Assembly (NCBI RefSeq): GCF_029360805.1
Contig: NZ_JARKNC010000008.1
Location: forward strand, 1 to 64,000
Reading direction: 5' to 3'
Origin: Daejeonella sp. JGW-45
Lineage (GTDB): Bacteria; Bacteroidota; Bacteroidia; Sphingobacteriales; Sphingobacteriaceae
DNA length: 64,000 nucleotides
Under the pieces are notes generated by a model. It had not been told where the DNA came from. It ran no database searches and saw nothing but the letters and a program-made list of their open reading frames with translations. The position numbers were made by a program, and so were the translations under genes. Below, piece after piece: positions 1-64,000 of this stretch. Positions within the stretch are counted from its first letter, which is position 1. Every line of letters begins with the position of its first letter.

Positions 1-36
1 AGCGATCTGGGTTTCTGTGAATTGCTGCTTTTTCAT
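1..36 (-). CDS. IS3-family transposase OrfA, N-terminal fragment
   Basis: The minus strand from 36 reads MKKQQFTETQIA and runs off the window. This is the usual opening of the HTH-containing OrfA of IS3-family elements (MKKxxFTExQI). OrfA binds the terminal repeats, and the transposase proper is normally made as an OrfAB frameshift fusion; neither the rest of OrfA nor OrfB is visible here. With only 12 residues the family call rests on one motif, but the placement next to a truncated gene supports it. Confidence 0.6.
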   Translation of the reverse strand, partial: MKKQQFTETQIA

Positions 37-90
37 TTTATGACATTTGAAATTAAACTTTTTGTCTAATTACTTCATGTCTTAATTTCA
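1..90 (-). mobile_element. End of an IS3-type insertion sequence (partial)
   Basis: The first 90 bases look like the 5' end of an IS that extends beyond the left window edge. Read on the minus strand it starts TGAAATTAAG at 90, and a transposase-like start lies at 36. The junction is placed at 90/91 because the truncated gene on its right becomes alignable, in frame, immediately afterwards. An end in 5'-TG...CA-3' is the rule for IS3-family elements. The distal end and the target duplication cannot be seen, so the exact boundary is an inference. Confidence 0.55.
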
Positions 91-587
91 GGGAAGCTTA
101 CAATCCCAACTGGGTCAAACTGGTTTCACCGGGGGAGATGGCACCGCCCAGGGATTCCTGGCCACCGGCTGAATTCCGTAACCTTTCCGGTCGGTATAAA
201 GAGTTCAGGAAGCCCTTTGAGCCCCGCGAAGCCGAGAGGCTCGCACTGCCAAAGCTTACCTTCCACCCGAAGGTTACTCCACAAGCTAATGAAGCTGTAG
301 TTGCAACCGGTGAGGAATTGCATCGCTATTGCAAGCAGAAGGGCATATTATTCCTTCTGTATGCAGGCTTTAACACGAATGCCTGTATTATAAGCCGGGA
401 TTATGGGGCTACGCAGATGAGCAACCGCGGCTATGCGGTTACCTTGCTGCGTGATTGTACTACCGGAATGGAGAGCAAAGACACGCAGGCGGGCTTAATG
501 CAGACTAACGGAGCAATCTTATTACTGGAAATGTTCGGACAATATTCAATAACGTCGGACCAGGTTTTGAACGGTTTTTCTGTTTAA
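91..587 (+). pseudogene. Isochorismatase-like cysteine hydrolase, 5'-truncated
   Basis: This is the C-terminal part of an isochorismatase-family cysteine hydrolase. The block YAGFNTNACIISRDYG followed by RGYAVTLLRDCTTG is the nucleophile-Cys region and the strand after it; the catalytic Cys would be the one in NTNACI. The frame is open from 57 and reads sensible protein (EAYNPNWVKLVSPGEMAPP) from about 91. The first ATG in frame is only at 138, and the N-terminal catalytic Asp region is missing. The likely cause is insertion of the IS on its left. A 149-residue product from 138 could still be made but would lack the Asp of the Asp-Lys-Cys triad. It converges on the kelch gene with 7 bases between. 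Confidence 0.75.
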
Positions 588-594
588 GACGATA

Positions 595-1608
595 CTACCA
601 GTCTTTGGGCAGTTTCAGCGACCATACATCGTTGGTCAGCGGAGGCGTCATACCGCCTGCCACCCAAATTTTATCTTTAAAGACAAAGGCCGAAGGTTCA
701 TGGCGTTCCTTCCATGAAATGTCTGACTGAAGCTGTTCCCAGGTTTTACCGTCCTTCGTGCTCCATACGTCCTGATAATTTTTATATGGGTTGTTGGACC
801 ACCCTCCTATAACCCAGATCCTGTTGCGATATACAACTGATGAGAACCACAATCTTGCATGCCAGGGAGCGCTTTCTGAAACGCGAACCCAGTTAATTCC
901 ATCCTCTGAACTCCATACATCATTGAACGCGCTATATTGGGGAACATAATTCCCTCCGCCAAATACGTAGATCTTTCCGTTAAGCACCGCCGCCTGGTGA
1001 TAAGCCCTTGGCGACCAGCCTGCATTAGCGGTTGCCAGCGACCAGTCTTTACCATTTGCGGAATACCATACGTCATTTTTAAGGCTCTTATCCGTGCCAA
1101 AGTAATAATCTTCTATCCCACCCATTAACCATAACCGGCCCTTGAACTCGACTATTGCCGACGCGATCCTCGGCGTCCATGCTGCATTATCAGTGGCAAG
1201 ATGCCACTGTCTCCCGTTTTTAGACGACCAGACCTTATTGCTGGCCGAATGTCCGGGTAGGCGTCCGTTGTACCATCCCCCCATCATCCACATCCGGTTT
1301 TTAAAAACTATAGACATTGGAAGATCGCTATGTATCCATGGAGCTTCGCTGTTTACAAGATCCCATGATCTACCGTTGCGGGAACTCCAGACATCGCGGG
1401 GCGGCGCTTCTTTAGAATTAAACCAACCACCGAAGATCCAGAGTTTATTCCGGTAAACTAATTCTCCCTGGGAGTCCCGCGCCTGCCATGCAGCATTTGG
1501 TGTTTCCAATTTCCAGTCAACAGACGCAGGCTGTGCAGACAATAATTTGCTTATAGCCAATACAAACGCGGCGATTAGTACGATCCTTTTTATCCTGCGC
1601 CTGATCAT
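595..1608 (-). CDS. Secreted kelch-type beta-propeller protein
   Basis: A 337-residue exported protein. A basic N-terminus and hydrophobic stretch (LIAAFVLAISKLLSA) form a signal peptide ending near residue 25. The rest is six kelch-like blades, each with an aromatic/GG strand (LWIFGGW ~56, MWMMGGW ~106, LWLMGG ~159, IYVFGG ~213, IWVIGGW ~264, IWVAGG ~314) followed by a DVWSSxDGxxW element. Such six-bladed propellers bind ligands or proteins, and some are enzymes; no catalytic residues are recognisable. It is the last gene of the 7040-595 operon. Its ATG overlaps the stop of the upstream amidohydrolase by one base (TAATG), suggesting translational coupling. A sialic-acid mutarotase-like or glycan-binding role is possible but unproven. 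Confidence 0.8.
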   Translation of the reverse strand: MIRRRIKRIVLIAAFVLAISKLLSAQPASVDWKLETPNAAWQARDSQGELVYRNKLWIFGGWFNSKEAPPRDVWSSRNGRSWDLVNSEAPWIHSDLPMSIVFKNRMWMMGGWYNGRLPGHSASNKVWSSKNGRQWHLATDNAAWTPRIASAIVEFKGRLWLMGGIEDYYFGTDKSLKNDVWYSANGKDWSLATANAGWSPRAYHQAAVLNGKIYVFGGGNYVPQYSAFNDVWSSEDGINWVRVSESAPWHARLWFSSVVYRNRIWVIGGWSNNPYKNYQDVWSTKDGKTWEQLQSDISWKERHEPSAFVFKDKIWVAGGMTPPLTNDVWSLKLPKDW

Positions 1609-2414
1609 TATATTCCGAGCATCTTTTTTGCGTTTCCTGATCTCAGCATTTCCTTTACATTTTCGTCTGCTTCGGATGGATATAGTGATTCTATCCTTAA
1701 CTGCCCGCTCAGGTAATCGAGGATTGGTGAGTGGGTTCCAAAGGCAAACTTATCTGTGCCGTATAGTTTCAGGAAGTCTGACATGTTGGTAATTGTCCGG
1801 CCGGAAGTATCAAACAGCAGGTTAGCATTCTTGACCAAAGCCATTTCTTCCGCGGTCAGCGCCGACGCATTGGCGTAATTTAATATCATATATTTTGCAT
1901 CCGGCACAGCTTTTACAATGGGCAGGATATCCTTCAGGGTCCATTCCCTCTTGGGAGTACCCACAACGTAGTCGATATCCATCCAGGAACGTTGCCTGCT
2001 GTCTACCATACGGTATTCAAAAGCAACCGGCAGGCCATGATCGCGAACACGCTTTACAAGCTCAATGCAGGCGGGATCGATAATTCCATAATCATGATAT
2101 TTAGGATAGACCCTTACTCCCTTCATCCCAAAATGTTTTACAGAGGTTTCGAGGTCATCCCTCCAGCCGGCATAAATTGGGTTTATCACTGCAAATGGGA
2201 TGAAACGGTCGCTGAATTTCCGCGCAGAGCGGAGCTCCTTGTATAGCTCTTCGTTAGCGGACTGGGTGTTCTTATAGAATATACCGTTCAGGTTGCTGAT
2301 AACTGATATCTCTACCCCGAATTTATTCATCCGATCCAGCAGCGCTTCGCAGGTGTTGTACTGTAACTGCTGGAACGGCCAGTTACCTACGTATGCGTTG
2401 ATATCAATTAACAT
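1608..2414 (-). CDS. Amidohydrolase_2-like TIM-barrel protein lacking HxH
   Basis: A 268-residue protein without a signal peptide, with the layout of the amidohydrolase_2 family (PF04909; sugar lactonases and decarboxylases). It opens MLIDINAYVGNWPF, where family members have IDxHxH; here the two histidines are N6 and Y8. The later blocks LNYANAS (usually xxHxG) and FGTHSP (usually FGTDxP) also deviate, so most metal ligands of the canonical site are absent. It may use a different site, bind without catalysis, or belong to a metal-independent branch. It overlaps the upstream amidohydrolase gene by 11 bases and is coupled to the kelch gene downstream. The fold assignment is fairly safe; the activity is unknown. 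Confidence 0.7.
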   Translation of the reverse strand: MLIDINAYVGNWPFQQLQYNTCEALLDRMNKFGVEISVISNLNGIFYKNTQSANEELYKELRSARKFSDRFIPFAVINPIYAGWRDDLETSVKHFGMKGVRVYPKYHDYGIIDPACIELVKRVRDHGLPVAFEYRMVDSRQRSWMDIDYVVGTPKREWTLKDILPIVKAVPDAKYMILNYANASALTAEEMALVKNANLLFDTSGRTITNMSDFLKLYGTDKFAFGTHSPILDYLSGQLRIESLYPSEADENVKEMLRSGNAKKMLGI

Positions 2415-3387
2415 TTCTTCCTCCTTTTCTTAATGCATTATTAAAATTCTCAAAAAATATCTTCCTCTTCTGTGCTTCGGTCAGGTTGGATGCAAGGATC
2501 TTGCCCACCGCCTGGTAATAACAGTTATCAGAACCGAAAAACACGCGGTCTTCACCCAGGTGCTGTACCGCAAAATCAATCATATGCTCTTCATTGTTAC
2601 TTCCCGATGTATCCACATATACATTAGGGCTATTTCTCAATGTTTTACACATATACTCCCAGTCGCCTCCCCCGCCGATGTGTGCATATTGAAAGGTTGC
2701 TTCAGGATACCTCCTGGCTATATCTACAAAATCGTCTGGCAGGGAAACATTCTTCGGCTTGTTGCCATTATATTTCATCCGGTAACCACCCACACCAAGC
2801 TGAGCCTCGGCATGGCTGTGGATGATCATCTTAAGGTCTATCATCTTTTCAACTATGGGATAATAAGACGGGTCGTTGATCTTGGTCTGGTAATAGATCT
2901 TTACGTTCGTCATTCCCAGGTCTACGCAGCGTTTTATTTCATCCATCGATTCTTTGGCATGAACGGGATTGAATGTAAAGCTTCCCAAAAACACATCCGG
3001 ATGCTGCTTCATTACTCCCAACACGATATTGTTGTTTCTTATGAATGCTTCAGGGCTTCCATCCGGAACACCGTTAATAAGCCGTGTCACGGGGTTGGAA
3101 AGAACGAGCTTTTCAACTTTCATGCGTTGTGCATAATCGATCAGAGTACCGGCATATTTCTTTTGCACTTCGATATCGGTGCTCCCAAGATTGACATGAA
3201 TATGCGAATCGATTTTCCGGTATTTCATCACGTCCTGCATGAGGTCGTATTTTGCCATGGGTTCTATTGCATGCATGCCTTCCGGCATGTCGGCGGCGCT
3301 GCTGGCTGCGAGGCCGCCGGATACTGCGAGACCCGTGGCCGATAAGGCTGCACCAGCGATAAATTTTCTTCGTGATATTCCTGACAT
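2404..3387 (-). CDS. Tat-exported amidohydrolase_2 family protein
   Basis: I place the start at 3387 because MSGISRRKFIAGAALSATG then gives a proper twin-arginine leader; an upstream in-frame start at 3420 would only add residues overlapping the previous gene. The mature part is a metal-dependent TIM-barrel hydrolase with intact ligands: KIDSHIHVN (H62, H64), IIHSHAEAQLG (H190, H192), QYAHIGG (H236) and FFGSD (D287). Family members hydrolyse lactones or decarboxylate small acids. The next gene upstream (3413-4366) is a clear paralogue that has lost the first HxH. Together with the dehydrogenase-like protein upstream, a periplasmic sugar-lactone hydrolase is a plausible role, by inference only. 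Confidence 0.8.
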   Translation of the reverse strand: MSGISRRKFIAGAALSATGLAVSGGLAASSAADMPEGMHAIEPMAKYDLMQDVMKYRKIDSHIHVNLGSTDIEVQKKYAGTLIDYAQRMKVEKLVLSNPVTRLINGVPDGSPEAFIRNNNIVLGVMKQHPDVFLGSFTFNPVHAKESMDEIKRCVDLGMTNVKIYYQTKINDPSYYPIVEKMIDLKMIIHSHAEAQLGVGGYRMKYNGNKPKNVSLPDDFVDIARRYPEATFQYAHIGGGGDWEYMCKTLRNSPNVYVDTSGSNNEEHMIDFAVQHLGEDRVFFGSDNCYYQAVGKILASNLTEAQKRKIFFENFNNALRKGGRNVN

Positions 3388-3412
3388 ATAATTAGATCTG
3401 GTTAAAGGGCTG

Positions 3413-4366
3413 TCAAACAATGCTATTACCCGATTTGCTTAAAATATTATTATAGTTCTCAAAAAAGACCTTCTTTTTCTGATTTTCGGTAAGAGCAGAC
3501 GACAATACTTTGCCCACGCCCTGAAAAAATGAACCGTCGCAGCCAAAGAACACCCGGTCCTCCCCAAGCTTTGCGACGGCAAAATCTACCATATATTCCT
3601 CATTATTACTACCTCCGGTGTCGACGTATATATTGGGATAGTTTACGAAGGACTTACATGCATACTCCCAGTCGCTCCCGCCCCCGATGTGCGCATATTG
3701 AAACATTACTTCGGGATATCTTTGTGCGATTGCAATAAAGTCCCCGGGTACAGAGATACCCGGGTTGTTCTTAACATCGTATTTCATCCTGTAGCCTCCT
3801 ACCCCCAACTGACTTTCACCATGAACATGGACGATCATCTTATGGCCGGCGAATTTTTCGATAACAGGATAAACTGAGGGGTGATTGATTTTCACATGGT
3901 TAAACAGCTTCATACCTACCATTCCCAGATCAAGACAGCGCTTAATTTCCTCTTCGGCGGTTTTCAAGTCAAGCGGATTAACCGTGAACTGGCCTAAAGC
4001 TCTGCCGGGAAAGGTCCTGATCGCTCGCGCTACAGTATCGTTATACGCACGGATCTGTTCGCGGCTGCCGCCCATGGTGGTCGCGACCGGCACGGCAAGG
4101 ACAAGCTTTTCGATATGCAGGCGGTCTGCATAGCGCATTTGTGTTTCGGACTGGGTCGGATTTTGGGCAGCGTTTGCGTAAGCATCAATTTTGCGGTACT
4201 TCCTAACCTCGTCCATCAGGTTATACACCGGCGGATGTTCTGCAATGGACGTGCCCCCGCTTTGCGGAGCATTTACGGCGCCTTTCAACTTTGAGCATGC
4301 TAAAACACCGCCTGCCGCCAGGGCAGAACGTAAAGCAAATTCTCTTCTGCTGATAAAATTAGCCAT
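3413..4366 (-). CDS. Amidohydrolase_2 paralogue, Tat lipoprotein, HxH lost
   Basis: A 317-residue paralogue of the protein at 2404-3387, sharing DEVRKYRKID, the IKRCLDLGM block, QLGVGGYRMKY, FQYAHIGGG and the FFENYNN tail. The leader ISRREFALRSALAAGGVLAC combines a twin arginine with a lipobox ending in C24, so it is probably a Tat-exported lipoprotein. Where the sister has DSHIH this protein has DAYAN (Y63, N65), so the first metal-binding HxH is gone. H180, H182, H226 and D277 remain. Either it binds a single metal or it is a non-catalytic partner of its sister. The pair is a tandem duplication within the same operon. Confidence 0.78.
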   Translation of the reverse strand: MANFISRREFALRSALAAGGVLACSKLKGAVNAPQSGGTSIAEHPPVYNLMDEVRKYRKIDAYANAAQNPTQSETQMRYADRLHIEKLVLAVPVATTMGGSREQIRAYNDTVARAIRTFPGRALGQFTVNPLDLKTAEEEIKRCLDLGMVGMKLFNHVKINHPSVYPVIEKFAGHKMIVHVHGESQLGVGGYRMKYDVKNNPGISVPGDFIAIAQRYPEVMFQYAHIGGGSDWEYACKSFVNYPNIYVDTGGSNNEEYMVDFAVAKLGEDRVFFGCDGSFFQGVGKVLSSALTENQKKKVFFENYNNILSKSGNSIV

Positions 4367-4374
4367 ATCCCGGA

Positions 4375-5892
4375 TTAGGGTAAGAGGTTATTTAAGGTAT
4401 AGCAGATCAGCCTATTGTCGAGCGCCTGGCCTTTAGCAGTTGTAATATCTCCCAGCTTCAGCTCATACACATAACCTGCTTTCAGGTCGTTTAATTCCAG
4501 GGATACCTTCAGGCCGTCGGCCGATACCCTGACACTTTTAATCGGTACCTGCTGCACGTCCTGCTGGTCGGTTTTATCCGCGCCGGCATTCTTAGCTTTT
4601 CGCTGGTATTTATAATAGTAATGCCTGAAATTATAGTTAGCGGCATTAAGCGCCTGCGTCCTGTTTACAGGCTGGGTAAAAGTCAGGTCAAAGCCCTTTT
4701 TGGTCAGGTTCATCATTTGCACATCGGCCGGCTTATTACCGTTAAAGACAATCCGTTGTACACCCTGGTCGCCCGCCCATCCAAAAGCGATCTGCCCTAC
4801 CCACAAGCTGCCATCGGGAGCAAATGCGAGACGGTTATTGCCTTTTCGCAATCCCCGGCCGTCAATGAACGGAATACAGGCACCCTGAAGTTCTCCGGCG
4901 ACTGTCTCGAGCATCACCCTGACTATGCGGTCGCGGTTCATCTCACCAACGAACAACTGTCCTGCAAAAGGGCCGAACTTACCTTCTGTTATATCGCACA
5001 GAGGCTGGGCCGGTGAGTTAGCCATTACCCCCTGCGGGAACAGGACAGCGGCTTTTGTGCGTATCTTGTCGAGTTCAGGAACCGGACTGATGAAGGGGTT
5101 CTTCCCCTCCCACTCCTTTGTCCACACCAGGCTTGCCGGGTGGCCATAAAACTTGCCTTCCTTCACATGGTACAGGGTGCTCGTCTCCACCCAATCGCTT
5201 TGATTATCAGTGACAAACAGGTTACCCTTTAAGTCAAAGCCGATCCCGTTAGGCGATCTCATCCCCGAAGCATAAGGCTGAAGCTTATTACTTCCCGCCG
5301 GAAGTTTCATAATCCAGCCGCGATAAGGCACCACGGAATACATCTCATACACGCCTTGCTGGGTCATGTCCCTTCCGGACGGCCTCAGTTCACCGCGAAC
5401 CTCAGGCCGTACACTACCACCCTGTGAGGCTGTGTTCAATGCGATATAAAGGTTGCCCTCTGCATCCTGTGCAGGGCCGTAATTAAACTCATGGTAATTC
5501 CCTGAGATACCAAAATCATCAGTCAGGGTTTCGTAAACATCGGCCAGGCCATCTCCATCGGTATCTCTTATGCGGGTCAGCTCGGGCCTTTGCATCACAA
5601 TAAATTCAGATTTATTTACCACATGGATGCCAAGCGGTTCGTGCAAGCCGGTTGCAAATACTTTCCATTCCTTTTTTTCGGGGGTATAAAGCATCACCTC
5701 ACCGCGGATGAAACATGCCGCAAGGCGGCCATCGGGTAAAAACGCCAGGCCGCCGGTCTCGCTCATCAGGCCGGGAGGCATATCAATACTTTGAACCGTA
5801 TATGCGGATCCCGTTGAAACAACCTGGGCATTTGTAGTCGTTCCGTATATCAGCAGGAGTGAAATAAGACAATATTGCAAAATGGTCTTCAT
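4375..5892 (-). CDS. Secreted soluble sugar-dehydrogenase-like propeller
   Basis: A 505-residue exported protein with a signal peptide ending near TTNAQ (residue 23). Residues ~30-400 form a six-bladed propeller of the glucose/sorbosone dehydrogenase and membrane-bound-dehydrogenase type: GGLAFLPDGRLAAC, a calcium-loop-like DTDGDGLADVYE (~110), YGPAQDAEGNLYIAL, GMRSPNGIGFDLKGNLFVTD. The last ~100 residues look like an Ig-type domain ending in strands around LNDLKAGYVYELKLG. Relatives oxidise sugars with PQQ, but PQQ binding cannot be confirmed from sequence. Two bases separate it from the upstream cupredoxin gene, so the two are probably co-translated and may be donor and acceptor of electrons. 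Confidence 0.72.
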   Translation of the reverse strand: MKTILQYCLISLLLIYGTTTNAQVVSTGSAYTVQSIDMPPGLMSETGGLAFLPDGRLAACFIRGEVMLYTPEKKEWKVFATGLHEPLGIHVVNKSEFIVMQRPELTRIRDTDGDGLADVYETLTDDFGISGNYHEFNYGPAQDAEGNLYIALNTASQGGSVRPEVRGELRPSGRDMTQQGVYEMYSVVPYRGWIMKLPAGSNKLQPYASGMRSPNGIGFDLKGNLFVTDNQSDWVETSTLYHVKEGKFYGHPASLVWTKEWEGKNPFISPVPELDKIRTKAAVLFPQGVMANSPAQPLCDITEGKFGPFAGQLFVGEMNRDRIVRVMLETVAGELQGACIPFIDGRGLRKGNNRLAFAPDGSLWVGQIAFGWAGDQGVQRIVFNGNKPADVQMMNLTKKGFDLTFTQPVNRTQALNAANYNFRHYYYKYQRKAKNAGADKTDQQDVQQVPIKSVRVSADGLKVSLELNDLKAGYVYELKLGDITTAKGQALDNRLICYTLNNLLP

Positions 5893-5894
5893 TA

Positions 5895-7040
5895 CTATTT
5901 CTTTCTTCGTGTGTTAAAAACAAGGGAATAATTAGTCATCGTTACGCTAAACTCGCGTGCCTGAGCGGGTGTGAGCTTTAACTTCCCATCAATCCATTCG
6001 CCTGCAGACGATTCGTAAGTAGCAGTACCGTTCACCGCGGCAGAGATGAACCAAACAGTACCTTTCGCATCCGGCACCCTGAATTTTCTTACCAGCCCGT
6101 TGCCATCTTCTTTAGGAAGGATCAGCTCGTATACGTGTTGACCATTAATTATATAATGAAATTCCGGGAACCTGTTTATTAGTTTGTATCCCTTAAATTC
6201 GGGAACGGGGGGCGTGTCGGGGCTGCCAATAGCAAGCGAATGCGCTGCGTTTTCTCTAAAAAACACAGGCCCGAGGATTTTGGCATTTGCATCTATGTGC
6301 CCTTTCCAGATGGCAGTATTATCCAGAAACCCGCCGCTCCAGGCGTAGCGTAACTGGCATGAACCTGCATCCCAGCAGTAGGACAGATTTTTTGGAAGAT
6401 TGACAGCGATAGAGGCCGGACCGGAATCATCCATAAAGATCCGGTACATATATGGCGCAACATTTTCGTACGGATGGATAGCATTATGGCCTTTTGTATG
6501 ATCTGTGGCTGGATTCGCGGCAGCGGACTTCTCCTCCCTTCGCGATGGCGGCAAGTTCTGGTCCGTTTTCTGATCGGGCATACTACTGTTAGCCGAAACA
6601 TACATTACCCCGTACATGATAAAGCCGTGGCCGGGAAACGTGCACACGTAAGGATACGCACCGGGTTCAGTTGGCGAAGTAAACTCCAAAGTTGCAGACT
6701 GGTTCGTAGAAACAACAGGTATAGACCATAGCACCTTGGATGATTTAGGGACATAGTTCATCGCGGGTCCCTTTTCCTCCAGGGCAAGAGCTTCGTTGAC
6801 CACATCCAGGCGCGCTCCCGGCTTCGTAATAAGAAAATTGTGACTCATATCGTCCGCATTGTTAAAGACGAGCTTCACTTTTGTTGCGGGTTTAACACTG
6901 AATCGAACCAGGTCAAACTGCATTCCCGCGATGGCGCTGATGGTTATATTTACAGGTACAGTGCTTGCTCCCTGCGCATAAGCCCCCTTGGTAAAGAGGC
7001 CTGTTATTAGTAATAAAACCGTTAAAATAAGTTTCTGCAT
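5895..7040 (-). CDS. Secreted azurin-type cupredoxin with C-terminal domain
   Basis: The start at 7040 (ATG) is preferred over an in-frame TTG at 7046. A signal peptide ends at GAYAQ. Residues ~30-150 are a type-1 copper domain: MSHNFLI supplies H67, and YVCTFPGHGFIMYG gives C133, H138 and M142 with the azurin spacing Cys+5 = His and Cys+9 = Met. This predicts a periplasmic one-electron carrier. Residues ~185-380 form a second beta-rich domain (CWDAGSCQLRYAWSGGF, FPEFHYIINGQHVYEL) of unknown function that I cannot name. It is the first gene of the operon running to 595, with an operator-like palindrome 53 bases upstream of the start. Confidence 0.82.
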   Translation of the reverse strand: MQKLILTVLLLITGLFTKGAYAQGASTVPVNITISAIAGMQFDLVRFSVKPATKVKLVFNNADDMSHNFLITKPGARLDVVNEALALEEKGPAMNYVPKSSKVLWSIPVVSTNQSATLEFTSPTEPGAYPYVCTFPGHGFIMYGVMYVSANSSMPDQKTDQNLPPSRREEKSAAANPATDHTKGHNAIHPYENVAPYMYRIFMDDSGPASIAVNLPKNLSYCWDAGSCQLRYAWSGGFLDNTAIWKGHIDANAKILGPVFFRENAAHSLAIGSPDTPPVPEFKGYKLINRFPEFHYIINGQHVYELILPKEDGNGLVRKFRVPDAKGTVWFISAAVNGTATYESSAGEWIDGKLKLTPAQAREFSVTMTNYSLVFNTRRKK

Positions 7041-7092
7041 TGACAATTATAGATTACTGTTAAGTTTGCTCATCCAAGTTAATAATAAAATA

Positions 7093-7106
7093 CGTTTACG
7101 TACACG
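7093..7106. promoter_or_regulatory. LacI-type operator candidate, copy 1
   Basis: CGTTTACGTACACG, embedded in TACGTTTACGTACACGTAAA. It is a near-palindrome centred on AC|GT with six of seven half-site bases matching. It lies in the 121-base gap between the divergent cupredoxin operon (start 7040) and murQ (start 7162), so it could control both. The central CG is typical of LacI-family operators. Confidence 0.65.
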
Positions 7107-7161
7107 TAAAAATGTCATTATATTTATTCCAGATTGCAACCTTCAAATTTTAAATTAAGAT

Positions 7162-7983
7162 ATGACAAAAATTACTGAGCAAGCATCTAATTACAGGCAT
7201 CTGGAGAATATGACTGTAAAAGAGCTCACTGAGAACATCAATAAAGAAGACAAGCTTGTTGCATTGGCGATCGAAAAAGCCTTGCCCCGGCTGAATACGC
7301 TGATTGAGACCATTATCGCGAAAATAGAAACGGGCGGAAGGCTCTTTTATGTTGGCGCGGGTAGTGGCGGACGGCTGTCGGTGCTGGATAGCATTGAACT
7401 GCCAACCACGTTTGGTATTCCTCGCGGACAATTTAACGTGGTATTAGCCGGAGGCCTGGAACACCTGATTGAGGCTCCTGAGGAAAAGGAAGATGATATT
7501 GACGCGGCCTGGAACGAACTTCAGGATCACAGCGTCTCAACTGCGGATATTGTAGTGGGTATTTCGGCAAGCGGTACAACTCCTTTCGTTCTTTCTGCCT
7601 TAAAGGAATGCAGGAAAGCCGGTATCACCACCGGTTGCATAGTTAGTAATCCCGATTCTCCCATCGCCGGGCAGGCTGATATTCCCGTAGAGGTTATCAC
7701 AGGACCTGAATTTATTTCAGGCAGCACGAGAATGAAATGCGGCTCTGCCCAGAAAATGATATTTGATATGATCAGCACGACCTGCATGGTTCGCCTAGGA
7801 CATGTCTACGATAACCAAATGGTTAACGTAAAGCTCATCAATGATAAGATCACAGACCGCGCTGTAAAGATGCTGATGAACAATTCAGGTATTAAAGATT
7901 ACGATGTAGCTAAAGAACTTCTTCTTGAGTCTGGCAGTGTAAAAAAGGCTTTGGATAAATATCCGCATCGTAATACACTTTAA
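7162..7983 (+). CDS. murQ: N-acetylmuramic acid 6-phosphate etherase (SIS domain)
   Basis: A 273-residue cytosolic protein matching MurQ throughout: TEQASNYRHLENMTVKELT at the N-terminus, the sugar-phosphate isomerase (SIS) block YVGAGSGGRLSVLDS (~64-77), the catalytic-Glu region SIELPTTFGIP (E79), GISASGTTPFV, and the signature ISGSTRMKCGSAQKM. MurQ cleaves the D-lactyl ether of MurNAc-6-phosphate to GlcNAc-6-phosphate and D-lactate during cell-wall recycling. It is slightly shorter than the ~300-residue enterobacterial enzyme, as is common in Bacteroidota. It is divergent from the cupredoxin operon with a shared operator. Its presence inside a polysaccharide locus may be coincidental, or may indicate a lactyl-ether-containing sugar. 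Confidence 0.92.
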   Translation: MTKITEQASNYRHLENMTVKELTENINKEDKLVALAIEKALPRLNTLIETIIAKIETGGRLFYVGAGSGGRLSVLDSIELPTTFGIPRGQFNVVLAGGLEHLIEAPEEKEDDIDAAWNELQDHSVSTADIVVGISASGTTPFVLSALKECRKAGITTGCIVSNPDSPIAGQADIPVEVITGPEFISGSTRMKCGSAQKMIFDMISTTCMVRLGHVYDNQMVNVKLINDKITDRAVKMLMNNSGIKDYDVAKELLLESGSVKKALDKYPHRNTL

Positions 7984-7992
7984 GGCAAACGC

Positions 7993-9417
7993 TTAACATT
8001 CGGGAAGACTTATCGGAACATGAACCGCCAAGCCTCCATCGGAAGTTTCCTTATACTTCGAATTCATATCCAGGGCAGTTGTCCACATGGTCTGGATCAC
8101 TTCGTCAAGGCTTACTTTTGCATTATCCGGATTAGCTTGCAGGGCTAGTTGAGATGCTGTGATAGCCTTTATAGCGCCCATGGTATTTCTTTCTATGCAG
8201 GGGATCTGTACGAGTCCGCCTACCGGGTCGCAGGTTAGCCCAAGATGATGTTCCATAGCGATCTCTGCGGCCATCAAGGCTTGCTGCTGGGTACCGCCCA
8301 GACATTCTGTAAGCGCTGCAGCAGCCATTGCCGAGGATACACCTATCTCTGCCTGGCAGCCTCCCATAGCTGCAGAAATGGTAGAACCCTTTTTGAAAAT
8401 TGCCCCGATCTCTCCGGCATTCAGTAAGAAAGTAATAATTTTATCGTGATTATATCCATCGCAAAATATGATATAGTAAAGCAGTACGGCTGGAACGACA
8501 CCTGCGGCACCGTTTGTTGGCGCCGTAACCACTCTCGCAAAGGCGGCATTTTCTTCGTTAATTGCTAAAGCGAAGCAGCTTACCCAGTCCAATGTATACT
8601 GAAAGCCGCTGCCTTGTTTCCTGATCTGCTCAACCCACTGGTCGAAATCAGAATACTCTGCCCCGGCCAATAGTTTCTCAGAGAGGGCTGCCGCACGCCT
8701 GGTAACTTTCAGTCCCCCGGGCAGTACTCCCGAAGCATGGCATCCGCGATAAGCGCATTCGCACATAACCCGGAAAATGTTTAATAGCCCTGATCTTACT
8801 TCCTCCCGCGAGCGCCATACTAATTCATTTTGATGGACAAGCTCTGAAATTTTCAAGCCAGTCTCGGCAACCCATTTAAGCAGATCGGCTGCATTCTGAC
8901 CAGGATAAGGCAGGTTTTTCCGCTGTTGTTCAAGGCTGCTTTCATCCGCTGTAACAACAAACCCTCCGCCGATGGAATAAAACGTCTGGCTGATAGCCTC
9001 CCCGTTATCCATAAAGGCCTGGAAGGTTAAGGCGTTAGGATGAAAGGGCAAGGATTCCTGGAAAAGGAAATGGATATCTTCCTGCGGGTTGAACCTGATC
9101 GCAAAGGAATTTCCCAAATCCAGCGTTTCAGCAGTATGGATATCCTGAATGATCGAATCGATGAGGCTTGTGTCCATACTTACAGGATCATATCCCGCGA
9201 GGCCCAGCATGACAGCGATATCGGTTCCGTGGCCTCTGCCGGTCTTCGCAAGCGACCCGTATAGAAGAACCTTGATCCGAACCACCTGGCTGAGAAGGTT
9301 CTCTGATCTTAAAAATTGCACGAAACGTTCGGCTGCCCTCCATGGCCCGAGGGTGTGCGAACTTGAAGGCCCTACACCAATCTTAAAAATATCGAATACT
9401 GAGATCTGTTCCTCCAT
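7993..9417 (-). CDS. sdaA: L-serine ammonia-lyase, iron-sulfur type
   Basis: A 474-residue protein from the ATG at 9417 ([20 protein letters not shown]); an in-frame TTG seven codons earlier is less likely. It has the alpha and beta domains of the single-chain enzyme. The N-terminal beta part holds [17 protein letters not shown] and TGRGHGTD. The alpha part holds [34 protein letters not shown] and [16 protein letters not shown], whose cysteines bind the 4Fe-4S cluster. It deaminates L-serine to pyruvate and ammonia in the cytosol. Its stop lies 9 bases from the murQ stop (convergent). A 40-base gap to the upstream heparinase-like gene suggests it is the last gene of the 19.1-8.0 kb operon, so regulation together with glycan catabolism is likely. 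Confidence 0.93.
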
Positions 9418-9457
9418 TATCTTGTACGTATTTGACAAAGCTTATATTCGATCAAAA

Positions 9458-12400
9458 TTATTCTATTTCGTATAGATCGCCGCTTGTCAAAATAATAAGG
9501 GCCTGTGCTACTCCCCGCGGAGAAAGAATATTCGATATTTCAGAATCAAACCGGATGGTGCTTAAAATATCTCCCGAGGGGGACAAAGCGGTTAGCTGTC
9601 CGCCAGCGGTTGCGGCTAAATAGTGAGGTGTTGAAGATTTAGCAACGCCGGCAACTTTCAGAACCCTGTCGTTCAGGGTTTTTCGAAAGACCGGATTTCC
9701 CTTTTGATCCAATACGTAAAACTGAAAACCTTCTGTACCGACGAGTATTTCATTATTTCCGTCATTATCATAATCGCCATGCCGTATATCATTCACCTCC
9801 CCGCCTACGTTTTTGACCCATAATTCATGGATCTTATCCTTAAAGCGAATATGTCGTACCTCGCTTTGCTTTGATCCCAAAAGAAACGAAGGCAAATCAT
9901 TCATCCCTTTTGCTGCGATAACATCTACAATTTTAAAACCTGGCCCTCCTGTCTTTCCGGCAATTTCGTTCTTTCCCTTTCTTAAAGCATAGTAATAGTA
10001 CTCAAGGCCGAATATCCCTTCGTCTTTACCATCGCCATCGAGATCTGCATATTCCATGTCTTCGATTCCGTAGAAATAGAGAAGCGTATCTGACATCAAT
10101 TTGCCCCGCATATCAAGCTCGTAGATGTATCGGAATTGTGTTCCCACTATCACAACAGGCTCCTTCTCTTTCCCGTTAACATGGGCAAGGCGGATATTTG
10201 TTATCCCAAGTAAGTTGCCTTTGTATTCCCTGTGGGTTTGGTCGTCATTAAATTTATAATTCCACAGTTCCTTACCCCGCGCATCAAGCACGTGCATATA
10301 CCAGTTTTCTGTAGCTATGAATACAAGCGGCTGGTTCCCGGAGTTCTGAATCGAGACTTCATTTACGCGGCCCTTTGCATTAAACGTCCACAATAACCCT
10401 CCGCCAGCACTTATGGCCTGGACTTTACCAGTAAAGCCGCCTAACAAGATCTCATCTGCCTTGTCGCCGTTCAGGTCGCCTTTAGCAGAACTGCTTACAT
10501 TTTCGTTGAATGAATAAAGTGGTTTTCCGGCGTAAGGCAACCCTTTATTTTGACGATTAACCGCCGGAACAAACTGCTTCGAGTTCCTGAGAAATACATC
10601 TACAAACTTTACTATGCTCAGGGCTCCCATATATACCTTGCCAGAGTCGAGCGCTGCTTCTGAAACGGGTTGGCCGGCATCGTCATACCTGAGCATATCT
10701 TTTTTCAGGCTATAGGTCTTCCATTTCCCCTGATTGATATCTATCCTGAAGAATACCGGTGCAGGGAAATGTAAAGCGGTTGATCCGAATCTTATATCTG
10801 TAACGCCAGCTGAGATCAATTCGCCTTTACCTATCAGGTGGACGCTTCCGTTGCTCTGGAATGCCTCGTGATCTATTACTCCTTTGGTTGCCAGCCATTT
10901 CCCGGCGCCGCCTGATATCTCAATAGTACCCTGACTTAATCTTCTGGATCGCAGGGCTGCAGTTTCGCTGGTATGGCTGGACAGAACGTTGATGAAAGAA
11001 GCATTTTCGCCTGCAAGATATTTCTTCTCACCGATCAGCTCGCTTAAAACGGTTTCATTATCTGCGTAAGGATATGGATATACAGTTTTCCAGTATTTTA
11101 TGAAATGACCGTAAATATCTTTTGAGTGCAGGGAGGCATCCGTCAGGCTCTCAATCTTCATCACAGCACCTTTTTGGTCAACCTCAAAGGTATTCTGTTC
11201 TATCTTTACACTACCCATCGATTGCCATAGGTTCCTGAGAAGATACTGGCCCGGCTCATTAATTCTGACGTCATCGTAAACGATAAAAAATTTACCATCC
11301 GGACTGATTATAGTCCTGTCCCAGTCCGTACCATTATAGGAAGGAACCGTACTGCGACTGAAGCTTGTTCCGTTAACATCCCCCACCCAGTCTAATTTCA
11401 CCAAAGAAGGTTTCTTCTTTTGCGTTCCATCTTTTACAATAACAAGCCCGGAGTGATGTTCGGGTGTGTTCTGAATATAATCTCTGTCATTAAGGAACAG
11501 GCGCCCATTGGCGCTATAATTCAATATGGCATTTCCGTCCTGGTGTCCATGTTTCCCGGCAGAAAAGCCGTCAAGGATAAGATATGAATCGGAAATGTCA
11601 TAGCCGGAGCGGAATGTAAGTTTATGAAAGCTATCCTTTTGATCGACGTTCATAACGGGTTGCTTTTCAAGGATCTGCAGCTCCTCATAAACACCCGGCT
11701 CCACCTCTTGTGCCTGAACACGGGAACGAGCGCTGCCCAGGGTTGTTGTCGTGTTTAAATCGACTATATACCTATGGACAGGATAATTGAGATCTGGCAT
11801 TTTCTGACCAGGAAAAGGACCATTTCGGGTGCGTTGCAACAGAAAGTTGTAAACCGGATCGCCGTAATACCACGAGGCGGCATTTAACACCTGGGAATGA
11901 CCCCATGAATAAGCGCTGCTCATACCGAACGGGTAAATATCTCCGCCGCCGGAAAGAGTACCCAGGTTGTCAATCATCATAGAATGCAGGTCGGCACTTG
12001 GGCGAAGTCTTTTCTCGATATACTGAAGGTCGCCGGTTGCCATGGCATAATCAATGTTAACCATTGGAAGATGAGAAAGATAATCGGAACCTTCATCCAT
12101 GCTGATATAGGAGGTATTGCCTTTAAATATCCTCTCGCCGGCATTCCTCCAGGCGGCTATTTCAGGTATTTTATAATATTTTTCGAAGTAATAGACCGAT
12201 CCTACAACTGACATTCCCGGAAATATCTCATGATTCCACCTGGGCGCTTTATCCCTGGCAATCACCAGGTATTTGTCCTTCGCATTCGCTTCGCACGTCA
12301 GGTACATCGCTGAAATTATTTCCCTTCGCTCGGATAAGGAAAATATGGGCGAGGCTTCGAGAACGGTCCAATTCTGAAGGAGCTTTTCACCCTGTATCCA

Positions 12401-13270
12401 CATATTTCTTCTCGCATTCAGCTGTGAATGAGCAGCCGCCGGATAGGCATTAACAAAACGTGCATATCCCAGTAGCAGATCCTTATACATTTTACCGTAA
12501 GCCGGATTCCCTGTCAACAAATAATATTCACCGTATCTTTTTAATTCGGAGATAAGTGCAAGCAATTCATCAGCAATCACCTCGCTGTCCTTCACAGGCT
12601 TTAAAGCCCTTAACAACATGCCGGCTCGTGCGCTTAACCTTGCTTCCTCCTGTGCCGGCTGCTTATTGACCGCACCAAAATACATAGCGGCAGCTTCCGG
12701 AAGCTGCGCTTCGAATTGCCATGGAATAGACGCATCCTCTTGATCTCTAAGAACTGCGGATAAGCGGTCCACCCCGGCACGGGCTCCTTCAAGATCTGAA
12801 ACTGAAATTATTATGGTATTCCCCCCTTTACCGAAAGGGTCGATGACTGTGAGAAGCTGGTATCCGTTCTTACCCGGGTACACGGCGTCTGCATAGGAGA
12901 AGCGCAAACCATAAAGCCGGGCCATTTGCTTGTTATTCCCGAGATTGCCTAACAATATCGTATTTCCAGACCAGCCCTGAGAAAATTTATCCGGATCAGC
13001 GGTATGAAGGAGTGCCTTATCTTCAGTTTTAGCGTCAATAGCTTTCTTTAACCGGGCTCCAAGATCTTTCCACTGCTGATCGCCGGGCACAACAATATTT
13101 ATTTTCCGGACATCAGTGGATCTTTGCAGCGGCCGGGGCTGGAGGTCTTTATATAATGTGTAACCGGCCGGTTTGTTTTGATCGTATTCCGCCCTGGCAT
13201 TGTTAAGACTGCCATAGAGGAACAAAATTGCAACGATTAAGAGCAGGCGAAATCTCATAAGCGTTTTCAT
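9458..13270 (-). CDS. Giant heparinase II/III-like protein fused to FG-GAP propeller
   Basis: A 1270-residue exported protein starting at the ATG 13270; an in-frame TTG lies at 13279. After a signal peptide (LLLIVAILFLYGSLNNARA), residues ~40-195 resemble the N-terminal domain of GH67/GH115 glucuronidases (TILLGNLGNNKQMARLY). Residues ~200-560 form an alpha/alpha-toroid (YISMDEGSDYLSHLPMVNID, GGGDIYPFG). Residues ~560-880 form the heparinase II/III-like beta-sheet domain with GKHGHQDGNAIL (~572), which carries the His normally used in lyase chemistry. From ~930 to the end lies an FG-GAP/PQQ-like propeller with calcium-type loops (DLNGDKADEIL, DLDGDGKDEG, DYDNDGNNEIL). It is probably a polysaccharide lyase. 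The combination of parts is unusual. It starts 5 bases after the dehydratase stop. Confidence 0.75.
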   Translation of the reverse strand: MKTLMRFRLLLIVAILFLYGSLNNARAEYDQNKPAGYTLYKDLQPRPLQRSTDVRKINIVVPGDQQWKDLGARLKKAIDAKTEDKALLHTADPDKFSQGWSGNTILLGNLGNNKQMARLYGLRFSYADAVYPGKNGYQLLTVIDPFGKGGNTIIISVSDLEGARAGVDRLSAVLRDQEDASIPWQFEAQLPEAAAMYFGAVNKQPAQEEARLSARAGMLLRALKPVKDSEVIADELLALISELKRYGEYYLLTGNPAYGKMYKDLLLGYARFVNAYPAAAHSQLNARRNMWIQGEKLLQNWTVLEASPIFSLSERREIISAMYLTCEANAKDKYLVIARDKAPRWNHEIFPGMSVVGSVYYFEKYYKIPEIAAWRNAGERIFKGNTSYISMDEGSDYLSHLPMVNIDYAMATGDLQYIEKRLRPSADLHSMMIDNLGTLSGGGDIYPFGMSSAYSWGHSQVLNAASWYYGDPVYNFLLQRTRNGPFPGQKMPDLNYPVHRYIVDLNTTTTLGSARSRVQAQEVEPGVYEELQILEKQPVMNVDQKDSFHKLTFRSGYDISDSYLILDGFSAGKHGHQDGNAILNYSANGRLFLNDRDYIQNTPEHHSGLVIVKDGTQKKKPSLVKLDWVGDVNGTSFSRSTVPSYNGTDWDRTIISPDGKFFIVYDDVRINEPGQYLLRNLWQSMGSVKIEQNTFEVDQKGAVMKIESLTDASLHSKDIYGHFIKYWKTVYPYPYADNETVLSELIGEKKYLAGENASFINVLSSHTSETAALRSRRLSQGTIEISGGAGKWLATKGVIDHEAFQSNGSVHLIGKGELISAGVTDIRFGSTALHFPAPVFFRIDINQGKWKTYSLKKDMLRYDDAGQPVSEAALDSGKVYMGALSIVKFVDVFLRNSKQFVPAVNRQNKGLPYAGKPLYSFNENVSSSAKGDLNGDKADEILLGGFTGKVQAISAGGGLLWTFNAKGRVNEVSIQNSGNQPLVFIATENWYMHVLDARGKELWNYKFNDDQTHREYKGNLLGITNIRLAHVNGKEKEPVVIVGTQFRYIYELDMRGKLMSDTLLYFYGIEDMEYADLDGDGKDEGIFGLEYYYYALRKGKNEIAGKTGGPGFKIVDVIAAKGMNDLPSFLLGSKQSEVRHIRFKDKIHELWVKNVGGEVNDIRHGDYDNDGNNEILVGTEGFQFYVLDQKGNPVFRKTLNDRVLKVAGVAKSSTPHYLAATAGGQLTALSPSGDILSTIRFDSEISNILSPRGVAQALIILTSGDLYEIE

Positions 13271-13275
13271 GCGAC

Positions 13276-14658
13276 TCAATCAATCTTAAAAAGATTCTGA
13301 TAATGTGGCAAGGGTTCGAATATTCCCCCGCTCCTATCGTAGAAATCCTTATCCAGGGTAAAAACACCGTCTTTCCGTTTAAACCATGATGCACCGGAAC
13401 CGGGGTGATACTTAACCATTTCATCCCAGTTTGTATAATTCATATCGCCATTGGTTTCCATGAGCCCCATATTAATTACGGGGAAGGGAGCCAAGTGCGC
13501 CGCCAGGTTCTTATGCCAGTCGACCAGTATAGGATTTACTGTAAGGTCGGCGCACATACAGGGCACGTTTCTTTCCGAGGCGAGCTTTGCCAGCTTGACC
13601 GACATGCTTAAGGTCTTTGCTATTCCTTTAAGTACGAGCACGCTGTAACCAAGCTCAAACCTCTTCAGGGTTGAGGCTTCATCATGTGCGCTTTCATCCG
13701 CGCCTATCCTGATCCCGAGGTCGGCAACGTTTTCCTCGTTCGTCTCACTTAGTGGCTCTTCGTATAAGAGAATACGGTCAAATGCGCCAATGTTCTTCGC
13801 ATGGTCGAGATACCGTTGTAAGGTTTCCTTCTTCTCGTAACGGGCATTGGCATCCATCGTATAGATGAGCCTGCCATCTGCTGTATGATCTGTCCTGAGA
13901 TCCTTCAGGGTGTTGTGGATCAAGGTCAAGCGCTCCATGTCGCCCTTTAACATCTCTTCCTGTGAACCTGGATACCCTGTCTTTATCTTGAACACGAAGT
14001 ATCCCTGCTGCGCAGCGTCTTTCAAGTCCTGCATAGGCATCCCATAAGGGATCTGATACATGATCGCTATTTTTTCATTGCGATGAGACAACGCCTTTTT
14101 ATATGGGCCGGGAATCATCTCATCGAAGGTATTGTATCCGTTTTCGGCTGCGTAGATCAGCCATGCAGCATTATCTACACTCACCAGGGCGTTGTATACA
14201 AAATTGATATTGAGGTCGGCTTTACCGGTAACTTTCTTTCCTTCAGCAAGTACCAATGGCAGTATTTTGTCGAACAGCTCGACCGGTGTTGTAAAGGGGT
14301 TAGCTCTGACTATATCAAGCGCCCTGTTAACCAGTACGTACATCATCGCATTACCATTGGCCTCGGAATGGAGCGGGAACAGTTCCGCATCGCCGTAAAG
14401 AACGCTCTGGGTAGCAAGTCCGATTTTCTTATTCCCGGATGCTGACTCCATTTGAGATACTGCCTGCCATAACTCGGTAAGATATCCGCCTTTAAAACCA
14501 AATGGTCTTAAAAGTTTTTCGCGTTCAAAGTTGGATTGCGTTTTTACAACCGCAATCATTTTAGAACTATGCTGCGAAGCGTTTGCCATATCGGTCAGGT
14601 CTATTGAACTAATTGCTGCCATGATTCCCGCGCTTTTAACAAATTCTCTTCTGTCCAT
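13276..14658 (-). CDS. Mandelate racemase/muconate lactonizing enzyme family dehydratase
   Basis: A 460-residue enolase-superfamily protein. The leader MDRREFVKSAGIMAAIS resembles a Tat signal, unusual for this family. The barrel carries FKIKTG (~224, Lys acid/base pair), YTMDANARY (Asp ~268), LYEEPL (Glu ~298), IGADES (Asp ~321) and VLKGIAKT (Lys ~343), so the three acidic magnesium ligands and Lys on both sides are present. This is the architecture of dipeptide epimerases and of some sugar-acid dehydratases. With a DHDPS-family aldolase next to it, dehydration of an aldonic or uronic acid is a reasonable inference, but epimerase activity cannot be excluded. Heptamer repeats fill the gap to the aldolase gene upstream. 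Confidence 0.8.
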   Translation of the reverse strand: MDRREFVKSAGIMAAISSIDLTDMANASQHSSKMIAVVKTQSNFEREKLLRPFGFKGGYLTELWQAVSQMESASGNKKIGLATQSVLYGDAELFPLHSEANGNAMMYVLVNRALDIVRANPFTTPVELFDKILPLVLAEGKKVTGKADLNINFVYNALVSVDNAAWLIYAAENGYNTFDEMIPGPYKKALSHRNEKIAIMYQIPYGMPMQDLKDAAQQGYFVFKIKTGYPGSQEEMLKGDMERLTLIHNTLKDLRTDHTADGRLIYTMDANARYEKKETLQRYLDHAKNIGAFDRILLYEEPLSETNEENVADLGIRIGADESAHDEASTLKRFELGYSVLVLKGIAKTLSMSVKLAKLASERNVPCMCADLTVNPILVDWHKNLAAHLAPFPVINMGLMETNGDMNYTNWDEMVKYHPGSGASWFKRKDGVFTLDKDFYDRSGGIFEPLPHYQNLFKID

Positions 14659-14660
14659 GG

Positions 14661-14775
14661 TGATGGGCTTTGGGTTATGGGCTTGGGGCTTAGGGCTACG
14701 TTATTGCTTGGTATTAATTAATTACTTCCTTTTTTTATTCAAATGGGTGGAAGCCCATCACTCATAGCTCCCAGC
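14661..14775. repeat. Inverted pair of degenerate heptamer arrays
   Basis: In the 117-base gap between the dehydratase and aldolase genes, five heptamers of the type TTDGGGC run from 14662 to 14696. A second array in the opposite orientation lies at 14754-14775 (CCCATCA, CTCATAG, CTCCCAG). The outer ends TGATGGGCTT (14661) and AAGCCCATCA (14751) are exact reverse complements. A period of seven does not fit coding DNA. A similar array lies at 44340-44419. Confidence 0.7.
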
Positions 14776-15828
14776 TCAAGCAAGCAAACTCTTTACAAAC
14801 TCATCATCAATAAGTTCGGGATAAGCGTTACAAACCCTGTCGATCTCCTCCATTTGTCCGGGAGATAACTCCTCTTTAGGATTCAGGCACCAGCGGCCCT
14901 CTAGCAATCCCTGGCGGCGTAAGACTTCGTGAATACCGGGTATACATCCATGGAAGCTATGTGCCGGATCGAAAATCGCAGCATTCATATCTGTTACAGC
15001 AATGCCTTTTGTCAGTAAGGCGCTTGCCCCTTCATATCTGTTGGCTTTGCATTGTTTTATTTCTTCAAGAAGTGCGACCGCTTTGTGTGTCCACACTGCC
15101 CAATGTCCAAGCAAGCCCCCCACAAACTCCTTTTCGACAACTTTTCCTTCGACCGTAAAGCTGTATTTTGTTAACAGATCGGCAACAATATTGTCGTCGT
15201 TACCGGTATAAAGATCAATTTCTGCAGCCCGGCTTGACGCACACACTGCTCTTACTACATCAAGCGTTTGATAACGATTAAAAGCAGCTACTTTAATTGC
15301 TTCTATGTTTTTAATTTCAGCAAATTCCCGCCAGAACTCATAAGTAAATATCCGGCCTCCAACTGAGGGCTGCAAGTAGAACCCGACCACCGGAATGATG
15401 GCAGCAACATCGCGTACTCTTTGGAGTATTTCCTTCTCTGACCAGCCTTGCAGGCCACCCATACTCAGGAGGCCCATATCATATCCATGCTTCACAGACA
15501 ATTCAGCTTCAGCGATAGCCTGGGCTGTAGGACCGCAGATGCCGGCAACTTTAATAAAAGGCCGGTCGAGCTTTGCAGCATCGATCTCTTCTGAAGCTAC
15601 TCTTAAAACAGTGTCATACAGGTTGATGGCAGGGTCTCTGATCTCAAACTGAGTCGAATGTACGCCTACGGCAATACCTCCCGCTCCTGATGCCATATAA
15701 TAGCGTGCTAAACCTCTCTGACGTTGTTCGTCAAACTCGCGTGATTCATTTAATGCCAGGGGATGTGCGGGTATAACGGTGCCACTTGTTAACAATGACT
15801 TAAGTTCAGGATTTAATGTTTTTGACAT
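14776..15828 (-). CDS. Dihydrodipicolinate synthase family aldolase/dehydratase
   Basis: A 350-residue class I aldolase-type TIM barrel of the DapA/NanA/KDG-aldolase superfamily. It has VIPAHPLALNESREFDEQRQ at the N-terminus, the GAGGIAVGVHSTQ block in place of the usual GTTGE, and the Schiff-base lysine in EAIKVAAFN (~K178). The VGFYLQPSVGG strand replaces the usual YN motif, so this is a divergent subfamily and not DapA itself. Superfamily members cleave or form a pyruvate-derived imine, for example splitting 2-keto-3-deoxy sugar acids. It has no signal peptide. It is 24 bases from the upstream epimerase gene and shares its operon. It is a good candidate for the final cleavage to pyruvate. 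Confidence 0.78.
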   Translation of the reverse strand: MSKTLNPELKSLLTSGTVIPAHPLALNESREFDEQRQRGLARYYMASGAGGIAVGVHSTQFEIRDPAINLYDTVLRVASEEIDAAKLDRPFIKVAGICGPTAQAIAEAELSVKHGYDMGLLSMGGLQGWSEKEILQRVRDVAAIIPVVGFYLQPSVGGRIFTYEFWREFAEIKNIEAIKVAAFNRYQTLDVVRAVCASSRAAEIDLYTGNDDNIVADLLTKYSFTVEGKVVEKEFVGGLLGHWAVWTHKAVALLEEIKQCKANRYEGASALLTKGIAVTDMNAAIFDPAHSFHGCIPGIHEVLRRQGLLEGRWCLNPKEELSPGQMEEIDRVCNAYPELIDDEFVKSLLA

Positions 15829-15852
15829 AATTAGGGTATTGTATTTAAAAAG

Positions 15853-16869
15853 TTAGAACTGACCTTTTCTCTCCTGGAAATGAGTCGGTTTGTTAATCGT
15901 TTTGCCGCCTGCCTCCAGCCATGCTACAGTCATCTCGATCATCTGACGAACAGTGACTCTTGGGTAACCAAATAATTTATGCGATTTTGAAGCATTGTTC
16001 AAGAGTGCCATGGGCTGGATTTCATTTACAAATTGAGGCTGCTTGCCCATTAACAAACCGAATTGCTCTGCCAGCCATTTTACTGAAAGTGTTTCCGGGC
16101 CTGTAACATTCAAAATATTCGCCGGCGTCTCGCAGTGCAATAATGACCTGATAGCAATTTCATTTGCGTCGCCCTGCCAGATCACATTGACATTGCCCGT
16201 GGTAAGATCAATAGGCTTATCTTCCATGACAGACTTTGCAATTTCAAGCATTACCCCATAACGAAGATCAATAGCATAGTTGAGCCTGTAAATAAGTGTG
16301 GGTATATTATATCTCTCAGAGAAATACTGAAATACACGTTCGCGGCCTAAACAGGATTGGCCGTATTCGCCAACCGGGGCCGGGGTAGTTTCTTCAGAAA
16401 GCCCCCCTGAATTAATAGGCACAAATGGATAAACATTACCGGTAGAAAAGGCAACGATGCGTGAATTCTTATATCGCTCGGCAACCCTGCCCGGCAGGTA
16501 GGCGTTCATGGCCCAGGTAAAAGGTTCTTTTCCTGTTGTGCCAAATTTGGTTCCGGCAAGATAGAGGATATTCGGGGCGTCTGGCAAAGATGCCAGGTCA
16601 TCCTCATTAAGAAGATCTGCTGAAATGGTTTCTATTCCCTCTGCCTCCAATTCCTCACGGGTGCCGGCCTCTGAAAAGCGTGAAATTCCTATTATGCGTT
16701 TATTTATACCAGCTTTTATGATCGCCTTTCGGGCCAATTTGGCCATGCTAGGTCCCATTTTGCCGCCAACTCCCAGTATGATGATATCACCTTCAATTTT
16801 AGCTATATCTGCAACTAAAGCATCTGATGGTTTAAGTAATTCCTGTTCTAAAGCTTCTAACTCGGTCAT
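15853..16869 (-). CDS. NAD-dependent epimerase/dehydratase family protein, catalytic Lys replaced
   Basis: A 338-residue Rossmann protein of the extended SDR type, without a signal peptide. The nucleotide-binding turn is ILGVGGKMGPSMAKLA (G33-G39). FSTGNVYPF gives the Ser/Thr of the active site. The catalytic tetrad motif YxxxK reads YGQSC (Y169 to C173), so the usual lysine is a cysteine. This would impair classical hydride-transfer chemistry, or another residue takes over. Members of the family oxidise, epimerise or dehydrate sugars. It lies 24 bases upstream of the aldolase gene and 68 bases downstream of the Gfo/Idh/MocA gene; with these it could form a sugar-processing module. The specific substrate is unknown. 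Confidence 0.75.
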   Translation of the reverse strand: MTELEALEQELLKPSDALVADIAKIEGDIIILGVGGKMGPSMAKLARKAIIKAGINKRIIGISRFSEAGTREELEAEGIETISADLLNEDDLASLPDAPNILYLAGTKFGTTGKEPFTWAMNAYLPGRVAERYKNSRIVAFSTGNVYPFVPINSGGLSEETTPAPVGEYGQSCLGRERVFQYFSERYNIPTLIYRLNYAIDLRYGVMLEIAKSVMEDKPIDLTTGNVNVIWQGDANEIAIRSLLHCETPANILNVTGPETLSVKWLAEQFGLLMGKQPQFVNEIQPMALLNNASKSHKLFGYPRVTVRQMIEMTVAWLEAGGKTINKPTHFQERKGQF

Positions 16870-16937
16870 TTAAATATATTCTAATAAAACATTGATAACA
16901 ATTAATTCCCGGTGCCATTCCAGCACCAGGCTTTCCA

Positions 16938-18335
16938 TTACTTATTAGCTTTAGCCATTTCTAAAGCCTGGGTAGTGGTGTAGTATTTTGATAACATGTT
17001 CGGCACTTCCCATGAAGGAAGCTCGCCAGCCTTCAAATATTGTAAATACTTTTTAACAACTTCTGCGAAGTGATCTTCATGACCGACTTTCAGGTTTTCA
17101 GGGATCACTATTTCCCATAGATCGCCGGTTTTTTTAACCGATACACCTGAGAACTTCTTCTGAAGCCGGTCTATCGCCGCCTGTACGGACTGCTCTGTAT
17201 TATTCATCGGGTCGATATACACGACAGGTTTAAATTGCTGTTCTTTTCCCTGCTTTATTACCAGGTTTGCTTTGGTTCCCCGCATTTGCGAAAAATGAGT
17301 ATCCCCTGTTCCATCCGGGGCTTCAAAGTTCCATTTTATGGAAACTCTTGCATGAACATCCTTTATCGTATAATTCATTTCCCCGTTTGACATTACTTCC
17401 AGAGTGTTATTTTTAACATATTTGGAAAGATAGTCAGGGAACTGGTCCTTCTTAGTGGATTTCCTGAACTGCTCTGGACTTATAAGGGTAGGCCACTGCT
17501 TCGCGGACAGCATTTTAATATCCTTTGTATAATCGAGAGCAACCTCAGGGAAACATTCCCATTGGATAAGATCTACCATGTGGGTAGTTATATCAACAAG
17601 ACCATGACCTTCCTGCTCAACATCAAAGAACCATGCGGGTCTGACAAGAGGCTTTCCGGAAACATTTTTGTAAAAATGATGGACACTTTCCTGCATTACT
17701 GCAGGGTTATCATGCGAACCCTTTTCCAACGTGCCAAACAACTCAGCATCCTGGCTCAGCTCCCGCTGGAGCATATAATAAATATTATAACGCTCGGTCA
17801 TTATATCGTACAGCAGTACATTTTTGTCCTTCGCCGTTTTAAACGCGGCCTCCAGCGATTTAAAGCCTGTGTTATCGATAGCAAGCGGCTTGTCGGCGAG
17901 GACGTTCATGCCTGAATCAATGGCCATGGTGATATATTTCGTCTTGCTTTTGTTGTTACCCGAAATGATCACGACGTTGCCGGCATCCTCACTGAACATT
18001 TTCTCCAGATAGTCATCGCCACGGTATACCTGAGATTTCCATGAGGTCGGGTTATCCGGTCTGGAATTATAGCTCTCCACAAGCTTCATATGATTCTCCA
18101 GCTCTGATCCGTCCGGGGCATAAATATGTACAACAGAGTCGATTTCATCGTACATGGATTTTTGCAATAGCGCAGCATGAAAATGTCCCGGATCAAGGGT
18201 AATGATGCGTATTTTTTCCTGGGTTTTAGCTTCAGGCTTGGTGTTACAACTGCTGTTTGCAAATAGCAGCAGTGCTCCGCAGCTAAACGTTAACATTGAG
18301 GCTCTGGGGATAGAAAATATTTTTCTCATATACAT
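16938..18335 (-). CDS. Gfo/Idh/MocA-family oxidoreductase, lipoprotein
   Basis: I use the first ATG, at 18335; a longer frame would start with GTG at 18368 inside the previous gene. The leader LTFSCGALLLFANSSC ends in a lipobox, with Cys at residue 31, so the protein is probably anchored in the periplasm. An NAD-binding Rossmann fold follows (IRIITLDPGHFHAALLQ, VVIISGN), then ADKPLAID, which carries the EKP-like lysine of the family, and a C-terminal substrate domain. Relatives oxidise or reduce sugars at C1 or C3; several exported Bacteroidota members bind NAD tightly. It sits directly downstream of a DUF1080 gene, a pairing seen in 3-keto-glycoside pathways. Confidence 0.8.
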   Translation of the reverse strand: MYMRKIFSIPRASMLTFSCGALLLFANSSCNTKPEAKTQEKIRIITLDPGHFHAALLQKSMYDEIDSVVHIYAPDGSELENHMKLVESYNSRPDNPTSWKSQVYRGDDYLEKMFSEDAGNVVIISGNNKSKTKYITMAIDSGMNVLADKPLAIDNTGFKSLEAAFKTAKDKNVLLYDIMTERYNIYYMLQRELSQDAELFGTLEKGSHDNPAVMQESVHHFYKNVSGKPLVRPAWFFDVEQEGHGLVDITTHMVDLIQWECFPEVALDYTKDIKMLSAKQWPTLISPEQFRKSTKKDQFPDYLSKYVKNNTLEVMSNGEMNYTIKDVHARVSIKWNFEAPDGTGDTHFSQMRGTKANLVIKQGKEQQFKPVVYIDPMNNTEQSVQAAIDRLQKKFSGVSVKKTGDLWEIVIPENLKVGHEDHFAEVVKKYLQYLKAGELPSWEVPNMLSKYYTTTQALEMAKANK

Positions 18336-18357
18336 TTGAGTTTTCGGTTTCGTAATA

Positions 18358-19089
18358 CTATAGCTCACGTATTTCTATATTTTTAAAATAGGCTTTATTT
18401 CCATGGTCTTGCAGACCGATGCTTCCTTCACCTGAGGTTCCATAATCAGGAGCATCTTTCCATTTACTCGCAGCTTTGCGCTTCTTCCAATCTTCGCTCA
18501 ATACTTTGAATTTCACGATCCTTTTCCCGTTTAACCAATGTTCGACCGCGCCATTCTTATATATGATTTTACTGTTATTCCATTCACCTACAGGCATCAG
18601 GACTTTATTACCTTCTGCGACATGCATATCATAATTAGCGCCGGTGAGCTGCGAAGGTGCGAGTTTAGCAGGATAGGTTATATCGTCAATGATCTGGTAT
18701 TCGGGGGCAGTTTCAATAGCACGCTTATATTTTGGGGCTTCAACAATGTGGTAGAATACACCGCTGTTACTTCCCTTATCGACTTTCCAGTCCCATTTTA
18801 ATTCAAAGTTCTTAAACTTCTGATCTGTTATTATGTCTCCGGATCCGCTGGGTCCCTTGGCACCGAGGCACACCAGAGCACCATCTATTATCGTCCAGTT
18901 TTTGATCGCGGCTTTATTATTAAAATGATGCCAGCCATCGAGGCTTTTCCCGTCAAAGAGCGTTATCCATTGCCCTTTCGGTTTGCCGGGCAATTCGCTG
19001 TCTGAACGTAAAGAATTTGCTGTGACATATTTCATGGAACTGGCTGAAACGCCCACGATCACGAAGAAGGAAAAAATGCTTTTAAACAT
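18358..19089 (-). CDS. DUF1080 / 3-keto-disaccharide hydrolase family protein
   Basis: A 243-residue exported protein. The start is set at the ATG 19089 (MFKSIFSFFVIVGVSASS, a signal peptide). The longer frame would begin with a GTG that lies inside the operator at 19103-19116, so it is not credible. The mature part is a concanavalin-like beta-sandwich with GQWITLFDGKSLDGWHHF, ELKWDWKVDKGSNSGVFY, a PEYQIIDD strand and IGLQDHGNKAYFKNIEIREL, all hallmarks of DUF1080. Family members act on 3-keto-glycosides. It is the first gene of a seven-gene operon reaching 7993, and the Gfo/Idh/MocA partner follows immediately. Confidence 0.88.
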   Translation of the reverse strand: MFKSIFSFFVIVGVSASSMKYVTANSLRSDSELPGKPKGQWITLFDGKSLDGWHHFNNKAAIKNWTIIDGALVCLGAKGPSGSGDIITDQKFKNFELKWDWKVDKGSNSGVFYHIVEAPKYKRAIETAPEYQIIDDITYPAKLAPSQLTGANYDMHVAEGNKVLMPVGEWNNSKIIYKNGAVEHWLNGKRIVKFKVLSEDWKKRKAASKWKDAPDYGTSGEGSIGLQDHGNKAYFKNIEIREL

Positions 19090-19102
19090 AAAAAAAATGA
19101 AT

Positions 19103-19116
19103 TGTTTACGCACACG
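19103..19116. promoter_or_regulatory. LacI-type operator candidate, copy 2
   Basis: TGTTTACGCACACG followed by TAAA, 14 bases before the DUF1080 start. This position would block initiation or the earliest elongation. Its presence also decides the DUF1080 start codon. Confidence 0.6.
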
Positions 19117-19178
19117 TAAATATATATAATTAAACCAGAACTTCTAAACCGACTTACAATAGGCTGGTGCAGGAATGT

Positions 19179-20558
19179 CTACTTATCCTTGAGCAGGCCT
19201 GCCTGACCGGCCAAACGGTAAACTTCACTTAAAATGTTGGACTCAACGCCAACCTGCCATTTCGCCGGCAAACCATACACTGAATGTGCCAGTTCGCCTT
19301 CGTAACCACCCTCTTTGAGGATAGTAGACGAAGGGATATAAGTCATTACATCGTTTGAATACCCAAAGACAAGGGCTTCGGCACCGAGCATTTGCTTTAT
19401 TTTAATACCATACTCAACTACCAGCTCACCGCCCAGACTAACCAGAGGCAGCCCTCCTATAGACCATGCCTGCAAAGGATAAGGATAAGAGGTCCGTAAA
19501 GACTTCCCGGATCTGACATCGGCAAGGAGGCGTTCTGCCCACTTCTTTTGATAGGAAACAGTAGACGTTTTTATAATATTTTGCAGACTAGCCTCAGTTG
19601 GGGCAGCAGCGAGCGCCAGGTCCAATTCAGAGTAAGTTGTCGTGAGAGAGGCCGGAAGCTTCTTCATATCTTCCTCCAGTACACGCTCTACAGCAGCGGT
19701 AAGCTCTTTTCCATACTGACGGGCAAGAGGAACCGTATTTCTTGGCAGGGGGTTCTGATCAGCACCAGCACCCTGAAAAAAAAGGGCGGTGGTTCCCGGG
19801 TATGCTTTTTCTAATTCTATCTGCGCGAAACCCGGATAATCTCCCGACCATTGGTAACCATTTAACACCGTAGGATGGCATGAATAACCAAAGGCTACAG
19901 CCTTAATATCACCCTTTGGCGTAACCACCTTAATAACCGGAACCGCGAAATCGTTAGGGCCTTGCAGTTCTGACAGCTGGGTGAGCAGTGCCGCACTATT
20001 ATTGCGTCGGTTTACCTGGAAGCGCGTTACCCCATTCTGATGATATAACTCTGCTGCTTCCATATCCTTTATCCCATTGCCAACAAGCTCAACGATCTTG
20101 TTCTCAAGGGACACGGAATATTGTCTAATGTCCTCAACCTGTTGCTCAGTCAGGTTATAAATATCAGACAAGGCCCCCTCAAGTACTGGTGCCGAATGGG
20201 TGTGGGAACTGTTAAGCAGTACCTGATCTTTGTTCAGACCGAACTTTGTTTTCAGCTTAGTCCTGATATTATCGGAAACCGATTTCGGAAAGCCTAGGAG
20301 ATCACTGCTAACCATCACGGCCCGTTTGCCCGCCGCATCCTCGATAACCAGTGCCTTTGCCCATAGATCATGCAATATGCCCTCAGAAGGGTGGGTTCTT
20401 GATGCGAAACCAGCCATCGGCATGGGCTTTTGAGGGGTAATGATAACCCGGGAGACCCCGGCTTTCCAGGCATAGGAAGAACTTGAATTGTTTTGCGCCT
20501 GTACAGGGATCGCAAATAAAATAAGGGCCAGGATAAAGAGGCCGGTTTGAAATCTCAT
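19179..20558 (-). CDS. Secreted neutral ceramidase-like hydrolase
   Basis: A 459-residue exported protein with a signal peptide (LFILALILFAIPVQAQ). The sequence follows the N-terminal catalytic domain of neutral/alkaline ceramidase-like proteins: WKAGVSRVIITPQKPMPMAGF, VMVSSDLLGF, NSSHTHSAP (His pair), FGYSCHPTVLNG, SGDYPGFAQIELEK, FFQGAGADQNP. Family members are zinc amidases, but many bacterial homologues in sugar loci have unknown substrates. An amide on the glycan (N-acyl sugar) is a possible target, by inference. The C-terminal immunoglobulin-like domain of true ceramidases is absent. It lies 41 bases downstream of the esterase gene, likely in the same transcript. Confidence 0.82.
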   Translation of the reverse strand: MRFQTGLFILALILFAIPVQAQNNSSSSYAWKAGVSRVIITPQKPMPMAGFASRTHPSEGILHDLWAKALVIEDAAGKRAVMVSSDLLGFPKSVSDNIRTKLKTKFGLNKDQVLLNSSHTHSAPVLEGALSDIYNLTEQQVEDIRQYSVSLENKIVELVGNGIKDMEAAELYHQNGVTRFQVNRRNNSAALLTQLSELQGPNDFAVPVIKVVTPKGDIKAVAFGYSCHPTVLNGYQWSGDYPGFAQIELEKAYPGTTALFFQGAGADQNPLPRNTVPLARQYGKELTAAVERVLEEDMKKLPASLTTTYSELDLALAAAPTEASLQNIIKTSTVSYQKKWAERLLADVRSGKSLRTSYPYPLQAWSIGGLPLVSLGGELVVEYGIKIKQMLGAEALVFGYSNDVMTYIPSSTILKEGGYEGELAHSVYGLPAKWQVGVESNILSEVYRLAGQAGLLKDK

Positions 20559-20599
20559 AATCTTTATTATTTATTTGACGGAACGGTGGTGTAATATAC

Positions 20600-21715
20600 T
20601 TACTTAATTTCTGCGATCCGTGGCTGATGCATTAAGATCCTGTCGATGAATGCATACGCTTCCTTACGGTTCTCCACCGGGAAGTCGTGCCCGGCATCCG
20701 GATATCTTACCTGCAGCATGTCACCTGCCTTATATTTCGCATAAGCTGGTTGCGCAAGTTGCATACCTTCTCTTACTCCCCTTACATCAAAATTGGCATC
20801 ATTTAGCGGTGACACGGAGAAAAAAGCTCTCGGTGCTATCGCAGAAATAACCTGGTGGAAATTAAAAGGGAGGATCTTACCTTCCAAGCCAAATCTCTCT
20901 CGCCATAAGGGCATGTATCTGGTCTGAGCCCAGGGTCCCAGACGGCCTCCATATCGTTTACTGGCTTCTTCGCCGATGTTGTAATACTCAAACTGAGTCC
21001 AGCCGCTGGAAGAAACGGCAACTTTTATCCGTTCGTCAAATGCAGCAACAAACATGGAATTATGTCCGCCGAGAGAATGTCCTAGTACTCCGATCTTTCC
21101 GGGATCAACATCCTTTCTGCTTTGCAAAAGATCAACGCAACGCATGTGATTAAAGATACCCTGCATGGTAGCCGATTCGTAGCGGTCGGTTTCAAAGTTA
21201 TGATCCTTCAAATCGCCGAAGCTGGGATAATCAGGCGCTACTACCACATACCCTCTTTCAGCCAATTCCTTTGCGTGAGCACGATTGGGTTTGTTTCCCT
21301 GTCCGTCGACGACGCCTTTTCCCAGCGGATCCGTACCATGAAGAACCACCATTGCTGCCAGTTTACGAGCCGGGCCGGCTTGTTTGGGTACGTACAGGTA
21401 AACCGGCAATCGTTCGTCTTTGGTCACCGCTAATGTGAGTGTATAACGGGTATAGCTATTTTGCACCAGGCTATCGGTGATGACAATATCAAGAGGAGGG
21501 AGATTCGAACGTGAAGGCAGTTTGCCCATCACCTTTTCCATATTCCTGAGCGCCTCGCTTCGGCTTATTTGCCTGGCAACCGGCCGTTCATCCCTAGCTG
21601 CATAAGTTGCTGTGGACGAAAAGTTCTTGTCGTGAGCACCATGCCGAAGGGGAAAGACAAATAGCATCGTCAGCCCGGAAAAGATCAGCAGGGTGTAATT
21701 ATAGATTTGCAGCAT
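20600..21715 (-). CDS. Secreted alpha/beta-hydrolase esterase
   Basis: A 371-residue protein with an N-terminal hydrophobic segment (YTLLIFSGLTMLFVF), either a signal peptide or an anchor. The fold is the alpha/beta hydrolase of the acetyl-xylan-esterase/dienelactone-hydrolase group: MVVLHGTDPLGKG carries the oxyanion hole, GVLGHSLGGHNSM the nucleophile S204, FFSVSPLNDANFDVRG the acid region, and DAGHDFPVENR the histidine (~355). It probably removes ester decorations such as acetyl or methyl groups from the glycan. A 13-base-pair terminator stem separates it from the DUF5017 gene upstream, so it likely starts a new transcription unit. Upstream, near 21778, is only half of the regional operator motif. 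Confidence 0.78.
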   Translation of the reverse strand: MLQIYNYTLLIFSGLTMLFVFPLRHGAHDKNFSSTATYAARDERPVARQISRSEALRNMEKVMGKLPSRSNLPPLDIVITDSLVQNSYTRYTLTLAVTKDERLPVYLYVPKQAGPARKLAAMVVLHGTDPLGKGVVDGQGNKPNRAHAKELAERGYVVVAPDYPSFGDLKDHNFETDRYESATMQGIFNHMRCVDLLQSRKDVDPGKIGVLGHSLGGHNSMFVAAFDERIKVAVSSSGWTQFEYYNIGEEASKRYGGRLGPWAQTRYMPLWRERFGLEGKILPFNFHQVISAIAPRAFFSVSPLNDANFDVRGVREGMQLAQPAYAKYKAGDMLQVRYPDAGHDFPVENRKEAYAFIDRILMHQPRIAEIK

Positions 21716-21793
21716 CCTCGTGAAATTAAATGATCTTATTTAATTAAATCAGTGACAATAAACCCGGGAATTCGAACCGGTACGTTCAAAAAT

Positions 21794-21827
21794 AAAAGGA
21801 TTAATCATTCTGACGATTAATCCTTTT
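21794..21827 (-). terminator. Perfect 13-bp stem-loop terminator
   Basis: AAAAGGATTAATC (21794-21806), an 8-base loop, then the exact complement (21815-21827). The stem is perfect and begins and ends in A/T runs, so it can act on either strand. It lies just beyond the stop of the DUF5017 gene and should end the susC-susD-DUF5017 transcript. Confidence 0.75.
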
Positions 21828-21849
21828 ACGAGAAAAGATCAAATTACCC

Positions 21850-22923
21850 TTATGGGGTAATAGTTAATGATATCTCTTTAATTATTTTCTTTTCCCCATC
21901 TATAGAATTATTGGAAGCGATAAATACTGCTTTATATGTTCCCGCTTTGGTATAAGTATGCTTATAAACTGTGATCGGGGGATTTGACATTCCTTTTACA
22001 GAGGTAGACAGATCGGGGCCCAGATCAACTTTATCAATTGTGATCCCCTTGCTTATTGCCCAATGCTCACTCGCAGGATCATTAAATGCACTGTTCGGAT
22101 CGAAGGGTACAAAAGGAACAAATTTAGCAGTGGCCACGAAAAGAGGTGAATCGGGATCGTAAATGGGATTCTTTGGATCAAAAATAGGATTGTCAGGATT
22201 GAATTGCGGCAATCCAGAATGGAGGTAAGTGTTGCCTTGCATGGTTACCCTGGTGGAGGTTACAGTCGACAGCGCCTTAGCTACATTTGCCGCGTTATCA
22301 TCTATTATCCTGAAACCGGCGTTCGCCTGATCGGCAATTGTCAGTCCGAACGTGTTATCTAGCTTTAAAGTGCTGTTTATTGCAAAACTTTGAATAAACC
22401 ACTGACGTGCCACACCGTTCGCAGCCTGCGGCTTGGTGATATATTTAAAACCTATATACAATGGTTTGCCTGCAACTACCAAATCTGAAAGGTCCTTTGT
22501 ACCCGATGCCAGTAAGGTAGTAGATGTGCCCAACGCAAAGCGGTTGGTAATATCTATCCACGTTGCTGCCTTTACTTTGGCGACACTGCTGTAATCTCCA
22601 TTAAAGTTATTAGAGGCCCATACGGAAAGTTGATTAGCTTGGGTACCTAGTTGCACGCTGCTTGTGAACTGCATGGTGATGGCGGCTTTAGACACATCTA
22701 TTACCCTGCCTTCCCTGGCTTCATAATCTTTCAACGTCTCTCCCGAATAAAATGAGATCATGTGCACATTACCACCCTTAATATCAAATTCCACGGGCTG
22801 ACCTGCCTTATATGTGGTCGACGCCGTGCTTACATCAAAGTCAGCGCCCTCTACTTCGATTTTATCGTTACAGGCTGCCACTAAAAGCACTCCCAGTAAC
22901 ACTGCATAATATTTGAACTTCAT
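21850..22923 (-). CDS. DUF5017-type surface lipoprotein
   Basis: A 357-residue lipoprotein (MKFKYYAVLLGVLLVAAC, Cys18). Its order of parts matches the DUF5017 family that accompanies SusCD pairs: an Ig-like first domain (FDVSTASTTYKAGQPVEFDI), a carbohydrate-binding-like centre (TWIDITNRFALGTSTTL, GKPLYIGFKYI), and a closing PKD-like strand set (YTKAGTYKAVFIASN). A short run of DPxNPxF repeats sits at ~237-257 (FNPDNPIFDPKNPIYDPDSP), possibly a calcium-binding or rigid linker. It is probably a surface glycan-binding protein working with the SusD product. It follows susD by 27 bases and ends just before a strong terminator. Confidence 0.8.
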   Translation of the reverse strand: MKFKYYAVLLGVLLVAACNDKIEVEGADFDVSTASTTYKAGQPVEFDIKGGNVHMISFYSGETLKDYEAREGRVIDVSKAAITMQFTSSVQLGTQANQLSVWASNNFNGDYSSVAKVKAATWIDITNRFALGTSTTLLASGTKDLSDLVVAGKPLYIGFKYITKPQAANGVARQWFIQSFAINSTLKLDNTFGLTIADQANAGFRIIDDNAANVAKALSTVTSTRVTMQGNTYLHSGLPQFNPDNPIFDPKNPIYDPDSPLFVATAKFVPFVPFDPNSAFNDPASEHWAISKGITIDKVDLGPDLSTSVKGMSNPPITVYKHTYTKAGTYKAVFIASNNSIDGEKKIIKEISLTITP

Positions 22924-22950
22924 ATTCTGTCTTCTAAGTCTTATAAATTA

Positions 22951-24795
22951 TTACCAGCCTGGATTTTGAACCATCTTTTGGTTCGCAGTGATCTCATTAT
23001 TTGGTATAGGCATGAGCAAGTCCCTTGAAGTTGCATTTTTATACCAACTTACATAGAACTGGCCCGGTCCGTCGGTCTGCATACGGTCTCCCATATCCTG
23101 ATAAACATCCAGAAATATTCCCCATCTGAGCAAGTCGCCTTTTCTCAAACCCTCGTAATTTAATTCCCTCATACGTTCATCTTGTATCGCATTCAGGAAT
23201 GCGGCTTTATTGGCTGTTTTCACAGCACTCAGGTCAGCATCAGTCTGAGCATAAATCGTAGCGGTCGCCGTTGCACCGCTGCCACCTCCACCACTGATTG
23301 TAATTATTGGCGCTGCATTGTAGTTACCCTCCTGGCTGAACTTGATGCCGGCAGCATCCCGGTCAAGAGTTATCGCTGTTACCTGACCACCGGAAATTGT
23401 TGCCTTACCGGTTGCCGTATTGCCGCCTATTCCTGCAGAGAAAGTTACGGTTGGTGCTGTGGTATACCCCGATCCGCCGTTAGTTACAGTAATAGATTTC
23501 ACACCGGTCGACCAGCCTCTTCTTCTCACCCGATTCACAGCATTAATTGCCGCCGCGGTGGGTCCATTAATCTCATTTTCAGCTTCAGCATACATTAGAA
23601 GAATATCACTAAATCGTAACAACGGAACATTCTGAGGTGTTGTATTTGAGTGGCGCGGTTCAAGGGTTTCAAACTCTCTTCTGAATTTCCCCGGCCTCAT
23701 AAGATTTTTTGCTGCACCCGTTGCAGGTATGGCAACCATATTTTTTGTACCATGAGGCACGGGAGCTGCAACCGTTCCCGGATAGGATATGTGAGCAATA
23801 TTCCACCATTTTCTATTATCTCCATTTTCAAATACATCATAGAATTTAGAAGTGATACTCATATAGGAATCTGCTCTCATGGTTGGATTAGCTGATGCAG
23901 GACCGTTTATCCATCCATTATTGCTAGTTTCCACAAACTGATCTGTACGATTTCCCCAAAATTCAACTTCCCATATACTTTCCTTGATATCATATTTATC
24001 CTGAGCAATATTGATAAATATCTGAGGATAATTGGGATTAAGAGCATGCCCCGCTCCGGTATCATCCATTACTGCTTTTGCCCATTTACTGGCTTCGGCA
24101 TAACGTGTTTTATCTTTAAGGGGTTCACCAGCCATGTGTAAATTAACACGTGCAAGCAGTCCGCGTACCGCTGACTTACTTATCGCACCTGAAAAACCGA
24201 GTGTAGTTATTGACGGAACCAGTGGCTCTGCCGCAGTCATATCTTTCAGTATCTGGTCATAAACCTCTTTAACTGTATTGCGTGCGATATCCACGTCAAC
24301 AACTGAATTCGTCGGAGTTGTCTTAATAGGCACACCACCAAAATACTGAACGAGCATAAAATAGTAATATCCTCTCAAGAACATCATTTCCCCCCGGATC
24401 ACATCTCTTTTAGCCTTTGAAATTTCCGGGTTTTTATCGAGGTTTTCGAGCACGACATTTGTCCGATTTATTCCATCGAAAAGATTAAGCCACATACCGG
24501 TAACATATTGATCAGCCGTGCTGTAAAAATAGTTCCATGGCCCGGAAGTCAGGGTAGCCCGGTTCATGTAGCCTTCATCAGCTGAAAAATTCAGGAGATA
24601 GTTGGCGGTTGTACCCCATAAATTCCCTGCACCAAGGTTGTGATATGCGCTTGCTCTAGCGTACTCCAGTTGAGCATCGGTTTCATAGTAATTGGTTGGA
24701 TTAAGAAAATCAGTAGGTTCTGTTTCAAGGAACTTTTTACAGGAGCCCAGACTAAGTAACAGTACCAGGCTGAATATATAGCGTTTTGTTTTCAT
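22951..24795 (-). CDS. SusD/RagB-family outer-membrane lipoprotein with inserted repeat domain
   Basis: A 614-residue protein. The lipoprotein leader ends in SLGSC; the TPR-like N-terminal half (FLNPTNYYETDAQLEYARAS, RGEMMFLRGYYYFMLVQYFG) and the C-terminal RMRELNYEGLRKGDLLRWG block are typical of SusD. It binds glycan on the cell surface as the lid of the SusC pore. Unusually, residues ~432-512 hold a beta-rich insertion with two GSGYT/xxAPTVTFS-type repeats and glycine-rich ends (GGSGYTTAPTVTF, YNAAPIITISGGGGSG). It is placed between the usual VNRVRRRGW helix and the AFLNAIQDERMREL helix. The reading frame is continuous, so it is a genuine insertion. It starts 19 bases after susC ends. Confidence 0.92.
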   Translation of the reverse strand: MKTKRYIFSLVLLLSLGSCKKFLETEPTDFLNPTNYYETDAQLEYARASAYHNLGAGNLWGTTANYLLNFSADEGYMNRATLTSGPWNYFYSTADQYVTGMWLNLFDGINRTNVVLENLDKNPEISKAKRDVIRGEMMFLRGYYYFMLVQYFGGVPIKTTPTNSVVDVDIARNTVKEVYDQILKDMTAAEPLVPSITTLGFSGAISKSAVRGLLARVNLHMAGEPLKDKTRYAEASKWAKAVMDDTGAGHALNPNYPQIFINIAQDKYDIKESIWEVEFWGNRTDQFVETSNNGWINGPASANPTMRADSYMSITSKFYDVFENGDNRKWWNIAHISYPGTVAAPVPHGTKNMVAIPATGAAKNLMRPGKFRREFETLEPRHSNTTPQNVPLLRFSDILLMYAEAENEINGPTAAAINAVNRVRRRGWSTGVKSITVTNGGSGYTTAPTVTFSAGIGGNTATGKATISGGQVTAITLDRDAAGIKFSQEGNYNAAPIITISGGGGSGATATATIYAQTDADLSAVKTANKAAFLNAIQDERMRELNYEGLRKGDLLRWGIFLDVYQDMGDRMQTDGPGQFYVSWYKNATSRDLLMPIPNNEITANQKMVQNPGW

Positions 24796-24814
24796 GTCTT
24801 TCTATTTAATACTT

Positions 24815-27800
24815 CTAGAATGATGCTTTTATACCAAATGCAACTGTAGGCGATTTTGGATACGACGAATAATCATATCCGGGAGTAAGAACATTATTGC
24901 GAGTCGATACTTCCGGATCCATCCCTGAATAGTCTGTAAGGGTCCACAGATTTTGAGCCGCAACATTTATACTCAATCCGCTTAGATAAGCCTTTTTAAT
25001 CAAACGTGAAGGGACGTTATAATTCAGAGCAACAGTTTTCAAACGCAGGTAAGAACCATCTTCCACTACTCTCGAAGAGAAAAATCCTATCGGCCCCTGT
25101 CCCCGTGTACGATAATTTTCATTGGTCTGATTATCTGGTGTCCACCGATTGACGTAAGACGCAAATTGATTGATATTAGCATAACCATTACTATTACCCT
25201 CAAGCAGTAAACGGTTTGCATTATATATGTCATTCCCGTATGACCATTGAAGGAATACATTTAAGCTGAACGCCTTATAATTGAAATTATTAGAGAATCC
25301 TCCAGTGTGTATTGGCTGTCCTCTTCCAATGATTGCAAAATCTGCTTCGCTCATCGTACCGTCACCATTCAAGTCTTTATATTTAATATCGCCAGGAAAA
25401 ACTGCATTCCTTGCATTTCCATTTGCGGGCACACCAGGCTTCAACACATATATACCGGGCGAAGTTTCGTCAAAATCTGAATATTGATAATTGCCTTCCC
25501 AGATATACCCGATCATCAGCCCTGCAGGTTTTCCAATTTCGGCCATATACAACGGCCTATTAAATTGCGACACATAAGCTACGTTCGACGTTAAAGCTTG
25601 TTGGCCCCTTGTAAGCTGCATTACTTTATTCTTGTTAAAACTGATGTTGAAGTTACTTTCCCAACTAAAATCCCTGTTGGTTATGTTCACCGTATTAAGT
25701 GTAAACTCAAGCCCGTCATTCCTCAGTCGCCCAATATTTTTGATAGCCGAAGAGTATCCTGTTGTAGGCGGTAGAGTTGCGTTCAAAAGCAGGTTTTCCG
25801 TTGTTTTCCTGTAAAGATCAACCTCCAGGTTCAAACGGCCTTTGAACAAACCGAGTTCATAGCCGAGATCAAGCAGGTTCACCTTCTCCCACTCCAGGTC
25901 GGGATTTCCAACCGCGGAAACATAAACAGATCCGGTAGGCGAACCGTTATTAAAAGAGTATCCGTCAAGCGATTGATTGAGCCGTCTGTACGTGTCAAAA
26001 TCACCCACACGGTTATTTCCGTTACTTCCGTAGCTAACCCTAAGTTTCGATGCCGTTACACCCGGGAAAGCTTTAGCAAAGAATCCTTCCTTTTGCATAT
26101 TCCAGGCAATTGCCCCTCCTGGAAAATAGCCCCAATGATTTACAAATTTCGATGATCCATCGGCTCTAAAAAGTGCAGTTAACAAATATTTTGATTTGTA
26201 ACTGTAGTCCCAACGGGTTGCATAAGATGCTAAGCGATTACGGCTTGAATTAGAAACCGGGTTAAAAGCAATCCCTTCGTCCAATCCGTCGATACCCAGA
26301 TTTTCATTCGGAAGAAGTCTGCCGCTATAACCCTCGTTAGATGTGTTGACAGAGTTAATAGAGAATAGACCGAAACCTGTTACCGTATGATCAGTATTAA
26401 AGGTTTTCTTATAGTTCAGGGTATTTTCATTTGTGAAGCTATTTGACAAAATGGTACGTGTATATCCATTCACACCGTTCACGTTACTGGGACTTGCACC
26501 ACCTTGGGAAGTTTTTGAATTGAAAAACCCTTCTCGGTAATCTCTATCGAGCCTGACAATAGCTGTTGACTTAAAATGAAGATCTTTTGTTATATCATAG
26601 GTAATAAATCCATTCCCATCTATTACGCTTTCCTTGATTATCTGATGCTGGTTCTCCAGGTCAATAAATGGATTCACCCGGAAGTCGGATGCATTTACCG
26701 CATCCGGGTCAATTTCTTCGGCGAGCAGATCAAGTCCAGACTTCGGCGATATCGGACGATACATCCATGTTCTGGCAAGAACATAAGCCGTAGGCGTACT
26801 TTGATTAGCCCCCTGATTTACAATCTGCCCCGATTGAGAGAAACCACTATAATTTCCACTCACTCCGGCTTTAATCTTATTGCTGATGTCCTGATCGATT
26901 GTCACCCTTCCCGAGTGACGGTTCGAATTGGTGTTTATGATAGTTCCTGAGACGTCGGTAAGCGATCCTGAAATTGAATATCTTGTCTGGTCAGTACCTC
27001 CCCGTAGCGAGATATTATTGATATTGATTCCGCCGGTCCTTAGAACATGGTCCTGGAAATTAATCCCTTTTTCATCCTTATAATCTTCAAGGGTCTTATT
27101 TCTTCCCAAGGTAGCATCGTATGCAAAATAGCCTGTGGTTGTAGCGATGTTTGGGTTAAGTTCCTGTTGATACTTAATGAATTCGTAAGGACTCATTAAT
27201 TCCATTTGCTTAGGTGTAGCCTGAATCCCGTAAGATGTTGAAAAAGCAACTACCGGCTTCCCGGCTTTCCCTCTTTTCGTTTGAATAAGGATTACTCCAT
27301 TACCAGCTCTCGAACCATAAATAGCTGTGGATGATGCATCTTTGAGAACGGTCATTGACTCGATCTCCTCCGGATTTATACTTTGAGGGTCCAGATCCTC
27401 GATGGGCATGCCGTCGACAACATACAAAGGAGAAGTACTTTGTGTTAGTGATCCTGCACCCCTTATGATAATATTAACGCCTCCCCCTGGCTGGCCATCA
27501 ACCGAGCTGGCCTGAACGCCGGCGACCCGGCCACCTAATGCATCAGCAAATGAGCTAACCGGCGCTTTTGTCATCTCTCCTACCGGAACGACCCCGACTG
27601 AGCCTGTCAAGTCGGGTTTTCTAACCGTACCGTAACCGACGACAACGACCTCACTTAAAGAAGAGCTTTCTGCTTCGAGCGCTACATTAAGTGTAGTTCT
27701 GTTCCCTACAAGAAGCTCCTGGGGTTTCATTCCTAAAAAGGCTACTACAAGCGTCTCATTGCTTCGAGCCTGAATGGTAAATGTTCCGTTCTGGGCACTA

Positions 27801-28006
27801 GTTGTTCCACGGGTCGTCCCCTTAACCTTAATAGTTGCGCCCGGCAGGGGCTCACCCGCATCTGTCACCCGCCCGGTAATCGTTTTCAGTTCCTGAGAGA
27901 TAGCCTGTCCTGGCAGACTAAATAGAAGAACAATGAGAATACCGATTCCTGCAAAAGAAGGAATCAGTCTCTGTTTTCTGAGAATCATCATGTAAATTTT
28001 TAGCAT
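24815..28006 (-). CDS. SusC/RagA TonB-dependent outer-membrane transporter
   Basis: A 1063-residue protein. After the signal peptide come a carboxypeptidase-regulatory-like domain (ITGRVTDAGEPLPGATIKVK, ~40-120), the SLSEVVVVGYGTVRKPDLTG link, the TonB-dependent plug (VQASSVDGQPGGGVNIIIRG, PEEIESMTVLKDASSTAIYG) and a barrel ending in VAFGIKASF. No STN domain is present, so it probably does not signal to an anti-sigma factor. It imports oligosaccharides with the adjacent SusD protein. It is the first gene of a susC-susD-DUF5017 operon, and two operator-like palindromes lie in its 328-base upstream region. Confidence 0.95.
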   Translation of the reverse strand: MLKIYMMILRKQRLIPSFAGIGILIVLLFSLPGQAISQELKTITGRVTDAGEPLPGATIKVKGTTRGTTSAQNGTFTIQARSNETLVVAFLGMKPQELLVGNRTTLNVALEAESSSLSEVVVVGYGTVRKPDLTGSVGVVPVGEMTKAPVSSFADALGGRVAGVQASSVDGQPGGGVNIIIRGAGSLTQSTSPLYVVDGMPIEDLDPQSINPEEIESMTVLKDASSTAIYGSRAGNGVILIQTKRGKAGKPVVAFSTSYGIQATPKQMELMSPYEFIKYQQELNPNIATTTGYFAYDATLGRNKTLEDYKDEKGINFQDHVLRTGGININNISLRGGTDQTRYSISGSLTDVSGTIINTNSNRHSGRVTIDQDISNKIKAGVSGNYSGFSQSGQIVNQGANQSTPTAYVLARTWMYRPISPKSGLDLLAEEIDPDAVNASDFRVNPFIDLENQHQIIKESVIDGNGFITYDITKDLHFKSTAIVRLDRDYREGFFNSKTSQGGASPSNVNGVNGYTRTILSNSFTNENTLNYKKTFNTDHTVTGFGLFSINSVNTSNEGYSGRLLPNENLGIDGLDEGIAFNPVSNSSRNRLASYATRWDYSYKSKYLLTALFRADGSSKFVNHWGYFPGGAIAWNMQKEGFFAKAFPGVTASKLRVSYGSNGNNRVGDFDTYRRLNQSLDGYSFNNGSPTGSVYVSAVGNPDLEWEKVNLLDLGYELGLFKGRLNLEVDLYRKTTENLLLNATLPPTTGYSSAIKNIGRLRNDGLEFTLNTVNITNRDFSWESNFNISFNKNKVMQLTRGQQALTSNVAYVSQFNRPLYMAEIGKPAGLMIGYIWEGNYQYSDFDETSPGIYVLKPGVPANGNARNAVFPGDIKYKDLNGDGTMSEADFAIIGRGQPIHTGGFSNNFNYKAFSLNVFLQWSYGNDIYNANRLLLEGNSNGYANINQFASYVNRWTPDNQTNENYRTRGQGPIGFFSSRVVEDGSYLRLKTVALNYNVPSRLIKKAYLSGLSINVAAQNLWTLTDYSGMDPEVSTRNNVLTPGYDYSSYPKSPTVAFGIKASF

Positions 28007-28049
28007 AGTTTATAAATTAATCCAGATTAAATGAAAACCGAAAATCACA

Positions 28050-28063
28050 CGGGTACGTGCCCG
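28050..28063. promoter_or_regulatory. LacI-type operator candidate, copy 3
   Basis: CGGGTACGTGCCCG, six of seven half-site bases symmetrical, 44 bases upstream of the susC start. It is one of the two most symmetrical copies. Confidence 0.65.
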
Positions 28064-28235
28064 AACATGAGAAATAAAAAAAGATAAGCCGCTATTTTTG
28101 TATAAAAGTATTAGTTATTGATTTGGTTAATTCAACTGACATTTACTCCCAATAAACCGTGTATAGCGTAATACTATCCCATCACTGGTCTTAAGAAGCA
28201 CTGTCTTTCTTACAATTATTGGTCTTAAATAACAA

Positions 28236-28249
28236 TGTTTACGTAACCG
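28236..28249. promoter_or_regulatory. LacI-type operator candidate, copy 4
   Basis: TGTTTACGTAACCG followed by AATA. It is a second, weaker copy in the susC upstream region, closer to the end of the preceding propeller gene. It may be an auxiliary site for repressor looping. Confidence 0.5.
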
Positions 28250-28334
28250 AATATAATAATAAAAAATAATTAATGAAAAAAAATAACATAAATCTATCAA
28301 TTTTTACCCTGTCAGAACTTCACGATATCTATCA

Positions 28335-29666
28335 TCAACTAAACGGATTTTCTATTTTGATAAGATCTGTTCTCGTATGTTCATTTTCTGTTATTCTCGC
28401 CAGCGAGTAGACAGCGCCATCGAGCCCTATAGCGATCGAATTCACATAGGTCGGCCGGTCGCCGTTTAAATAAAATATCGGCCCGTGGTCCTTATACTTT
28501 TTTTCAGGAATATTGTATGTTATAAGATGCAAGTTCTCCAGCCCCCGTGCAGCCCCTTTAGCAATAGACTCAACACCAGCGACGCGTTTCCCGTTGACAT
28601 AGATCGGACCACCGGTAAGATAATATATTGTTTCATTGTCATGGCCTAGCTGGAAGCCGAGATAACCATAGCTAAACTGATCGAACAAACCACTTTTCAT
28701 AGATAACTCGGAAGTGATCCGTCTAACTATCTCAAGGCTGGAACTACCTGGCTGGAACCGGAACAGGTACCCGGAATTTCCGTGCACACCGTAAGCTGCA
28801 TTCTCAGGTTTGTACCAAAAGATCTTCCTCCAGTTGTATCCCATGCTTCCTGGCCGGGTTGGGTCGTACTTACCAAAGTAATCAAGCCGCAGATTAACAT
28901 CTTCCAGCTTTACAATTTCCTGCTGGTTTGGATGATAGCTGAATATGTCACCTTCAGACGTAGAAAAGTATACAATGCCCGTGTTTGGATCGACCAGTAA
29001 GGAGCGGCAAAGCGATCTGAAGTCACTACCAGGAGTCCCCCCTTCTCCGTTCGCTGATATCTGTCCCATGTCATGAAGTGTGTTTTTATGCACATCATAA
29101 TGTACAAAATTGCCCTTCGGCCAGGTAATGCCGTAGATATGGGCACGCTCGCAATCCATTGTCATGGAGACCATACCTTCGCCATGAGGCAATAATGCCA
29201 GATCTTCGAATTTTTTTGTTTTCAGATCGTATGACAGAATATGCCCGCCAGGGTATAGGCCGTAGCCTGCCGGCGGATTTACCGGAAGGCGGTCCATCCC
29301 ATCGATCAGCTCATAAAAGCCAACATGGGTAGAAAAGTAAAGTTTTCCATTGCACTCGTAAAACCGTGTATGGCTTTTGCCCTGCGGAATACAGTTCAAT
29401 TTCTCCTCGCCGCAAATTTCGGTTAGATCTGCGAGCAGTTCGGTAGTATCCGTAGCCGGATCATAAACATACATTTTACCACCAACCGCTATCTGGTCGG
29501 ATGATAATACATAATAAATGCGCCCGTCACTGGCGGCAGACAAAGCATTATAAGTATCGTGTGCCTGTGGGAAACCAGAATTATACGTTTTTGCTTTTAA
29601 GTATCCCTGAAGTTCTGTAGAGGATGGCAAATCAATTATTTGCTCAGCTCCATCAATATTACTCAT
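28335..29666 (-). CDS. Cytosolic-looking beta-propeller protein
   Basis: A 443-residue protein with no signal peptide (MSNIDGAEQIIDLPSS). It consists of propeller blades with YDPATDTTELLADL, ILSYDLKTKKFEDLALLP, FVHYDVHKNTLHDMG and IFSYHPNQQEIVKLE, each a strand plus a DxxTxxxxxL turn. The repeated xxYDxxTKK pattern resembles the two secreted propellers at 37924 and 54260, which suggests a family that expanded within this locus. No enzymatic motif is recognisable. A lyase or lactonase propeller, or a ligand binder, are possibilities. It lies 30 bases downstream of the Tat-exported aminotransferase gene and would be its operon partner. Confidence 0.6.
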   Translation of the reverse strand: MSNIDGAEQIIDLPSSTELQGYLKAKTYNSGFPQAHDTYNALSAASDGRIYYVLSSDQIAVGGKMYVYDPATDTTELLADLTEICGEEKLNCIPQGKSHTRFYECNGKLYFSTHVGFYELIDGMDRLPVNPPAGYGLYPGGHILSYDLKTKKFEDLALLPHGEGMVSMTMDCERAHIYGITWPKGNFVHYDVHKNTLHDMGQISANGEGGTPGSDFRSLCRSLLVDPNTGIVYFSTSEGDIFSYHPNQQEIVKLEDVNLRLDYFGKYDPTRPGSMGYNWRKIFWYKPENAAYGVHGNSGYLFRFQPGSSSLEIVRRITSELSMKSGLFDQFSYGYLGFQLGHDNETIYYLTGGPIYVNGKRVAGVESIAKGAARGLENLHLITYNIPEKKYKDHGPIFYLNGDRPTYVNSIAIGLDGAVYSLARITENEHTRTDLIKIENPFS

Positions 29667-29696
29667 ATATTATATTCGTTGAAATTATCACCAGGG

Positions 29697-31085
29697 TTAC
29701 TTCCTCATTGAAGTTTTAATAGCACCGGCATTTTTGTTTATTTTTTCAATAGCGTAAACTATTGCATCCATGTCATCTTTACTTCCCAAAAGGAGGTTCT
29801 GTGTGAACCAAACGGCTTCAGAGCATAACTGATCATTTTTAGGGCACTGATTACGTTCCATGTATTTTGCGTAATCAAGCATTTCCTTCGGGTAGATTTT
29901 TTTAAAATTCTTGGATTCGAAAGCGCTTTTAAGAAACTCTTGTGTATTCAAAGGCGCATAGCCACTAGAGCAAGGAACACCCTCAGCACGCAATGCGGTT
30001 AGGAAGTCGGCCCTTGACAATCCCTGGAACCCCTCTGACTTGTACCTGAATGGGAAAAGGTGGAACGCCGCCCGGGTAACATTGTCATACAATCTATAAG
30101 GAATGATACCGGGAATCTTCTCGATTTTTGATTTCAGATATGCAGCATTTTCATTTCTCGTCACGGTTTGAGCTTCCAATCTCTTTAACTGCGCCAAACC
30201 GATAGCTGCCTGATATTCGGTAATACGGACTTTAGTACCGAGCCTGATACTTCCTGTAGCTATCGAGCCTACTGCACTTCCATACGGCAATCCTAAATTC
30301 TGGTAAGACACACAACGATCCATAAATACATCATCGTTACTAACAATTGCCCCGCCTTCTCCAATGGCGATATTTTTTGAGTTTTGGAAACTGAAGCAAC
30401 CTGCGTGACCGATAGTACCTACCTGTTGCTTATTAATTTCTGCTAATGGCGCCTGGCAAGCATCCTCAACTACAACAAGGTTATGTTTTTTGGCAATAGC
30501 CATAATACTTACCATATCAGCTGGCAGTCCCAGGATGTGAACCGGCAGAATCGCCTTTGTGCGGGGCGTAATCTTGGCTTCAATTTTTGAAGGGTCAATC
30601 TGAAATGTTTCCGGATCTACGTCGACAAACACAGGCATGGCCCCATTTGCCAGAATAGCCTGAACTGTGGATATAAATGTATATGGTGGAACTAAAACCT
30701 CATCGCCTCCTTTGATATCAAACTGGTTAAGTGCCACTATCAGTGCATTAGTACCATTGGATACCAACAGGGAGCGCTTTACTCCGATTGTTTTCGACCA
30801 TGCGGCCTCAAACTCGTCAGCAACCTTATTGCGTGACCAAATTCCGCTCCTTAACGTTTCCAACACGCGTGGTTCGTCTGTTTCGGGGATCCAAATTGGC
30901 CATTTTACCCATTTAACAGGATCCCATGCTGAATGACCACCTAGTATGGCTGGCATAGCGGCTTTATCAACCATGGCTCCAGCCAGTGAGGATGTTGCAC
31001 CCACTCCTATAAGGGTTGCCATTCCTGCTATTGAACTTTGCTTAATAAACTTACGCCTTGACGCATCAGTCTTCCGATTTTTCAT
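29697..31085 (-). CDS. DegT/DnrJ/EryC1/StrS-type aminotransferase with Tat leader
   Basis: A 462-residue PLP enzyme of the sugar-aminotransferase (AHBA synthase-like) family: WSRNKVADEFEAAWSKTIG, LLVSNGTNALIVAL, EVLVPPYTFISTVQAIL, VVEDACQAP, and the PLP lysine in FSFQNSKNIAIGEGG (~238). The surprising part is the N-terminus, DASRRKFIKQSSIAGMATLIGVGA, a convincing twin-arginine leader. A folded, cofactor-loaded enzyme exported by Tat would act in the periplasm. Cytosolic members aminate keto-sugars, so an exported version could handle 3-keto-sugars made in the same compartment, or use the fold for something else. It heads a two-gene operon with an operator 97 bases upstream. Confidence 0.85.
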   Translation of the reverse strand: MKNRKTDASRRKFIKQSSIAGMATLIGVGATSSLAGAMVDKAAMPAILGGHSAWDPVKWVKWPIWIPETDEPRVLETLRSGIWSRNKVADEFEAAWSKTIGVKRSLLVSNGTNALIVALNQFDIKGGDEVLVPPYTFISTVQAILANGAMPVFVDVDPETFQIDPSKIEAKITPRTKAILPVHILGLPADMVSIMAIAKKHNLVVVEDACQAPLAEINKQQVGTIGHAGCFSFQNSKNIAIGEGGAIVSNDDVFMDRCVSYQNLGLPYGSAVGSIATGSIRLGTKVRITEYQAAIGLAQLKRLEAQTVTRNENAAYLKSKIEKIPGIIPYRLYDNVTRAAFHLFPFRYKSEGFQGLSRADFLTALRAEGVPCSSGYAPLNTQEFLKSAFESKNFKKIYPKEMLDYAKYMERNQCPKNDQLCSEAVWFTQNLLLGSKDDMDAIVYAIEKINKNAGAIKTSMRK

Positions 31086-31181
31086 TTCAGTATAGTTAAA
31101 GGGTGCTTACAAACACTTTATTTATTTTTTCTATCAACTTAGCTTTATTGAACGTAACCAGACATCTTCCTCAGATATTTA

Positions 31182-31195
31182 CGTTTACGTACCCG
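31182..31195. promoter_or_regulatory. LacI-type operator candidate, copy 5
   Basis: CGTTTACGTACCCG followed by AAAA, in the 199-base gap upstream of the aminotransferase operon. It matches the regional consensus at every position. Confidence 0.65.
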
Positions 31196-31284
31196 AAAAT
31201 AACAATTTTTTTCTCTTAAACAATAAATCCACATAATAAAAGAGATAATAAATCGGCCGGCAGTCCGGGTTTCGCTTATATAGC

Positions 31285-32490
31285 TTATTCCCTGACGGTG
31301 GCGATCATATCTATCGAAACCCCGCTATCCTGAATCCCGACACCTTTTACCTTGGCTTTAGACGCTGCTGGCGGACGTTTAGGATCGTAATATCTTGGTC
31401 TCAAATCAGATAGACTTTTACTATATGGATCAGATCCAATATAATACGTAGCTTTTAACAAATTATTGAAATCAGATCCACTGGCCGTGAGCACATTATT
31501 TAATGAACTGAATACCTCTAAAAGTTCCGCATCCGTACTTTCAGATCTCTTTCCATGAATGCTCGATATATAGATCTTTTTGCCCTGATTCAACCGTGTT
31601 ACCTTACTGTAAACAGGCGAGGCAGTCATTCCCGGAGGGGTGAGAAATTCAATCCTGTCTGTCGCGGCGTTCTGCGTTTTAGCAGGTGACGCAGCGATAA
31701 GCTCGATCTCTATCACGGGATCACTGCTGATCCAATCTACAAAAACAAGCGGCGGGACTTTTTCCGTCTTAAAGAAGTCAGAAAACTCTTTTTTAACCAT
31801 GTCGATCGATGACATCGGACTTAGAAATGACTTTACCTGAACAACATCCTTTAGAGTGAGACCTAAGGAAATAAGTGTTTCTCTCAATTGTTCCAGAGTA
31901 CCTTTTGTTGCCTCTGCCAGGTTACCCTTGGCCGCCTGGCCTGACACGTAAACAACAGGTCCTTTAGGTAAAATAGCTACATCCGCAAAGCCTTTATTCT
32001 TTTCCACGAAACTGACTTTTTCTGAATTCCGTTCTGACACTGCCACGGCATCAATGGAAAGCAGAGCATCCGGGTGACTTAAATCTCCGGCCACGTAAGT
32101 GACTGATGGCTTCATACCCTTTGCAAATCTGCCATTTATCAAACTCCCAACCTCATTCATCATTCCCGGATCCTTAAGAAAGACATTTAACTTTATGATC
32201 TTTTCAGTGCCGGAACCAGCTGCCTTCAAACTCTGGGCTAAAGCTGCGAATATTTGCTTAAACTGGGTATTCAAGTTATCCTTGCCTATTATATTCCCTT
32301 TCTCATCTGTCGATAAAAATAGTCTGGTGTGAGCCAGCGGAACCTCGTCAACGATTACCGCATCAGAACTACCTGCAAGGTCATCCGGCCCGATATACCT
32401 GATCTCCGTTTTTCCAGCCTGCTGGCGGATTTGTGCAAAGCCACAATCGGCACATAGCAAGAAACATATTATGACTGTCAGGAATCTCAT
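31285..32490 (-). CDS. Secreted three-module RidA (YjgF/UK114) protein
   Basis: A 401-residue exported protein with a signal peptide (FLTVIICFLLCADCGFAQ). I see three consecutive RidA-like modules: ~35-140 (FKQIFAALAQSLKAAGSG, IIKLNVFLKD), ~145-265 (VVYVSGQAAKGNLAEATKG, LTLKDVVQVKSFL) and ~280-400 (IYISSIHGKRSESTD, LLKATYYIGSDPY). RidA proteins act as homotrimers that hydrolyse enamines and imines; three modules in one chain could form a pseudotrimer. None of the modules shows the arginine of the VARLP-type motif that holds the substrate carboxylate (SHPDALLSID, ISSDPVIEIE, VKGVGIQDSG), so classical deaminase activity is doubtful. It follows the HiPIP gene by 12 bases. Confidence 0.78.
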   Translation of the reverse strand: MRFLTVIICFLLCADCGFAQIRQQAGKTEIRYIGPDDLAGSSDAVIVDEVPLAHTRLFLSTDEKGNIIGKDNLNTQFKQIFAALAQSLKAAGSGTEKIIKLNVFLKDPGMMNEVGSLINGRFAKGMKPSVTYVAGDLSHPDALLSIDAVAVSERNSEKVSFVEKNKGFADVAILPKGPVVYVSGQAAKGNLAEATKGTLEQLRETLISLGLTLKDVVQVKSFLSPMSSIDMVKKEFSDFFKTEKVPPLVFVDWISSDPVIEIELIAASPAKTQNAATDRIEFLTPPGMTASPVYSKVTRLNQGKKIYISSIHGKRSESTDAELLEVFSSLNNVLTASGSDFNNLLKATYYIGSDPYSKSLSDLRPRYYDPKRPPAASKAKVKGVGIQDSGVSIDMIATVRE

Positions 32491-32502
32491 TTAAGGTAAA
32501 TT

Positions 32503-32943
32503 TTAATTTGTGATAGGAGCCCAATATGCGCAGTAACCCTCTTTCCGAACAGGACCTTTAAATAGCATACATCCGCCGCATGGCTTATCTTTAGCTGGCG
32601 GTATATAGAGTGTGCAATTACTGCAGTGACTATCCGGGATCGGCGTTTTATTAACGTAAGCAAGCTTCTTACGTTTCTCGAGTTCTTCAGCGCTGACGCC
32701 GGTCATATCATCGCAGGGATTTTTTTCCTGAACAGCCTGACCCTTCGGATCCGTATCAGATTCCTTTTTGATGGAATCCTGACGAACCTGGTTGTTTTCT
32801 CCAGAACCGGGCTGAGGAGTGCCTGCTGCAACGGATTTTACTGATGTACAACTCAATAAGATCCCGCCACCTAATAGCAATGACCCTGTGTAAAAATATT
32901 TTCCGATGAACTCACGTCTGGAATACTGCTTCTTCTCTTTCAT
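32503..32943 (-). CDS. High-potential iron-sulfur protein (HiPIP), Tat lipoprotein
   Basis: A 146-residue protein. SRREFIGKYFYTGSLLLGGG plus a lipobox (LLSC, Cys32) mark a Tat-exported lipoprotein, as expected for a protein that folds with its cluster in the cytoplasm. A low-complexity linker (~40-75) precedes the C-terminal HiPIP pattern: C107-x2-C110, C125 (CMLFKG) and C138 in GYCAYWAP, which bind a 4Fe-4S cluster. HiPIPs shuttle single electrons in the periplasm. It lies between the PVC-type dehydrogenase-like gene (12 bases) and the RidA gene (12 bases), so electron transfer from the dehydrogenase-like protein is an attractive inference. Confidence 0.85.
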   Translation of the reverse strand: MKEKKQYSRREFIGKYFYTGSLLLGGGILLSCTSVKSVAAGTPQPGSGENNQVRQDSIKKESDTDPKGQAVQEKNPCDDMTGVSAEELEKRKKLAYVNKTPIPDSHCSNCTLYIPPAKDKPCGGCMLFKGPVRKEGYCAYWAPITN

Positions 32944-32955
32944 TGCTTTGCTTTC

Positions 32956-35067
32956 TTAGTATATACTTTTCAATACCACAATTCCGGCTTTTGCTTCTTG
33001 TTCTGTATCTGCGTTTACTTTACCTAAAGCCTCTTTCAGTTTCGAATCAGATGCTTCATTCTTACTCAAACCCATCTTTAAACCCTTAACAAGAACAGTT
33101 TGTGATTTAGCCAAAGCCGGCTGGGAAATTATATCTAAATACGCATTCACTTGCTCTTTATTGTTCCTCGCGCCGACAATTGCCGACAGGTCTTGAAGAA
33201 ACAGGTTTTTCCATGCTCCCTCCTTTTGCGTAAACGAGCTGCGCTGGCCCAATACCTTTAACAATTCGGCAGATGAACCAGCATTCGAGCTTAGAACAGC
33301 ATTTCTGAACCATACATCTTCACCATATTTTTCAATGACATTTGCCAGCGCTGTAATAACTTCCTTGTTGTTGAAGTTTCCGACACTAAGGGTTGCCTGC
33401 AGTGCAACTCTCTTATCGGCATCATTGGTTTTCTGAATGATCAAAGGCTGGGTCTCAGAAAAGCTTTCCGCAAGCATCAAAGCATTTTCCCTCACCCCCG
33501 GAGCGCTATCAACCAAGCCTTTTTTAACTACATCAACGCTCAGGGCATTCAGTCCTTCCAGAACATACAATGCATGAAGCCGCGCCCGCGCGTCTTTGCT
33601 GGTATTGAAAAAAGCTTTTACCACCGGCACCACAGACTTATCCTGACGCTCCAGCAGCAGGCGTTGCGCCTGTGAACGCCACCAGCCGTTATTTCTTCCC
33701 AGGACTTCGACCAGTTTCGCACTCGGCATATCTTTCAGATTTACCGCCGTATTCTTGTAGGCGGCGCCCTGAGGAATGATCCTGTAGATCCTTCCCTTAT
33801 CGCTACCCGCCATAAAATCCATATCAGCTTTAAGGTCATCAGGAATAGACACAGGTGTTTCTATGTGCTGCCTGTAATAGTCAAGAACATACAGGTAACC
33901 GTCCGGCCCTACCGATGATATTACCGGGCGGAACCATGGATCTGTTGAATAGATAAACTCTCTGTTTTTTTCTTTATCCGCCCTCTTTGCAATGTAAACC
34001 GGGCTTTTAGGATCAGGAGCTATTATATCGCGATGAACGAGGTTACCCGAAACGTCGGTAGTAAAAATATTGCCGTAAAATTCTTTTGGTAAAGCATCCC
34101 CGTTATAGAGCGTACCTCCTGAAGCCCCCGTAAACCGGTCTTCCGCATACTCTATGCGGTTCATATTGTTTTCCTTGTACATCTTATTACGCTGAGCGCT
34201 GCGCTCTGCCCTCCAGTAAGGAGGCGCTGTTTCCTGGAACATTATTTCCTCATGATCGGTAACGGTCACATTGAATTTAGACGTCGGCAGGAACGGATGC
34301 CTGTGCGTATACCTCCAGGGAATAACGGCCTGCTGCAAATGAATTGAGTTTTCAGTAAAGAAGCGATGGCCCCAATCATTTATTGTCTGCCCAAACTGAC
34401 CAGGCCCTGTTTCCAGCTCAAATACGTTCCGGTCAAGCCGGAAGCGAAAGTCAGCACCACGCACTTCAACGGGAGGATCATTCGGAGTCTTGCTGAACGT
34501 TACCTTCCCTGCCTGCCCACGATTATTAGCATAGATCCAATTATCAATACCAAACCTCAGGCTTGTAACCTGTGCTTCAGAGTTGTTCTGAAAGAAGCCT
34601 GAAAATAATATCTCCGATGTATCGGACTTTCCGTCGCCGTTCGTGTCTTTCAGGTATAAAATATTAGGAGCTGCTGTAACAATCAATCCGCCCTTCCATG
34701 GTAGAATACTGGTTGCTTCTGTGACATTCTCAGCAAATATCGATGCTTTATCAATGCGGCCGTCACCGTTTGTATCTGATAACATTTTAATGCGACCATG
34801 TCCCTTGCCCGGCTCCACTTCATAAGGATAATCAGGCATTTCCACTACATACACATTCCCTTGTTCGTCGAATTCAAGTGCAACGGGATCCATTACAAAT
34901 GGTTCCGCAGCATAAATCTGAGCCGAAAAGCCGGGAGCCACGTTCAGCTTTTTCAACGACTCCTCAGGGCTCAACGGCCCGGGATAACGCTGAGCAACCC
35001 CATCTGCTGCCATGAGGGCCAGGGGTAATAGGAAAAGGGTAAACTTAATCTTTGAATTGGTCTTCAT
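32956..35067 (-). CDS. PVC-type dehydrogenase-like propeller with HEAT repeats, no heme motif
   Basis: A 703-residue exported protein (signal peptide to GVAQ). Residues ~30-430 are the membrane-bound-dehydrogenase propeller known from planctomycetal heme proteins: GFSAQIYAAEPFVMDPVALEFDEQ, VEMPDYPYE, calcium loops DTNGDGRID and DTNGDGKSD, SVGPDGYLYVLDYYRQHI. Residues ~450-690 are HEAT-like helices (SAPGVRENALMLAE, DADKRVALQATLSVG). The C-terminal CxxCH cytochrome domain that many relatives carry is absent, and the protein ends at VLKSIY. Electrons, if any, must leave by another route, and the HiPIP encoded next door is a candidate. It is the first gene of a three-gene operon with an operator 63 bases upstream. 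Confidence 0.8.
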   Translation of the reverse strand: MKTNSKIKFTLFLLPLALMAADGVAQRYPGPLSPEESLKKLNVAPGFSAQIYAAEPFVMDPVALEFDEQGNVYVVEMPDYPYEVEPGKGHGRIKMLSDTNGDGRIDKASIFAENVTEATSILPWKGGLIVTAAPNILYLKDTNGDGKSDTSEILFSGFFQNNSEAQVTSLRFGIDNWIYANNRGQAGKVTFSKTPNDPPVEVRGADFRFRLDRNVFELETGPGQFGQTINDWGHRFFTENSIHLQQAVIPWRYTHRHPFLPTSKFNVTVTDHEEIMFQETAPPYWRAERSAQRNKMYKENNMNRIEYAEDRFTGASGGTLYNGDALPKEFYGNIFTTDVSGNLVHRDIIAPDPKSPVYIAKRADKEKNREFIYSTDPWFRPVISSVGPDGYLYVLDYYRQHIETPVSIPDDLKADMDFMAGSDKGRIYRIIPQGAAYKNTAVNLKDMPSAKLVEVLGRNNGWWRSQAQRLLLERQDKSVVPVVKAFFNTSKDARARLHALYVLEGLNALSVDVVKKGLVDSAPGVRENALMLAESFSETQPLIIQKTNDADKRVALQATLSVGNFNNKEVITALANVIEKYGEDVWFRNAVLSSNAGSSAELLKVLGQRSSFTQKEGAWKNLFLQDLSAIVGARNNKEQVNAYLDIISQPALAKSQTVLVKGLKMGLSKNEASDSKLKEALGKVNADTEQEAKAGIVVLKSIY

Positions 35068-35129
35068 TCCTGTTATTTATGATTTTTATTCTTGTTTATA
35101 TCTCTATAGCCTTATCTGAGATGATTATG

Positions 35130-35143
35130 CGGTAACGTACCCG
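35130..35143. promoter_or_regulatory. LacI-type operator candidate, copy 6
   Basis: CGGTAACGTACCCG followed by AAAG, 63 bases upstream of the PVC-type operon, within the 188-base gap after the heparinase-like gene. Confidence 0.6.
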
Positions 35144-35255
35144 AAAGTAGTTAGTATATTTTGAAATTTCAAATCTATTTTATCCTCAAGATAAAAAACA
35201 TTAATAGAGCCGCTGTACTTAATTCATAATAATATTGTGACCTAAAAATCCGTTG

Positions 35256-37757
35256 TCATTTACCCGGCTCAAATACGGTATACCTGACTGGACCCCGAAA
35301 CTCCGTATGAGGGAAAGTAAGCAATTTGAGCGCTCCCGTACCATCCAGGGTAAAGCCCGGATCCTCATCCAGTTCCAGCAACTTGCCGGAAACATTCTTT
35401 ACCTGGTACACCATAGTTCTGCCGCCGGAAATATCAATCCGCACAAACTTTACCGGTTTTACCTCCCGGTCTATCTGCAGCTTCGGTGCACCCGTATTGC
35501 TAAAAGAAAGTACATCTCCTGATACCTGGCTTCCCGAATTATAGTTCCATCCGGCACCAGAAGTGACAGTTATCCCCTTCTCGTTGATACTGATCCGGTC
35601 TTCCACCTGTTTCCCGTTCAGCTCATACTTGACTATATACCAGTTACCGTCCTGTTCGGCAGATTTAATCCATGGTTCTTGCTGAAACGGCTCATGAATA
35701 GCAATAAAGGATGAGGTACCACCGGTATGGCGTTGCATTAGTCCATTACTCATAAAACTATTCAGTTTATTGTCATTTTCCTGCGCACGTCTTACGGAAG
35801 GAGACTTAAAAGTAAATAACTGCGCCCCCGGTTGAGCCATACTGTGCGTACGGACTCCCGAATTTTCATATCTCCAGGTGGCTGTCCAGTTATCTGTTAC
35901 CGGTGCGGACCTAATATTCCTCAGATAAGAATAAGCATGGATCTTCTTTCCCTCCAGATCACTTTCATATTGATTTCGCGGCTTATCATTTCCTCCCCAT
36001 TCAGGAACGATGCTTGGAACTTCGGTTTTAAGAGGGATACTCACCGATAGCTTTCCTTCTTCCTCAGCCATCCCGTGAAGGAACCAGTCATGGGTTTCTC
36101 CGCCCTTAACATCAAAACGATCAACTATATAATCACGGCCCGGTGCGGCATGTACCAGAACAAGCCTGCGCCTGTATTGTTCAGCTTTGGAATATGCGGG
36201 CGATGCGTCGACATCGATTGCCTTAACATGGGGATGTGAATCGTCATAGAATTTTAAATTGCCGGTAACGGGCTTTTCAGAATTGCCAGCATCTTGTGCT
36301 TTCTGATCGATCACAACCGTATTATGGGAAGCTGTATGGATCGTCCAGCCGCGGTACTTGCTGTGGGTGTAACCAATATCAGAAAACAACTCGGCTCCTT
36401 TTGCGTAGAGAATAATAGATCCGTTATCATAATGGGAATGCCCATAGTTTCCGCTCCAGTTCACATTTAACATCGTCTGGTTGCTGCCTTCACCCACTCC
36501 CAGGGCGGCATTACCCAGGGCGCCCCATAAACGCGAAACAGTCTTTTCAGTAGGCCGGGGTGTCCCATTCCGGTAAGCCCAGGTGTCGTTTATGGGTATC
36601 TTCCTGCCATCAGGAAGAATAGCTTCTTCACTTACTCTCAAGGCCATTTTAAAGAATGGCATGTTCGAAACAAGATCTAAATTTTCAAGCCGCTCTCCGG
36701 TCCAGTTCCCGGGGTCAGTATAATTTTGAGCAGCCAGCGCGACAGCCCGGAGCGAACCGATGGTCTGATCATGATAAGAACCTGTGCCCTCCTTCCACCA
36801 GCCATCCGCAAAGAACCCTAGCTTCAGGAACTCCCTGAAACGTTTTACGCCATCATGCACTATTTCCGGCTTTTTTAGGATCCGGCCTACTGTTACCATA
36901 TCCCGGTACATACCTGGCGACATATTCGTATAGATCTCCGGGTTTGCCGACGTAAATTCGTAGCCTTTTAAAAGGAGATCAGTTTCTATCCTCCGGTCTG
37001 TTTGCACTCCTGTTAACTTATCCATGCGCTCCCACTGGTAACCATCTCGCAGGTTAGCATAAACTTTTGCCATTTCCGCCGGGATGTCGCCATACCCCCA
37101 CCAGTTCCATTTAGCACCCCTGTACGCAGGCAGACCTTCATATGGCCATTTCTGATCTGCCGGAAAGAACCTGACCGGCGCGCTTGGATAGTCATATCGC
37201 ACAGCATAGTCAGGAAAGACCTGTGCAAAACGACCTATTATCACCGCAGCCCTGTCGCCGTATTCCGTGTTTTTTGTTAATTCCCACAGTTGCGACAGCT
37301 TCGAAGCCATACCCTGGATCCATTTCCATTGCTCAAACCAGACGTGAGCTTCGAAATAATATTTAACTCCTTCCTTGTTCTCGTAATAACGGTAAACCTG
37401 CTTCGCACCGCTTGGCGCTATTATCACCTGTTCTCCGGTATAAGGAAACTTCTCGTTCGGAAAAAGCATGCTGCAATATTTACACTTCAGATCCGAACCG
37501 AGCGCAGGTTCCCAGTTAAGCACCCCCATATCCTGAGCTCCTCCCCGGCAATTTGGACAACCAATAAAGTTGAGTCCCGAGGCTGCAGGCACAAGTTCTT
37601 TTATTTGCTCCAAGCTCATCCCGAGTAAGGCCGCCACTGATGATCTTAGTTCGGTAACTTTTTTATTATCTCCTTTATCAGCCATTGACACCTGGCCAAA
37701 CGCACCGGCAACAGAAGTCAGCGTGACAAAAATAAAACCAGCTATTTTACTTATCAT
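35256..37757 (-). CDS. Heparinase II/III-like polysaccharide lyase with Cys4 knuckle
   Basis: An 833-residue exported protein (signal peptide MISKIAGFIFVTLTSVAGAFGQ). Near the N-terminus are two CxxC pairs (CPNC at 67-70, CKYC at 92-95), likely a structural zinc site. An alpha/alpha-toroid follows, with WWKEGTGSYHDQTIG (~323) carrying a catalytic-type Tyr-His. Then comes the heparinase II/III C-terminal beta-sandwich with NYGHSHYDNGSIILYAKG (~438) and the YTHSKYRGWTIHTASHNTVV block (~465-480). The family eliminates uronic-acid-linked glycans. The exact PL family is not assignable by eye. It is divergent from the propeller gene at 37924, sharing a 166-base control region with a perfect palindrome. 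Confidence 0.85.
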   Translation of the reverse strand: MISKIAGFIFVTLTSVAGAFGQVSMADKGDNKKVTELRSSVAALLGMSLEQIKELVPAASGLNFIGCPNCRGGAQDMGVLNWEPALGSDLKCKYCSMLFPNEKFPYTGEQVIIAPSGAKQVYRYYENKEGVKYYFEAHVWFEQWKWIQGMASKLSQLWELTKNTEYGDRAAVIIGRFAQVFPDYAVRYDYPSAPVRFFPADQKWPYEGLPAYRGAKWNWWGYGDIPAEMAKVYANLRDGYQWERMDKLTGVQTDRRIETDLLLKGYEFTSANPEIYTNMSPGMYRDMVTVGRILKKPEIVHDGVKRFREFLKLGFFADGWWKEGTGSYHDQTIGSLRAVALAAQNYTDPGNWTGERLENLDLVSNMPFFKMALRVSEEAILPDGRKIPINDTWAYRNGTPRPTEKTVSRLWGALGNAALGVGEGSNQTMLNVNWSGNYGHSHYDNGSIILYAKGAELFSDIGYTHSKYRGWTIHTASHNTVVIDQKAQDAGNSEKPVTGNLKFYDDSHPHVKAIDVDASPAYSKAEQYRRRLVLVHAAPGRDYIVDRFDVKGGETHDWFLHGMAEEEGKLSVSIPLKTEVPSIVPEWGGNDKPRNQYESDLEGKKIHAYSYLRNIRSAPVTDNWTATWRYENSGVRTHSMAQPGAQLFTFKSPSVRRAQENDNKLNSFMSNGLMQRHTGGTSSFIAIHEPFQQEPWIKSAEQDGNWYIVKYELNGKQVEDRISINEKGITVTSGAGWNYNSGSQVSGDVLSFSNTGAPKLQIDREVKPVKFVRIDISGGRTMVYQVKNVSGKLLELDEDPGFTLDGTGALKLLTFPHTEFRGPVRYTVFEPGK

Positions 37758-37900
37758 ATTATCAAGTATTTACAAACGAAAACATAAAAGGAATACTATA
37801 CAAGCAAACACCCTTCAGCCCTCCGTACTAGCCATTTGATCGCTTTCATTTTACCCCGAAATAAAATATAAAGACATATATACTTAAAATATTTTATATT

Positions 37901-37918
37901 TATGGGTACGTACCCATA
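37901..37918. promoter_or_regulatory. LacI-type operator candidate, copy 7 (perfect palindrome)
   Basis: TATGGGTACGTACCCATA is an exact 18-base palindrome, and its core TGGGTACGTACCCA fits the regional motif. It ends 5 bases before the ATG at 37924, so a bound repressor would cover the initiation region. It may also serve the divergent heparinase-like gene. Confidence 0.75.
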
Positions 37919-37923
37919 AGCTT

Positions 37924-39891
37924 ATGAAATTAAAATTAAATCTGTTATTCGTTCTGAACGTCCTGTTAATCTCGACGTCGATCGCACAAAAACCTGTGCA
38001 GGTTACACCTCTTCCCGACAACACAGGCTTTACCGTCGAGACTTCCACTAAAGATCTCGGAAACGGCTTTTATGATCACGGGGTTGCTTCTCCGATCAGT
38101 AACCACCGCGGGGTGGTCTCAACCGTTGATGGAAATGGAAGGAATGTGGTATTGGTATGGCTTTTTGACCATCGTGGTGGTTATGCCTTATTGATGATAG
38201 ACGCGCTTACGGGCAAGAGCGAGGAATTCCCGATCCAGTTTGATCCAAAACAGGATACCCCGTACTCATCGATCTTATCCAGTGACAATAAGTTTTACAC
38301 GCTTTTCCGCGATCACTTTACCGAATTTGATCCGGTGAAGAGGGCATTTACCTTTACTAAGGGTACGATGCCTCAAATGGCTATGGCCATGACAGAAGAT
38401 GATAAGGGAAAGATATGGGCGGTAACTTATCCAAACAGCGGCATCGTGTCGTTTGACCCTAAATCGCGGGAATTAAAAGATTATGGTTATGTAAATAAAG
38501 AAAACTGGCGCCAGTATCAACGCGCAATTGCGGCTGATGATTCAGGATGGATATATTTTGGCCTCGGTAATGCGAAAAGCCAGATCTTTGCTTTTGATCC
38601 TAATACCGGGATCGCCAAGCCGGTTTTACCCGAGAATGAACGGATGCTCGGCCAGGCTATGGTATACCGCGATGTAAACGGAAAGGTTTACGGACAGACA
38701 AAGGGTGATATAGACGACCAGTGGTATGAACTTTATAAAGGTAGCGGAACCAAGATAGGAAAGTATACTAATCGCCAGCCAAAGAAGATCATTACAGGAT
38801 CACAGGCACTTTTCGAAAGCAGGTTCCCCGACGGTACCGTAGTAAAGGTGCTCGACCTGGTAAACCGTGCCCTTGTTACGGAAGACCCAAAAACCAAAAT
38901 CAGCCGAAAGGTAAGTTTCGACTATACCAGCGACGGGGCAATTGTTATGGGTGTGGGCACAGCGCCGGATGGGACAATTGTTGGCGGAACTGCTTTCCCT
39001 ATGCGCTTCTTTAACTACGACCTCAAGAAAGACCAGTGGGTTAACCGTGCGGCATTAGGCCAGTTCAATGCCTTTATAAATCAAAATAATAAGGTTTATT
39101 TCGGAGTGTATGCGGGCGGCCATCTCATCGAATGGGATCCGTACAAACCATGGTTAGCAACCCAGTTAAATAATAAGGCATCAAACCCTCTTTTCCTGAC
39201 TACGGTATCTCCACAAATTATAAGGCCCTACCGCATCATCGCACATCCTGATGGTAAAACCGTAATTATGGGGGGCACACCTCAATACGGGGCAACCGGA
39301 GGAGGTCTTCTTATGTGGGATAACAGCTCCCGGAGAGCCACTCTTTTAAAGGATAGCGTTGTTGTTCCGGACCAGTCGAGTATGAGCCTCGTTCCGCTGC
39401 CGAACGGAAAACTTCTCGGAGGTACCACTACTTCGCCGGGCACGGGAGGAGAGAAAAAAGCAAAAGAAGCTGAACTCTACATCCTGGACATGAAGACCAA
39501 GAAAGTGGAATGGCGGCAAGCTACCTTCCCCGGGGTCCAGGAGTATAGCGAAATGCGTTTAATGCCTGGCGGAAAGGTCTACGGTATCACAGACAAGAAG
39601 ACTTTTTTCGTATTTGACCCTGCCCGCAAGAGCATAACTTATAAATATGATCTAACTGATAAGTTCGGACCTACAACCGCTGAGCAAAGCCCGAGGATAT
39701 TCGTTGATGGCCCGAACGGCGAGCTCTATATCCTATTTGCAAAAGGGGCAATCGTACAGGTCATGCCAGAAAGCTATGAAATGAAATTGATTGCCACCTC
39801 GCCGGGGCCTATTAAGGCAGGGGGTGATTACTCCCAGGGGCGGATATTCTTTGTAAGCGGCTCGCACTTGTATAGCTATGTTTTGAAGTAG
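37924..39891 (+). CDS. Secreted beta-propeller protein
   Basis: A 655-residue exported protein (signal peptide to SIAQ). Most of the sequence is made of propeller blades with the pattern GxIxxGxxxPxRFFNYDLKxxQW and short DPxT turns: FSSxDxKFYTLFRDHFTEFDP, AIAADDSGWIYFGLG, KPVLPENERM, IIAHPDGKTVIMGGTPQYGATG. It may be a double propeller, given its length. It is clearly related to the propeller at 54260-56296, for example GGTPQYGATGGGLLMWD versus GSVPEYGLLGGSLVEYN. No catalytic motif is visible. It is the first gene of an operon with a heparinase-like and a beta-helix lyase-like gene, suggesting a substrate-binding or lyase-assisting role. Confidence 0.7.
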   Translation: MKLKLNLLFVLNVLLISTSIAQKPVQVTPLPDNTGFTVETSTKDLGNGFYDHGVASPISNHRGVVSTVDGNGRNVVLVWLFDHRGGYALLMIDALTGKSEEFPIQFDPKQDTPYSSILSSDNKFYTLFRDHFTEFDPVKRAFTFTKGTMPQMAMAMTEDDKGKIWAVTYPNSGIVSFDPKSRELKDYGYVNKENWRQYQRAIAADDSGWIYFGLGNAKSQIFAFDPNTGIAKPVLPENERMLGQAMVYRDVNGKVYGQTKGDIDDQWYELYKGSGTKIGKYTNRQPKKIITGSQALFESRFPDGTVVKVLDLVNRALVTEDPKTKISRKVSFDYTSDGAIVMGVGTAPDGTIVGGTAFPMRFFNYDLKKDQWVNRAALGQFNAFINQNNKVYFGVYAGGHLIEWDPYKPWLATQLNNKASNPLFLTTVSPQIIRPYRIIAHPDGKTVIMGGTPQYGATGGGLLMWDNSSRRATLLKDSVVVPDQSSMSLVPLPNGKLLGGTTTSPGTGGEKKAKEAELYILDMKTKKVEWRQATFPGVQEYSEMRLMPGGKVYGITDKKTFFVFDPARKSITYKYDLTDKFGPTTAEQSPRIFVDGPNGELYILFAKGAIVQVMPESYEMKLIATSPGPIKAGGDYSQGRIFFVSGSHLYSYVLK

Positions 39892-39937
39892 ATGGTGAGC
39901 AGTAAACGGTAATTAAGCACTATATCAATCTAAAATT

Positions 39938-42900
39938 ATGAGTTTTAAGCATTACAGTAAATTATTAATAATCTTCCTCGCAATCCTGGGCAGGCCCGCA
40001 TTCGCACAACGTACCCACGGCGGATTCTACACTCAGGAGAAGTTGAGCAACCTTCAGAATAACTGCAATAAATATGATTGGGGGAAAACATTAAAGAGCA
40101 GTGCGATAAGCAAGGCTGCCTTTTGGATCTCCAAAAGTGACCAAGAACTCTGGACCATGGTACAGGGCCAGAATTTACCCCGCACCATTGATGTAACCTT
40201 TGATCGCGTTACCAAGGGCTCCAAGATCCTTGGATGCCTGAAATGCGGACTTGATCTGCTTAAATATGGCAATTACCCATATGAACCAGAGTTTGAGAAA
40301 AAGCCCTGGAAACTCACCTGCCCTTCTTGTAAGAGCGTGTTCCCCACAAACGACTTCGGCAAGTTCTTTAAAAGCGCTATTGATGAAACCGGTCAGTTTG
40401 ATGCTTCAAAAGGCGACAAAAGCCTCCTCTTCAATACAGATCATCCGGACCCGAAAGATCCGCTTCATAAATTTGGTGTTGATGATGGCTTCGGGTATAT
40501 CGACCAAAACGGGAGATCGCACAAGTTTATCGCTTATTACAACTGGAAACACTGGGACTATATCAACAAAGCTCTTACAGAGCTAGGCGATGCTTATATC
40601 TACACCGGCGATAAGCTATACGCACGTAAGGCTGCGATCATACTTGACCGCCTTGCTGATGTATACCCGGCTATGGACTGGAACCCATATGCGGTGAGGG
40701 GCTGGTACGGTTCAGACGGCGGGATGCTTATAGGCAAGATCGGCGGCAATATCTGGGAAACTCAACTGGTAAGGGTGTTTGCTGATAATTACGATAAAAT
40801 ACTCAGTGGAACGGTTGATAACCCCGAGCTCTACTCCTTTCTGAGAAAACAATCCCAGAAATACAAGCTGCCTTCTGCCAAGGGTACCCGGCAGCTTTTT
40901 GTTCAGAATGTAGATAACGGCGTATTGAGGGAGATCTATAAAGGAGCCCTATCTAAAAAAGTCAGAGGTAACCAGGGAATGCACCAGCTGGCACTTACTA
41001 TGGCCGCACAGGCATTAGACACTCAGCCGGAAACGACCACCTGGATCGACTGGGTATTCTCGCCGGACGGCGGGAATATCTCCGGCCAGATGATCAACAA
41101 TCTGGATCACGATGGTACCACAGAGGAAGGCGCACCCGGATATACATTTATGTGGGGGCGACTGATCACCGATCTGGCAGACCGGCTGGAAGGATATAAA
41201 GGATATACCAAGCACAATATCATGCAGGAGTTTCCGCAATTCGGAACCACTTTCATTGCCGCTTACAGGATGTCGGCTCTTGGCAAAGCCCTGCCCAACA
41301 TCGGCGACGCCGGATCTACCGGCTATGTGGGTAACTCTATCGATCCAAAGTTTATTGCCAAAGGTTACGGGTATACCGGCAACCCGGAATACGCAAAAGC
41401 TGCTTACCGCGGTAACAGGAACTCGGCAGAAGGACTTGGCAGGGACATCTTTGCCGCCGATCCCGACCGCTTAGCAAAGGAAATAAAAAAAATAGCTGAA
41501 CACGCCGGACCACGGCCGGAAGGCGGTTACCTGATGAGCGGCTTCGGACTTGCTATTCTCGAAAACGGGAAAGGTACTTCGGGAATAGCCCTGACGAACA
41601 ACTACGGTCGCACGATGAAGCATGCCCACCCGGACATGCTTAACTTTGATCTCTTTGCCTTCGGCAACTGGCTTGCGCCTGATCATGGCTACCCGGAATT
41701 TGCTACAGCTATGCCTAGTAATAACGACTGGACAGGCAGCACCATATCCCATAACACTGTCTTTGTCGATGAGAAACCACAAAAGGAGATCTGGAGCGGG
41801 TACTCAAGAGTGTTTAAGCAGCTTAAGGGGTTTGGCGTATTTGAGCTTGACGGGGAAAAAGCCTACCCCGGCCTCGATACTTATAGGCGCACCATGTTCC
41901 TTATCGATGCCGGCGCAGATAGCAATGCTTACGTAATTGATCTTTTCCAGGTTAAAGGTGGGAAAGACCATGTTTATAGCTTTCACGGCCCGCCCGGAGA
42001 GATCAGCACCACGGGGCTGTCACTGATTGCCCAGAAGGAAGGCACCTATGCCGGTGAGCATATCAGCAAAGGAACAGGAGTTAATGGCTTTCCCCGCGGC
42101 TATTCTTTCCTTTATAATGTGAGGAAAGATTTAAGCCCCCCGGGACAATTTATGATCGACTGGAAGGCTGAGGCCGGGTATCGTACTCTAAAAGCAGAAG
42201 ATAACGTGCACCTGCGGATGTACTCGCTTACCCAATCAGATGATATTGCCCTGGCAGACGGAGACCCTCCTCAGAATAAACCCGGGAATCCTAAAAAACT
42301 GGGCTATGTGCTGATGCATAAAAAGGGAAGCGACCTAAGCAGCAATTTTGTGTCGGTGATCGAACCCTACAAACATAAACCCTTCATCAGATCAGTGAAG
42401 CGCCTTGAAACCGGGAACGACAAACAGATAGCCCTGGAGGTTGAGCATACCAACGGCAGCACCGACTATATTCTTTACAATGCGGGATCGTCCGGCATGA
42501 AGCTTATAAACGGCATAAGCATGGAGGGAGCTATAGGTTACATCAGGACCAGCGCCGGTAAACCAGCCAAAGCGATACTGGTGAATGGCACATCACTAAG
42601 TGGTCAGGGGCTGAATGTTAAGTCGCCCGGACAAATAAGCGGCAAGGTAGTCGACATGAATAAAGAAACATCCGGCGGCGGATGGATAGTAGTAGATCAA
42701 AAGCTGCCGGAGGGCGAAGCGCTGAAAGGAGAACAGATCTTTGTATCAACAAATGGAGACCGTGATGCAAGTTATACGATAGTCGATGTTAAACGCGAGG
42801 GCGAATTCAGCAGGATAAATTGCGGACCGATCTCATTCGTAAGTGGAATGAAGCCTGCTACCGGCGAATCCGCAGGCGAAACTAATAACTACCTCTATGA

Positions 42901-42961
42901 CTTTGAGCAGGGCGCGGCCTTTAATCTTAGCTCGCACTACGAATGGACACTCATCAAATAA
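39938..42961 (+). CDS. Large heparinase II/III-like lyase with Cys4 knuckle
   Basis: A 1007-residue exported protein (signal peptide to RPAFAQ). As in its neighbour, two CxxC pairs (CLKC at 100-103, CPSC at 128-131) lie near the N-terminus. The toroid holds NLDHDGTTEEGAPGYTFMWG (~390-405), with a likely catalytic Tyr. The beta-sandwich has MKHAHPDMLNFDLFAFG (~560) and STISHNTVFVDEKPQ (~602), the paired His blocks of the superfamily. About 200 extra C-terminal residues form a beta domain (IVVDQKLPEGEALKGEQIFV) of unknown role. It probably cleaves the same or a related uronate polymer as the protein at 35256. It lies 46 bases downstream of the propeller gene, and its stop precedes the next start by 11 bases. 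Confidence 0.82.
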   Translation: MSFKHYSKLLIIFLAILGRPAFAQRTHGGFYTQEKLSNLQNNCNKYDWGKTLKSSAISKAAFWISKSDQELWTMVQGQNLPRTIDVTFDRVTKGSKILGCLKCGLDLLKYGNYPYEPEFEKKPWKLTCPSCKSVFPTNDFGKFFKSAIDETGQFDASKGDKSLLFNTDHPDPKDPLHKFGVDDGFGYIDQNGRSHKFIAYYNWKHWDYINKALTELGDAYIYTGDKLYARKAAIILDRLADVYPAMDWNPYAVRGWYGSDGGMLIGKIGGNIWETQLVRVFADNYDKILSGTVDNPELYSFLRKQSQKYKLPSAKGTRQLFVQNVDNGVLREIYKGALSKKVRGNQGMHQLALTMAAQALDTQPETTTWIDWVFSPDGGNISGQMINNLDHDGTTEEGAPGYTFMWGRLITDLADRLEGYKGYTKHNIMQEFPQFGTTFIAAYRMSALGKALPNIGDAGSTGYVGNSIDPKFIAKGYGYTGNPEYAKAAYRGNRNSAEGLGRDIFAADPDRLAKEIKKIAEHAGPRPEGGYLMSGFGLAILENGKGTSGIALTNNYGRTMKHAHPDMLNFDLFAFGNWLAPDHGYPEFATAMPSNNDWTGSTISHNTVFVDEKPQKEIWSGYSRVFKQLKGFGVFELDGEKAYPGLDTYRRTMFLIDAGADSNAYVIDLFQVKGGKDHVYSFHGPPGEISTTGLSLIAQKEGTYAGEHISKGTGVNGFPRGYSFLYNVRKDLSPPGQFMIDWKAEAGYRTLKAEDNVHLRMYSLTQSDDIALADGDPPQNKPGNPKKLGYVLMHKKGSDLSSNFVSVIEPYKHKPFIRSVKRLETGNDKQIALEVEHTNGSTDYILYNAGSSGMKLINGISMEGAIGYIRTSAGKPAKAILVNGTSLSGQGLNVKSPGQISGKVVDMNKETSGGGWIVVDQKLPEGEALKGEQIFVSTNGDRDASYTIVDVKREGEFSRINCGPISFVSGMKPATGESAGETNNYLYDFEQGAAFNLSSHYEWTLIK

Positions 42962-42972
42962 GAACACAGTAT

Positions 42973-44121
42973 ATGGAAAAGAACTTCAGCAGACGACAAT
43001 TCGTTAGGGCAGCAGCAGCTGCAGGCTCACTGGCAGCAATCGGAACAATCAGCCCCACCTTTGCGAACCCAACAGCAGGTGGATTGTCTGACTTCCCTGC
43101 AGGAAAGCAAACCTGGAAGAAAATAAACAATACTGTTTATGGCGCTAAAGCTGACGAAAGCGGCCCAATCGGCGGAGGTACGGGTTATAAAAACATCCTC
43201 ACCAAGGGTGATTTTGTTGCTGAGGATCTTGAAACACTTATTGATGTACTGGGAAAAGCTAAATCAGGCCAGGTGGTGTTCATCCCTGGCAAAGCTATTA
43301 TTGACATGACCACCTTCATCTATATAGATAAGCTCACCCTGAAGATCCCTGAGGGTGTTACTCTGGCCAGCGACAGGGGACACAATGGCTCTCTGGGCGC
43401 GCAGATAACCAGTGATGCCCTGGATACTCCACTGATGATACAAATTACGGGGCCAGATGTCAGGATTACTGGTATCCGCTTGCAGGGACCAAACCCAAAA
43501 CGTTACCTTGATCACCATAAACGTGCCTTTGGAAAAGGCGGTCCGGGCCATACCTACTATTATAAATTCCCAACCTCCAACGGGATCAATGTCAAATTCC
43601 CGAAGGTGGAAATAGATAACTGCGAGATATCTGGATTTGCGCACGCAGGTGTGAACCTGCCGGGAGGTAACGACCATCACATTCATCATAACCATATCCA
43701 CAAATGCCAGTACAATGGTTTGGGTTACGGTGTCGCCCTGGATAACTCCAATGCGCTTATCGAGTACAATCTTTTCAATGAAAACCGTCACTCGATTGCC
43801 GGAACCGGCCGAATCGGCTGCAGTTATACCGCACGTCACAACGTTCATGAGGATATCTCTTTAAGCCATTGTTTTGATATGCATGGCGGCCGGGACCGTA
43901 AAGATAATACGACCATTGCCGGCACGCTGATCGAGATCTATAACAATACTTTCTATGCCCCGCAGACCGCTGTTGTGATACGCGGTGTGCCGCAGGAAAA
44001 GTGTGACGTGCGCCAGAACTGGCTGATCACCCATAAAGATGCCAGGGCAGCCGTCAGGGCTGAGGAAAAGACCTTTGTGACCGACAATTTGTATGGTGAT
44101 AAGCCTGCGAAACCTGCATGA
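42973..44121 (+). CDS. Tat-exported right-handed beta-helix (pectate-lyase-like) protein
   Basis: The start at 42973 is chosen because MEKNFSRRQFVRAAAAAGSL then gives a Tat leader; a longer frame from 42943 overlaps the previous gene. The 382-residue product has stacked beta-helix coils: GVTLASDRGHNGSLGAQIT, ITGPDVRITGIRLQGP, KVEIDNCEISGFAHAGVNLP, NDHHIHHNHIHKCQYNGLGYG, LIEYNLFNENRHSIAGTG, LIEIYNNTFYAPQTAVVIRG. This matches parallel-beta-helix lyases and poly-uronate epimerases (PL1/PL6 style); catalytic Lys or Arg cannot be assigned with certainty. It is the last gene of the plus-strand operon and converges on the SGNH esterase gene. Confidence 0.78.
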   Translation: MEKNFSRRQFVRAAAAAGSLAAIGTISPTFANPTAGGLSDFPAGKQTWKKINNTVYGAKADESGPIGGGTGYKNILTKGDFVAEDLETLIDVLGKAKSGQVVFIPGKAIIDMTTFIYIDKLTLKIPEGVTLASDRGHNGSLGAQITSDALDTPLMIQITGPDVRITGIRLQGPNPKRYLDHHKRAFGKGGPGHTYYYKFPTSNGINVKFPKVEIDNCEISGFAHAGVNLPGGNDHHIHHNHIHKCQYNGLGYGVALDNSNALIEYNLFNENRHSIAGTGRIGCSYTARHNVHEDISLSHCFDMHGGRDRKDNTTIAGTLIEIYNNTFYAPQTAVVIRGVPQEKCDVRQNWLITHKDARAAVRAEEKTFVTDNLYGDKPAKPA

Positions 44122-44194
44122 CCCTGATTGTTGAGCTGCGGTTAATGGTTGCTGGGATGTAGCTTGCCCCGTGCTAAGGAATCACTAAGCTGGC

Positions 44195-44227
44195 TTCATC
44201 CTACGTTCATCCTACGTTTATCTTACG
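44195..44227. repeat. Three tandem copies of an 11-bp repeat
   Basis: TTCATCCTACG occurs at 44195-44205 and 44206-44216, followed by a variant TTTATCTTACG at 44217-44227. The array is short, lies outside genes, and has a period that would not suit coding sequence. Its function is unknown. Confidence 0.7.
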
Positions 44228-44339
44228 TTTGGGGAATGCTAATGTAATGCCTGTAAATGAGCTGCGATTAGAGCGGAAAATGGGCTTGAAGTATGTGTCT
44301 CAATATAACGGATTTAACGGAGAATTTCAAAATATTTTG

Positions 44340-44419
44340 AATCTGAGATCGGAAGTCGGAGGCCGGAGCCACCTAATACCTGATACCTAATACCTAATAC
44401 CTGATACCTCATACCTCAG
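44340..44419. repeat. Heptamer satellite, strand-switching
   Basis: From 44347 three heptamers read GATCGGA, AGTCGGA, GGCCGGA; from 44371 to 44419 seven further heptamers run without a break: ACCTAAT, ACCTGAT, ACCTAAT, ACCTAAT, ACCTGAT, ACCTCAT, ACCTCAG. The first part is G-rich and the second C-rich on the plus strand, as in the array at 14661-14775. The array ends 2 bases before the stop of the SGNH esterase gene. Confidence 0.8.
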
Positions 44420-44421
44420 GA

Positions 44422-45141
44422 TCACCGGCCTCTCTTAATAATCTTAACAATCGCATCTGCGACAAGTTTATGCCCTTCATCATTGGGATGCGTACCATCG
44501 GGCAAAAGCGAATCAATACTCTTAGGATCTTTACGGGTATGCCTGTAAAATAATTTCCAGGAATCTATAAAATAAACCTTATTGGCTTTTGCTACGTTCT
44601 TTGTAGCCTTTTTGTACTGCATAAGGCGCTCATACCTGAACTTTTCGAGCTTGGAACCAATCGGATTGGGTGTTAATACGATCACCTTTCCATTCGCCTC
44701 TTTTATCTGGCTGATGAAGTAGTTAAGATTTTCAATGTATTTCTCCAGCGGTATTCGCGAAGCAGTTCCTATCCCCTTATCCTGGTAGGCATCGTTCAGA
44801 CCAAAATTCAAGGTCACCCAGTCAGGGTGGTGATCCAGAACAGCCTTTTGAAAACGATCCCTACCGTGCTCGATCTTGGCAAACGTACTGTTGTCCTTTA
44901 CCGAACCGGTATGGCTTCCGCCGATGCCGGAATTGACCACCCTGTTCTTGATCCCGGCTTCGCTTAATAATTTATGAACACGGGCAGCATAAACGGTATC
45001 TACACCTTTACGCGGTGCGGTGGTAGAATTACCGAAAGTTACGATCAAGATCTCCTTATCTGTCTGAGCAAAAACCGCTGTAGCGTTAAGCAGGAAGTGC
45101 CCCAGAAATAAGAAGGTGAAAAAATATTTAACAAGTGACAT
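44422..45141 (-). CDS. Secreted SGNH/GDSL-family esterase
   Basis: A 239-residue exported protein (signal peptide to VFAQ). The SGNH blocks are all present: VTFGNSTTAPRKG replaces the GDS block and holds the nucleophile Ser (~40), GIGGSHTG supplies the oxyanion Gly, TLNFGLNDAYQ has the Asn, and LLPDGTHPNDEGHKLV has the catalytic Asp-x-x-His. Enzymes of this type deacetylate or demethylate polysaccharides. The GDS serine context is altered to GNS, so substrate range may differ. It lies 17 bases downstream of the TIM-barrel glycosidase-like gene and likely belongs to its transcript. Confidence 0.88.
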   Translation of the reverse strand: MSLVKYFFTFLFLGHFLLNATAVFAQTDKEILIVTFGNSTTAPRKGVDTVYAARVHKLLSEAGIKNRVVNSGIGGSHTGSVKDNSTFAKIEHGRDRFQKAVLDHHPDWVTLNFGLNDAYQDKGIGTASRIPLEKYIENLNYFISQIKEANGKVIVLTPNPIGSKLEKFRYERLMQYKKATKNVAKANKVYFIDSWKLFYRHTRKDPKSIDSLLPDGTHPNDEGHKLVADAIVKIIKRGR

Positions 45142-45158
45142 ATTTTTGATGTTTAAGG

Positions 45159-47300
45159 TTAATTCCCCTGCGCCACCGCATAAACATTTATCTTATCCAG
45201 GCTCAGGCTGATCTGTGTATTACCGTTCTTGAGTTTCTCAACTCGTATCTCTCTTTTCTGATCGCCGATCTCCGGGCTAAGCAGCTTTAATCCGGACAGG
45301 TCGAGGCCACCTTTAGCGACCTCGTATCTGAGTTCATTGTCTTTGATCTTAGAATTTATACCTGCAAGTATAGGATTTCCGGGAACATCTTTAAGGCTGG
45401 CATGCGGAATTCCTTCCATTGCAGTGTTCATAAAATGAATAACCGGCTTCCCTTTGTGCAACCTGATGCGTGCTGCCCAGCCGTTTCCGCCTGCTGTCTG
45501 GCGGATCAGCGGACTGAACTTACCTGTCCTGATGAGTTCGGCAAGGGGGCTTCCCTTGATCGCCGAAGTGTTTATAATTGTCAGGTTCCTATATTTTGAC
45601 TTAAGCAGTTTGCCGGAAAGCGGCGTGGCTCTTTTGAAGCCTTTTTCATCATGCGTCCCAAATGGCAGAGCGACCCATGCAGTGCCTCCCCTGGCCAGGT
45701 AAGAGCTGATAGCGTCAAACTGCTGGTCAGATATACAGCCCGATCCATCAATAACCAGCGGCGTCTTCTCCCGGTTCAGGGCTTCGGCATCAGCCAGCTC
45801 CTCATAGCGAAGAAAGCGATAGCCTATATTTGAATGAACGAAATGACCTGACCATGCACGGGCTTTTGTCCAGTGTTCAATCCCATTCTCGTCCTTAAAC
45901 CCGTTGTCCTTGCAGAGCTTATTATTGACCAGCCTTATTTCTACTATATCCTCACCGTCGCGGATATCAAGATCACTGTGCCGCACTTCCCACTTATTTG
46001 CAGGGCTGATCACATCCTCCTGTTCCATTGCATCATCCGGATCTTTTTCCAGCCTTTTGGTCAGCGTGCTGCTCCAGTTGGCAACACCCCAATAGCGGCT
46101 TAATGTCCAGCCGAAATACCCGCCTATCTCATAAATAGTATAACTCAGTGCCATGGCAACCGCATCACCGCGCCATTTGGCAATATCTTTCTGGTTCATG
46201 GCTTCGGCATCCATATGCACCCAATCGACACCCTTGGTATTAGTTCCCACATTTTCAAGCATGAAGAAATCCAGGTGCGGTGCCATCTTTTCCAGATCCA
46301 GGGATATGGCATTGAGTGTTACCGGGCCAGTACTTGAACAGCATGACATCAGGGGCTTGTCGCCAAGAATGCTCTTGACCATCTTCACATGGTCTACAAT
46401 ACCGTCGGTTTTCATCCTGATCCAGTCGCGGAAGACCGGGTTCTGGTAATTGCCCCATTGCAGCATCGGCTTGCTCGTATCACCGAAGAAATTCTTATCT
46501 GTAAAGGAAGGTATTTCATGGCCATAATCTCTCTTAAACCGCGTCCGGCAATGTTGACAGCCGCATGTGGTGAGCCCCGCATAATCGCACATATCATCTA
46601 CCTGCATGCCATCCAGCGGCACCTCCCGAAGCAGGCGCTGAAGATACTTGGCATGCATATCAAGGAAATCAGGATTGTTGTGACAAAAGGCTTCCATCTG
46701 ATATTGGCGCGCATATCCGCGGCTGCCATCCCTGAGATCCACCTCGCATATATCATTAAAGAAATGTCCCTCGTATTGCGCGTGATCTCTGGCTACCTCA
46801 TCATGAAACAATAATACATGATGTCTTTGCCCTCTGTGAAGTTTTGCAAATTCCGCTTTATCCCTGGGCCGTTCTGTATGATTGCAGGAATAATGATCCA
46901 TAAGTTTGATATCATACTTATGGAGTTCATCAGCTACCTCAGCCATATATCCATGCAGATGCCCGAAGTAATTTGCAAAATCAAAGCGAATATGCCAGCC
47001 GAAGATAATAGCGGTGTCGATCTTTGCTTCGGCGAAAGCCGCTGCCCGGCGCTTTATCTCATCGGTAATAGCCTTTTGCGACCATTGAAGTTCATTGATC
47101 GTTACCCACCAGCTTGCCGTGCGGCGCGGTATGAAAGGTAAAGAGGGGCCAGACTGCCTGTAAACGGGTATCACCGCGGGTGTTATCGCATTCCGGGCAG
47201 GCTTAGCTTCTGCACCGGGAAATGTATTTGCCAATCCGAGGCCCAGCCCTGTTAATGAAACTTTCTTTATAAAATCCCGGCGGTCATTACTTTCTTTCAT
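45159..47300 (-). CDS. Exported TIM-barrel glycoside-hydrolase-like protein
   Basis: A 713-residue protein with a leader NDRRDFIKKVSLTGLGLGL resembling Tat (an Asp sits between the arginines and the hydrophobic part). The catalytic half is a GH-A-clan-like barrel: WWVTINELQWSQK, FAEAKIDTAIIFGWHIRF, IKLMDHYSCNH, GMQVDDMCDYAG, CGCQHCRTRFKRDYG, HLDFFMLENVG. The second half has a beta-galactosidase-trimerisation-like domain (LVIDGSGCISDQQFDAISSY, GGTAWVALPFG) and a closing beta domain. It resembles uncharacterised GH42/GH29-like families more than a named one, so specificity is unknown. It starts an operon with the SGNH esterase gene and has a weak operator-like site 319 bases upstream. Confidence 0.75.
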   Translation of the reverse strand: MKESNDRRDFIKKVSLTGLGLGLANTFPGAEAKPARNAITPAVIPVYRQSGPSLPFIPRRTASWWVTINELQWSQKAITDEIKRRAAAFAEAKIDTAIIFGWHIRFDFANYFGHLHGYMAEVADELHKYDIKLMDHYSCNHTERPRDKAEFAKLHRGQRHHVLLFHDEVARDHAQYEGHFFNDICEVDLRDGSRGYARQYQMEAFCHNNPDFLDMHAKYLQRLLREVPLDGMQVDDMCDYAGLTTCGCQHCRTRFKRDYGHEIPSFTDKNFFGDTSKPMLQWGNYQNPVFRDWIRMKTDGIVDHVKMVKSILGDKPLMSCCSSTGPVTLNAISLDLEKMAPHLDFFMLENVGTNTKGVDWVHMDAEAMNQKDIAKWRGDAVAMALSYTIYEIGGYFGWTLSRYWGVANWSSTLTKRLEKDPDDAMEQEDVISPANKWEVRHSDLDIRDGEDIVEIRLVNNKLCKDNGFKDENGIEHWTKARAWSGHFVHSNIGYRFLRYEELADAEALNREKTPLVIDGSGCISDQQFDAISSYLARGGTAWVALPFGTHDEKGFKRATPLSGKLLKSKYRNLTIINTSAIKGSPLAELIRTGKFSPLIRQTAGGNGWAARIRLHKGKPVIHFMNTAMEGIPHASLKDVPGNPILAGINSKIKDNELRYEVAKGGLDLSGLKLLSPEIGDQKREIRVEKLKNGNTQISLSLDKINVYAVAQGN

Positions 47301-47483
47301 GTGTGTGTTCTTAAATAAATCACTTTGTTTGTATAAATGGCGGGTGATTAATGCTTACCATTGACGTTTGAGGCTACCCCCAAATTGCCCCTCTTCTTAA
47401 AATATACTCGTGCTCCCGCAATTTCCTATCAATGACCCGGAACGGGTCAAATATTTATAGACATTATTTGTAGAACGCAATCC

Positions 47484-47592
47484 CGACCCCCAAGGGGGTC
47501 GAATATGGTCCTTTGTTATATGCGACCACCTTCGGGGTCGGCAAATTCATCATTAATACTTTGCTATAAACATACGACCACCTTCGGGGTCG
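47484..47592. repeat. REP-like palindromic units, three copies
   Basis: CGACCCCCAAGGGGGTCG at 47484-47501 is a perfect hairpin stem. CGACCACCTTCGGGGTCG recurs identically at 47523-47540 and 47575-47592 with one mismatch in the stem. A smaller relative GACCCGGAACGGGTC lies at 47434-47448. All are outside genes, in the gap downstream of the amidohydrolase gene, as is common for REP elements. Confidence 0.7.
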
Positions 47593-47618
47593 GTTGACAC
47601 CCGATTATGAAATTAAAC

Positions 47619-47632
47619 TATATACGTGCACG
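47619..47632. promoter_or_regulatory. LacI-type operator candidate, copy 8 (weak)
   Basis: TATATACGTGCACG followed by ATAA keeps the conserved ACG core and the right half, but the left half is poor. It lies upstream of the glycosidase-like operon. Taken alone it would not be convincing; its location supports it. Confidence 0.4.
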
Positions 47633-47672
47633 ATAATGTGTCATTGTATTGATTTTATTCATAACCATCCTC

Positions 47673-48626
47673 CTACAAACGGAATAGTTGTTTGGCATTA
47701 CCATACAGCAACTTCCTTTCAATTTCCTTAGTCGCCGAAAGCTTTCTTATAGCTGCGATTGTTCCGGCGCCCTGACAAGGTGCACCTACTCCCACTTTAT
47801 CATCACAATCACTGCCATATAACAACTTGTCCTGGTGGCGTTTTAAAAATTCACGCGCGTGGTCCTCATCCCTGGTCATGGAGTTAAGGCCGGAGCCTCC
47901 CGACATATCTCCCCACATATTCGGATAATCACTAAGCAGCCGGTCGGTCCAGCCACCTGCAGTTACTTTCCCTTTCGGGTATAAAACATTCTGGTCGGAA
48001 TGGTTCTTATCAATATTGGCCCAGAATGTTTGTGAGTGACCGATGAAATTTACTCTCGGATATTTCTTCAGCATTTTATGAAAACGGTCATATCCCCGGT
48101 TGTACATATTGTACTGCCAGTGCATCAGTACGGGAACGTCGTAAGCCTGGGCGAGCTCGTATATCTTCCGCATTTCCGGCGAATCGCATTCCACATTAAA
48201 CTTCAGTTCACCGATCACCCTTGCTCCAAGCTTCAGGTATTTCTCCAATTCAGGAATGGCACCCGGAAAGTCCGGCACCTCGCATGCCCCGAAGGTAAAT
48301 TCGTCTTTATGCTGGAGGGCATAGTTATAACAGATCTCATTCCCCCCTGCCTTTACCTGCAGGCCATTACTGACACCATAATGCGTCGATCCATAGTTCA
48401 ATGATCGTCCCGCAGGCAGAAGAATAGTCGTCGTGATGCCCATCGCACGCTGGTGGGCGTGCATCTGCTCCTGGGTTCTTCCCGCATAATCAGTATGCTG
48501 ATGAATGTCGATAATAGGCTCAGATGCTAAAAGATCTGAGCCATCGACCTTAAAGGCAAAGCCGGCGACCAGAGCTCCGGTGCCCGCAATAAAATATCTT
48601 CTTGAGATTGGTTTAGTTATAGACAT
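47673..48626 (-). CDS. Tat-exported amidohydrolase_2 family protein, intact metal site
   Basis: A 317-residue protein with a Tat leader (ISRRYFIAGTGALVAG). The barrel has IIDIHQHTDY (D40, H42, H44), PVLMHWQYN, NFIGHSQTFW and LLYGSDCDD, so unlike its relatives at 1608 and 3413 all metal ligands are in place. This family includes sugar-lactone hydrolases and decarboxylases. It is transcribed alone, with a near-consensus operator only 10 bases upstream of its start, which implies tight control. It probably acts periplasmically on a lactone or acidic sugar derivative. Confidence 0.85.
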   Translation of the reverse strand: MSITKPISRRYFIAGTGALVAGFAFKVDGSDLLASEPIIDIHQHTDYAGRTQEQMHAHQRAMGITTTILLPAGRSLNYGSTHYGVSNGLQVKAGGNEICYNYALQHKDEFTFGACEVPDFPGAIPELEKYLKLGARVIGELKFNVECDSPEMRKIYELAQAYDVPVLMHWQYNMYNRGYDRFHKMLKKYPRVNFIGHSQTFWANIDKNHSDQNVLYPKGKVTAGGWTDRLLSDYPNMWGDMSGGSGLNSMTRDEDHAREFLKRHQDKLLYGSDCDDKVGVGAPCQGAGTIAAIRKLSATKEIERKLLYGNAKQLFRL

Positions 48627-48635
48627 ATATATTCC

Positions 48636-48649
48636 CGTTAACGTACCCG
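48636..48649. promoter_or_regulatory. LacI-type operator candidate, copy 9
   Basis: CGTTAACGTACCCG followed by AATA, 10 bases before the amidohydrolase ATG. Like copies 2 and 7 it sits in the initiation region. Confidence 0.65.
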
Positions 48650-48705
48650 AATATAGCGATTAGAATGGATGCATCAAATTGCAACGAAACTTCATTCGAA
48701 TAAAT

Positions 48706-50844
48706 CTACCTGTCTAACATGTTCCTGAATGCGCCATATTTATCTTTTACTTTTGAGTCCATCGACAAATCCCATACCGAGGAATCCATCTCTCTTAGTG
48801 AAAGAATTGAAAGTATCCAGCTTTGTGACCAGCCCGTTTCTATGCACCATGCTCCCCAGCCCGTGTCAGCATTGGATCCCCAATGTTCATATCTTTCAAA
48901 GTCAAAAGATCTCATCCATCCGCCATGAAGCGCAGGAGAGCCGGACCTGACTTGTATCCTGAGCAGAAAATCGGCCAGTCTATCTTCGACACCCTTTATC
49001 AATGGATCATTTGTTGCGTAACTAGCCTCGTGTAAGCCTAATAGTACGTAATTTGCTGTATAAATAAGGTCGGTCACCGGGTCTCCGTTTTGGGCAATCA
49101 GAGAGGCTTCGTTTGTTCCGTATGCCTCATTCGTTCGTGGAGGTGGGTATCTCCCTTTTCTCAGGTCTCCTAACTCTTCTCTTATTGCTCCGCTTGCATC
49201 CTGTAACTTAATCATATCCTGAACTACAGTATTCAAATATACTCTGTTCTGAGGAGAATTGTTAATTCTTACTAACCAGGCCAGGGGTAAAATCATCCTT
49301 GCTTTTTCCTGAGCCAGACCATTTGTCCAAGTGAAATTATCCGGATAGTTTTTCATCATTATATCCAGCCCTTTTTGTGCTGTCTCCAGAAATAACTTAT
49401 CGCCGGTTTTATCGTAGGCCCATAAGAAGCAGGCCCATAGATAAGATTCAAAATGCGGTCTTAAATTAATGAGATCCCTGTCAGAATAAAATCTCCAATC
49501 GTCATTCTTTTCAAACTGCTTTAAAACAAGCTGAGTACCCCTGAATCCGTTCTTTCCTGTTGTTCTAAGCAAGCCCATCAATGATTTCATGATCGTTTCA
49601 TCCCACTTATCTGTCTTTAATATGGAAGCGGTTGTAATAGCGGCTAATAAAAACCGGGCATTGTCATCTCCATAATTCAAACCCCGCCAGTATTCATTCG
49701 ATATTCCCCAGGGAATCAGTCCATAGGCTGCGCTTTTAGGATCGCTGTATTTGCCGTCTAATGCATTCGAATTAAAAAGATAATAATCGATTAAGTTCTC
49801 GGCTATTTTAAGATATCTCTTATTATCCAATAATTTACCAGCTAAAGCGAAGGCCATTGCGGTTTCGCTATTACAATCTCCCCTTTCAAAAATACCGATT
49901 GGCTGCTGACCGTCGTGTCCGATTTCAGAGAATATACATTCAAAGACCCCCAGGGTTCCGTCTCCTAAAAGCATATTGGGATTCCACTTAATTTGTTTAA
50001 TGTCTGCTTTTCTCAGAACTTTCAATGAGTCTAAGAATGTGGGATGAATCAGCATCTTAGCATTCTCAAACCACTCTATTCCCGATCTGATACCTTTTTG
50101 CTGGGCATCGGCAGGTAATGGCTGGTTTCTTGTATAGACCGTTTGGACTTTTGGCTCGAATTTCAATAGAGGAATATTCGTCCCGGGCAGCAGGAATTGT
50201 AAAATTTCTTTCCAAAGGATTCCCCATTCCCTGTTTGGCGAATATCTGCCCGAAACAAAATTGCTGAGGTTGGTAAGAGAAATCAGAACTGAATGATCTG
50301 GCAGTTCAAATAAGAGCGGTGAGGTTTGTTTTGGCAAACCGTAAATAGCAGAGTCAAATCCTGCTACCCTTGCAGCAACTAAGTGTGCTTTGCCAATCTG
50401 CCCCTCCCTGACATCGAGATAAGACAAACCATTGACCTGTAAAACAGACAAGCTATCCAGTCCGCTAAAAAAACCTGAATTTACCACAACACGTTTGAAT
50501 TCAGAATCTCTACGAACGACTGTTTGAATATTGGGTATATAAGAGGGGTATTCGATAAATACCCTCAGATTCTTTGCTTTAACTATTCTGTAAAAGTCTT
50601 CATTTAATAAAACTTCGGCATCAGGATACGTATCTGACAGGATAAGCACAGACCGGTTCTTAGGTACCTTCGAAATTTCAGCAATGTTAAGCAGGCGGAC
50701 TACCTTAATTGATTTGCTTTGCTGTAAACTTAAAAACAGATCATTCGTCTTTAAACTATACACATAAAGTTCAGGTTTACTAAAAGCCTTAACAGTTAAT
50801 AGAAAAAGAGAAAAAAAAGTTATAAGCCAAATACGTTTTGTCAT
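48706..50844 (-). CDS. Two-domain exported protein, paralogue A (alpha/alpha-barrel-like)
   Basis: A 712-residue exported protein (signal peptide to KAFS). The N-terminal ~230 residues have alternating alpha/beta character (VVRLLNIAEISKVPKNRSVL, LRVFIEYPSYIPN), reminiscent of ThuA/GATase-like domains. Residues ~250-700 look like an alpha/alpha-barrel enzyme: GDGTLGVFECIFSEI, ERGDCNSETAMAFALAG, NYGDDNARFLLAAITT, GKNGFRGTQLVLKQF, PHFESYLWACFLWAYDKTGD, LPLAWLVRINN, GAIREELGDL, GDPVTDLIYTANYV. I do not recognise a named family. The conserved aromatic, Asp and Arg clusters suggest a glycosidase or unsaturated-sugar hydrolase, as an inference. A paralogue lies at 52112. Confidence 0.65.
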   Translation of the reverse strand: MTKRIWLITFFSLFLLTVKAFSKPELYVYSLKTNDLFLSLQQSKSIKVVRLLNIAEISKVPKNRSVLILSDTYPDAEVLLNEDFYRIVKAKNLRVFIEYPSYIPNIQTVVRRDSEFKRVVVNSGFFSGLDSLSVLQVNGLSYLDVREGQIGKAHLVAARVAGFDSAIYGLPKQTSPLLFELPDHSVLISLTNLSNFVSGRYSPNREWGILWKEILQFLLPGTNIPLLKFEPKVQTVYTRNQPLPADAQQKGIRSGIEWFENAKMLIHPTFLDSLKVLRKADIKQIKWNPNMLLGDGTLGVFECIFSEIGHDGQQPIGIFERGDCNSETAMAFALAGKLLDNKRYLKIAENLIDYYLFNSNALDGKYSDPKSAAYGLIPWGISNEYWRGLNYGDDNARFLLAAITTASILKTDKWDETIMKSLMGLLRTTGKNGFRGTQLVLKQFEKNDDWRFYSDRDLINLRPHFESYLWACFLWAYDKTGDKLFLETAQKGLDIMMKNYPDNFTWTNGLAQEKARMILPLAWLVRINNSPQNRVYLNTVVQDMIKLQDASGAIREELGDLRKGRYPPPRTNEAYGTNEASLIAQNGDPVTDLIYTANYVLLGLHEASYATNDPLIKGVEDRLADFLLRIQVRSGSPALHGGWMRSFDFERYEHWGSNADTGWGAWCIETGWSQSWILSILSLREMDSSVWDLSMDSKVKDKYGAFRNMLDR

Positions 50845-50879
50845 TTTAAAGGTCTAAAAGCGAACTATCGCTAAAACTA

Positions 50880-52010
50880 TTACCACGGAATATTGGTAAA
50901 ATCCATAATCTGGAACTGGAATCTGCCATCATACGATGCTTCCGGTGGATTCTGCGCTTCTATACCTATATAACCGACCAGTTCATGACTATCATTGATG
51001 ATCTGCATAAAGGCGCTTGGATGGAGATTTCTCGGGTAACATGGATACTCAGAATCAGCCGGCAGACATGCACAGAAGTTTGAGTATGCTACCTGTCGGG
51101 TTGTATTCTGGCTTGCGAGGTGATAAATAATACCTGTTCGGCTGGTGGTACATCCGTTTACGCAGGAAGTCGTCGACTTTTTATGATGCAGTGCCACGCT
51201 ACCTGTTGAAGGAGTGGTAAAGCCCGCCAGGCCCATCCCGGCTTTTTTCCATCCGGAAGTTGGATTGATAACATTCGGTTGGCCGTTAGCTCCCGAGGCC
51301 ACAACATGTTTACCATGAGTATCCGGATAATCAATTCTTGGAGTATTTGCTATTGTTTTAAAATTGCTCCAGCCAGAAGTACTTCCGTAACCATGCCCGT
51401 GAGTCAGGGTATAATTAGATGAGACCAAATTAGCACGTGCTACACCGTAGGAAGGGTAATCGGTTATCGTCCAGCTATCAGTAGCGGTGGTGGGGTTACC
51501 CCCGATGGTTGACCAGGTAATGGTTAAGGTATTCCCGACGTAGGTGTATGTTCCGCTCCAGGAAACATATTGTCCGGATGGATAAACCCAACCATAAGGT
51601 GTATATACATCGCAGGCGCGGCTTATCCCATCAAAGGTACACTGGTGTGCTGAGGCTGTAAATATTGATTTCCCTTTTTTATTTGTACTTTCCCAGGTAT
51701 AGGCAGATCCATTTACTGTACCATTTGACGCATTAAACGTCCAGGTAATGATACGATTCCATACCGAACCTACATTATCAAAATTCCCGAGTGCAACAGA
51801 CCAGTAGGCCCTTCCAGCGGGCAGGGGCTGTGCAGCTAAAACCTGTGCCATACCCTTTTTTGATGGCGATATCGAAGGTTCGATGGTTGCGTCACCACTT
51901 TGTTTACAGGCCGAAAAGCAAATAATGCAGGCCAATATTAATACCTTGACCGGCTTTGAGGAATAAAAGCTCCTGGCAGAGGGCTTCACAGCATGGGTAA
52001 ATTGTTTCAT
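50880..52010 (-). CDS. Orphan cysteine-rich lipoprotein
   Basis: A 376-residue lipoprotein: VLILACIICFSAC ends in a lipobox at Cys35. I do not recognise the family. The mature part has a beta-rich first half resembling a carbohydrate-binding lectin fold, with repeated WTFNASNGTVNGSAYTW and GTYTYVGNTLTITWSTIGG elements. The second half has cysteines in pairs (HQC/RAC, SCVNGC, FCAC, YPC) that could form disulfides and a His-rich LTHGHGYGSTSGW segment. It ends GYIGIEAQNPPEASYDGRFQ. It sits between two paralogous enzyme-like genes, 35 bases from the next gene, so it likely works with them, possibly as a surface substrate binder. Confidence 0.55.
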   Translation of the reverse strand: MKQFTHAVKPSARSFYSSKPVKVLILACIICFSACKQSGDATIEPSISPSKKGMAQVLAAQPLPAGRAYWSVALGNFDNVGSVWNRIITWTFNASNGTVNGSAYTWESTNKKGKSIFTASAHQCTFDGISRACDVYTPYGWVYPSGQYVSWSGTYTYVGNTLTITWSTIGGNPTTATDSWTITDYPSYGVARANLVSSNYTLTHGHGYGSTSGWSNFKTIANTPRIDYPDTHGKHVVASGANGQPNVINPTSGWKKAGMGLAGFTTPSTGSVALHHKKSTTSCVNGCTTSRTGIIYHLASQNTTRQVAYSNFCACLPADSEYPCYPRNLHPSAFMQIINDSHELVGYIGIEAQNPPEASYDGRFQFQIMDFTNIPW

Positions 52011-52111
52011 ATTAATTTAGTTTATAGTGACGCCCTTATTTTGGGTAGTGGCTTCCCCTTAGCTATTTCATACTTAAATTCTAATCTACTACGGCTATTA
52101 GTCCCCTTCCT

Positions 52112-54235
52112 TTATTCTGTAAGCATTAATTTAATCGCCTTCTGTGCCTCGCCGTTTATCTTCGATCGCTTTGAGAGATCCCAAAGGTTTTGGTTTTCCT
52201 GCTGAAGAGCCAGTGTGGTTACGATCCAGCTTTGTGTCCATCCGGTAAGCGTACCCCAAGCACCCCAGCCCTGATCAGCGTTAGATGCCCAGTAATCCCA
52301 TCGCTTGTAATCAAATGCCCGGAACCATGCACCATCCAAAGCCGGGTCGCCCGTGCTCTTCACCTGTATTTTTACCAGAAAGTCTGCGATCTTCCTGACT
52401 GCATTTTTATACTTCGCATCCCCAGTAACTGCCGCAGCTTCATTCAGGGCAAAGAATCCAAAATTAGTCGTGTATAACATATCCCCAACCGGGTCACCGT
52501 TCGAGGCGATCAAAGGTGCCTCGTGTTTGCCATAGTCGGCATTCGTCTTTGTTGCACCATAACTTCCCGTTTCGGATGCTCCAAGCTCTTCGCGGATGGC
52601 GCCGCTTTCATCGAGGTTTTCCAGTAACTTACCTGCAATCAGATCCAACCACTGCCGGTGCCGGGGGGTATCTTCGACACGTATCAGCCAGGCCAGTGGT
52701 AAAATCATCCTGGCCCTTTCCTGCTGGATACCATTGGTCCATTTCCAATTCGGGTAGGCCTCCATAGTCATTGTTATAGCCTTCTTTGCTTTATCCAGCA
52801 GCGGCTTATACCCGGTTTTATCATACAGCCATAAATACGTTGCCCATATCCATGATTCATAATGAGGGTGAGGGTTGATCAGCGGATTCTCCTGAATAGC
52901 CGGCAAACCAGACTTGATAATGCCGGCATCAAACAATTTCGATGAGCGGAATCCGTTCTTACCGGTAGTCCGGAAATTGGCGAGAATACACTCGGCAATA
53001 TAGCGGTCCCAGTCTCCTTTATCCATCCGTGCCGAAGCGCCCAGTGCGCCAAGGATAACACGTGCATTATCATCGCCATAGTACACATCGGGATAGGTAA
53101 GGTTTGTACTCCATCCCACTAAGCCATAAGAAGGCGATTTCGGATCGTTCTTATTTCCGCTCCGCATATTGGAGGTTTTAAACAAATAGTCGAGCAGGTT
53201 TGACGCTATTTGCCTCTGCCCGGCTGAGGTATCCCTGGAGGCGCTTAAGGCATAAGCCACCTCTGCATTACAGTCTGCACGGATCCAGTATCTGTACGTC
53301 TGCGATCCATCCATTTGTATGCGTGAAAGATGCCCTTCAAGCACACCCAACGATCCATCCCCTGAGGGTAGCTTCTGATCTACAGGAGGGCTTTCCTTTC
53401 CAATATATTTGAGATATTGGTTTTCCCAGGATGGATGAATAAAAAAACGTCCCTTATAAAACCAGTCGACACCTTTATTTATCGCTGTCTGGTAATCTTC
53501 ACTGGAAATGTTATCCGATTTTGAATGCATGGGCTTAACCTCCAGGGGCCACTTATCGAACTTCCAGTTTATCGAAGGATTCAAATAATTGAAAATATAC
53601 TCCCAAACGGGCTGTATATGATCCCTCGGACCAAAGCGTGAGGTCAGGGGATTGCTGAGGCGGGTTGTAGCTACAAGCGTGTTGCCCTGGTGAAAAAGAA
53701 TAGGGTCTGGCCTCACATCACTTATTCCGTACTGAGCCCTATCAAATCCGGCAACTTTAGCTACTATGATCAGCGGGTTTTTAGCCGTGGAGCGGATAAC
53801 TGATACGTTATGGATACCAATAAGATCCAGCGAATCAACGTTTCTGAATTTACTGGTATTGATCACGGCTCTTTCCAACTGCGTTTGTATCGTATCCTTA
53901 CCCACGGCAAGATTAGTCGAAACTGCCGGGTATTCGATAAAGACCTTTAGTTTCTTTGCTTTGATCAGCTCTCCTACGCCCTTGTTAAACGCAAGACGCG
54001 TATGCGGATAACCATTTGCAATAAACAATATTCCGGCTCCCTGCTTCGCGGCCTTAACGGCCTGAAGCTGATCTGACACATTGCGGAAGCCGTAATTATT
54101 AGCCTTTAAAATATCCGAAACATTGTTGTCTCCCGTTGAACAGATTATAATATTAGTGCTTTTCATCTGCGCCGAAAGACCCTTTGGTGAGGAACATAAA
54201 ATTAACAGCAGATATAAAATGGTAACTATTCTCAT
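52112..54235 (-). CDS. Two-domain exported protein, paralogue B (alpha/alpha-barrel-like)
   Basis: A 707-residue exported protein (signal peptide to GLSAQ), the sister of the gene at 48706 with the same order of blocks: SGDGSLGVLEGHLSRI, RADCNAEVAYALSAS, DPKSPSYGLVGWS, YYGDDNARVILGALG, GKNGFRSSKLFDAG, PHYESWIWATYLWLYDKTGY, ILPLAWLIRVEDTP, GAIREELGASETG, GDPVGDMLYTTNFGF, YWASNADQGWGAWGTLTGW. The two differ enough over their length to be old duplicates. The N-terminal Rossmann-like domain (NIIICSTGDNNVSDILK) is kept too. Enzyme class is inferred from the barrel-like repeats and not proven. Confidence 0.65.
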   Translation of the reverse strand: MRIVTILYLLLILCSSPKGLSAQMKSTNIIICSTGDNNVSDILKANNYGFRNVSDQLQAVKAAKQGAGILFIANGYPHTRLAFNKGVGELIKAKKLKVFIEYPAVSTNLAVGKDTIQTQLERAVINTSKFRNVDSLDLIGIHNVSVIRSTAKNPLIIVAKVAGFDRAQYGISDVRPDPILFHQGNTLVATTRLSNPLTSRFGPRDHIQPVWEYIFNYLNPSINWKFDKWPLEVKPMHSKSDNISSEDYQTAINKGVDWFYKGRFFIHPSWENQYLKYIGKESPPVDQKLPSGDGSLGVLEGHLSRIQMDGSQTYRYWIRADCNAEVAYALSASRDTSAGQRQIASNLLDYLFKTSNMRSGNKNDPKSPSYGLVGWSTNLTYPDVYYGDDNARVILGALGASARMDKGDWDRYIAECILANFRTTGKNGFRSSKLFDAGIIKSGLPAIQENPLINPHPHYESWIWATYLWLYDKTGYKPLLDKAKKAITMTMEAYPNWKWTNGIQQERARMILPLAWLIRVEDTPRHRQWLDLIAGKLLENLDESGAIREELGASETGSYGATKTNADYGKHEAPLIASNGDPVGDMLYTTNFGFFALNEAAAVTGDAKYKNAVRKIADFLVKIQVKSTGDPALDGAWFRAFDYKRWDYWASNADQGWGAWGTLTGWTQSWIVTTLALQQENQNLWDLSKRSKINGEAQKAIKLMLTE

Positions 54236-54259
54236 GCTTAATGAACGTGTATAGATTGG

Positions 54260-56296
54260 TTATTTATTTATCTTATACTGCCACAGATCTTTACCGCGGC
54301 TAAAATAGAAAGTGCCATTTTTTTCCATGGTTAGTTTAGACGCGGGACTAAGTATCGTGGTAACCGATTTGGTGTTTGGGTTTATCTTAAAAAACTTTCC
54401 CCCTCCTGTTCCATAGATATCCCCGGATGGATGAATGACCATCGAGACATCATGCCAGATATTTCTCTTCTTACGTTCCTCGCTTACCTCGTAAACCAGG
54501 TGCCTTGAAAGAACTTGCTGAGTAGCCGGATTAAAAATGAACAGTATTCCGTCTGCTACTCCCCATATATTGCCGTCAGGGCCGTTCATCAGAAAAGTTA
54601 TTGCTTTCGCATTTTCTACGGGTATAATTTCAAAAGTCTTTTTCTTCTGCACCGGATCCCATACAAAAAGAGATGCCTCATTTTTATCGGGCTGAACACC
54701 GAGGCCTCCCCACACGGAGGTGCCTCCAAACACGTACCCTCCTGAATTTACAAGGCTTACAATCGAGAGCTTTGGCACAACATCATTAAATGTCTCAATT
54801 TTTTCAGTAAGGACATTATACTCTACTAATGATCCTCCGAGAAGCCCATATTCAGGTACTGATCCAAAGAATACCTTGTTTTGCTCCGGCAAGGCCGTGC
54901 CGGCAAAAAACCTGCTTTGCTCAGGGATCTTCGCTATCATTTTGGGATTATTATTCTCCGTACTCCATGGTTTGGCCGTATCATATCGGTATAGACGTCC
55001 ATGCGGATAGATCCCAAAATACATTACCGGACCGTGAAGAGTGACACCTTCGGTCTGCGAAATGCCCCTGTATTCAACTGTCTTACCTGTAGCCGGGTCA
55101 TATGCCGCGTTGCTGCCGCTAAGATAGCCTCCGGTCCAGACCCTTCCGTCAGGGCCCATGCTAACGGCGTTAATACTGATCGGCTGAGGCGGGATTTTCA
55201 GGAATACTGAAGAGGATATGTTGCGGGCGCTGTCATATTTGATCAGCTGGCCTCTCCGGTTAAAGAGATACAGTACGTCAGGCGAGATCCAATGCGATGC
55301 AAGAATACCTGCAGACCGGCCTAACATCTGAGGTGATTCGCCGGGAGCCGCAAGGTCTGCTGAGAAATAACTGACGTCGTCACCGTAAAAAAGCTTGTTG
55401 CCTGATGGCGATTTAATAGCACTTCGCACCCCAATCTTATCCTGTTCCTTCTCAATAACCCCGGTTGTCAGATTATAGGTCAGCGTTTTACCGATGTCGG
55501 TAACGGTAGCAAGCAGGCGGTCGCCGCCAGCCACATCTTTAACCAGTTTGAGATCATAAACAAATGCCTGGTTGTGGTACTTCTCCGGAAGCATTTCTCT
55601 TTTTTTGCCGCTTGCGATATCAAGTTCTACCAGCCGTGCATGAGAACCTATACCCGCATATATTTTACCGGTCGTCTGATTAAGGGCGATGCTGCGCACA
55701 TAATTTTCACCGGGCACGATAGGACCTTTACCCACATCCGTAAATCCCTCTTTCGGGTGGTAGCGGAAAACCCGGCAGCCCGGATAACTTGCCCCAAAGA
55801 TCTCCCCGTCCGCACCCGGGAGCAAATCCCATATATAAGTTTCAGTACCTAATGGCAATCCAAGGTCCTGGGCCGAAGAGGCACCCGGAGTATAACTGTA
55901 CAGGTGCCCTCCTCCTCCGCCTGCATAAAATGTACCGTCGGTAGATACCGTGGCCCCCCAGGCGCCGTCCATATTATCAAGAGGGATATCCGCTACCAGG
56001 TTATTGCTCTTCAGGTCGTATCCCGCCAGATGTGCCGGAAGGCCTCTGACAACGGTATATAGCAAGTCGTTCCCGTTTTGATCTTTTAGAAAAACACCGG
56101 ATTGAACGGTGGTCATGGTTATCTGCGGCCCCAGATTCACAAGTGTCCCGGAATTTACCTGTAATGTATCTTTTGCAACATCCGGAAATAATGCTGTCTT
56201 AGAATTAAGATCCGGGTGAGCGGCGATACAGATGCCGCCGAGATCAGAAAGTAATATCAGAAGCAGCATTGTCGCACGAAGCAAATTAACCTTCAT
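54260..56296 (-). CDS. Secreted beta-propeller protein, paralogue of 37924
   Basis: A 678-residue exported protein (signal peptide to CIAAHP). Blades have the pattern GxFYAGGGGGHLYSYTPG, LLPGADGEIFGASYPGCRVF, GKIYAGIGSHARLVELD, MGPDGRVWTGGYLSGSNAAYDP, YFGIYPHGRLYRYDTAKPWS, EYNVLTEKIETFN, GNIWGVADGILFIFNP. It resembles the plus-strand propeller at 37924 in length and blade spacing. No metal- or cofactor-binding motif stands out. It is the first gene of the four-gene operon to 48706. No copy of the regional operator was found upstream, so this operon may be regulated differently. Confidence 0.7.
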   Translation of the reverse strand: MKVNLLRATMLLLILLSDLGGICIAAHPDLNSKTALFPDVAKDTLQVNSGTLVNLGPQITMTTVQSGVFLKDQNGNDLLYTVVRGLPAHLAGYDLKSNNLVADIPLDNMDGAWGATVSTDGTFYAGGGGGHLYSYTPGASSAQDLGLPLGTETYIWDLLPGADGEIFGASYPGCRVFRYHPKEGFTDVGKGPIVPGENYVRSIALNQTTGKIYAGIGSHARLVELDIASGKKREMLPEKYHNQAFVYDLKLVKDVAGGDRLLATVTDIGKTLTYNLTTGVIEKEQDKIGVRSAIKSPSGNKLFYGDDVSYFSADLAAPGESPQMLGRSAGILASHWISPDVLYLFNRRGQLIKYDSARNISSSVFLKIPPQPISINAVSMGPDGRVWTGGYLSGSNAAYDPATGKTVEYRGISQTEGVTLHGPVMYFGIYPHGRLYRYDTAKPWSTENNNPKMIAKIPEQSRFFAGTALPEQNKVFFGSVPEYGLLGGSLVEYNVLTEKIETFNDVVPKLSIVSLVNSGGYVFGGTSVWGGLGVQPDKNEASLFVWDPVQKKKTFEIIPVENAKAITFLMNGPDGNIWGVADGILFIFNPATQQVLSRHLVYEVSEERKKRNIWHDVSMVIHPSGDIYGTGGGKFFKINPNTKSVTTILSPASKLTMEKNGTFYFSRGKDLWQYKINK

Positions 56297-56416
56297 GATG
56301 AAATAGTATTTTATGGAATGTATTCGATTTATATATTATCACTAGTTTACTGTTAAAAGTATTGGATATTTCCTTTCAAGGAGATGTTTGAGATTCATTT
56401 TTAATGATTTGTATTT

Positions 56417-56577
56417 GAGGTTCCAGCTTTCGCTGGAATGACATGCATTTTTTAGTATTGAGGAGATCCTGACCTTTTCGTCAGGATCGAAGTGCTTACC
56501 ACTCAGATTCCGGCCTTCGCCGGAATCTCCCTATTATACCCCTGACGCATTGTCATTCCAGCGAAAGCTGGAACCTC
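56417..56577. repeat. 27-bp inverted repeat enclosing two hairpins
   Basis: 56417-56443 (starts GAGGTTCCAGCTTTCGCTGG) and 56551-56577 are exact reverse complements. Each arm is itself a palindrome around TTCCAGC/GCTGGAA. Between them lie hairpins at 56465-56488 (GATCCTGA ... TCAGGATC) and 56505-56528 (stem AGATTCCGGC). The arrangement resembles a REP-type or miniature mobile element. The whole could fold into a cruciform. Confidence 0.8.
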
Positions 56578-56723
56578 CTACACCTCAGCAGAAGCTGTAT
56601 TCTAAACTTTCAGCGAAAAGAAACCTCCTAACTCTTCATTAAATTCCATTTTAAACTTTCCCCGCACACTAATGATTTACTATAAGTAAACTATGAACTA
56701 AACAAATAAGTTAAATCGTCTGG

Positions 56724-56754
56724 GGGGAGCGCCCGAAACGGAAAGCGACTCCCC
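56724..56754 (-). terminator. GC-rich hairpin downstream of susD
   Basis: GGGGAGCGC at 56724 pairs with GCGACTCCCC at 56745, with one bulged A in the stem. It lies about 170 bases downstream of the susD stop in the direction of transcription. It could end the susCD transcript or protect its 3' end. No clear U-run follows. Confidence 0.4.
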
Positions 56755-56922
56755 TTCAACGACACTATGCTAATCATAAATTCGTTTTTAATCTGGCTTA
56801 AATTGAAGCATAGAAGCAATTTCTACCATGTAAAGATTGGATAGCTTCCAATGCGCACTATTCGTTGTCGCGGGAGCCCTTATAAAAGAGCCCCCTTGAA
56901 CAACAACTAACACAAAAAACAA

Positions 56923-58740
56923 TTACCATCCAGGGTTCTGTACGAGCAAAGGATTGGCGAGTACCTCTGATTGAGGTATTGGCATACGGTACATTTTCGT
57001 ATCGAAAAATCTGGTGTCTATGGTTTTTATCTGATATTCCATCGTACCGTTTTTCTTATAGACCGGGATCTGTGCCTTGATATCCTTCATGGTGGCCGGA
57101 TCTACTTTCCAGCGACGGACATCCCAGAAACGGTGCTCCTCGTATGCTAATTCAACACGGCGCTCATGGTGGATCTTTGCACGTACCTGATCCTTGGTAC
57201 CCGAAGAAAGAGCTGGCATACCACCTGTTAAGCCTAAATATTCAGACTTTCCTGCTGGATATTTCGCACGCATCCTCACTTCATTCACTGCCTGTAAAGC
57301 TGTTTTACCGATTCCCAATGCATCAACATCGGGACCAAAAGCTTCATTCATCGCTTCAGCGTAGTTCAGTAAAACTTCAGCATATCTCAGGTAGGCATAG
57401 TTCTGATGAACCCGTGTACCGGCGCCGGCCGACCTGGCATCCCAGGTAACATTCAGAGCCTGGTCAGCGAACTTAACACTGAATACAAACGTATTGTAAC
57501 CCTGGGAAGAAAGCAGATATCCCATATTGTGGGCGCCTGACTTATTATGTCCGGGTTCAGGATTGCCGAATTCAGCAGTCTTGCCCAGAACTTTTGATCC
57601 ATTAAATATGCAATCGCGGTAAAAACGCGGGTCACGGTTCTTGAACGGATCCTGGAAGTCATGCCCCGATGCCGGATCGTCAACTGAATAAGCCACTCCA
57701 TTCCTGAGTACCTCGTATTCTTTAACCATATTATAGGTAACCTGGTTAACCCCTCCAATACCATAAGCTCCCGATCCGTTATAGAGTGTATAAGGAACAT
57801 GAGTTGCGCTATGATAGCTCATTGGCTCCTGCATACGGGCGAAAATGATCTCTGAGTTTGTTCTCGTAAGGAAAAGTGTAGAGATATCCGGGTGTAACTG
57901 GTACGTATTCAGTGCGATCACATCCTTGGCAGCCCTGGCAGCTGTTTCCCATTTCTTCAAATCATATTTACCGCTATAGGCTGTACTTGCCGCACTGCTT
58001 GGATCATTCCACAGCGGACTAGCCGCATACAGAAGCATCCTTGCCTTAAGGGCAAGTGCAGCCCCTTTAGTTGCCCTACCGAGGTGAGCATCTGGCTGAA
58101 CCAGGGGAAGATCAGTGGCTGCTTCATCGCACAGTGTGGTGATGTAATCAATAGTTTCATCAAAAGTACTTCGTGGCACCATTATGTCATCGTCAGTCGG
58201 CGACACTACCTTTTTAACAATCGGTAATCCTCCAAACTGTTTAGCCAGCTCCGCCAGGTTGAACGCTAACAAAAATTTTGCTTCTGCTTTCCTGGTTTTG
58301 CGGGTATTGTCATCAAAACTGTACTGGGCATCGGATGGTACATTATCTATGTGTGACAGGAAAAGATTACACGCACGTATCGCGGCATAACCATCTCTCC
58401 AGTCCTGGTACCAGAACATCCCCGTAGAATTAGGTGTCCATGAACCTGCATTAAAATCCCGGACATTGGCATTGCCGGCCAGGATCGTTGATCCGTTATC
58501 AGTAGCAGTTTCCAGGTGAGCCAGATTTCTCCAGCGTGGACCAGCATTATCTGTATGTGCTAGTACCGGACGAATCCGGCGGTATATATCCAGTAAAAAC
58601 CGCTCGCTGTATTGGGGGCTCGCAAATACGTCAGACTCTGTCAGCCCTGTAGTAGCAGGATCCAAAAGGTCGGCTCCTTCCTTGCTGCAGGAAACTGCAA
58701 GGGTCGAAACGAATGCCATTATTATAAAAATCTTCTTCAT
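56923..58740 (-). CDS. SusD/RagB-family outer-membrane lipoprotein
   Basis: A 605-residue lipoprotein (STLAVSC, Cys18). Typical SusD blocks are present: DVFASPQYSERFLLDIYRRI, RKAEAKFLLAFNLAELAKQF, LPIVKKVVSPTDDD, RATKGAALALKARMLLYAASP, LRYAEVLLNYAEAMNEAF, HHERRVELAYEEHRFWDVRRW. It is related to the other SusD at 61893 (shared KGAALALKARxLLYAASP and NYAEAMNEAFGPD), unlike the one at 22951. It pairs with the SusC encoded 21 bases upstream and probably forms the lid of that transporter for the same or a similar glycan. Confidence 0.94.
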   Translation of the reverse strand: MKKIFIIMAFVSTLAVSCSKEGADLLDPATTGLTESDVFASPQYSERFLLDIYRRIRPVLAHTDNAGPRWRNLAHLETATDNGSTILAGNANVRDFNAGSWTPNSTGMFWYQDWRDGYAAIRACNLFLSHIDNVPSDAQYSFDDNTRKTRKAEAKFLLAFNLAELAKQFGGLPIVKKVVSPTDDDIMVPRSTFDETIDYITTLCDEAATDLPLVQPDAHLGRATKGAALALKARMLLYAASPLWNDPSSAASTAYSGKYDLKKWETAARAAKDVIALNTYQLHPDISTLFLTRTNSEIIFARMQEPMSYHSATHVPYTLYNGSGAYGIGGVNQVTYNMVKEYEVLRNGVAYSVDDPASGHDFQDPFKNRDPRFYRDCIFNGSKVLGKTAEFGNPEPGHNKSGAHNMGYLLSSQGYNTFVFSVKFADQALNVTWDARSAGAGTRVHQNYAYLRYAEVLLNYAEAMNEAFGPDVDALGIGKTALQAVNEVRMRAKYPAGKSEYLGLTGGMPALSSGTKDQVRAKIHHERRVELAYEEHRFWDVRRWKVDPATMKDIKAQIPVYKKNGTMEYQIKTIDTRFFDTKMYRMPIPQSEVLANPLLVQNPGW

Positions 58741-58761
58741 ATTCTGTGATATTAAACTGAT

Positions 58762-61700
58762 CTAGAAAGTAACATTAAGCCCTAAAGCGTAAAACTTATT
58801 TTGCGGAGAGTATGCACCCGTTCCGGTTCCATTCGCTGATCCTAGGGTACTAAAATACTCAGGATCGATATTATATTTACCCAGATGATCAAAAGTCAGG
58901 AGATTCGATCCGTTCATAAATATTCTCAGGTTCGCAACCCGCAGTTTCTTATTAATAGATTCTGGGAAGTTGTATCCGATCTCAGCAGTTTTTAAACGCA
59001 AATACTCTGCATTCAATAAATTAAATGTTGATGGCAGCCTTGTTTGCGGTGATCCGCCGAGTTGCAGCGATGGATAAGTTGCCGTAGCACGGGTATCCAG
59101 GCCGCGTGACGGATCGTACACCCAGCGTCCCTCCTTATGAAACGGCTGAACATTCGGACCAAACTCGTTACTTATCGGACCTGAAGGCCGTATACTTACA
59201 TTCGAAGCACCCTGCCAGAAAGTAGAAATATCAAAGCCTTTAAAATCCAGGCTCAGATTGAACCCAAACATCTTCTCTGGAAGATCAGAATAACCGGTGT
59301 ACATTCTGTCATCCGAGTCTATAATCCCGTCACCGTTCAGATCCTTGAACATCAGATCGCCCGGTATCAAAGCACCTACAGGTTTCGGAACAGCCGGATT
59401 AGTAAGATCCGGAGTATCATAGAATTTACCCGTCCAGATATAAACAAACGGCGTGTTGATAGGATTTCCCGCCTCTTTCTGATACGGATATCTCTGCGGT
59501 ACTTCTGCCTTATAATCAATCGTGTTTCTCACAAAAGTATAATTCCCTCCTACACTAAAGCCAAGCTGACCCACTCTATCCCTGTAGCTAAGCTCCATCT
59601 CATAACCTTTATTGGTAACCTTTCCGATATTGAGGGCGGGCAAATTGGTGCTAAGCAGGCCTGTATATACCGGAATATCGCTTCTTCTGGCCAGGATATT
59701 ACTTCTCTTCTCCTGGAACAGGTCTCCTGTAAAGCTTAAACGGCTTTTAAACAAACGGATATCGATACCCACGTTTGCTTTTCTTGCGATCTCCCAGGAC
59801 ACTTTATCATTCCCAAGGGTTCCTTCAATAAGACCGATCTGGCCAACAGGGGAGACACCAAGATTATAGTAGCTCGGATTGGTGTTCGAAGTACCAGGAG
59901 CCGGCGGGTTTATAAACTCATAACGATACAAATAATTAAATCCGGCGATCTGATCATTCCCGATCTCTCCATAAGAGCCTCTCACCTTTAAAAAGTCGAG
60001 CCACTTTACATTATTCTTTACAAAACTTTCTTCAGAAATCACCCAGCCCAAAGCTCCGGCAGGGAAAAGTGCATAACGGTTACCTTTGCTGAACTGGTCT
60101 GAACCATTGTAACCTACGTTCCCTTCAACCAGGTACTTATCTTTAAAAGCATAGGTAAGACGTCCGGCAACACCGCGAAAGGAGCTGGGAAGGTTGATCT
60201 GGATCTCATCGGTTGTTTGAGTGTAAACGGCCATACCAGTTACTTTATGATTCGCTCCAAACGTTCTATCATAGTTTACAGACGCTTCCGTATATTGCGT
60301 ACGTGAGTAGTCCTGGAAGTTGTTATTAATAGAATAAAGAGGAATGGTAGCTGGCCTGACAAGGGTATAGGCCTGAGTAGCGGCGTTATATGACCATATT
60401 GAGGGCTGCTCATAGTTATATTTTGTAGAACCTGAGCCAAATGACATCGCATATTTACCACGGACATAAAGTCCTTTGGTGATGAAATCAAGTTTCTGGG
60501 TCAGTGCAAAGTTGGATTCCAGAGTGTTACTTAACCTTCTGTAAAAGCCGCTTTCGTACAGATCCGACAATGAGTTCCATCCCAATACGCCGTCACCGAC
60601 AGCATACGTACCATTGGGGTTATACAAAGGGCTAGTGTTAGGAAGACGGTTCACGATATCGCCCCAGGCCGTAGCATTAACGCGCTGTCCGCTGCTCTCA
60701 CCCTTGGCTCCAAAGTTAAGGTCGTTTAAACGTCCATTTATCTTGATGTCAAATTGGGTGGTTGGAGTAACAGTGAAATCAAGATTACTGCGAAGATTAA
60801 ATCTTCTGTAGTCATATTTCGTTTTTTCGCTGCTCACAAACAAGCCGCCCGCCTGGTTATATTCACCGGATACATAGTATCTCACCTTATCGGTTCCTCC
60901 TGATACGTTAGCGATGTGCTGCTGCTCTGTAGAATAATCCTTTGTCAGGATATCTCTCCAGTTCACATCCGGATGGGTAAAAGGCTGTTCGCCGGTCTGG
61001 TAATATTGCAGATCCTGTGCAGTATATCGTTCGGCCTGGCCAACGTTTCTCTGTGCTTCATTGTACAGGCTTGCATAATCATACGAGCCAAGGAATTTAG
61101 GAAAAGCCAGCGGCTGAAGCATCCGGAACTGCGTGGTTACATTGATCTTAGGAGTACCCACAGCTCCTCTGCGCGTAGTGATCAGGATCACACCATTAGC
61201 ACCACGAACTCCGTATACTGCTGTTGCTGAGGCATCTTTCAAGATACTGAACTGTTCAATATCTTCCGGGTTTATCCTGGAAAATGACCCCTCCACACCG
61301 TCAACCAACACCAGCGGCTGCTGACCGTTGGTAGTTGCTTTACCCCGGATAAAGAACTGTGCATCGTCCTGGTTACCATTCGAATACCTGTTTTGAGTAC
61401 CGCCAACAGCACCGTCCATGGTACGGGTGATAAGACCGGGAATACGTCCGCCGATCGCATTGGTTAAATTCGAAGGAGCGGCTCGTTTAAGCTCCTTGGT
61501 TTCGATATTACCGATCGATCCGACAAGACTTTCCTTTTTCTGAGTACCGAAACCAACTACCACAACCTCATTCAGCGATCTGGCGTCCTCTTCCATCGAA
61601 ATATTAATTGTTCTGCGCCCGTTTACCTTTACTGTTTGAGGCAAGAAACCTAAATAAGAGAAAACAAGAGACACATTCGGATTAGACACATTGATCGTGT

Positions 61701-61872
61701 ACTGTCCGTTTGAATTGGAGACGGTTCCGTTTTTGGTACCCTCAACAAGAACGCTGACACCAGGAAGTGTTACTCCATTTTTGTCGGTCACTACACCCTT
61801 TAGCTGCACGTTCTGTGCAAATGAATCCTGAAGGACTAAGCTAAAGAGTATGAATATTAAAAATTTCTTCAT
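58762..61872 (-). CDS. SusC/RagA TonB-dependent outer-membrane transporter
   Basis: A 1036-residue protein with a signal peptide to SFAQ. The carboxypeptidase-regulatory-like domain is LKGVVTDKNGVTLPGVSVLV, and SLNEVVVVGFGTQKKESLVG leads into the plug (GGRIPGLITRTMDG, EDIEQFSILKDASATAVYGV). The barrel closes with KFYALGLNVTF. There is no STN domain. It lies 20 bases downstream of the susD gene at 61893, so the two sets are probably one transcript. The plug and barrel differ from the SusC at 24815, which suggests a different substrate size or linkage. Confidence 0.95.
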   Translation of the reverse strand: MKKFLIFILFSLVLQDSFAQNVQLKGVVTDKNGVTLPGVSVLVEGTKNGTVSNSNGQYTINVSNPNVSLVFSYLGFLPQTVKVNGRRTINISMEEDARSLNEVVVVGFGTQKKESLVGSIGNIETKELKRAAPSNLTNAIGGRIPGLITRTMDGAVGGTQNRYSNGNQDDAQFFIRGKATTNGQQPLVLVDGVEGSFSRINPEDIEQFSILKDASATAVYGVRGANGVILITTRRGAVGTPKINVTTQFRMLQPLAFPKFLGSYDYASLYNEAQRNVGQAERYTAQDLQYYQTGEQPFTHPDVNWRDILTKDYSTEQQHIANVSGGTDKVRYYVSGEYNQAGGLFVSSEKTKYDYRRFNLRSNLDFTVTPTTQFDIKINGRLNDLNFGAKGESSGQRVNATAWGDIVNRLPNTSPLYNPNGTYAVGDGVLGWNSLSDLYESGFYRRLSNTLESNFALTQKLDFITKGLYVRGKYAMSFGSGSTKYNYEQPSIWSYNAATQAYTLVRPATIPLYSINNNFQDYSRTQYTEASVNYDRTFGANHKVTGMAVYTQTTDEIQINLPSSFRGVAGRLTYAFKDKYLVEGNVGYNGSDQFSKGNRYALFPAGALGWVISEESFVKNNVKWLDFLKVRGSYGEIGNDQIAGFNYLYRYEFINPPAPGTSNTNPSYYNLGVSPVGQIGLIEGTLGNDKVSWEIARKANVGIDIRLFKSRLSFTGDLFQEKRSNILARRSDIPVYTGLLSTNLPALNIGKVTNKGYEMELSYRDRVGQLGFSVGGNYTFVRNTIDYKAEVPQRYPYQKEAGNPINTPFVYIWTGKFYDTPDLTNPAVPKPVGALIPGDLMFKDLNGDGIIDSDDRMYTGYSDLPEKMFGFNLSLDFKGFDISTFWQGASNVSIRPSGPISNEFGPNVQPFHKEGRWVYDPSRGLDTRATATYPSLQLGGSPQTRLPSTFNLLNAEYLRLKTAEIGYNFPESINKKLRVANLRIFMNGSNLLTFDHLGKYNIDPEYFSTLGSANGTGTGAYSPQNKFYALGLNVTF

Positions 61873-61892
61873 GATTTAAAGTTTAAATAAGT

Positions 61893-63536
61893 TTACCAGC
61901 CTGTATTTTGAACTAAACTTGAATTTCTTCCAATCTCTGACAGAGGAAAAGGATAGAGGTACATTTTAGCCTGGAACACGCGCGGTTCTACAACTTCAGG
62001 TGTATAGGTAAAAGTCCCATTGGCATTTTTCACTATTTTCAAACCTGATACAGGTTGATTCAACACCTGCTCAGCGGTTTTCCATCTTCTCAGATCCAGG
62101 TGACGATGCTCTTCAAATGCCAGTTCAATTCTTCTTTCGTTACGGATGGCGATACGCATTTTTGCCTGATCATTTGCCAGCGGGACCGACTGATTACCTG
62201 TTAGTCCGGCTCTTGTACGAACCATAGTTAATGCCTGTCGGGCAGTCATTCCGAATGTACCTGCATTATCAGGCCCGAAAGCTTCATTCATCGCTTCAGC
62301 ATAGTTGAGCAATACTTCCCCATATCTGAACAATGGGAAAGAATGAAATCCGGTACCGGTTGGTGCTGTCCATCTGGCGCTCGCTACTAAGAATTTGCGC
62401 AGGTAGAAACCTGTTCTGGTAGCTTTTGCGCCCTGTTTATCTTTACCGCCGTCGAACGTTTCGATCGTAGTACCCATCCATGAAGCTCCATTAAACAGGA
62501 TACTTTTAGCAAACCGGGGATCTCTGTTTGCGAAAGGATTCGCAGCGTGGGTCGGATTACTCCAGCTAAACGGTGTACCGTCAATCCGCTCATAAGCGTT
62601 CACGAGGTCAAGTGACGGATTAGTGCCGCCTTCCCCTCCGGCCAGACTTACCGGGCCATTCAGGCGCTCAAAGGTATTTGAAGCTGTTTGATGCTTTAGA
62701 AATATAATTTCATTGTTATTCACAATGGTATTAAAAAATGCATCATACCCGGTTCCGGCGGTGTAGAGACTATACAAATTCAATTTGATAACCGCATCTG
62801 AAGCTGCTGCGGCAGCCTGCCATTTGGCAACTGCACCCGAAGGATTATTTAACGGACTGGCGGCATACAAAAGCAATCTGGCTTTTAGAGCCATTGCAGC
62901 ACCTCTGGTTGCGCGTCCAAAATCTGCAGTTGCATATGATGGCGGCAGAAGCGTTATAGCTTCATCACATAATGCAGTTATATACTGAACGCATTCGTCG
63001 TAAGAACTCTTGGCTATATTCAGGTTATCATCTGGCTTAAGAAGCGACTTCACAATAGGATAGCCTCCATAACGTTTTAGCAGCTCAAAATTGAGGAGCG
63101 CCCTGATAAAAAGTACTTGTCCGTATTGAATATCACGATTAGTCTTAGACATAACGGCATCGATAATTTTAGGATGGATCTCCTCGGAATAAACATAGGT
63201 TGCCCGGATACCCGCGTAAGAGTCCGAGAAACTGTCATCGCGCGGGGAGGAAGAAGCCCATAAGCCAGTTCCCCAGAATTCCGCTTCCGAGTTTCTTGGG
63301 CCGTGTACAGCCTCATCTGTTGCTGACGCCACCATCGAACTTCCCCCAAGCCTGTTATAGCCTGTCGGGACGTATGTATAAAGTCTGTTTACTGCCTGCG
63401 AAATATTGAGAGAGTTTCCATATATCAAATCTGATTGAACATATTGAACAGGTTCGCTATTGATGTCTTCTTTAGAACATGCTGCAAGAATGGCGATCAT
63501 CGTCATACCTGCAAAAGCGTATATGATTTTTTTCAT
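61893..63536 (-). CDS. SusD/RagB-family outer-membrane lipoprotein
   Basis: A 547-residue lipoprotein (MIAILAACSKED, Cys20). SusD blocks: SLNISQAVNRLYTYVPTG, YGQVLFIRALLNFELLKRYG, GYPIVKSLLKPDDN, RATRGAAMALKARLLLYAAS, LFRYGEVLLNYAEAMNEAFG, IAIRNERRIELAFEEHRHL. It belongs with the SusC fragment at 63552 and precedes the SusC at 58762. It binds glycan at the cell surface. Position and similarity suggest it arose from the same ancestor as the SusD at 56923. Confidence 0.94.
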   Translation of the reverse strand: MKKIIYAFAGMTMIAILAACSKEDINSEPVQYVQSDLIYGNSLNISQAVNRLYTYVPTGYNRLGGSSMVASATDEAVHGPRNSEAEFWGTGLWASSSPRDDSFSDSYAGIRATYVYSEEIHPKIIDAVMSKTNRDIQYGQVLFIRALLNFELLKRYGGYPIVKSLLKPDDNLNIAKSSYDECVQYITALCDEAITLLPPSYATADFGRATRGAAMALKARLLLYAASPLNNPSGAVAKWQAAAAASDAVIKLNLYSLYTAGTGYDAFFNTIVNNNEIIFLKHQTASNTFERLNGPVSLAGGEGGTNPSLDLVNAYERIDGTPFSWSNPTHAANPFANRDPRFAKSILFNGASWMGTTIETFDGGKDKQGAKATRTGFYLRKFLVASARWTAPTGTGFHSFPLFRYGEVLLNYAEAMNEAFGPDNAGTFGMTARQALTMVRTRAGLTGNQSVPLANDQAKMRIAIRNERRIELAFEEHRHLDLRRWKTAEQVLNQPVSGLKIVKNANGTFTYTPEVVEPRVFQAKMYLYPFPLSEIGRNSSLVQNTGW

Positions 63537-63551
63537 CTGTTTGTGTTGAGT

Positions 63552-64000
63552 TTAAAATTTCGCACTAAGACCAAGACTGATTGTGCGCTGAAGCGGATAA
63601 CTTAGCCCATTATCCTGGATCTCAGGATCTTTCTGACTTACATCATCCCACACAAAAACATTGTTTCCATTCAGGAAGATCCGTGCACCTGTCATTTTTA
63701 TCTTGCTGACAAGCTTAGCCGGGAGGGAATAACCCAACTCCAGGAACTTAAGTCTCACGAATGAGTTATCCTGCACCCAGTATGAGTTAGATACAAAGTT
63801 ATTAGGATTGCTTAGTGTTAAACGCGGGTAGCCAGCAGACTGACCGGATCCCGGAACCCAGCGATCCAGATGGTGCTCTGAGGCATTACCTGTTCTGTTT
63901 GTAAACTCCCAGTAAGAAGATCCCGAGTTATAGGTGGTACTGTTTCGTGTTCCCTGGAACAGTGCATTCAGATCAAAACCTTTGAACGACACACCAAAAT
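63552..64000 (-). CDS. SusC/RagA transporter, C-terminal part (continues beyond window)
   Basis: The last ~150 residues of a TonB-dependent SusC protein: FGVSFKGFDLNALFQGTRN begins at the window edge, then DRWVPGSGQSAGYPRL, NSYWVQDNSFVRLKFLELGY, ARIFLNGNNVFVWDD and the barrel-closing strand QRTISLGLSAKF. The GTG at 63992 is not a start but a valine codon; the frame is open to the edge. It lies 15 bases upstream of susD at 61893 and is the first gene of the pair as far as visible. Confidence 0.92.
   Translation of the reverse strand, partial: FGVSFKGFDLNALFQGTRNSTTYNSGSSYWEFTNRTGNASEHHLDRWVPGSGQSAGYPRLTLSNPNNFVSNSYWVQDNSFVRLKFLELGYSLPAKLVSKIKMTGARIFLNGNNVFVWDDVSQKDPEIQDNGLSYPLQRTISLGLSAKF

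Follow-up and report, generated by a model that had tools for sequence, protein, structure and literature searches.

HiPIPs are known mainly as carriers in photosynthetic and respiratory chains, and the locus described here raises the question of what such an iron-sulfur carrier does in an operon with a dehydrogenase-like protein and a protein built of three RidA modules. The operon lies in a stretch of 64,000 nucleotides of Daejeonella sp. JGW-45 (the window), in a genome of 4.1 Mb whose nearest match is D. lutea and whose named relatives are Daejeonella species. It runs on the minus strand from 35067 to 31285 and comprises a DUF7133/TIGR02604 dehydrogenase-like gene (32956–35067), a HiPIP precursor gene (32503–32943) and a triple RidA-fold gene (31285–32490). 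The two gaps between these open reading frames measure 12 bases each, so that the three closely packed exported proteins described in an earlier, sequence-only reading are confirmed. The surroundings form a SusC/SusD-type polysaccharide locus with heparinase-II/III-like enzymes, the SusC/SusD frames having been recognised by eye.

The first protein, of 703 aa, consists of a signal peptide, a six-bladed propeller at residues 33–433 (33769–34971, minus strand) and HEAT repeats at about residues 450–703. It matches DUF7133 (E 1e-117) and TIGR02604 (E 5e-77), both above cut-offs; the TIGR02604 N-terminal domain scores 259.8 bits against a curated 122.2 and is matched by 32/32 members of the heme-less clade. 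No CxxCH occurs in this protein (P0003) or in its close relatives, and a C-terminal heme motif is found in none of 47 enzymes paired with a HiPIP, the single CxxCH match among them sitting in a signal peptide. The C-terminal heme domain, already reported missing from the window protein, is thus missing from all its paired relatives as well. The next relatives share at most 39% identity, are about 1000 aa long as against about 700 aa in the heme-less proteins, and carry CxxCH at residues 848–907 in every one checked, including all seven family relatives whose DNA was read, in which the motif falls at residues 848–901. The heme-less enzymes group together behind a branch supported at 100/98, for which a single origin, and not a series of independent events, would be the simplest reading.

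The second protein, a precursor of 146 aa, has a Tat-type RR signal, a lipobox (LLSC in the window genome) and an iron-sulfur domain (32518–32637, minus strand), with six conserved cysteines in all. The HIPIP domain PF01355 reaches 26.4 bits against a cut-off of 22, and the cluster ligands C107, C110, C125 and C138, which had been recognised as correctly placed from the sequence, are all in position and invariant across the aligned HiPIPs. Two further cysteines, C77 (just outside 32518–32637) and C122, are common with the Rhodothermus marinus HiPIP 3h31 and likely form an extra disulfide pair. All six are kept in 46/47 paired HiPIPs and the Tat-type RR motif in 47/47, while lipoboxes come and go on enzyme and HiPIP alike across the paired loci.

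Conservation of the two genes as a pair was followed from both sides. The window's family was sampled with 251 genomes, of which 22 have HiPIP relatives, at 23 places; a search for the enzyme that was blind to the HiPIP returned 23 close relatives in the 251 family genomes (at least 49% identity, frames of about 700 aa), and every one of these directly adjoins one of those same 23 HiPIP genes. A phylum-wide sample of 395 genomes holds four short enzymes, all four beside a HiPIP, and the long ones carry CxxCH. When 84,980 species genomes were scanned, 56 HiPIP loci were recovered, 47 of them with a heme-less enzyme next door; the enzyme lies directly upstream on the same strand in 46 of the 56 and converges with the HiPIP gene in one, and the two genes are separated by –8 to 89 bp except at a single locus (301 bp). 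Pair loci span several families, including Cyclobacterium, Larkinella, Runella, Lunatimonas, Sphingobacterium, Parapedobacter and a Saprospiraceae bacterium, and since the genes beyond the pair change between groups, common descent of one long block does not by itself explain the linkage. In the openly accessible journal literature we found no paper on the enzyme–HiPIP pair and none on a HiPIP in Pedobacter. The earlier reading knew of no described system of this exact form; tandem 3x-RidA proteins are already on record (PMC4433059).

That a HiPIP is always tied to the enzyme was rejected on the phylum sample, in which 32/36 HiPIP genomes are without a heme-less enzyme. The majority of HiPIP genes in the phylum stand alone, so HiPIP has other work too, and the lone proteins are presumably general respiratory carriers. 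Lone HiPIP genes without a heme-less enzyme nearby are those of loci L147, L149, L151–L156 and L221–L246; the L243 genome has only a long, CxxCH-bearing relative of the enzyme. A Saprospiraceae HiPIP (L129:1857–2219, on a 3.2 kb contig) sits beside ceramidase-like genes, and no dehydrogenase is visible there.

Paralogs in the same genome suggest what the paired HiPIP replaces. Six DUF7133 proteins of the window genome bear a C-terminal cytochrome c, one bears a C-terminal cupredoxin and one has the adjacent HiPIP gene; in the cupredoxin-bearing protein (L096:2848–5970, genome contig C9), which also has an N-terminal GDSL lipase domain, the cupredoxin occupies the place of the heme domain. A weaker member of the propeller family is encoded at 4375–5892 and an exported cupredoxin gene adjoins it at 5895–7046, so that 4375–7046 appears as an enzyme–carrier pairing of like kind, with copper. 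It is mainly because the paralogs have fused heme, fused cupredoxin or adjacent cupredoxin that we read the HiPIP as an electron acceptor. The proposal that it substitutes for the missing heme domain, first made from the window alone, is backed by this assortment of acceptor domains and by the reciprocal conservation of the pair, and a takeover of the fused heme's role by the HiPIP may be regarded as well supported at the level of sequence.

The fold of the enzyme bears on what it might oxidise. Best matches to its predicted model (mean pLDDT 89.7) include the PQQ sugar dehydrogenases 3a9g, 2ism, 6i1q and 2g8s at Z 21–24 (for 3a9g, Z 23.6 over 287 residues at 3.6 Å), and a profile comparison with the GSDH proteins of the genus gives 96% probability. 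Hedgehog-interacting protein (HHIP) and lactonase-type propellers reach Z nearly as high, and therefore the fold alone shows no cofactor. By hhalign, in an alignment that is weak mid-propeller, R380 aligns with the C-terminal PQQ-contacting Arg region, and the PQQ Arg-Asn pair and catalytic His described for sGDH and AA12 (PMC6881789) were not found at their expected places; the Arg-Asn pair is absent also from the nearest heme-fused sisters. As to a lost cofactor pocket, which the earlier reading had named as grounds for refutation, the signs are divided, the fold and one PQQ-contacting arginine being kept and the remaining contacts not recovered. GSDH proteins occur in 18/20 genomes of the genus. 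PqqE was found in none of the 20, in a search that had no positive control, the control genomes also all falling below the PqqE cut-off; PQQ would then be imported, or the cofactor would be another one. A further-reaching proposal, which we put forward only tentatively, is that the heme-less propeller enzyme strictly needs its dedicated HiPIP as electron acceptor and works with a cofactor or chemistry unlike that of the known PQQ sugar dehydrogenases. One enzyme family would in that case have exchanged a fused cytochrome c, a fused cupredoxin and a separate iron-sulfur carrier during evolution.

That classical PQQ contacts were not recognised in the heme-less clade would also suit a glycoside-cleaving propeller protein, with the redox step internal or absent and the HiPIP serving a separate, co-regulated purpose. 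The single biochemical report that we found on the family concerns Lac161_ORF7, a purified, heme-bearing TIGR02604-HEAT-cytochrome c protein from a Verrucomicrobia cosmid, which is reported to hydrolyse lactose (Km 1.8 mM; PMC5342196). Even so, we think this account unlikely: the electron carriers fused to members of this one family, or encoded beside them, are of three unrelated kinds, which suggests redox work, and separate purposes would leave the 23/23 linkage without explanation.

We favour, as the probable answer, a two-gene periplasmic redox pair in which the propeller enzyme oxidises a sugar or glycoside and the adjacent HiPIP replaces the heme domain, with the RidA protein as a later add-on. 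The sugar or glycoside would most likely be one released by the surrounding polysaccharide-utilisation locus. Its electrons would pass to the adjacent Tat-exported HiPIP, in place of the fused cytochrome c of the sister enzymes, a step to which co-conservation and domain swapping both point; from the HiPIP they may enter the respiratory chain by a route that we can only presume, the window genome having two heme-copper oxidase genes. In the reverse direction, alternative complex III would oxidise quinol and reduce the HiPIP, which would then feed the propeller protein for a reduction or an oxygen-dependent reaction. Such flow has its model in R. marinus, where alternative complex III passes electrons to the HiPIP, the closest relative with a solved structure (PMC5928083, PMC8552683). 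The fold relatives and heme-fused sisters of the enzyme, however, look like electron-donating dehydrogenases, and we give reverse flow little credence.

A conserved pair of one enzyme and one HiPIP would supply a testable partner in a phylum where most HiPIPs are without an assigned one, a natural experiment in the swapping of electron acceptors within an enzyme family, and a way to approach the cofactor and substrate of a family that has hardly been studied.

An operator-like, imperfect palindrome of 20 bp, ATGCGGTAACGTACCCGAAA, lies at 35127–35146, 60 bp before the start codon of the dehydrogenase-like gene, and recurs before the dehydrogenase gene in 9/9 related loci. The single operator that had been placed before the operon is thus real, but the motif stands before other genes of the locus too: the LacI-like palindrome TTTCGGGTACGTACCCGAAA has 20-mer starts at 7090, 28047, 31179, 35127, 37900 and 48633, 5–143 bp before several locus genes, and its copies (listed without strand) precede neighbouring DegT, SusC-like, heparinase-like, amidohydrolase and cupredoxin genes. 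The copy at 37900–37919, between divergent genes, is a perfect palindrome. Since the motif is shared across the locus, an operator private to the operon was rejected, and the palindrome looks like the mark of a locus-wide regulon. A copy at 31179–31198, 94 bp before a DegT-type gene, places that gene in the same presumed regulon. It encodes an exported DegT-family (PLP) aminotransferase with an RR-type leader (29697–31085, minus strand), which we treat as context and not as core. The gene neighbours the operon in all Daejeonella loci reaching that far, and in other genera, too, DegT-type relatives are encoded close to the pair, alongside ceramidase-like, kelch-like and amidohydrolase genes.

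In the exported 401-aa product of the third gene, PF01042 is matched three times and the predicted model (mean pLDDT 80.8, pTM 0.84) shows three modules, in agreement with the architecture first described; Rid structures match it at Z about 9. A chorismatase, the best whole-model match (Z 12.4, 193 residues aligned), was not taken as a functional sign. The catalytic arginine (Arg105 of TdcF) is replaced in all three modules and kept in 12/12 other Rid proteins recovered from the window genome. Rid subfamilies that lack this residue do not seem to hydrolyse imines, and the imines on which RidA is known to act come from PLP enzymes and amine oxidases (PMC4433059), which speaks against the suggestion that products of sugar oxidation are the target. 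Besides Daejeonella, genome G239 and an Adhaeribacter MAG have the RidA gene beside the pair; HiPIP loci outside the Daejeonella type and that MAG have no Rid gene of any kind, and RidA was rejected as a conserved part of the module. Parapedobacter pyrenivorans has a triple RidA protein (L087:9681–10922) alone among genes without relation.

Of the three-gene module first proposed, the operon itself is real, but the conserved core is the enzyme and HiPIP, the RidA gene being a lineage-specific third member. The original scheme of oxidising, carrying electrons and removing reactive imines via RidA draws on the operon position of the Daejeonella gene and on the exported PLP-type aminotransferase encoded next to it behind the same operator motif, PLP enzymes being a known imine source, but it is highly improbable, since no module has the arginine whose change to alanine almost abolishes activity in known RidA proteins (PMC4433059) and since the gene is absent from most pair loci and stands alone in P. 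pyrenivorans. A tie of the RidA protein to the DegT enzyme is as likely as one to the redox pair, because the DegT gene is the next gene and has the same operator. We infer that the RidA gene is a later addition in Daejeonella and a few relatives, and that its product probably binds a ligand or has an accessory role and does not deaminate imines.

Comparison with known systems places each component. The PVC-type heme-binding CxxCH proteins (TIGR02604/DUF7133) have the same propeller and HEAT architecture, and conserved residues such as E55, D98, D102, D175, R208, Q224, N240, R380, R399 and R426 are common to the 703-aa protein and nearly all heme-fused sisters compared; the enzyme here differs in lacking the heme domain and in having a HiPIP gene adjoining instead, for which reason the widely used automatic NCBI name 'PVC-type heme-binding CxxCH protein' is wrong for the whole clade. 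With the PQQ sugar dehydrogenases GSDH/Asd, sGDH and AA12 it shares a six-bladed propeller (Z 20–23.6) and, with GSDH, profile homology; the HEAT repeats are added, and neither the Arg-Asn pair nor the catalytic His was recognised in the weak profile alignment. The AA12 pyranose dehydrogenase propeller has a fused cytochrome (PMC6881789), and here the carrier is a separate iron-sulfur protein. Like the 3x-RidA proteins (e.g. EF_0115, PMC4433059), the third protein has three Rid modules per chain, presumably forming a covalent trimer, but it is exported and without the catalytic arginine in all three. The HiPIP itself aligns with that of R. marinus (PDB 3h31, the nearest solved structure) over the six cysteines and most of the core (E 2.5e-25); the R. 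marinus protein is a respiratory carrier (PMC5928083), whereas the HiPIP gene described here is tied to one enzyme.
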